In this document: positions 1 to 25,962 of the stretch, piece after piece
Layout of the letters: each line of letters begins with the position of its first letter
Numbering within the stretch: the stretch's first letter is position 1
Source of the DNA: a virus
Reading direction: 5' to 3' (one strand)
DNA length: 25,962 bases
IMG/VR virus record: IMGVR_UViG_3300029812_000007
Location: 1-25,962 of that record
Made by a program: the position numbers and the translations under genes
The notes under the pieces: generated by a model
What the model was told of the DNA's origin: nothing
What the model saw: only the letters and a program-made list of their open reading frames with translations
The model's database searches: none

Positions 1-894
1 CACAACTACACTGATACTTACTGTATAAAGTTCAGCATGCTCACACTTTACCTTTCCCCACAGCTTAGCGTTGGCAGGAATAGGGAAGCTAAAGGTATTA
101 AGTTCATTGTAAGCAGTCTTTATAGGTATATCTGCAATCTTGAATCTTCTCTCTCCTACAATCTGAGCCGTAGATGGGGTGCTCCCATTAATGGTGCTGT
201 AACCAAGCTGAACAAAATATGTAGATGCGTTTGATACCTCCTCTACCACCAGCCCTGTTATCTTATATTCAAAGCCAACAGTATTTATTGGGATTACCTC
301 TACCCAATCTCCAAAAGTATCATAGGTATCATTGCCACAGGTTAGTATGGCTTTAACCCGTGTGTCCTGTGGATAGACACGGGCACGGGAGTCAAGGTGA
401 TGGACAACAGCAGCTAAGTTACTCCGAATGTTATCTAGTTTGGCAGCTAAATCAAAGTCAAGCTCATCAAGGTATCCTGCTCGGAGTGCTGTGTAATTAG
501 CAAGAGCCGTAGCCATAGCATCAGTCCATATGGCTTGAAGTGTGGCATTGTTTGTCCCTCTTTCGGCTGCTAGAATGGCATCTCTGGCAGTCTCCATTTG
601 GGTATTGGTCGGACCTGCTGCAGTAATTGCATCTACCGTAGCTTGAACAGCAGCGACATCACTCGGTAGATTGGCTGCTGCGAGTTCATCAAGAAAAGCC
701 GCACGGGCAGCCGTATAATTAGCCAATGCTGTAGCTAACGCAGCAGTCCAGTTTGCTGCTAGGGCTGCATCATCAGTCCCCCTCATAGCGTCACCGTCTA
801 TATTAGCTACATCGGCTGCAATGGTAGTAACATCAGTACCAATGCCAAGAATACTAGTTGTTAGTCGCCTTAAAGTCCCAACTAAATCTATCAT
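1..894 (-). CDS. Phage tail-fibre-like protein, 3' end beyond window
   Basis: The frame is open from an ATG at 894 to the left edge (298 codons, no stop), so the C-terminus is missing. The N-terminal half is Ala/Thr-rich and helical with two related units, residues about 49-71 and 123-145, both built on W-T-x-A-x-ATALANYTA-x-RA-x-x-LDEL. From about residue 177 it changes to a beta-rich section (RVYPQDTRVKAILTCGND and onward). Such helical repeats followed by a beta domain are typical of phage fibre or baseplate-associated proteins; assignment to a particular fibre is inference. The start overlaps the stop of the upstream LamG-like gene as ATGA, which indicates translational coupling. Confidence 0.75.
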   Translation of the reverse strand, partial: MIDLVGTLRRLTTSILGIGTDVTTIAADVANIDGDAMRGTDDAALAANWTAALATALANYTAARAAFLDELAAANLPSDVAAVQATVDAITAAGPTNTQMETARDAILAAERGTNNATLQAIWTDAMATALANYTALRAGYLDELDFDLAAKLDNIRSNLAAVVHHLDSRARVYPQDTRVKAILTCGNDTYDTFGDWVEVIPINTVGFEYKITGLVVEEVSNASTYFVQLGYSTINGSTPSTAQIVGERRFKIADIPIKTAYNELNTFSFPIPANAKLWGKVKCEHAELYTVSISVVV

Positions 895-1619
895 AATCCA
901 AACCAGTCCCTTTCGGTTTCCCAGATATATCTATGCTCAGCATCCGATAAAGCCCTTGACCACGCTCTCGGTCTGTGGATTTGCCCCGTCCAGAAATGCC
1001 TATCCTTTGACCATCGGCATCCCATTACCAAGTCATATGTAGTATTAGTATCAGGGTCTAACAATCCGCCTGCCGAGATTATTGTCGTAATAGGTTGCCC
1101 ATCCCGATAATGTTGACCTACCCCACCTCTTCTACTCACTCCAAACAGGTGCATATTGCCATCATAAGTCCACCCCGTTGAATAACACGCTGTTCTGGTA
1201 GTTCCATGATGATGTCTTAAAGTTATTGTATTGTTCGGGTTGTAATAATAAAGCTCCCAGCCCCTTCCCATAATGAACGGGAAATCAGGGTCATAGACAT
1301 AATATCTGCCCATTACAATCATATTATCATCATGATAATGACTGGCATCTATCCATATTGCTAGGCTATAATCAGTGCTGGTAAAATTTAGGGCCGTGGT
1401 ATCGGCTACTGGAGCATCAAGGTAGCGAGATAGAAGCTCGTGCATCCTTACACCATAATGACTGGCAGCTCGAGCCTGCCATAATATACCATTGTGGAAA
1501 GTTCCTATAATATGATTTTTAGACTCATCGTGGGTAATTAAGCCTGTTGCCTCCAGCATTGAGAAGTCTAATTGTATATCTGTATTTATTGGCAGGCTAT
1601 CATAAAATGTTCTAGCCAT
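891..1619 (-). CDS. LamG/concanavalin-like receptor-binding protein
   Basis: About 242 residues starting MARTFYDSLP. The sequence has the look of a LamG-like jelly roll: alternating beta strands and a terminal section (FWTGQIHRPRAWSRALSDAEHRYIW) that matches the common ending 'G.i...riynRALS.aEi..ly' of LamG domains in phage proteins. It probably binds a host surface glycan as part of a fibre or spike. I chose the ATG at 1619 because it overlaps the upstream stop as TAATG; a longer in-frame start at 1643 has no ribosome binding site. The 3' end overlaps the fibre gene by ATGA. Confidence 0.7.
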   Translation of the reverse strand: MARTFYDSLPINTDIQLDFSMLEATGLITHDESKNHIIGTFHNGILWQARAASHYGVRMHELLSRYLDAPVADTTALNFTSTDYSLAIWIDASHYHDDNMIVMGRYYVYDPDFPFIMGRGWELYYYNPNNTITLRHHHGTTRTACYSTGWTYDGNMHLFGVSRRGGVGQHYRDGQPITTIISAGGLLDPDTNTTYDLVMGCRWSKDRHFWTGQIHRPRAWSRALSDAEHRYIWETERDWFGL

Positions 1620-2061
1620 TAGATTGAATAGAAAGCCTCCCATTTATAATCTCGGTTAGTGCCTGCTGTCTTTTCAATTGTTACCCAAACGCCAAACCTA
1701 TTGGGTTCAAGGTCTATGTTAATTAGTTCAGGTGAAACCACTCCCGTGAAAGTCTGTGAATCTTGTAAAATGGGAGCAGCAGCACCTGCTACTATTTGAT
1801 AATAAACTCTGATAATAACCGTCTCGGTTGCTGTTTGGTTGGTAAAATCTATTTTAACGCAGATAGGATTAAACACGCCTAAAGGCACATAATTGACATA
1901 TAGATTTTGCTCTGTGCCATCAGTAGTAAGCGTTCCTCCAGTCTATGATAGTGTGGCAACCCATCAGTAACTGCCCTGATAAGTGCAACATCAGTCTGTA
2001 GTGTATCAATATCCCCTTCTATTTCTGTCAAATCTGGTGGATTAAATACACCCTCACTCAC
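1619..2061 (-). pseudogene. Virion-associated protein gene broken by a -1 frameshift
   Basis: Two reading frames together form one protein. The first opens with GTG at 2061 (MSEGVFNPPD, helical, up to about VTDGLPHYH). Near 1943-1950 the sense passes to another frame, which reads TGGTLTTDGTEQNLYVN and then GVFNPICVKIDFTNQTATET to the stop at 1619. In the first frame the stop lies shortly after (1879). The second frame has no plausible start with a ribosome binding site before that beta-rich part; a GTG at 1888 cuts into it. The span of 443 nt is one base short of 148 codons, so one inserted base restores a 147-residue protein. There is no classic slippery heptamer. Function is unknown; the neighbours imply a fibre- or neck-associated structural protein. 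Confidence 0.65.
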
Positions 2062-2327
2062 GGTTTTATACCCTCACTTACAGTCATATTGCACATATTA
2101 CCATCACCGGTTATCCCATAGATATTTCCAAGAAATAGGTTGCCTGTTCCTATACGGTAGCGACCACCCCTGGGATTTATCCGCATACCATCGCCTATCA
2201 CGGCGGCGTTTCCTCTTGATAGATAGATAACACTATCGCCATCATTTACCAATTCCAAGTCAACTCTATCGGGATTAGCCGCCCTCACTAGAGTCGAAAC
2301 ACCTAACACGGTAACATGGTCTGGCAT
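2058..2327 (-). CDS. Small beta-rich virion-associated protein
   Basis: 89 residues, starting MPDHVTVLGVSTLVRAANPD after an AGGAG ribosome binding site. The pattern (NPDRVDLELVNDGDSVIYLSRGNAAV...) resembles short beta-structured phage proteins encoded downstream of the capsid gene that are thought to sit on the virion. There is no catalytic motif. The stop overlaps the next start as GTGA. The last residues (VSEGIKP) and the first residues of the next gene (MSEGVFNP) come from a short imperfect DNA repeat around 2040-2085. Confidence 0.6.
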   Translation of the reverse strand: MPDHVTVLGVSTLVRAANPDRVDLELVNDGDSVIYLSRGNAAVIGDGMRINPRGGRYRIGTGNLFLGNIYGITGDGNMCNMTVSEGIKP

Positions 2328-2336
2328 TCTCTACTC

Positions 2337-2642
2337 CTATACATAAGTTACGGTCAGGTCAGCCGCAAGTGTCCCATCAAAGCCAATATAAAGCCCCGTG
2401 GTAAACTCACAATCATAGAGTAGAGTTATTGGTTGCACGGATTTTGAAGTTGTGGTATCTAGGTGAAGTATCCCTATAATATTAGCCCCTGCCTCGGCGA
2501 TATTATCATATATTGTGGCATCACCAGCCGTAGTAAGCCCATTAACAACTATTGTGTGCAATACACCTGGGCCAGTTCTTATGGGCGTATCTGCTACAAC
2601 GTGCTTATATTTCCACGGAAAATCCACTATTGGATTAGGCAT
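2337..2642 (-). CDS. Hypothetical beta-rich structural protein
   Basis: 101 residues (MPNPIVDFPWKYKHV...), mostly predicted beta strand, without cysteines arranged for metal or any enzyme motif. It begins with a strong GGAGG site just below the hairpin that follows the capsid gene. It ends with TAG, one of the few genes here to use it. A neck, decoration or fibre-associated role is suggested only by its place between the capsid and fibre genes. Confidence 0.55.
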   Translation of the reverse strand: MPNPIVDFPWKYKHVVADTPIRTGPGVLHTIVVNGLTTAGDATIYDNIAEAGANIIGILHLDTTTSKSVQPITLLYDCEFTTGLYIGFDGTLAADLTVTYV

Positions 2643-2660
2643 AATTTACCTCCAAAGTCC

Positions 2661-2703
2661 TGCCGAGATGAGGAGCAAAGGAGTCAAACCCCTCACCCCG
2701 GCA
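2661..2703 (-). other. Intergenic RNA hairpin after the capsid gene
   Basis: The arms at 2691-2703 and 2661-2673 pair over 13 bp in the minus-strand RNA, with two G-U wobbles and a 17-nt loop. The structure fills most of the 75-nt gap between the capsid stop and the next start. No clear U-run follows, so it is more likely an attenuator, RNase-processing or mRNA-stabilising hairpin than a full terminator. It would favour capsid over downstream expression. Confidence 0.55.
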
Positions 2704-2717
2704 AGCATTAGTTTACT

Positions 2718-3839
2718 TTAAAGTGCTGTGCCTCCAAGAAAGGTTGCACGCCAATCAAGCAAGCATCCACCAAAGATTAAGCGGACTCGGTAGAATACAT
2801 TGTCAGTTGCAAAGTCGCCACTCATCGGACCGATTGCCCCGCCACCAATAGTCACCTTGTCGCTTGCCTTCATGCAAATCTCTGGTCGCTCATGTCCTTT
2901 AAGATGGGCAAACTCCAGAGCCGCAACATCCTTCGGGTCGGCGAACAAATACCACTGAGTATTTTGCTCGGCAGCATTGGCATATATCGCCAGATATGGG
3001 TCAACTATTAACTGTAGTCCATACTGAGCTATCGTGTTGGTCATCGGATAGGCGATGGTTGTGACACCTGGGTCTGCCCTGTCCACCCACTGCTTTACGG
3101 CTGAGGTCAGGATTTGGCGTGCCGTCATTTCCAGAGCTGGGGGAACTACTAGATATTTAGCCCTGTTCATTATCGGCTGGTTGGCTGCATCTAAGAATGA
3201 TGCCATTGTCTGCACTCCTGCCTCAAGACTGGCTATACTCAAAGCTGCAGCCGTGGTATTACCATTAACGCCACCATTATAGAGCGCACAGCCAGCATAC
3301 GTGCTGGTAACTGCATCATGCTCAGTCCTTACCGCAGCCCGGGCAAATCTCTCTGGTGTATCCTTTAAAGCACCCAAGTCGTCATTTATTAGGGCCTCCC
3401 AGGATATATCGAATTGGCGCCCATACTTGTCGACTGATAGGGAATATCTCTCTTCAGTCCTGGTGCTTGCCGGATACTCGCCCTTCTCGGCCACTTTAGC
3501 CAATTTCTGATCTCCACCAGTAATAGCGAATCTATATCCACCTACCTGTGGGGATATTCGAGGTACGGTAGACATCTTTACAAACGCCTTCCATACGGGG
3601 TCAACGGCTTTATAAGAAGCCAAGACCTGTCTGTCCAGCACATCACCGAACAGGTTAGGGAAGTCAGATGTAGTCAATGCTTCCCTTAAAAGGTATTCGT
3701 GTTTATGAGGAGGAAGGTTAGCGGCGTTTGAGAGCAGATCAACGGTCTCTTTTAACCTCTGCTCATAGCCCTCGCCTCTCTGAACATCAGATAAAGCGAC
3801 AAAACCCTTCCAGTCCTCCATGAGTTTCATTAATTCCAT
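2718..3839 (-). CDS. Major capsid protein (Mu gpT-like / HK97 fold)
   Basis: 373 residues. The N-terminal helical arm is followed by segments typical of the Mu-like major head subunit group: a region near residues 95-150 (FVKMSTVPRISPQVGG..., LSVDKYGRQFDISWEALINDDLGAL) and a C-terminal stretch KASDKVTIGGGAIGPMSGDF..DNVFYRVRLIFGG. It forms the icosahedral shell. Position downstream of the protease/scaffold and cement genes fits. It starts at ATG 3839 with GGAGG about 7 nt upstream. No separate N-terminal delta domain is needed because scaffold-like coiled coil is present in the protease protein. Confidence 0.88.
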   Translation of the reverse strand: MELMKLMEDWKGFVALSDVQRGEGYEQRLKETVDLLSNAANLPPHKHEYLLREALTTSDFPNLFGDVLDRQVLASYKAVDPVWKAFVKMSTVPRISPQVGGYRFAITGGDQKLAKVAEKGEYPASTRTEERYSLSVDKYGRQFDISWEALINDDLGALKDTPERFARAAVRTEHDAVTSTYAGCALYNGGVNGNTTAAALSIASLEAGVQTMASFLDAANQPIMNRAKYLVVPPALEMTARQILTSAVKQWVDRADPGVTTIAYPMTNTIAQYGLQLIVDPYLAIYANAAEQNTQWYLFADPKDVAALEFAHLKGHERPEICMKASDKVTIGGGAIGPMSGDFATDNVFYRVRLIFGGCLLDWRATFLGGTAL

Positions 3840-3856
3840 GTTAATCCTCCCTGTGT

Positions 3857-4186
3857 TTATTTTTGTTCTAGTTGCGGTGTTTGATTGAGGATACGGTCTA
3901 TCAAGCCCACATCGGCTCGGCTTTGACCAGGATAAACCATAGCCGCAGCCTTAACTCTTTCATATTCCTCTTCCTCTAAGATAACTTCCTCTTCGCACTG
4001 CTCAATCTTCATAGCCAGCACATTCTGCTTGACCAATGCAGCACCTCGCAGTTCTAGTGCAGGAAGAAACATGATGTTAAGAATAGAGTCCTTGACCTTA
4101 TAAGGGGCAGAAACTTCAACAAGCCCTCCATCACCCCCTCTTACTTTTTGCGTTACTTGATAATCCCGTAAATCTAGTTTCCTCAT
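3857..4186 (-). CDS. Conserved phage head-region protein, function unknown
   Basis: 109 residues from MRKLDLRDYQVTQKV. It contains the segments YKVKDSILNIMFLP and AALVKQNVLAMKIEQC, then an acidic stretch EEEVILEEEEYERVK. I recognise the general type as a small protein often found next to capsid genes, but no function is known to me. A start 10 codons upstream (4216) overlaps the previous stop as TAATG. I prefer 4186 because GGAG sits 7 nt ahead of it. Confidence 0.65.
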   Translation of the reverse strand: MRKLDLRDYQVTQKVRGGDGGLVEVSAPYKVKDSILNIMFLPALELRGAALVKQNVLAMKIEQCEEEVILEEEEYERVKAAAMVYPGQSRADVGLIDRILNQTPQLEQK

Positions 4187-4215
4187 TTTGTTACTCCTTT
4201 TTAGTTTTGTGTGCA

Positions 4216-5175
4216 TTAAACTATGGTGTCAAAAACTTCAACATAGAGCACACCAGGCCCCACGACATCAGCCAGAGGAATAACGCCATATTTGTTATTT
4301 CCCGCCTTACCAGCATTCACTCCGATTGAATTTGGATTAGCAGCCGCAAAGATGGCATTGATTACAGTCGGGACTGCCTGAGCTATGTTTACTCTGAAAA
4401 TGTGCAGTGAGTTGGGGGCGGCTGCTAAAATAGACTGCAATTGCAATAAGACTACACGAGCAGCAGCCATATTAGCTCCAAGCCCATCCCACATACCAAA
4501 TTCACCTGCTACGACAAGAGAGCCATCTGGGACAAATCCAGCCTGAATTTCATTCCAAGCCTTCCAGCCATAAATATGACCAGTCTGTACACCATCAAGC
4601 TCGGCAAAGAATGCACCACCAACGCCAGTTGATTCACCACCCTCAAGCAAACCTCTCCACTGCTTACCGTAGGAGTAAGCTCCAGTGGTAACAGTCTTGA
4701 ACATCACATCGTTAGTATCAAGGCTAGGGTCAAAGTGAACCTTTACTGCAATTGCCTCTACGCCCGGTGCAGTTATGATTCCGTAAGCTATGCCAAATGG
4801 AATCTGAGTAGCTGTGTTCCTGATTTTACTGATAACGGCATTAGTGACATTGATGTAGAGTAAATCACCACCAGCCACATTGCTATTTCCTAAGTCATCA
4901 GTTGGGTCAACATCAAGATTCCAGATGCTCTCAGTGTCAATGGCAATCAGGTCAGTATTAGCGGTGGCGGTTTTAAATGCCACGCCAACTGCCTGTAATC
5001 CCGTAGTACCAAATACTACAGGGTCACCCTTGTGCACAAGAACATCGACGGGGTCATGCACAGGGTGAATTAGGTCACTCTCTAAAACAGTGACATGTCT
5101 ACCTTCATAGGTAGAAGAAATTTCGTCTCCTGGATTTAACGCATCCGCTATCGGATAAACTCCAAAAGCTGGCAT
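4216..5175 (-). CDS. Capsid cement/decoration-like protein (DUF2190-like N-terminus)
   Basis: 319 residues. Residues about 10-150 look like a DUF2190-type capsid cement domain: Gly/Val-rich with VLVHKGDPVVFGTTGLQAVGVAF..AT..TDLIAIDTESIWNLDV, a pattern of beta strands found in proteins that sit on the capsid surface. The C-terminal half (from about 170) is a second, longer domain ending LADVVGPGVLYVEVFDTIV, which I do not recognise. The usual family length is near 110 residues, so this is an extended form. It lies between the protease/scaffold and capsid genes, where decoration proteins normally lie. Confidence 0.7.
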   Translation of the reverse strand: MPAFGVYPIADALNPGDEISSTYEGRHVTVLESDLIHPVHDPVDVLVHKGDPVVFGTTGLQAVGVAFKTATANTDLIAIDTESIWNLDVDPTDDLGNSNVAGGDLLYINVTNAVISKIRNTATQIPFGIAYGIITAPGVEAIAVKVHFDPSLDTNDVMFKTVTTGAYSYGKQWRGLLEGGESTGVGGAFFAELDGVQTGHIYGWKAWNEIQAGFVPDGSLVVAGEFGMWDGLGANMAAARVVLLQLQSILAAAPNSLHIFRVNIAQAVPTVINAIFAAANPNSIGVNAGKAGNNKYGVIPLADVVGPGVLYVEVFDTIV

Positions 5176-5201
5176 TATATTTTACCTCCTAGTTTATTTG
5201 T

Positions 5202-7166
5202 TTATCGCCTAGAGACGGCAGTTTCTAACTGTTCATCCGTCCATTCTGGGTTTAGCTTTTTGAAGGATTCCTTAAGTGCTTCCCTATCCTTCTCGGGGTT
5301 GGATTTGGTAGCACCCAAGCCCTTCACTTTTCCGCTTTCAGAAAGTTTGGCGATGTAGTCTATTTCGGATTTAATCGCCTCCTCTATTCCATCGGCGGAC
5401 TCGGCGTCCTTAAACCTCTCAATAAGACGCTCTTTGGCGGCATCGGGTAGCGTAGCCTTGTCAACAGCCTCTTTTATGACGGCTTGTGCTTCAGCCTTTG
5501 CTTTCTCCTTCTCCGCCTCAGTTACCTTGGTTTGAAGGTTGTCTCGCTCTGTGGTCAGAGTTTCTATCTGACCCTCAAGTTCTATGACTCTTTCCTTGTC
5601 TTCCATGGCTTTCTTTACCTCCTTGCTTATTACTGCCCTGACTTCGGTTTCTACAGCCTTTATTAAATCAGGGCGTCTCTCCCTTAAAGTCGAAAGTTCA
5701 ACCAGGTCAATATCACGGTGTCTATCCGACTCGTAGAATGTGACGGTCCCGCCAGCCCCAGGTTCAGTCACAAAATCAACCGACCTGGCAGCCACAAGTT
5801 TCTCTATCACCAAAGTCTCTTTGCCATCAATAGTGCCTTTTGAAGCGCTGCCTATTGCATTGATTGAAATGCCCATTTCTGAAAGCATCTTCTTGTCTCG
5901 CAATGAAGCTAACTTCTGCATCATCCACGGCTCGATAATTTCGGCAATACCAGTAACTACTCCGTTCTCATCACACCTAACTTCGGATAGCGTGCCTACC
6001 CAGTCCTTTATCGACCTTTCAGGACGGGCTTTATCCTCCGCATCAGTTGGGTGGTCTGCATACATCTTCATGCCTTCAAATATCCCATAATCCCGCTTTA
6101 ATACCTCAAGGGGGTAATATCTGTCCTCAGTGGCATTAAAGCCAGCCTTAATGACAATTACAGTGGCTCTGCCTTTATCGAATTTGGCCTCAGTAAGCGG
6201 CACGTAACTCTGTATTAGTTCTCGGGTCTCAGTCTCCCTTACCCAGCGCGGTATATCCTCATCCTCAACACCTAGCTTTCGATATTCCGCACGTATCTTG
6301 CGTTTAACAGCCGACATATCAGCAGAGGGAATGGTGACCTTCTGTCCTCTAAATCCCCCGGGAGAAAGGGCAGCCGCAGCTCTGCCTAATTGGGTTCTCG
6401 TGATCTTCTTCTCGGGATCCTCCCATAACCGTAATTTCCAGGTTGTGGACTTCTCCGGGTCTCCGACATAGGCATAAGCGGCCGCAGGGAACTTAACGCC
6501 ATCCTCGGTCTTCATGACCTTCTGCTCTTTTAGCCATTTCAATACCGAGGTTGCCTCCTTCAATGCTTCCTTGGTTTTCTTCTCTTCGGGCTCTTCTTCA
6601 GATGAAAGTAATTCCTGACAGAGTTCAACGATTTTCTTTATCCGAGCAGCATCCAGTGTAGCATTACGCCTGCCCGCTTCCTGTATAATCTCTGAGTATG
6701 TAGACTGTAATGATTCCATTGGCTTATAGATTTTAGTGCTTAATACCTTTTTAGGGTCGCCGAATGTAGCTTTCCCATCCTCATCCAGTTCATAGCTGGA
6801 TTCATAGAGTTGCCCATCAACATCATAAACAACCTTGTCTCCAAAGACCTCATCTATAGTTAGATTTTTGGGAATAGGTACAGATTGACCTATCTTGTAT
6901 TCCGCCATTAGTGCTGATTGAAGTAGATTACTCCTGTTTTTATCACTTAACATTTTTGCCTCCTTGGCTTCTTTAGCCACCCACTTACCCGTTTCCTCAT
7001 CTTTACGATACTTGGTCTTGACGGCAGCCCAAGCTGTTCCTGCTGATTTTCCCTCGTCGCCTTTGTATAGCTTGAAGGCAGCATTGTAGGCACTAACCCA
7101 TATCTCAATAGCGTGCTTGGGTAAGTCCTTTATAGCATCTGGCGGATTTTCTACAGTGTATGGCAT
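5202..7166 (-). CDS. ChaB domain - prohead protease - scaffold fusion protein
   Basis: 654 residues with several parts in order. Residues 1-66 are a ChaB-like domain (PPDAIKDLPKHAIEIW...GTAWAAVKTKY). Residues about 222-310 form a domain with FPAAAYAYVGDPEKSTTWKLRLW. Residues about 325-480 look like a prohead serine protease, with candidate catalytic His372 in MYADHP and Ser434 in GISIN, and then RSVDFVTEPGAGG. Residues about 500-570 are a Glu/Lys-rich coiled coil typical of a scaffold. The protease would mature the capsid and the coiled coil would act as internal scaffold. The catalytic assignment is by analogy with phage head proteases and not proven. The GGAGG site before the ATG is strong. 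Confidence 0.8.
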   Translation of the reverse strand: MPYTVENPPDAIKDLPKHAIEIWVSAYNAAFKLYKGDEGKSAGTAWAAVKTKYRKDEETGKWVAKEAKEAKMLSDKNRSNLLQSALMAEYKIGQSVPIPKNLTIDEVFGDKVVYDVDGQLYESSYELDEDGKATFGDPKKVLSTKIYKPMESLQSTYSEIIQEAGRRNATLDAARIKKIVELCQELLSSEEEPEEKKTKEALKEATSVLKWLKEQKVMKTEDGVKFPAAAYAYVGDPEKSTTWKLRLWEDPEKKITRTQLGRAAAALSPGGFRGQKVTIPSADMSAVKRKIRAEYRKLGVEDEDIPRWVRETETRELIQSYVPLTEAKFDKGRATVIVIKAGFNATEDRYYPLEVLKRDYGIFEGMKMYADHPTDAEDKARPERSIKDWVGTLSEVRCDENGVVTGIAEIIEPWMMQKLASLRDKKMLSEMGISINAIGSASKGTIDGKETLVIEKLVAARSVDFVTEPGAGGTVTFYESDRHRDIDLVELSTLRERRPDLIKAVETEVRAVISKEVKKAMEDKERVIELEGQIETLTTERDNLQTKVTEAEKEKAKAEAQAVIKEAVDKATLPDAAKERLIERFKDAESADGIEEAIKSEIDYIAKLSESGKVKGLGATKSNPEKDREALKESFKKLNPEWTDEQLETAVSRR

Positions 7167-7169
7167 GAT

Positions 7170-7194
7170 TAACCTCCTAGTTTTGCTGGGGCTA
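7170..7194. repeat. 25-bp direct repeat, copy 1
   Basis: This stretch matches 7324-7348 at 22 of 25 positions, including the 12-mer TTGCTGGGGCTA. On the minus strand, the second copy encodes the last residues of the gpF-like protein and the start context of the next small gene. This copy supplies the ribosome binding site (GGAGG) of the protease gene. The spacing of 154 bp suggests a small tandem duplication or insertion between the two genes. Confidence 0.6.
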
Positions 7195-7233
7195 CTGCCA
7201 CGCTACTTCCGCTCCCTCACATTGCTAGTTGCA

Positions 7234-7323
7234 CTAGTCAATCGGGTCGATTGGAAGTTCTTTTTGGGCTTTCACCTTGCCGTAGCTACTCCCAGCAAGC
7301 TGGTTCTGTTCCTTATCTGGCAT
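7234..7323 (-). CDS. 29-residue ORF between head genes
   Basis: ATG at 7323 overlaps the gpF-like stop as TAATG, and a GGAAG sits just upstream. It encodes 29 residues (MPDKEQNQLAGSSYGKVKAQ...) with no recognised motif and ends in TAG. The next 67 nt to the protease start have no gene. It may be a small real peptide, or part of the duplicated segment bounded by the 25-bp repeats. Confidence 0.35.
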   Translation of the reverse strand: MPDKEQNQLAGSSYGKVKAQKELPIDPID

Positions 7324-8954
7324 TAACTTCCTAATATTGCTGGGGCTAGAGCACATTCGCAGTTCTTGACAATTATGTTATTGGCGATGTATAATTGTTC
7401 TAAAGACTGGAGGTCGTATACATGTCCCGCATAATTGTAATTCCTAATCTTGATGATTTGCTCAGGCGTTATCAAACTGGCGAATCGGAATTGAAATTGT
7501 CTAGAGAGTTCGGTATAAGCAGGCGAACTATCCGTAGGCGATTGCTCAATATTGGTATCACGCCTCGGAATCGTAGCCAAGCTAATATTATCACAATGAG
7601 CAGGCTGTCCCCTTCTGAACGCAGTGCCTTGACTGCCAAAGCCCATGAAGCTGTTAGAGGGAGAAAACACTCTATCGCCGAAAAGGAACAACGAGCTAAG
7701 ACTAGGGAGGCTAAAGGACTTGGTATCTCCCCAGCAGAAATCATGCTTGCTGATATGCTCAAGTCTCAAGGAATGATTAATGTCACCCATCAAAAAGCTA
7801 TCGGGGTTTATAATGTCGATATCGCCATCAAAGAACCCCGCATCGCCATAGAAATCTTCGGTGGAGGTTTTCACCATATTCAGCACCATTCCATTTTGCA
7901 TCATAAGCGAATTCCATATATCCTCAATGAAGGCTGGTCTATAGTCATTATATGGGTCAATGCTAGACGTTATCCGCTTACTATCGAGGCAGCTAATTAT
8001 ATAATCACTCTCTTTCAACGTCTTAGCCTTAATAAAACCCGAAGGGGTGAGTATCATGTGATTAGGGGTAATGGTGAGCTTGTGCCCATTCTCAGTAGTG
8101 AATTCAATTGCATCCCCGTTGTAGAATGCCCGACTTCCAGAGATAGTAAGGGGCGCTTCCACTCTAACATCAGGTAGTAAGCAGTTGGGATGCGCGGGTG
8201 GCGCCATATCGCCACTGGGAAAAGTGTCATCCACAGGTATAACTCCAGCAGCTTCATTCTCCGAGCATATATCGCAATCAGAGGTACCGGGCCATATCCA
8301 TTGCTTACCGCTAATCCCCATGTCTTTCATGGTGTCGATAGATGCACTAGAGAGCGCACTAGCGGTTTCAGTTCGGGCAATCATAACCGCCCTATATCGG
8401 CGCATATCCACAAACTCTCCCCTGATATCCCTGGCCAAGCCCGGGATGCCACGCTTATTGGTTATCCCGTCTGATATAGTCTTGGCCAGCCTCTTCTTAG
8501 TCTCCTCATCCATCTTGGTGACTAGGGTTGCGCAGTGCTTCTCTGCCCAATCTATCGCCTGCTCTATCGGGGGGCCTTCATAGGCTATCGGAATGCCCGC
8601 CTTGGTATGTCCCCAAGTGGTCATCTGAGCCGATCCATTAACATAAATAGCTACTTCCTGGCTTGCCAACTCTGCCCTCAACGGCTCATGAAGCATGGCA
8701 AGGATGGGATCCAGCGTACTGTGAATCCCGTCCCAAGCCCCCTTCCTCATCGCAGCTTCTTGAATTACATATTTATAATATAGCTCCTCAAGGATATCCT
8801 CCGACAAAGCGTTCTCCAAGTTGGAGAAATACCGCTTTATCATGCGCTCTATCCTCAAGGCCATCCGCCTGCTTCTGGGCGATCGCGGATTAGCCGGTAT
8901 CTGAGCCTCAATTAAATCAATTAGACTTTCTAACTCTCTTTCTACCGTTACCAC
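7323..8954 (-). CDS. Head morphogenesis protein (Mu gpF-like) with intein
   Basis: The precursor is 543 residues. The N-extein (1-257) has a helical N-terminus and the gpF-type core RYRAVMIARTETASALSSA...WIWPGTSDCDICSENEAAG...FPSGDMAPPAHPN. The C-extein is only 12 residues (CECALAPAILGS). Joined, they give HPNCEC, the usual metal-ligand-like ending of this minor head family, so splicing is needed for a normal protein of 269 residues. This family helps attach portal or initiate head assembly. The start is GTG at 8954, with GAGAGG about 10 nt upstream, overlapping the small zinc protein gene by 38 nt; a later Met is possible. The intein interval is described separately. Confidence 0.85.
   Translation of the reverse strand: MVTVERELESLIDLIEAQIPANPRSPRSRRMALRIERMIKRYFSNLENALSEDILEELYYKYVIQEAAMRKGAWDGIHSTLDPILAMLHEPLRAELASQEVAIYVNGSAQMTTWGHTKAGIPIAYEGPPIEQAIDWAEKHCATLVTKMDEETKKRLAKTISDGITNKRGIPGLARDIRGEFVDMRRYRAVMIARTETASALSSASIDTMKDMGISGKQWIWPGTSDCDICSENEAAGVIPVDDTFPSGDMAPPAHPNCLLPDVRVEAPLTISGSRAFYNGDAIEFTTENGHKLTITPNHMILTPSGFIKAKTLKESDYIISCLDSKRITSSIDPYNDYRPAFIEDIWNSLMMQNGMVLNMVKTSTEDFYGDAGFFDGDIDIINPDSFLMGDINHSLRLEHISKHDFCWGDTKSFSLPSLSSLFLFGDRVFSPSNSFMGFGSQGTAFRRGQPAHCDNISLATIPRRDTNIEQSPTDSSPAYTELSRQFQFRFASLITPEQIIKIRNYNYAGHVYDLQSLEQLYIANNIIVKNCECALAPAILGS
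7324..7348. repeat. 25-bp direct repeat, copy 2
   Basis: Partner of 7170-7194 (22 of 25 identical). Here it codes for the C-extein end ALAPAILGS of the gpF-like protein and carries its stop. In copy 1 the same frame would read AVAPAKLGG and stop, a ghost of the same C-terminus. Confidence 0.6.
7409..7414 (+). promoter_or_regulatory. Shine-Dalgarno of the antisense endonuclease gene
   Basis: A perfect GGAGGT lies 7 nt before the ATG at 7422 on the plus strand. On the minus strand the same bases are part of the intein block F codons for DLQ. A canonical ribosome binding site embedded in a conserved intein block supports real translation of the plus-strand gene. Confidence 0.75.
7422..8177 (+). 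CDS. Vsr/EDxHD-like homing endonuclease, antisense to the intein
   Basis: 251 residues, and the only convincing plus-strand gene of the window. Residues about 13-52 are a helix-turn-helix (LSREFGISRRTIRRRLLNIGI). Residues about 60-100 form a basic linker of NUMOD-like character (AHEAVRGRKHS). Residues about 103-195 resemble the Vsr-like nuclease fold: Glu106 in PAEIMLADML, Asp133 in YNVDIAI, Glu144 and His151 in RIAIEIFGGGFHH, and then YILNEGWSIVIIWV. Vsr-like EDxHD endonucleases are known beside split inteins and introns of phages. Here the gene lies entirely inside an intein, opposite to it, and each codon is the exact reverse complement of an intein codon. It would cut intein-free alleles and drive homing. 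The C-terminal about 50 residues lie opposite blocks A and B and may be tail extension. Confidence 0.82.
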   Translation: MSRIIVIPNLDDLLRRYQTGESELKLSREFGISRRTIRRRLLNIGITPRNRSQANIITMSRLSPSERSALTAKAHEAVRGRKHSIAEKEQRAKTREAKGLGISPAEIMLADMLKSQGMINVTHQKAIGVYNVDIAIKEPRIAIEIFGGGFHHIQHHSILHHKRIPYILNEGWSIVIIWVNARRYPLTIEAANYIITLFQRLSLNKTRRGEYHVIRGNGELVPILSSEFNCIPVVECPTSRDSKGRFHSNIR

Positions 8955-9099
8955 CTATCTTGATCCTCTCGGTTTTAATCCCCGTTCCATCACACTCCTC
9001 GCACTTCACCATGATCAATCCATGCTCATGCTCTATGAACTTCCGCCCATGACACACATCACACTCAGATTGCTTTGCCCTATACCTTGCTTTCGCCAT
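8917..9099 (-). CDS. Small zinc-binding protein (DnaJ-type cysteine motifs)
   Basis: 60 residues. It has CDVCHGRKF and CEECDGTGI, two CxxCxGxx-like units as in the DnaJ zinc finger, followed by a basic C-terminal tail (GRKRVRKSN). It may bind RNA, DNA or an unfolded partner. It lies between a membrane protein gene and the gpF-like gene, overlapping the latter. The strong GGAGG before the ATG supports expression. The exact role is unknown. Confidence 0.7.
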   Translation of the reverse strand: MAKARYRAKQSECDVCHGRKFIEHEHGLIMVKCEECDGTGIKTERIKIGGNGRKRVRKSN

Positions 9100-9110
9100 G
9101 TGACCTCCTT

Positions 9111-9323
9111 TTATGGTTTCCTTGTAAGCACCTTAATAATCGGTCTCTCAAGAACCCATTCACAAGCTCCGAATAAGAACACTCTTAGCCACCAATCAGC
9201 CCATATCCCGGTAATGCCCTCCATGATGAAGAGCAGTGACCCGATGGCCAGAAATGTAATAAGTATCGGCCTATAAGCTGCCCTGATTAGCTCTTTGGTC
9301 TCTGTCAATCTATCTGTTTTCAC
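9111..9323 (-). CDS. Small membrane protein
   Basis: 70 residues with a hydrophobic segment about residues 18-36 (PILITFLAIGSLLFIMEGI) and a second, weaker one about 42-56 (WWLRVFLFGACEWVL). The start is GTG overlapping the portal stop as GTGA. It could be a holin-like or other phage inner-membrane protein, but there is no lysin gene next to it in the window, so holin is only one possibility. Confidence 0.6.
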   Translation of the reverse strand: MKTDRLTETKELIRAAYRPILITFLAIGSLLFIMEGITGIWADWWLRVFLFGACEWVLERPIIKVLTRKP

Positions 9324-10723
9324 TGCAATGCCTTCCTTTCGGCTGCCTCAAGCAATGCCCTAAACTCCCGAAGTGCTCTAGCTAACTTAATGTTCACGTC
9401 ACTCTTGCTTTCCTTAGCCAGAGCATCAAGTACCTCTGCGGTATCGTCTATCCCCAGCGCCATAAGTGCCACCTGCTTGACATCCCTGGAATCGCCAAGA
9501 TTAGGCAACACTGTAACTATCGCCTGTAGCGATTGAGCTATCCCTGCCAAATCTTCAGGAGCAATAGCGGGGAAATCAATATCCACATACCACTTATCCT
9601 CTGGTATGCCACTATGCTCAAGGACTACTTCGTTTATATCCTTAAAGGCACCCTTCCAAATTGCCTGATAGGACTGAAACATCTTCATCATCGGCAGCTC
9701 CACGGTTTTAGCCGTGGCCAGATTGCCGATGGATATGTCTCCGAAATATTGCTCAGGAATTCCCACGGCTGCGGCTATCTGTAGCTTAATCATCCTGCCA
9801 TCCTGATAGGCAGCCGAAGCTCCCGTTTCTGTCTTAATCGGAGTAGAATCCACGCCCAGATTCTCTATTAAGTCAGAACCAGCAGGTATATCCTTTCCGT
9901 GGGTTTTAGCCTTAATCGCATCTACTGCCGCTTGTCCACCTTTCACCTTTCTCTTCCAAGCAAATGTAGATAACGCTAGCATAATGGCTATTCGGCTGGC
10001 CAAGAAGCGCCGATATTCCTTCATCCAATCCAGGGCCGGCAACAATAGCGGATTACCACGCTGGCTTGTGGTGTTATAAGTCAAATGGTAAATCAGCGCC
10101 TCATCATTATGAGTGACGACATTCCCATTCATGTCGGTTACAGACTTGCCCTCAATATTAGTTATGCTGCGGTAAATTGATTCATGAGATGAGCCTTTTG
10201 TATCTGTCCATTGACGGCGATAGAATCTTGCGTCATCTTTGTCATCGGGATCAGTGATAATCTCAGTAATCTCCAAGGGGTCGATGCATCTTATCTTGGA
10301 TTCATTGTTCGCACCAAGGAAGATGGCAAAGAATACTTCCCCGTCTATCAGCAGTTTGTCTGATCCCCTCCGCTGCCCTCTCGCTGATAGGACGCTTTGG
10401 TTGGCCTTGGCATCCCAGAATGCTTCCAGTGCCTCTTTGACCTTATCGTCTTCTGCATCCCAGGCTATGCCGGAGCCGAATGTATAATCAGTCCAGAGTC
10501 TTATCGCCTGGCGCCCCAATGGGTCCTTGATGGCATACAGCCGAGACAACTTCAAATTCGCTTTTCTAGCATCACCAGAAATGACCTCGCCTGTCCCAGT
10601 GCTGAGGTTTATCCAGCCTTTGTCCTCGAGTTTCAATTCATCTTCAACACTACGGATAGCCTCCTGTAGAATCTGCTCAACTTCGCCGCCCGGTATCAAC
10701 AAATCCTGCTTAGTTTTTATCAT
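9320..10723 (-). CDS. Phage portal protein
   Basis: 467 residues. It fits the portal group by size, position right after the large terminase, and features: an early helical part with RLYAIKDPLGRQAIRLWTDYTFG, LLIDGEVFFAIFLG, IRCIDPLEITEII, then LPALDWMKEYRRFLASRIAIMLALSTFAWKRKV and AAAVGIPEQYFGDISIGNLATAKTVELPMMKMFQSYQ. Twelve copies form the ring through which DNA enters the head and to which the tail attaches. The C-terminus is helical and charged. The ATG at 10723 overlaps the upstream small gene by ATGA. Confidence 0.9.
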   Translation of the reverse strand: MIKTKQDLLIPGGEVEQILQEAIRSVEDELKLEDKGWINLSTGTGEVISGDARKANLKLSRLYAIKDPLGRQAIRLWTDYTFGSGIAWDAEDDKVKEALEAFWDAKANQSVLSARGQRRGSDKLLIDGEVFFAIFLGANNESKIRCIDPLEITEIITDPDDKDDARFYRRQWTDTKGSSHESIYRSITNIEGKSVTDMNGNVVTHNDEALIYHLTYNTTSQRGNPLLLPALDWMKEYRRFLASRIAIMLALSTFAWKRKVKGGQAAVDAIKAKTHGKDIPAGSDLIENLGVDSTPIKTETGASAAYQDGRMIKLQIAAAVGIPEQYFGDISIGNLATAKTVELPMMKMFQSYQAIWKGAFKDINEVVLEHSGIPEDKWYVDIDFPAIAPEDLAGIAQSLQAIVTVLPNLGDSRDVKQVALMALGIDDTAEVLDALAKESKSDVNIKLARALREFRALLEAAERKALQ

Positions 10724-10905
10724 GAATCTCCTTCTTTCGGACTCACGCTATCATGCTGCGGTGGGCTAACACTGTCGGGGGGATAACTGATATTCTCATA
10801 GAGGACGACTTTCGCATTACAATAAATGCAATATGCTATCCCCTTAACCTTTTTGAAAGGAACCAATCTCCTGCATCGGGGGCAATACCTCATTTCATCT
10901 ACCAT
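10720..10905 (-). CDS. Small zinc-ribbon protein
   Basis: 61 residues. It has YCPRCRRLVPFKK and IAYCIYCNAKVV, a CxxC...CxxC zinc ribbon in the first half, and a disordered Ser/Pro-rich tail with two SVSP repeats (PPDSVSPPQHDSVSPKEG). It sits between terminase and portal genes. The function is unknown. The ribosome binding site is weak, and the stop overlaps the portal start. Confidence 0.65.
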   Translation of the reverse strand: MVDEMRYCPRCRRLVPFKKVKGIAYCIYCNAKVVLYENISYPPDSVSPPQHDSVSPKEGDS

Positions 10906-10925
10906 GTTAATCCTTCATTAAATAT

Positions 10926-12137
10926 TCATAGTGATAAATCAAGTTCCCTGACCTCTTCCATGGCATCATAGGTTATAATCGCCTCTTCAGGCTCAGGCGC
11001 CTCCGAGAAGCCCATCACCGCGTACCTTCGGGAGTCCATACCATGCGAATAGATATGGGTTGTCTTCTCTGTGAGCTTGCCGTTCTTGTCGGGCATATAT
11101 CTGAAATTCCTTTGTTCCTTGATACAGTTCAGGCTATCCTTAGTCCAGTGCTGCTTTAATTGCCTGACTTTCTGATGGCCATATTCCACACTTCCCGGTC
11201 CCTTTGCTGCCCCCTTGATATTAAAGCCATATTGGTAGATTTCCTCTATTGACTTCGGCTCGGCTGAGTCAGCCCATATCTCATCGGAGTGTTTCTGTAT
11301 CCCCAAGTCAATCATAAGAGAAGCGATGTCCTGGTTGGTAAGCCCTCTCTCATAAAACAGTTCCTCGCTGTATATCTCACCGGGGAATATCTTGTTCCGA
11401 ATCAGCACAGCGGGGTCGCCGGAGAACCCGAAGTCCAGGCCATAAACCACATTGCCCTGAGCTGGTAGGCTGTCCACCTGCGTAAACAATGGATAAACTA
11501 ATCCCTCAACCTTGCCTATTAACCCTAGTCCATATATGTTCCACCAGTTAGGGTCCTTGTCCTTGTTTGACTCTATATTGGTTACTACTTCTCTCGGTAT
11601 TACCTTAATGGCATCCAGATAGGTTGAATGGATATAAGCATTTTCAGGCTGCCCTATCCAATGCGCATGTGCCCAAAATTCACTGACCGGGTTCCAATCA
11701 AGGAAGGTGAATTTAGCGGTTCTTATGTCCAATCCCCTGGCAGTTTCCCAGGGTATATTGTTGCCCTCATTGATAAATAGAATATCCCGCCTCGGCCCCC
11801 TTACCTTATCCGCCTCATCAGCACCAAAGAATTCAATCACGCCTTTGCCGAAAGTGTATGTATGCTCGGTCTTATTATACCGGGGGGCATTATCCTGGTT
11901 TTCACCTAGTATCCTGAAGAAATCCCGTATTATTCCACGCTTTAGATGTGGAAGGCTCTCGCTCACGCAGGACAAAAGCAAAGGGCTTTTAGTATGCTGG
12001 GCAATGTATATAAGAAGTTGTAATATGCTCCAGGTTTTTGAGGAGGCAGTACCGCCCTCATTGAGCGCCCTACGCTTGCCCCGTTGGTAGGCTACCAGGT
12101 TATCATCAAATATTCGAGTCGTTCTCCACTGTACCAT
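10926..12137 (-). CDS. terL: Terminase large subunit
   Basis: 403 residues. It is the packaging motor: an ATPase with a nuclease domain. Walker A is atypical, GGTASSKT at residues 28-35, as in PBSX-like large subunits. Walker B is ILFINE near residue 120, ending in the catalytic Glu. The nuclease domain begins at VYGLDFGFSGDPAV (about 232), with Asp residues expected to bind metal, and a second acidic motif IWADSAEPKSIEEI. It overlaps the small subunit gene by 32 nt. A complete protein of normal size. Confidence 0.92.
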   Translation of the reverse strand: MVQWRTTRIFDDNLVAYQRGKRRALNEGGTASSKTWSILQLLIYIAQHTKSPLLLSCVSESLPHLKRGIIRDFFRILGENQDNAPRYNKTEHTYTFGKGVIEFFGADEADKVRGPRRDILFINEGNNIPWETARGLDIRTAKFTFLDWNPVSEFWAHAHWIGQPENAYIHSTYLDAIKVIPREVVTNIESNKDKDPNWWNIYGLGLIGKVEGLVYPLFTQVDSLPAQGNVVYGLDFGFSGDPAVLIRNKIFPGEIYSEELFYERGLTNQDIASLMIDLGIQKHSDEIWADSAEPKSIEEIYQYGFNIKGAAKGPGSVEYGHQKVRQLKQHWTKDSLNCIKEQRNFRYMPDKNGKLTEKTTHIYSHGMDSRRYAVMGFSEAPEPEEAIITYDAMEEVRELDLSL

Positions 12138-12543
12138 GTGGCTCTATGCCTTTCCCTATCTCATTCAGCAATCTCTTGGTACTCTCAGAGCTTACGATAA
12201 TCTCATGCTTGATTGGCTCTCCGCCTGTGCCTGTTATCTCCTGCTTGTCTGCCATACCTAACCAATTCTTGGCGAGGAATATAGCCATCTGAGGACTCTT
12301 TTCTGACATCTTGAACATATTACGGCGAAGGCTTATCAATCCCCCTACTCGGTGCTTCTCAAAATACTCTTGGAATGAAATACCAAATTGCTCCCTAACT
12401 CTAGACACTATCGTGGTTATCCCACAGTGAAACCAGGCAGCAATTTCAACCTCCGAGCATTGCATATAGCAAAGCCTTTCAAGCTCTTTGAAATCAATAT
12501 CTATCTTTTGTCTATGTCCTCTATTATTACTATGATTAGCCAT
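12106..12543 (-). CDS. terS: Terminase small subunit-like DNA-binding protein
   Basis: 145 residues. An N-terminal HTH-like section ([34 protein letters not shown]) is followed by [31 protein letters not shown], a segment common in phage small terminases, and a C-terminal part that would contact the large subunit. It recognises the packaging site. Its start overlaps the stop of the preceding HNH gene by 8 nt (ATGGCTAA), so the two are translationally coupled. Confidence 0.85.
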
Positions 12544-13069
12544 TTACCTTATCCCTTAATAATCTTAATAATTCTTTATTTTGTCCTTGCAGTAATCTGA
12601 TTTGTTTTCTAAAATCTTCAATCATATCCGATTGCTTATCAATCTTCTTCTCTACAATAGTAAGTTGATTGTGTTGCATTTCTTGAATAAGTTGAAGGTT
12701 CTCTATCCTATTATCATCCTTTATACCATTTTTGTGATGGACTATCTCCCACGAATGAAGGCAACGGTCAAGGTGCTTAGCCATCACCAAGCGATGTTCA
12801 AGAACATAGCCCTTGCAATTAACCATTGAATAAAAGAAGTCATCGGGTTGAAGTTTAATCTGAATATAACCCTGATAATTCTTTCTCCGCCCACCTTTCC
12901 AATTTGCTGGTCTTTCTCTACAACCCCGACAACGAGGACTTCTAGGTTTCCCTCTTATTATTCCTTCCCATCTTTCCTTGCCACACCCCTCACAAGCATG
13001 CCAAATATACCTATGGTCACCCCTCAATCCAATTTCCCCTGCTTTTCTAATATCCCCAATTTTAGGCAT
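12536..13069 (-). CDS. HNH homing endonuclease, paralogue 2 of 3
   Basis: 177 residues. The N-terminus (MPKIGDIRK...) is followed by a zinc ribbon ([10 protein letters not shown] ... CRGCRE), a linker NWKGGR, then the HNH core: [14 protein letters not shown] and [20 protein letters not shown]. The C-terminus is a coiled coil ([26 protein letters not shown]). It is a free-standing endonuclease of the phage HNH_3 type. Both ends overlap neighbours: the ATG overlaps the upstream stop as ATGCCTAA, and its TAA overlaps the terS start. Insertion next to terminase is a common site for such genes. Confidence 0.88.
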
Positions 13070-13274
13070 CTATCCTCACCGCCTCAAAATTGTCTTCACC
13101 ATCAACAGTTTCAGCAGTTATCTTGATTTGCTTTCCCGCCATTTGTTGAAGCTGTAATAGCTCTGTGGCATATTGCCGTGATATATCTAGTTTTATCCTA
13201 CCGCCATCGCCCATCCCATCAAGGCTTATAGCTGACTGTATCGGTGGTAATGAAGCAATAAACTCAATTTTCAT
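13062..13274 (-). CDS. Small conserved phage protein, function unknown
   Basis: 70 residues ([17 protein letters not shown]...), a mixed alpha/beta sequence with no enzyme motif. It is the first full gene after the late leader terminator. Its last residues (VRIDA) come from bases shared with the HNH start, so the original C-terminus may have been replaced when the HNH gene arrived. The ribosome binding site is weak (GAGAT about 9 nt upstream). Confidence 0.6.
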
Positions 13275-13314
13275 CTGGATTTATCTCACTGATTTTGAGT
13301 GTTTGTATCTCCAT
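13264..13314 (-). pseudogene. 16-codon ORF resembling the start of a ParB-domain gene
   Basis: ATG at 13314 behind GGGGGA encodes [16 protein letters not shown] and then TGA. The pattern KISEINP followed by a charged residue is the usual opening of ParB-like nuclease domains (commonly continuing N-P-R). This may be the stub of a deleted ParB or ParB-methyltransferase gene that often precedes phage terminases, or a leader peptide of the late operon. It overlaps the next gene start in another frame. Confidence 0.4.
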
Positions 13315-13326
13315 CCGTTCCCCCAC

Positions 13327-13357
13327 AAAAGCAAAAACCCGCAGAAACCTCTGCGAG
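13327..13357 (-). terminator. Intrinsic terminator in the late leader
   Basis: On the minus strand, CGCAGA-GGTT-TCTGCG forms a perfect 6-bp stem (13355-13340), directly followed by GGTTTTTGCTTTT. It lies only about 20 nt downstream of the start point predicted from the promoter at 13385-13414. Confidence 0.7.
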
Positions 13358-13384
13358 CTTCGCATAACTCTTTACTGTACTAAT

Positions 13385-13414
13385 ATCTTATCAAAGGTGT
13401 TTTTTGTCTGTCAA
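13385..13414 (-). promoter_or_regulatory. Predicted sigma-70 late promoter
   Basis: A perfect -35 TTGACA (13414-13409) and -10 TAAGAT (13390-13385, 4 of 6) are separated by 18 nt. Transcription would begin near 13378 and meet the terminator at once, then enter the terminase and head genes if it reads through. Confidence 0.6.
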
Positions 13415-13434
13415 ATCGTGCCTAAAATTTAGCG

Positions 13435-13749
13435 TTAGTGCAGTTTAATAGTCTCACACTTGCCATTTTTATAAATCAAGTGCATTTCGTATTCAGGCAT
13501 ATTATGGTCAATATACAGGATAAAATTTGGGATATGTCTTCGTTCTGGTAGTGGGGCACACCAAAGCCTAGCAAGCATTTCATGTCGAGGATGCACCTTA
13601 ATTTCCTTCAGATTCTTTTCATCTTGAATATACCCTTGAAAAGCTGTTAATGTATCAATTTTTTTGCATAATCTAGGTGCTAATTCCCTCAATACTTTAG
13701 CAACTTCGGATGGATGAGGTATACCAGTTTCTTTTAATTCTTCGTTCAT
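13435..13749 (-). CDS. Hypothetical protein
   Basis: 104 residues starting MNEELKETGIPHPSEVAK. It has a helical N-terminus and a strand-rich C-terminal half (FILYIDHNMPEYEMHLIYKNGKCETI). No known motif is seen. The ATG at 13749 is preferred over an upstream start because of AAAGGAGG at good distance and a TAATG junction with the methyltransferase stop. It is the last gene before the late promoter. Confidence 0.6.
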   Translation of the reverse strand: MNEELKETGIPHPSEVAKVLRELAPRLCKKIDTLTAFQGYIQDEKNLKEIKVHPRHEMLARLWCAPLPERRHIPNFILYIDHNMPEYEMHLIYKNGKCETIKLH

Positions 13750-14450
13750 TAGATTCCTCCTTTTATTATAAACTGTAATTCCATTACCTCCTGTGAGCAT
13801 CGCCTTGCAGCTATTTCACAGTATTTCTCCTCTATTTCTATGCCAATACATTTATAATTAAGTTCTTTGGCTGCCTGAGCTGTAACACCTGAACCAAGAA
13901 ATGGGTCAACAATAGTGCCGTTGGGAGGGCAACCAAACAATGCTAATTTCTTGTAAAGCAGAACAGGTTTAATGCAAGGGTGTGTATCCTTACTACCAAA
14001 TTCCACATTGGCACTAACTACATCGTTGAAGATATCCTTTCCACGAAATACCCGCCAAGGCTTATCTCCCTTTAGGCTAATAAATATTGGCTCCCAGTGT
14101 GGTAGGACGCCATAAAAAGCAGGGCGTAGGCTCAAGGGTTTATGCCAGCAAGCTAGATGGAAATAACGCCAAGGTGGGGGCGGGTTCATTCCATCAGGTA
14201 TGAAAGTTGTGGTATTGGTATAAATCAGGAAACCACCATCTTTAGTAATTAAACCAGCCTTAGTCCAGATATCATTAAGCCAAGGAATATAGTCAGCCCT
14301 CCTGTCAGCCTTTGCCCCACTGCCATAATCAACACCCACGTTGTATGGCGGGTCAGTAAGCACTAAATCCACCTTCGGCAAATGAGGCAATATCTCCCTA
14401 CAATCACAATTATAGATAGTTACCCACTTGTCGCTATAATACGGCTTCAT
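13749..14450 (-). CDS. DNA methyltransferase (N6-adenine or N4-cytosine, DPPY type)
   Basis: 233 residues. The catalytic motif TDPPYNVG lies at residues 32-39 and the AdoMet-binding motif DPFLGSGVTAQAAKELNYKCIGIEI near the C-terminus (about 188-212), the beta-class order. The centre, which includes WRYFHLACWHKPLSLRPA and VEFGSKDTHPCIKPVLLYKKL, would hold the target-recognition part. It probably modifies phage DNA against host restriction or marks it for regulation. No cognate restriction gene is adjacent. ATG 14450 is preferred (GGAAAGGG upstream) over the in-frame start at 14480. Confidence 0.88.
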   Translation of the reverse strand: MKPYYSDKWVTIYNCDCREILPHLPKVDLVLTDPPYNVGVDYGSGAKADRRADYIPWLNDIWTKAGLITKDGGFLIYTNTTTFIPDGMNPPPPWRYFHLACWHKPLSLRPAFYGVLPHWEPIFISLKGDKPWRVFRGKDIFNDVVSANVEFGSKDTHPCIKPVLLYKKLALFGCPPNGTIVDPFLGSGVTAQAAKELNYKCIGIEIEEKYCEIAARRCSQEVMELQFIIKGGI

Positions 14451-14880
14451 AATGCCCTTTCCTCCTAACACCAGCCACAAACCAGAGAGCCTTGTTCAAG
14501 TGCTTATAAAACAGCGACCGTGACATTCCCATTTCCGTGGCTAACTCTCGGCTGCTCTTCCCGTCCCGATAATGCTTTATCAGGAGCTTCCCGTCCTCTC
14601 CGCATAGCCTGAGCCTTTCCTGTAGCTCAATGCCTAGTGCCTTAATCCAGAGCTGTCTTTGCTGTGTGTTCTTTAGTTTCCTAATCAGGATATGCATGGG
14701 AATGGGCGGGTGGGAAAAGGCATACTTACCGGACATGACAATGATATCACTGCTACTCGGCAACAAATCATCATCCGTGTCCCCGGGCCACCTACCCTGG
14801 ATAATGTCATTAATATATGTAATAGCAAACTTCATCTGCTCCCTGGTAAACCTGAAATCCTCCAGCTTAACTTGCTCCAT
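14434..14880 (-). CDS. HTH transcription regulator, late-gene activator-like
   Basis: 148 residues. The C-terminal part (KLLIKHYRDGKSSRELATEMGMSRSLFYKHLNKAL) is a sigma-region-4-like HTH resembling RinA/ArpU-type phage late regulators; the N-terminal half is helical. Its position a few genes before the promoter/terminator leader of the structural operon fits a late-expression role, which is inference. It ends with TAG and overlaps the methyltransferase start by 17 nt. Confidence 0.6.
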   Translation of the reverse strand: MEQVKLEDFRFTREQMKFAITYINDIIQGRWPGDTDDDLLPSSSDIIVMSGKYAFSHPPIPMHILIRKLKNTQQRQLWIKALGIELQERLRLCGEDGKLLIKHYRDGKSSRELATEMGMSRSLFYKHLNKALWFVAGVRRKGHYEAVL

Positions 14881-15062
14881 TATTTCCTAGGTGGTTTGCG
14901 CATGATTTTATCCAATTCCTCAATGTCCTCCTCCAGCTCAACCTGCCCATTATAATAGCAGCGCGGACCCCATTTCGTTTGTTCGATGGTCACCCGCAAG
15001 TTAAACCTCTTTGCTAATTCAACTTGTTTTTCAAATTTTAGCAATGCCCATAATTTAGGCAT
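14880..15062 (-). CDS. Hypothetical protein
   Basis: 60 residues (MPKLWALLKFEKQ...), basic in the first half and ending in an acidic helix (QVELEEDIEELDKIMRK). No recognised domain. The stop overlaps the regulator start as TAATG. It seems to be a minor operon member. Confidence 0.5.
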   Translation of the reverse strand: MPKLWALLKFEKQVELAKRFNLRVTIEQTKWGPRCYYNGQVELEEDIEELDKIMRKPPRK

Positions 15063-15063
15063 T

Positions 15064-15705
15064 TTAATCCCCTATTTTATTTAATTTCTTAAAGGATATA
15101 CACCACACATATGGATTCCTCTCCCAACCATAACCTCGCTTGGCATTGAGGGAGTTCCAGAGTTCAATAAATTTCCATCTAGCATCTGGGGGCTGTTCGG
15201 AGCAACAGCCCCTTGCAAATGTGTATTGACCAATACCTTCTGCTTTACAATCATTCAGGTTTATATCCTGCACTCTCTCAACCCTAACATCAGTAATCTC
15301 CAAATCTGTTCTACTTGCTGAACGAGGCATAAAGATTGATGGGTGCCACCTTTCCCCACAACCATAAAAGGTAAATGACGGACTCTTGGGATAGTTGATG
15401 ATAGTACCATCGGCTTTATACTCAATTACGACTTCGTTTTCGCTATATGGTCGCCAAGTCTCTTTCACCCAGAGCCTATCCCCTACTTGACCATATCGAC
15501 AATGCTTGGGCATAAAGTATTTAATATCGGCATCACAGAGAAATGAAAATTCTTTCCACTTATATCCAAGATTAGTCTCAAAAGGTTGTGGGTTAATCAG
15601 TCTCCGAGTCTGTGTCTTTCGCCCATCAAGAATTGCCCTAACACTTTCGGTTGAAAATATAATAGGGTGATATGTTATTTGTCCTTTAATCTTCGTTTCT
15701 AGCAT
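15064..15705 (-). CDS. ASCH/PUA-like phage protein
   Basis: 213 residues. The pattern is that of a conserved phage protein: PIIFSTESVRAILDGRKTQTRRLINPQP, YGQVGDRLWVKETWRP, WHPSIFMPRSASRTDLEITDVRVERVQDI, and FIELWNSLNAKRGYGWERNPYVWCISF. This matches the ASCH-like (PUA-fold) group seen in many phages and sometimes labelled 'morphogenetic'. ASCH domains are thought to bind RNA or modified nucleotides; the role here is not known. Confidence 0.7.
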   Translation of the reverse strand: MLETKIKGQITYHPIIFSTESVRAILDGRKTQTRRLINPQPFETNLGYKWKEFSFLCDADIKYFMPKHCRYGQVGDRLWVKETWRPYSENEVVIEYKADGTIINYPKSPSFTFYGCGERWHPSIFMPRSASRTDLEITDVRVERVQDINLNDCKAEGIGQYTFARGCCSEQPPDARWKFIELWNSLNAKRGYGWERNPYVWCISFKKLNKIGD

Positions 15706-15739
15706 TTAATTTTATCCTCCTTTCCAATTTAACTATATC

Positions 15740-16060
15740 TTATATTAACAATTCCGCTATCTTCTCAAAATCCGAAGGACGATAAACTGCCGCAATCACT
15801 CCGGGAACCCTACCTAAAACATCAAGCCATTCTATTTGCGCTAGGGTGGGTTTCCCCTTTTGACTTTTAAGCTCGAGAAATACCAGCGATGCTGAGCCAT
15901 CTTGGTTGAGCCTTGTCAAACAGAGGTCAGGATATCCAGCCTGGCTCCGTCGGCTGTCATGCGTATGATAAATAAGCCAGCCATGAATCTTGGCCATCTC
16001 AATGACGGTTGTCATAAAGTCAGCTTCGCTAAGGCTTTCCCTGATATCCTGAATATCCAT
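15740..16060 (-). CDS. VRR-NUC domain nuclease
   Basis: 106 residues. The family motif is clear: SQAGYPDLCL, then LVFLELKSQKGKPTLAQIEWLDVL, which supplies the catalytic Asp, Glu and Lys of the PD-(D/E)XK superfamily. It is the usual size for a phage stand-alone VRR-NUC. Such proteins process branched or flapped DNA (for example Holliday junctions or replication forks). Its place close to replication and methyltransferase genes fits DNA metabolism. Confidence 0.85.
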   Translation of the reverse strand: MDIQDIRESLSEADFMTTVIEMAKIHGWLIYHTHDSRRSQAGYPDLCLTRLNQDGSASLVFLELKSQKGKPTLAQIEWLDVLGRVPGVIAAVYRPSDFEKIAELLI

Positions 16061-16083
16061 ATTTTAGTATAGCATACTGCTTC

Positions 16084-16299
16084 TCAACGACATTCAGAGA
16101 AGCAATTCATTGTGTCTATACCCAAGTCACCATTGCTATCAATAAACACAACTTTTGGGGTTTCCCCGGGCTTGGGTTCGCAGACTTTCACGATGGACAC
16201 AGTCCTGGCATTATCAGAATCAGGCATTAATCCTCCTAGCCCAGCAGTACTAGCCTTTTCCCATTTCTTGGGTGTGTATAAAGCTCTAAACGATTCCAT
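16084..16299 (-). CDS. Hypothetical protein
   Basis: 71 residues (MESFRALYTPKKWEKAS...), with a short beta segment around PKVVFIDSNGDLGIDT. No family recognised. A GGAGG site precedes the start. It lies between a zinc ribbon gene and the VRR-NUC gene. Confidence 0.5.
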   Translation of the reverse strand: MESFRALYTPKKWEKASTAGLGGLMPDSDNARTVSIVKVCEPKPGETPKVVFIDSNGDLGIDTMNCFSECR

Positions 16300-16309
16300 T
16301 TATTCCTCC

Positions 16310-16510
16310 TTATTCCCTTAGTGGAGCCAAGACTTTATTCTCTGGTACATGCGAAACGAAGCGGTCCACCAACACGCTTTGAATGTCCTTTCTCCTGCAT
16401 AGGGGACAGATGATAAAATCCTTGGTACGTTCACATCTTTCTATCGCATAGCCGCACTTGAGACAAAATTTAATTTCGTAGCCTTCTTTATCCAGATATT
16501 TATAGCCCAT
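16310..16510 (-). CDS. Small zinc-ribbon protein
   Basis: 66 residues from MGYKYLDKEGYEIKF. FCLKCGYAIERC...FIICPLCRRKDI forms a CxxC...CxxC zinc ribbon with a further Cys. I chose the ATG at 16510 because AAGGAGG lies before it; the longer frame (16618) would overlap the replication gene further. It overlaps that gene by 11 nt. It may bind nucleic acid or assist the replication protein. Confidence 0.65.
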   Translation of the reverse strand: MGYKYLDKEGYEIKFCLKCGYAIERCERTKDFIICPLCRRKDIQSVLVDRFVSHVPENKVLAPLRE

Positions 16511-16886
16511 ATTTATCCTCCTTCTGGTCTTTCTTCTTTTGGCGGTATGGCTTCTGACGTTGATATTCAGATTGATAAGCATCCCAATTATTGATATGAA
16601 TGCCATTGTTATCTTCACTTAACCGTGCATTGTCTTTATCTTTGCATTTCTGCAAAGTGCGCTCTAAGAGTTCTTCGGATACATTTAACCGATTGGCAAT
16701 GAATGAGTGTGGGTAGGACCGATTGTCATTATCCGAAATGATACCAGGAGTGGAGCAAATGGCAGCGAAATTCAAGAGATCATACCAAACGCCACGCTCA
16801 TCCGATTCAAGCTGATAACGGATACTGCCTTCTAAGCATTGTAGGGGATAAAGTTTAATCCATGTTTTCTTCCATCCGGCTCTCAC
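16500..16886 (-). CDS. Replication initiator/DnaD-like N-terminal protein
   Basis: 128 residues. WIKLYPLQCLEGSIRYQLESDERGVWYDLLNFAAICSTPGII and SFIANRLNVSEELLERTLQKC match the winged-helix N-terminus of phage replisome organiser proteins. The C-terminus is short, basic and glutamine-rich, so a primosome-recruiting DnaD2-type domain is absent or truncated. It starts at GTG 16886 with AGGAGG 4 nt upstream, and has its own promoter behind a repeat-rich block that could be an origin. The role in initiation is inference from the family. Confidence 0.65.
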   Translation of the reverse strand: MRAGWKKTWIKLYPLQCLEGSIRYQLESDERGVWYDLLNFAAICSTPGIISDNDNRSYPHSFIANRLNVSEELLERTLQKCKDKDNARLSEDNNGIHINNWDAYQSEYQRQKPYRQKKKDQKEDKYGL

Positions 16887-16916
16887 TATGCCTCCTTTTG
16901 TAACTTTCTATAGCTA

Positions 16917-16946
16917 ATTATACACAAAACTCTTAAATATAATCAA
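16917..16946 (-). promoter_or_regulatory. Predicted sigma-70 promoter of the replication gene
   Basis: -10 TATAAT (16922-16917) is perfect. A -35 TTGATT (16946-16941, 4 of 6) lies 18 nt upstream. The GTG start of the replication gene follows about 31 nt downstream of the -10. Confidence 0.6.
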
Positions 16947-16950
16947 GTTA

Positions 16951-17020
16951 TTTGTAACCCTTTGTTCCTTTTCTTGTAACCTTTCCTGTTACCTCTCTTA
17001 TCTTATCTTATCTTATCTTA
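16951..17020. repeat. TGTAAC boxes and (TCTTA)5 tandem repeat, possible origin or operator
   Basis: Five perfect TCTTA units lie at 16996-17020, with a near copy (TCTTC) next to them. Closer to the promoter are TTGTAAC at 16952-16958 and 16974-16980, an inverted GTTAC near 16988-16992, and a further TTGTAAC at 16898-16904 between the -10 and the start codon. Repeats next to a replication protein gene resemble iterons, though an operator array is equally possible. Confidence 0.45.
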
Positions 17021-17046
17021 TCTTCTCTTTTCTAATCTTTTCTTCT

Positions 17047-17298
17047 TTAATATCTTATTACGTCCTTTATAAAGTGGCTCCTGTCATGGCAAAAACCGCA
17101 GAGTAGGATCAATTCGTCATCGGTGTATGCTCGCTTTGAACCGCCCATTCCTATCGGGTCTTTGTGGTGAATCTGAAGATTACGAAAATCCCCAGCGTAT
17201 TTACAATATTCGCACAATGCCCCTATACATCTCCCGTCTATCCATTCGCCGCCGGCCCTGATACATATTCTCTGCTTTTGTGCCCTGCTTATTTTCAT
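17047..17298 (-). CDS. Small HNH endonuclease
   Basis: 83 residues. The core CEYCKYAGDFRNLQIHHKDPIGMGG...DDELILLCGFCHDRSHF has the two CxxC pairs that hold the fold together and the HH and C-terminal His of an HNH site. It differs from the three long paralogues (no coiled coil, different N-terminus), so it may be a DNA-processing nuclease of the phage instead of a homing enzyme. Confidence 0.82.
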   Translation of the reverse strand: MKISRAQKQRICIRAGGEWIDGRCIGALCEYCKYAGDFRNLQIHHKDPIGMGGSKRAYTDDELILLCGFCHDRSHFIKDVIRY

Positions 17299-17326
17299 TT
17301 ATTGTTTCTATTAACTATAATACCAT

Positions 17327-17500
17327 TTATTGGCGGGGCTTAGGAGGCTGCCTACCAGAGTAAATCTCTTCAGTAGCCCCCAGCCCCATGTCTTTGATCT
17401 GCTTTATTAGCTTCGCCCTAGTTTCTGGATTGTGGGTTCTCACCAGCTGCCTTTTAAGATATAAAAGCTTCCCCTTTTGCTCGTTAAGTATTGGTTTCAT
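17327..17500 (-). CDS. Small basic hypothetical protein
   Basis: 57 residues (MKPILNEQKGKLLYLKRQ...). Strongly basic and helical in the first half, ending SGRQPPKPRQ. Below the size normally called, but it fills the gap between the methyltransferase and the HNH gene in the same direction. The ribosome binding site is weak. Confidence 0.5.
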   Translation of the reverse strand: MKPILNEQKGKLLYLKRQLVRTHNPETRAKLIKQIKDMGLGATEEIYSGRQPPKPRQ

Positions 17501-17516
17501 AACTCTATATCGCTAT

Positions 17517-18221
17517 CTACTTCATTGCCCTCATTAGATATTTACCTATATATTCGGTATAGGCTGGAGGGATTGATTGTGTTAGTTCTTGTTTCGTCAT
17601 CCAGTCTATCCCCATAGCCTCTTTAGCTTTAGGGAAGTTACGAGTTCCATCATGTCCTACTACTGAGATAAAAGTTCCATAACTTCTAGGCACTTTCTTA
17701 GTGTAGCCGAAAGCTCCACAAACTGTATTGGCTTGGGAATAACGACTACCCAACTTGCCACCAGGGTAGATTATCTCAGGGTGCGGTCGATGAGAAGGTG
17801 CAAGCATGGCTACATTGCTTTCAAAAAGGCGGTGACGATAAAGAGGCATCTCACAAAGTGACCAACCGCAAAGCATAATATAGCCATACTTTTGACCGAG
17901 TGGAGCATCAGCAACGTTTTCAATCACCCAGGGCTTGCCTGTCGCTACAAGGATGCGGCGGGTATCTTCAATCAAAGCAGGATAATTTTTATTCTTTAAC
18001 CAGGGTAAATGGCGAAGCCTACTATAAGCCTGACAAGGCGGACTAGCGTGGTAAGCATCATATCCTTTAAGCGGAAACTTAAGGGCATCTGCTTGGTAGA
18101 ACTTAAAGGGATAGTGAGGCTGAGGTTTAATATCCACGCCTTCAACGTCAAAACCAGCACGGTAGTAGCCCATACTAGCACCGCCAGCACCACAGAATAA
18201 GTCTAATAGTCTAGGTTTCAT
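17517..18221 (-). CDS. DNA cytosine-5 methyltransferase
   Basis: 234 residues. Motif I is DLFCGAGGASMGY (residues 7-19), motif IV is ASPPCQAYSR with the catalytic Cys63, motif VI is ENV (101-103), motif VIII is YRHRLFES and motif X is PPAYTEYIGKYL. Shorter than most bacterial enzymes, as is usual for phage orphan enzymes, and with a compact target-recognition region. It probably protects phage DNA from restriction. It ends in TAG. Confidence 0.92.
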   Translation of the reverse strand: MKPRLLDLFCGAGGASMGYYRAGFDVEGVDIKPQPHYPFKFYQADALKFPLKGYDAYHASPPCQAYSRLRHLPWLKNKNYPALIEDTRRILVATGKPWVIENVADAPLGQKYGYIMLCGWSLCEMPLYRHRLFESNVAMLAPSHRPHPEIIYPGGKLGSRYSQANTVCGAFGYTKKVPRSYGTFISVVGHDGTRNFPKAKEAMGIDWMTKQELTQSIPPAYTEYIGKYLMRAMK

Positions 18222-18255
18222 ATCTCCCTTTCAGTATATATTATTTGATACCTCT

Positions 18256-18396
18256 TCATTTATCGCTCATTAAAAACGCCATAATTAGACATGTTGAACC
18301 TATTAGGGCATCCATAATACTGTCTATAGAAAGTCCAACTATCCAAAAAAGTAAACCGATTATAGTTAGTATAATCCCAAAAATTAGTCTAAGCAT
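18256..18396 (-). CDS. Small two-helix membrane protein
   Basis: 46 residues with two hydrophobic stretches, about 3-25 (RLIFGIILTIIGLLFWIVGL) and about 30-42 (ALIGSTCLIMAF). GGGGG stands upstream of the ATG, which lies just after the stop of the HTH gene. The function is unknown; a membrane role in early infection is one guess. Confidence 0.6.
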   Translation of the reverse strand: MLRLIFGIILTIIGLLFWIVGLSIDSIMDALIGSTCLIMAFLMSDK

Positions 18397-18397
18397 T

Positions 18398-18802
18398 TTA
18401 TACCCCCTTGAGTTTTGCTATCGCTCTAAACAGATTCTCCAAGTCAGGTTTAATCTGAGCCAAGAAGTCCTGATGCGCCTTGCATCTGCCTGCATTACTC
18501 ATAGGCTTGTTGCATCTTTCCTGATATTCCTGCCATGTGGAGTGAACGCGGGCATGATAGTCGCTGATTAGCCTGTTCCGTTGGCTGGCAAGCCTGGGCG
18601 GGAGAGAGGGCGGGACTATCCGTTTCCCATAGTGCAATCTTATGCCTAGTGCAAAGTTGCGGGATAGCCCTAATTTCCGCATTAAACGTGACACACTCGT
18701 TTGAGAGATACCCAGCTTAGTGGCTATTTGATAGGACGATAAATGCTTACCTGCATATAAGCGAGTTATCTCCTCCACCTGCTCATTAGTATATTTAGTC
18801 AT
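18398..18802 (-). CDS. HTH DNA-binding protein
   Basis: 134 residues. The N-terminal HTH is clear (EEITRLYAGKHLSSYQIATKLGISQTSVSRLMRKLGL), similar to resolvase-like or transposase-like HTH. The rest is helical with several Arg residues and two Cys, and no recombinase catalytic domain. Probably a regulator or DNA-binding accessory protein. Confidence 0.65.
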   Translation of the reverse strand: MTKYTNEQVEEITRLYAGKHLSSYQIATKLGISQTSVSRLMRKLGLSRNFALGIRLHYGKRIVPPSLPPRLASQRNRLISDYHARVHSTWQEYQERCNKPMSNAGRCKAHQDFLAQIKPDLENLFRAIAKLKGV

Positions 18803-18807
18803 TTATT

Positions 18808-19515
18808 TCACGCTACCTTTACTACCTTGCCGGTAAGTTCCCTTATCGTTCTCCGAAATCCCTCCGCATCTGAATTGGTGTCGCTTAAATGCAATAGCCA
18901 AATTTCTTTGACTTTGGAAAGATTGTTGGCCTTCAAAAAACCGCATACGGTCTCCAGGCTCATGTGTGATTGTATGACACGCCTCTTGAGGTCTTTGTCA
19001 ACTGTCTTATTCGCTACATTATTTTGGAGTATCTTCATACTGTAATTGCATTCAATTAAAATATGCGTCAGCCCTGTAAATCTATAGGCTATGTATTCTG
19101 TGTCCGTGGCGTATAATATCTTATCACCCTTTTGATTAGCCATCAGAAAGGCAAGTGGTTCGGTGGCATCATGGATTGTCTGAAAGGGCAATATCGCCCA
19201 ATCCCTTATCCGAAACTGTTTTAGGGCTTCAATGATATGGACACGATGTCCGTTTAGTCCCAAAACCTCTGATGTCCCTTTGCTCATATAGCAATCCACG
19301 CCAGCTTTTAGCATATCTTTGGCTGCTTTTGAGTGATCAAGTTAGAGATGTTCATGACTTACAAGCACACCGGACAATTCCGATATTGTCCAATCTAGCT
19401 TTTGCTGTATCTTCTTGAAAGGAATGCCAGCCTCTAATAAGAGCTTACTTTCCCCATCATTAACCAGATAGCAATTACCAGTTGAACCGCTTGCAAGAGC
19501 ACGAACATCAATCAT
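18808..19515 (-). pseudogene. Metallo-beta-lactamase-fold hydrolase, broken in HxHxDH
   Basis: The ATG at 19515 has a good GGGGAG site. The N-terminus is typical of the YycJ-like MBL group (VRALASGSTGNCYLV). The frame reads S-H-E-H-L-stop-L-D-H-S at residues 53-62: codons 57-58 (CTC TAA, 19347-19342) are a 6-nt insertion. Without it, the motif is HEHLDH, the perfect HxHxDH site. Downstream the same frame stays open to 18808, including the later motifs (TIHDATEPLAF, KILYATDTEYIAY). Such proteins often follow recT in phages and are thought to be its nuclease partner. As it stands, it would be a truncated, inactive protein unless the stop is read through. Confidence 0.75.
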
Positions 19516-19750
19516 TGTTCTCCCCTGACGGCCACCAACCATCAAATATCATTGTCACTCGACCGCACTTTGAGCATGTAGCGTTGTGTTCCTTACTTAC
19601 CTCCTCTAATCCATTAATCAACACATGGTCATCAGGCTTTACAAATCTTCCGCAATTAGGGCATAGACGTATAAAAGCTAATACTTCGGGGTCATCATCA
19701 CCACCATAAAACCTCATCGGGGTATTTTCATTTACTTCGATTTCAATCAT
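19508..19750 (-). CDS. Zinc-ribbon protein
   Basis: 80 residues from the ATG at 19750 (a TTG three codons upstream is also possible). LCPNCGRFVKPD and TCSKCGRVTMIFDGW give two CxxCGR knuckles about 30 residues apart. It overlaps the MBL-fold start by 8 nt. Probably nucleic-acid binding and co-translated with the recombination genes. Confidence 0.65.
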   Translation of the reverse strand: MIEIEVNENTPMRFYGGDDDPEVLAFIRLCPNCGRFVKPDDHVLINGLEEVSKEHNATCSKCGRVTMIFDGWWPSGENND

Positions 19751-19837
19751 TTCGTTCAAGCCTTACAATCCTCAGAATCCTGGACTCTCTTCTTGGCTAG
19801 GGGTCGTAGTCCTGACTGTCGCTATCCTATTATAGTA

Positions 19838-20344
19838 CTAATTTTCGAACACCTTGAATATCATCTGAGAATTATCTAGTGCCTTCTCAAGTAATTTATT
19901 TTCTACTTCTAGTTCACGAATGCGTTGTTTTAATGCCTCCAAATGCAAGGCGAAAGAATGTTTACCTTTAGGCATAGCCACCAAATTGCGAGGGCGGTTA
20001 TCGTCCTTAATACCGTTCAGGTGATGGATAATCCAGCCTTCTGGTACTGTTTTGCCGTGAGCTTGCTCCCAAACTATAACATGCTCCCGGACATAGTTAT
20101 TATGAGCTTTAGGGTGATTGGGCGCCAATATAAGTATATAACCTGATGGCTGTTTACTCCTTCCACCTTTCCAGTGTGGATTTTTACTGCCTATATGGGT
20201 AGTGCATTGGGCACAAAGTTGATATTTTGGTTTTCCTCTATTCAAAACTACCCAACGCTCCTTACCACAGTGTGGACAGGCATTCCAAATATGACGATGG
20301 TCTGATGCCTTGTAGCCCTTTCTTATTTCACCAATGAGTGGCAT
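19838..20344 (-). CDS. HNH homing endonuclease, paralogue 3 of 3
   Basis: 168 residues starting MPLIGEIRKGYK. The zinc ribbon (ACPHCGKERW...CAQCTTHIG), linker NPHWKGGRSKQ, HNH core ([37 protein letters not shown]) and C-terminal coiled coil (QRIRELEVENKLLEKALDN) match the other two paralogues. The start at 20344 (GGAGGG upstream) was chosen because all three begin MPxxGxIRK. Unlike them it does not overlap its neighbours; it seems to have its own promoter region. Confidence 0.88.
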   Translation of the reverse strand: MPLIGEIRKGYKASDHRHIWNACPHCGKERWVVLNRGKPKYQLCAQCTTHIGSKNPHWKGGRSKQPSGYILILAPNHPKAHNNYVREHVIVWEQAHGKTVPEGWIIHHLNGIKDDNRPRNLVAMPKGKHSFALHLEALKQRIRELEVENKLLEKALDNSQMIFKVFEN

Positions 20345-20462
20345 AATTCCCTCCAATAAGAAGCCCTCGCTCAGGCGGCATTTTCGGTAAGGAAACATCC
20401 GTTTAACCTGATTGAGGGCATAAAATAAATGCCTCTCGGATTTAGTTCCCTTACCTACTTAA

Positions 20463-20471
20463 AGTATAGCA
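20463..20471 (-). promoter_or_regulatory. Possible extended -10 promoter for the HNH gene
   Basis: TGC-TATACT (20471-20463) is an extended -10 element at the end of recT; no good -35 is seen. An imperfect hairpin (20414-20435) lies between it and the HNH start. Confidence 0.35.
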
Positions 20472-20480
20472 CAATTTATA

Positions 20481-21527
20481 TTACTTTACGACTTCATGGA
20501 CAGCTCTAATCTGGGTATAACATTCGCTTGGGGTTTTGACGATCTCATTATTGGATTTAACATTGAGCTCGGCCATGACCGTTGCTGGTTGCATTCCAAA
20601 GTCATCAAAACAGGCTTTATACATAGCACCTATGGTTTTGAGGCTCTCGGGATCACGCTTTGGGGTCTCTACTGTGGGGCCTGGCTCCTCATCTGGCTCC
20701 TCTATCTTTACATTAATACTATCCGTGGTCTCCTCCGTCTTCACATCAATCAATTCCCGGTTGGCATTCTCCTCAATCTCACTAGCCACTATATCCTCAG
20801 TCTGCTCATCTTCCAAGCGGTTGAAATGCTCCAGGAATAGGTCACTGTCGCTGGAAGCGTTGATGATTTTCTTGCAAGCCCTGTTTATCACAGTCCGTTT
20901 GCACATTTCCCCCGGGAATAATGAGTGAGTCGAACTAGGCAAGTTAGTATTCATCCTCGATTTGTCCCACGCCTTATGGATTTGCTCAATGGTCATTATC
21001 TCCGTATAGTCTTCCTTCCCATTCCCGAATTTAATCACACAATAAGCGGCGACGATATTTGCCTCATTTATATTCTCTAGCTTCTGTGTGTGCTTGGTAA
21101 TGCTCTTTCGGCCATGGGAGAGAGTATATTCAAACTCATCATTCTTGAAGACTACCTCTGCCCGAATGTCCTTCGTTCCTGCCACTCTCTCAGCTACGGC
21201 CATTGTCCCAAAATAACTCCTCATACATATGAGCTTTTCTCCATAGGGTATGAAGTAGCACTGCTCTTTGGTTGGGGTCAAGCCTTGGATGGCCATGCTA
21301 AGTAAAGCATTGGCTATGCTGGCTTGGGTGCAAGATTTCAATACCGGTTGCTTGTCTTTGTTGACTGTTTCCTGGAGAATCAGCCAGGCGGATTTCAGCG
21401 CATTCTCAATGCTCTAATCCTTCGGGAGTACCAGCTCTCCCCGTTCAGTGAGACTCCGCAGTCTCTTGGTCATAGATGTCACTACATCATCGGGTTTGGT
21501 CATTGCTGTCTGTTTCATTTCTGTCAT
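20481..21527 (-). pseudogene. recT: RecT-family recombinase with in-frame TAG
   Basis: The ATG at 21527 has a perfect GGAGG site and opens MTEMKQTAMTKPDDVV. At codon 38 (21416-21414) there is TAG in the segment LVLPKD-stop-SIENALKSAWLILQE, where relatives usually have Tyr. The frame then runs on without damage: CTQASIANALLSMAIQGLTPTKEQCYFIPYG and RSYFGTMAVAERVAG, the core of RecT, and an acidic linker and a small C-terminal domain (AMYKACFDDFGMQPATVMAELNV). RecT anneals single strands during phage recombination. If no readthrough occurs, initiation at an internal codon could give a shortened protein. It could be a nonsense mutation, a base-call error or, less likely, suppression. Confidence 0.8.
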
Positions 21528-21538
21528 TTTGCCTCCTT

Positions 21539-21919
21539 TTAATGTCTCAACTCAACAAGATTTTTCCCACCAACATTTAGATTTACACAAGTTCCTCTAT
21601 ATGTTGTGGATGTCTTTGTTTTTATTTCTGGCTTTGGTTTCTCTAATTCCTTCTTAATCTTGGTCTCTATACTTTTCAAATAATCTAGCGGCAAGTCATA
21701 TAGGGCATCCTTCAGGAGAGCAAGAAGGTCGATACCAGGTTGTTTAGCTATAGTCTTTGCTAATTCATCAACTTGCTTATCATATTCCTCAAGGTTTATT
21801 TCCACATAAGTTACTTCATGACCACGATGGCATTTAGCTTTGAATATGGTTGATCCTCTCTTAATCATAGCATTGAATGGTGAACCATCAGTCATAATTA
21901 TCTTTTCTGGATTTTCCAT
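21539..21919 (-). CDS. Hypothetical recombination-operon protein
   Basis: 126 residues (MENPEKIIMTDGSPFNAM...). It has a short strand-rich N-terminus with one Cys-x-x-x-His (CHRGHEV), a helical centre, and a Lys/Glu-rich linker. No family recognised. Between the ATPase and recT it probably belongs to DNA recombination, by position only. Confidence 0.5.
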   Translation of the reverse strand: MENPEKIIMTDGSPFNAMIKRGSTIFKAKCHRGHEVTYVEINLEEYDKQVDELAKTIAKQPGIDLLALLKDALYDLPLDYLKSIETKIKKELEKPKPEIKTKTSTTYRGTCVNLNVGGKNLVELRH

Positions 21920-21933
21920 TATTTATCCTCCTT

Positions 21934-22680
21934 TTATTTATTCGCTACCCGCAGGATTTTATCAGCTTCGCTAACATACAACTTGATTTGCTGGCAATTC
22001 ATCTTTGGTAGATGGTAGAAGCTCTCAGCTTGGTCAATCCAAATAGGACAATAGGAGCCATAAAACTTTTGGAGTGTTTTGATTATGTCCATTCCAACCG
22101 CAATTTGCATCCCATTATTTAGACCGCTGGAATATGGGACTCCATCAACTGTAGTAATACAACACTCTTCAATCCCACCATTTACCAAAATCTCGAATAG
22201 TTTAAACCTAGCATACTGGAATCGGCTGTTTATCTTCTCCTCTAGCATCTTCACCTTTGTCCTGGTGAATTGCTCCATAAGATATAACGCCTTCTCTATC
22301 TGTTCATGCTCTGTCACTAGCCTGCTTTCCTGTTGTTTTAATTCCTCAATACGCTGTAGCCTAGCCTTGCGCTGTTCTGCCTGCGCCAATTCATGCTCAA
22401 GCTCTGCGATTTGATTATCAATCTGGGTATCATCTTTGGTATGATTTGATTCCTCTTTCTCCAGGGATAGGAGCACCGCCTTGGTATCCGCAATCTTTTT
22501 ATTGACTTTAACTAGGTTCGGTTGTATTTCGGATAATTCCTGTTCAAGTGCAGCCTTTCGCTTATAAAATCCTTCAAGCTTGGATTTGGTTAGGTTGATT
22601 TGTTCAATAATACCTTCATGCCGTATTGCCTTATTAAGATTAAATGCCCTCTGTGCAATTTCTATTTGTTTTGTTTCCAT
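21934..22680 (-). CDS. SbcC/Rad50-like ATPase, C-terminal half
   Basis: 248 residues. The long coiled coil (about 20-135) returns from the zinc hook to the head. Then follow FEILVNGGIEECCITTVDGVPYSSGLNNGMQIAVGMDII, with a degenerate signature motif near 185-190, and Walker B CPIWIDQAES (Asp216). There is no Walker A. The last part (CQQIKLYVSEADKILRV) is the usual end of phage SbcC-like ATPases. The first codons overlap the HNH stop as TAATG, so the half would be made by re-initiation. The missing N-terminal half is at 23446-24441. Confidence 0.85.
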   Translation of the reverse strand: METKQIEIAQRAFNLNKAIRHEGIIEQINLTKSKLEGFYKRKAALEQELSEIQPNLVKVNKKIADTKAVLLSLEKEESNHTKDDTQIDNQIAELEHELAQAEQRKARLQRIEELKQQESRLVTEHEQIEKALYLMEQFTRTKVKMLEEKINSRFQYARFKLFEILVNGGIEECCITTVDGVPYSSGLNNGMQIAVGMDIIKTLQKFYGSYCPIWIDQAESFYHLPKMNCQQIKLYVSEADKILRVANK

Positions 22681-23291
22681 TACTCCTTTACTCCTCCCTT
22701 TAATAATCTAATTTCCTCTCTGAGATTCTGTATCTGTTTCAACCTACCATCAATTAAACCTTTGATATAACCATCATGGTATCCTTTGCTATGCGCTCTA
22801 CTATGGCTACCATTAAGAGACATCTCAAGGTTATCCTCTAGATTATCTGATTTATTCCTAATGTCAGTAAACCTTATCCCCTTGTGGTGAACTATCTCCC
22901 ACGAATGGAGGCAACGGCCTAAAGCTTTTGCCATCACTAGGCGGTGTTCACGAACATAGCCATTCTTGCTTGCCATCGGATAAAAGAAGCTATCTGGAGA
23001 AACCCAAACCTCAATATAGCCATCTCTTTTATTAAGAAAACGCCCACCTTTCCATCTACTAGAATTTTCTCCGCAAGGATGAATATATGTAGATTCACGG
23101 TGAGCCTCACTTTGTCTCCTTTTTGTTTCTTCTGAGAGATGGTGTCCGATATTGTTACAACGAATACATCTCTTATTGACTGGATGCCCTCTTACAATTT
23201 GAACCCATCTCTCGTGCTCGCATATTTCACAAGCTGCGAAAATCTGCTTTTGCCCTGTTTTGTTTCTTCTTATTTCTCCTAACTCAGGCAT
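22680..23291 (-). CDS. HNH homing endonuclease, paralogue 1 of 3
   Basis: 203 residues starting [14 protein letters not shown]. Zinc ribbon CEICEHERW...CIRCNN, then SRWKGGRF, the HNH core [26 protein letters not shown], and a C-terminal coiled coil ([16 protein letters not shown]). After VHHK there is a run [20 protein letters not shown] in place of the tight NGIKDDNR of its paralogues, so the last HNH element is altered. The start at 23291 overlaps the upstream stop as ATGCCTGA. It sits precisely in the zinc hook of the ATPase gene. Confidence 0.87.
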
Positions 23292-23403
23292 CTTTCTTTT
23301 CCCTATCCCAATATGGCGTTTTACATTTCCCACAGCGTAAGGGATGGGATTTTTTACTCGCCCATTCATGCCCACACCGCTTGCACTTATGTATGTATAT
23401 CAT
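23284..23403 (-). CDS. 39-residue zinc-ribbon protein
   Basis: ATG 23403 with a perfect GGAGG at 7 nt. The protein has [13 protein letters not shown] and [10 protein letters not shown], a compact CxxC...CxxC zinc ribbon ending in a charged tail. It is inserted with the HNH gene inside the ATPase gene. It belongs to a class of tiny zinc ribbons common in phages and host genomes; no function assigned. Confidence 0.7.
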
Positions 23404-23445
23404 AATTTACCTCCACCATTAGTGTAACACTACTAGGTAGAATTG

Positions 23446-24441
23446 TCAAGTCTTTGGTAAAGATTGCCCACAAGTTGGACAATAATCAGATTTATTAAAT
23501 TCCTCTACACTAACTCTCTGGCATTCCTGTTTTAGTTGCTTTATTGCTTCCTCAAGTCTAGTTGCCTCTTGACCGTCTAGTTTTGCTTGCTGTAGGTTCT
23601 GATTCAAGGCATTAATAAGGCTTACTGCCTCATCTTCCAGTTTCCTTAATTCTACTCTTACTGTCTGTATCTTACTGGCAGCCTGATTCCAATGCTCTTT
23701 ACGCTGTTTCTTTAGCACTGAGAGCTTATCGGCTATTGCTGCCGAATTCATAGGAGCCTCTCCCAATCCTCGCTGAATTTCGTCAATACGGACAGGGATA
23801 CTTTCCAATTCCCTATTGATTTCAGTGCGCCTTGCCATAACCACCTTTCTATGGTCGCTCATTCTGCGCCCATTGAGAATACCGGGAAGGTCGGCAAGGG
23901 CATCATTGCCTGCAATCACGTCTTTATCATCCACGTCGCCACACACTTTCAAAAGTATCTCCCGGCGATCCTGCCAATGTAAGGATTCATTAAAAAAGCG
24001 CGGGTTAGTCAACAATTTGAAAACATCCTCATCCACGATATCGGCAATCTTAGCCTCGTATTCAGCCTTCTTTACAGGCACACCATCCAGGAAATAGTCC
24101 GTACTATGTCCTGTGAATTCCTTAATCGCTTGCCCTCTCTTCTTGGTCCAATTCTCATGGTAAGACTTCTTTAATGTGAATGCCGTACCGTCCAAATCCA
24201 GCACTCCCTCAACCTCATGCAATAACCCATGGAGTGGCTTTCCGTTCTCATCCAGCGTCTTTATCTCGAAGTCCTTATGATTGGCCGAATCCTTATCAAA
24301 CAATAGCCAGGTGAAGGCATCGAATAGGGTGGTCTTTCCTACTCCGTTATCCCCCCAAATCTTCGCATCCTTCCCATCCGACTCGAAGTCAAAACTTCGA
24401 AGCCCCTTGAAGTTCTTTAATCTGAGTGTGGTTAAACGCAT
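23446..24441 (-). CDS. SbcC/Rad50-like ATPase, N-terminal half with zinc hook
   Basis: 331 residues. MRLTTLRLKNFKGLRSF is the usual opening of the family; Walker A GDNGVGKT is at residues 30-37, followed by FDAFTWLLFDKDS. The head lobe continues to about 210, then a coiled coil to about 315. The protein ends CPTCGQSLPKT: the zinc-hook CxxC is at Cys321 and Cys324, and the stop comes 7 residues later. The return coiled coil and Walker B are encoded 760 bp further on. ATG 24441 is chosen for its GGAGG. Confidence 0.85.
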   Translation of the reverse strand: MRLTTLRLKNFKGLRSFDFESDGKDAKIWGDNGVGKTTLFDAFTWLLFDKDSANHKDFEIKTLDENGKPLHGLLHEVEGVLDLDGTAFTLKKSYHENWTKKRGQAIKEFTGHSTDYFLDGVPVKKAEYEAKIADIVDEDVFKLLTNPRFFNESLHWQDRREILLKVCGDVDDKDVIAGNDALADLPGILNGRRMSDHRKVVMARRTEINRELESIPVRIDEIQRGLGEAPMNSAAIADKLSVLKKQRKEHWNQAASKIQTVRVELRKLEDEAVSLINALNQNLQQAKLDGQEATRLEEAIKQLKQECQRVSVEEFNKSDYCPTCGQSLPKT

Positions 24442-24617
24442 TTTACCTCCGTAAGCATATGATACCAAGTCTTCAGTTCATCTGCCGTCATGTAGTCACA
24501 TATAGGATGGTTAACCGTAACCCGATACTTGACAGGCTCATTGATGGGGTGGTAAAGGTTGGTTCTTACCTTAAATCCCCTATCCTCTAAATCCGCTATA
24601 ATCTCTTCTATTGTCAT
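24432..24617 (-). CDS. Hypothetical early protein
   Basis: 61 residues (MTIEEIIADLEDRGFKVR...), mixed alpha/beta. Good GGAGG site. Overlaps the ATPase start by 10 nt. No recognised family. Confidence 0.55.
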   Translation of the reverse strand: MTIEEIIADLEDRGFKVRTNLYHPINEPVKYRVTVNHPICDYMTADELKTWYHMLTEVKCV

Positions 24618-24635
24618 TGTCTTGCCTCCTATTCA

Positions 24636-24785
24636 TTATTCAAATCGTGGCACTCTCAATTCTTCTTCACTGCTGGTTAGTTCCTTTATGCTTATATTCC
24701 CTAGATTCCAGCACAAGTCATCAAGAGTCCTGAGTATCTGATGCATTCGCCCGCATAGTCTTATTACTAGCTGTCTTTTACTCAT
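24636..24785 (-). CDS. Small hypothetical early protein
   Basis: 49 residues (MSKRQLVIRLCGRMHQILR...), helical. The ribosome binding site is a perfect AAGGAGGT. Its ATG overlaps the stop of the upstream 22-residue ORF as ATGA. Too short for most gene callers but in a gene-sized gap. Confidence 0.55.
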   Translation of the reverse strand: MSKRQLVIRLCGRMHQILRTLDDLCWNLGNISIKELTSSEEELRVPRFE

Positions 24786-24850
24786 TTATCTACCTCCTTT
24801 ATATCTCCCGACATCTCCCACAAGATGTGAGCCTCTTCTGTCCAAGTCAT
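24782..24850 (-). CDS. 22-residue early ORF
   Basis: ATG 24850 preceded by GAGGAG, encoding a helical peptide (MTWTEEAHILWEMSGDIKEV). It fits a gap and is coupled to the next start. It could be a leader peptide. Confidence 0.4.
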   Translation of the reverse strand: MTWTEEAHILWEMSGDIKEVDK

Positions 24851-24851
24851 T

Positions 24852-25046
24852 TTATATCTCCTCGTTTAGGTCTCTAACTCTTCTAACTGAAACAACTATT
24901 AAAGGCATTAGGTTTGGCTCTTCTTGGATTTGATGGTAACCATCATCAGTTTTGCCACAGTATCTACCAATAATCTGGCGATTTCCCCACTGCCCATAAC
25001 CTGTCGAACCTACAACCTTCTCTCCGACTTTAATTCTTTCAGCCAT
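24852..25046 (-). CDS. Hypothetical early protein, SH3-like composition
   Basis: 64 residues (MAERIKVGEKVVGSTGYGQW...). Strand-rich with glycines at turns, as in small SH3-like barrels, but no family is certain. A GGGAGGGG site lies upstream. Confidence 0.5.
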   Translation of the reverse strand: MAERIKVGEKVVGSTGYGQWGNRQIIGRYCGKTDDGYHQIQEEPNLMPLIVVSVRRVRDLNEEI

Positions 25047-25080
25047 CTTTCCCCCTCCCTTTATTTAATCTGCTTACACT

Positions 25081-25221
25081 TTAGTTTCTATTAGCCCTAT
25101 CAAATACCATCCAGTCAAAGTAATCCCTAATCATCAGCTCAGGGCTGCTAAACAGCATCCAGAGTGTCTTTAGTTTATTACGCCTATCAACTAATTTTAA
25201 TAATCTATCCCCATCTTTCAT
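25081..25221 (-). CDS. Small hypothetical early protein
   Basis: 46 residues ([20 protein letters not shown]...), helical and basic. ATG overlaps the upstream stop as TAATG, with AAAGGAGG before it. Confidence 0.5.
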   Translation of the reverse strand: MKDGDRLLKLVDRRNKLKTLWMLFSSPELMIRDYFDWMVFDRANRN

Positions 25222-25409
25222 TAAGATGCCTCCTTTGTCTCGCCTGGCAGTAATTGTCGGAGCTGTGGCGTCAGATGCTCCTGTCGGATTTTCCTCGCCT
25301 TTAGAGCTTCGATGCCTAGCTTTTGGGCTTTGTTTAAGTCCATAATATCAACACTTCCTGGGTCATCAAGGTCTTGATTTAACAATTTGATAGCTTCTTT
25401 TAATGTCAT
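25221..25409 (-). CDS. Hypothetical early protein
   Basis: 62 residues ([20 protein letters not shown]...). Helical, charged. Resembles short early-phage proteins with an unknown role. It has a GGGAG site. Confidence 0.55.
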
Positions 25410-25418
25410 TTCACTCCC

Positions 25419-25583
25419 TTAGTCTTTCCTTTTATCAGTACCATGAAGAATACGCCATGCTCTACTAGCAGAAATGTTGAATGCTTGCCCAATCTCAATG
25501 TACGCTAACTCTGGGTGTGACTTGGCATATTCTCGTAACAACTTGTTTCGCTCTAGTTTTCTTAAAGTGTCGTATCTAGCCAT
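25419..25583 (-). CDS. Small HTH protein, first gene of the early operon
   Basis: 54 residues. ELAYIEIGQAFNISASRAWRIL is a plausible HTH. ATG 25583 lies only 9 nt past the -10 of a consensus promoter, so the mRNA is nearly leaderless. Possibly a repressor or activator of the early genes. Confidence 0.6.
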   Translation of the reverse strand: MARYDTLRKLERNKLLREYAKSHPELAYIEIGQAFNISASRAWRILHGTDKRKD

Positions 25584-25592
25584 AACAACCTT

Positions 25593-25621
25593 ATTATAAA
25601 CTATGGCAATAACTTTGTCAA
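25593..25621 (-). promoter_or_regulatory. Consensus sigma-70 early promoter
   Basis: TTGACA (25621-25616) and TATAAT (25598-25593), both perfect, are separated by 17 nt. It drives the small HTH gene and probably the whole early operon. Confidence 0.85.
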
Positions 25622-25654
25622 CCCCCTATCTTTACAAAAGTTAGGGGAGATAAC

Positions 25655-25710
25655 AAAAAAAGTCCCCCATATCTGCCCGCCTCCAATGGAATTAGGCAAA
25701 TATGAGGGAC
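25655..25710 (-). terminator. Strong intrinsic terminator
   Basis: Arms 25695-25710 and 25662-25677 pair over 16 bp on the minus-strand RNA with two G-U wobbles, followed by seven U. The loop is 17 nt. It insulates the early promoter from transcription coming from the right. Confidence 0.85.
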
Positions 25711-25809
25711 CTGTAGGTTCTTCTTTGGCTATAGTACCCTTAAAATTCGCAGATTTATAAGGGTGTAAATTACTTTAGGTCATATTGGTAAGGCGAGGTC
25801 GTTTCAACC
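25711..25809. other. Intergenic region with a 7-bp inverted repeat
   Basis: Between the terminator and the small membrane ORF there is no gene. ACCCTTA (25736-25742) and TAAGGGT (25758-25764) form an inverted repeat without a T-run, a possible operator. Nothing else recognised. Confidence 0.35.
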
Positions 25810-25929
25810 TTATCTTATAAACTTCACAAATAGAATAATTGTCGCTAAAAGTGCCAGGAATCCTATCCCCCGGCCAAAGAGATAATAATGGTATTCTGAC
25901 TTTGTGGGATTATAGGAACGGCTGTGCAT
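25810..25929 (-). CDS. Small single-pass membrane protein
   Basis: 39 residues (MHSRSYNPTKSEYHYYLFGR...) with a hydrophobic C-terminal helix (GFLALLATIILFVKF). The frame is open to the right edge, so the true start may lie beyond; the ribosome binding site is weak. The role is unknown. Confidence 0.45.
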   Translation of the reverse strand: MHSRSYNPTKSEYHYYLFGRGIGFLALLATIILFVKFIR

Positions 25930-25962
25930 CTTGATCCGGGGATTCCATATGCAAAGGATTTC

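Follow-up and report, generated by a model that had tools for sequence, protein, structure and literature searches.

Mobile inteins normally carry their endonuclease as a domain in the same reading frame. Dassa et al. in 2009 reportedly described fractured genes, in which split inteins are accompanied by a free-standing Vsr-like endonuclease. Among homing endonucleases, the EDxHD enzymes form an established family (PMC3943268). In the nuclear group I intron Dsq.L2066, an antisense homing endonuclease gene is expressed and active (PMC9548176). The ShiLan domain, an insertion in a phage methylase, contains an out-of-frame HNH whose route of translation was left as speculation (PMC11855218). We analysed a viral DNA stretch of 25,962 nucleotides (IMG/VR record IMGVR_UViG_3300029812_000007, hereafter the window), in which an intein on the minus strand and a nuclease gene on the plus strand occupy the same DNA. 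We assign a probability of about 0.88 to the reading that the intein is mobile and that its homing endonuclease, instead of being an in-frame domain, is encoded by a separate gene overprinted in antisense on the intein coding sequence.

The head gene (7323-8954, minus strand, 543 codons including the intein) encodes a MuF/gpF-like (SPP1 gp7-type) phage head morphogenesis protein, which matched Pfam Phage_Mu_F (4.4e-8) and head proteins of PHROG (best 2.1e-35). A preliminary description of this DNA had placed an intein with blocks A, B, F and G at 7362-8183 of the gpF-like gene, and these coordinates proved exact. The insertion of 274 codons between HPN and CEC matched Pfam Intein_splicing (3.9e-9), and residue arithmetic put its Cys1 codon at 8181-8183 and its last Asn codon at 7362-7364. 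The four blocks, Cys1, the TxxH motif, the terminal Asn and Cys+1 are all present and share the reading frame of the host protein. Block B (T-P-N-H, residues 296-299; 8058-8069, minus strand) is antisense to the residues VIRG of the nuclease, and block F (G-H-V-Y-D-L, residues 510-515; 7410-7427, minus strand) has a His codon, CAT, that is antisense to the nuclease ATG. A linker at residues 387-480 (7515-7796, minus strand), antisense to the HTH and helical region of the nuclease, is predicted to be disordered (AlphaFold pLDDT <50), and the Hint halves were modelled with a pLDDT of about 90 and gave inteins as their Foldseek matches. Across 78 relatives, the columns C258, T296, H299, N531 and C532 are conserved, with H299 invariant. 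The intein of the window ends in Lys-Asn followed by Cys+1, its penultimate residue being Lys and not His. By Pfam match, conserved residues and predicted fold, the insert is a Hint intein, which presumably splices.

On the plus strand, a gene of 251 codons (7422-8177) runs codon-on-codon antisense to the intein from an ATG at 7422 to a TAG stop at 8175-8177, with plus position 1 paired to minus position 3. At the N-terminus it encodes a resolvase/transposase-type HTH, with helices at residues 10-43 (7449-7550, plus strand) that matched Pfam HTH_23/HTH_7 and the HTHs of resolvases, transposases and homeodomains; in some relatives the N-terminal region is longer and resembles a second HTH. Structure matches and conservation delimit a catalytic domain at residues 101-203 (7722-8030, plus strand), containing E106, Y130-N131-x-D133, E144, R163 and G171-W172. 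Against Pfam, the window protein gave the HTH models and a weak MTES_1575 REase match (1e-4, under the Pfam cut-off), and PF18741 was matched at E<=0.01 by 62 of 72 relatives. A profile of the relatives matched the PDB entries 3hrl (1.1e-5) and 3r3p (I-Bth0305I, 5.8e-5). The AlphaFold model built from the 72-sequence alignment had a mean pLDDT of 90, with a poorly ordered tail of low confidence at about residues 221-251, opposite intein blocks A-B. The top three PDB entries in a Foldseek search with this model were I-Bth0305I, 3hrl and Vsr (probability about 1, E-values modest), and the VIA-align Z scores for Vsr (1cw0, 11.2), 3hrl (10.1) and I-Bth0305I (3r3p, 9.9) exceeded those of unrelated rows. 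Structure and profile matches both point to a PD-(D/E)xK-like, Vsr-type alpha/beta core.

The 251-residue HTH plus Vsr/EDxHD-like nuclease proposed in the preliminary description was borne out by these relatives in nuclease families. Its proposed set of catalytic residues held for the acidic members, namely E106 (64/72 relatives), E144 (71/72) and D133 (72/72, partly ascertained because D133 sits within the motif used in the search described below), but H151, the putative counterpart of the His in the EDxHD motif, is present in only 43/70. D133 was also invariant in nine loci gathered without the search motif, and R163 and W172 are conserved in the 72-sequence alignment; since the motif search partly ascertains residues 127-135, conservation there was not counted as proof. 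Homology, selection pattern and structure support the assignment of the plus-strand protein as a Vsr/EDxHD-like nuclease, which would be expected to cleave DNA. Elsewhere in the window, the minus strand carries three similar ORFs (12536-13069, 19838-20398 and 22680-23375), of which two are free-standing genes for HNH_3 endonucleases of the homing type and one has no Pfam match, so that the phage appears rich in mobile endonucleases.

A predicted sigma-70 promoter, TTGACA-18-TATAAT (7366-7395, plus strand), lies opposite block G in the stretch that separates the end of the intein from the nuclease ATG, and it agrees with the consensus at 12/12 positions (p=0.005 against synonymous recoding); equally perfect copies were found at loci L053 and L130. 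Over 56 loci, the promoter score was 8.3, compared with 4.3 in synonymous recodings, and the enrichment gave a combined p of ~1e-25, the loci being not fully independent. A promoter at p<=0.05 was detected in 27/56 loci, so that a good embedded promoter is not found in every locus. The Shine-Dalgarno sequence GGAGGT (7409-7414, plus strand) lies 7 nt 5' of the nuclease ATG, antisense to the block F codons and just after them, and a match of at least 5 nt occurred in 27/56 loci, compared with 8.8 in recodings (maximum 17). The His codon of block F (G-H-V-Y), whose antisense provides the nuclease ATG, was CAT in 49/56 loci, where 20.1 were expected from the exteins of the same genes (p=1e-18). 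Because the start codon, Shine-Dalgarno sequence and promoter are antisense in blocks F-G, the entire nuclease unit, from promoter to stop (7366-8177), is contained within the intein (7362-8183). This arrangement strongly suggests that the nuclease is expressed separately from the head protein, as had been proposed.

Searches showed that the two-strand arrangement is widely distributed. Homologues of 25-80% identity to the nuclease were found in at least 120 phage records (tblastn, 251-aa query) and at least 120 IMG/VR contigs, and most of the tblastn matches listed lay under annotated head-morphogenesis, MuF or minor-capsid genes. The hosts of these phages include Salmonella, Gordonia, Pseudomonas, Klebsiella, Vibrio, Acinetobacter, Haemophilus/Aggregatibacter and Cronobacter, and the homologues examined there lie opposite head genes, as does one in Mycobacterium phage Sejanus. 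In all eight diverse phages inspected, the nuclease frame was intact, in unchanged phase and antisense to a head-gene intein; the nuclease relatives of Sejanus and of Ca. Promineifilum plasmid III likewise lie antisense within inteins of head genes. A profile scan from a diverse 9-sequence alignment found no conserved stretch, and contigs were therefore sampled with a motif in the DNA that encodes the active site of the nuclease, a criterion that is blind to the opposite strand. This motif matched at least 120 viral contigs and 7 genome contigs. Among the matches listed, the nuclease ORF was intact in 120/120 viral contigs, and three genome-contig matches (L136-L138) had no nuclease ORF. Pooled with the earlier loci, these matches yielded 138 hits to the nuclease HMM, and in 138/138 a long ORF, nearly always an intein, faced the nuclease in codon-on-codon phase.

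The opposite ORFs matched Intein_splicing in 70/78 cases and Phage_Mu_F in 52/78, and the extein families also include Phage_min_cap2 and, in one case, uracil-DNA glycosylase; in this last case (L121:1885-3384, plus strand), a uracil-DNA glycosylase gene and not a head gene contains the intein with its antisense nuclease. One contig (L111) has two antisense nuclease ORFs, each facing an intein-like ORF, which suggests two such inteins in one phage. At L139, L089 and L026, the intein apparently starts with Ala (HPN/A) instead of Cys, and the antisense nuclease is retained. The antisense nuclease is almost unannotated; annotators call it occasionally, as in phage PK1, where it is entered as a hypothetical protein.

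Comparison of head-gene alleles supported mobility. The head protein of Salmonella phage ER10 (L141) is highly similar to that of PK1 and lacks exactly the C...HN insert, this exact empty site coming from a Jerseyvirus homologue, a lineage other than that of the window. The head gene of a Kagunavirus (L145) is also without the intein. Between PK1 and PST-H1, 52% of third positions differ in the N-exteins of the head genes, and the inteins are nearly identical; between the window and L010, the N-exteins differ at 51% of amino acids and the splicing blocks at 2-8%. The lower silent divergence of the inteins could partly reflect double coding constraint, and it is also low in block F-G beyond the nuclease. 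Mobility, probably by homing, is thus supported both by alleles that lack exactly the intein and by nearly identical inteins in head genes that have diverged. With its promoter-to-stop unit inside such an insertion, the nuclease gene appears to be carried by the intein and spread with it, in agreement with the preliminary description. Only two of the 138 hits collected clearly lacked an opposite-strand intein: at L068 (929-1855, minus strand) and L099, which represent one lineage, the nuclease has a free-standing, convergent gene that overlaps the end of a MuF gene without an intein. Nuclease and intein are therefore separable, and the free-standing state could be ancestral (pre-intein) or have followed loss.

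This free-standing copy beside an intein-less head gene also fits another explanation, that the nuclease is real and now has a non-homing role, such as phage exclusion, defence or control of the head gene by antisense RNA, and that the intein carries it passively. The functions of Vsr/DUF559-type nucleases are diverse, and antisense transcription across the head gene could regulate it. However, the exact presence or absence of the intein, its insertion at one conserved HPN/C motif, its transfer between diverged head genes and the relatives of the nuclease among homing endonucleases are all better explained by homing, and we regard a non-homing role as improbable.

The strand under selection was read from codon positions. 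In 11 related pairs, we counted the differences at sense positions 1/2/3 by region. The N-exteins (425/288/873), blocks A-B (53/27/97), blocks F-G (26/17/68) and C-exteins (101/68/272) all showed the usual third-position excess in the head-gene frame. In the core of the overlap, the counts were 555/201/374, with the excess at sense position 1, which is position 3 of the nuclease. Expressed as divergence, the core had.25/.09/.17 and the exteins.14/.10/.31 (Fisher p=2e-44 for core against exteins and 3e-14 for core against blocks), and the direction was the same in 10/11 pairs. Protein differences in the core were lower for the nuclease (20%) than for the intein (30%), and this order was reversed outside it; the window and its closest relative L010 showed the same strand-specific pattern on their own. 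Substitutions conserving only the minus-strand protein were thus not what we found, the core showing the opposite. Constraint is partitioned, with the nuclease core lying opposite the intein linker, predicted to be disordered, and the splicing blocks overlying the nuclease start signals and its tail, which was modelled with low confidence. The earlier suggestion that the two proteins are forced to co-evolve was therefore half right, since they are not in close co-evolution and constraint is divided between them. The intein linker consensus DFHGDG...GxVxVV, read from the sequence, is the antisense of the active-site strands YNxDxA...VAVE of the nuclease, and this mirroring explains a conserved and otherwise seemingly meaningless motif.

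The weak constraint on the intein strand in the core, together with Lys in place of the penultimate His in the window intein, might instead mean that the active mobile element is the nuclease gene, opposite which lies a degenerate intein that has lost the ability to splice. We consider this still less probable than a non-homing role, because blocks A-B and F-G are under sense-strand purifying selection, as the exteins are; Cys1, the block B His, the last Asn and Cys+1 hardly vary among the 78 relatives; and the Hint fold was predicted with high confidence.

Since conserved inteins yield conserved antisense strings, we kept the intein protein of each locus and redrew its synonymous codons from the usage of the gene itself (50 recodings per locus). 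The antisense frame was open in 10.7% of recodings and in 59/59 real loci, although openness alone is partly ascertained, the real loci having been picked as HMM matches on open frames; the blind motif sample and the substitution test are free of this ascertainment. The nuclease HMM score had a median of 218 in real loci and of 57 bits in recodings (maximum 160), and the real score exceeded those of all 50 own recodings in 59/59 loci, so synonymous recoding of the intein destroys the nuclease. A chance antisense ORF, whose likeness between loci would be the mirror image of a conserved intein, was ruled out by this test, the codon-position divergence and the structure match, and its probability is close to nil: GC-rich genes often have an open codon-on-codon antisense frame, the GC-rich Gordonia loci have several long antisense ORFs and recodings retain some HMM score, but the frame is also open in the less GC-rich phages of Haemophilus, Vibrio and Salmonella, divergence tracks the nuclease frame, and the protein has a confidently modelled Vsr fold.

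For the mobile intein with an overprinted homing endonuclease, we propose the following sequence of events. Transcribed and translated from the minus strand, the head gene would give a precursor protein from which the Hint domain would excise itself, joining the exteins at HPN/C. The plus-strand promoter within block G would give a short mRNA, with the Shine-Dalgarno sequence and ATG provided by the antisense of block F, from which the 251-aa protein would be made, combining an HTH that reads DNA with a nuclease domain of Vsr/EDxHD type. This nuclease may cut intein-less head-gene alleles of co-infecting phages, and repair of the cut allele would copy in the intein plus the nuclease gene, which would be copied along because its promoter-to-stop unit lies wholly in the intein. 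As the substitution pattern and models show, conflict between the two proteins is avoided by partition, the nuclease core coming mostly from linker DNA and the catalytic blocks of the intein falling on the control signals and floppy tail of the nuclease.

With unusual clarity, the locus shows two functional proteins, unrelated to each other, that overlap almost fully on opposite strands across very diverse phages, and the coding strand of each region can be read from substitutions. It offers an alternative way of building a mobile intein, with nuclease expression uncoupled from the late head gene, and inteins filed as having no endonuclease may carry one on the opposite strand. Overprinting, and how homing elements arise, can be tested directly in cultivable Salmonella phages with intein-plus and intein-minus alleles. 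An antisense endonuclease gene in an intein was not found in the literature searched (published CC-BY papers). These loci very likely represent a widespread, undescribed class of tailed-phage mobile inteins, in which a complete nuclease transcription unit (promoter, ribosome-binding site, start, HTH-Vsr and stop) is antisense to the splicing domain and a linker motif mirrors the active site.

The closest precedents are homing endonuclease genes that lie antisense within group I introns, and a phage insertion that does not splice and contains an out-of-frame HNH. Dsq.L2066 likewise carries its endonuclease gene opposite the host-gene strand within a self-splicing element, but that element is an RNA intron in rDNA with a His-Cys box enzyme, and no protein is read from the other strand (PMC9548176). 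The ShiLan domain is also a phage homing insertion with two overlapping frames and its nuclease in a frame unused by the host gene; it differs in belonging to the HNH family, in having no detectable splicing domain and in being described as an alternate frame, in a text that makes no mention of antisense or reverse strand (PMC11855218). With I-Bth0305I, an EDxHD phage homing endonuclease (PDB 3r3p), the nuclease shares the catalytic fold by profile and structure and a further DNA-binding region beyond the catalytic domain; I-Bth0305I was deposited as a mobile intron protein, whereas the gene described here is antisense to an intein and its HTH is N-terminal. Fractured genes have in common with this locus an intein-associated Vsr-like homing endonuclease as a separate gene, but there the endonuclease lies between split-intein halves, and here intein and nuclease are read from the two strands of one DNA segment. 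Mobile inteins whose endonuclease is in frame, such as PI-PfuI and PhoVMA, resemble the window intein in their Hint blocks A, B, F and G, in encoding the endonuclease between blocks B and F, and in a conserved-motif insertion site with exact intein-less alleles. Unlike theirs, the endonuclease here is not a domain that is spliced out but the product of a separate gene on the antisense strand, which has a predicted promoter and a ribosome-binding site of its own.
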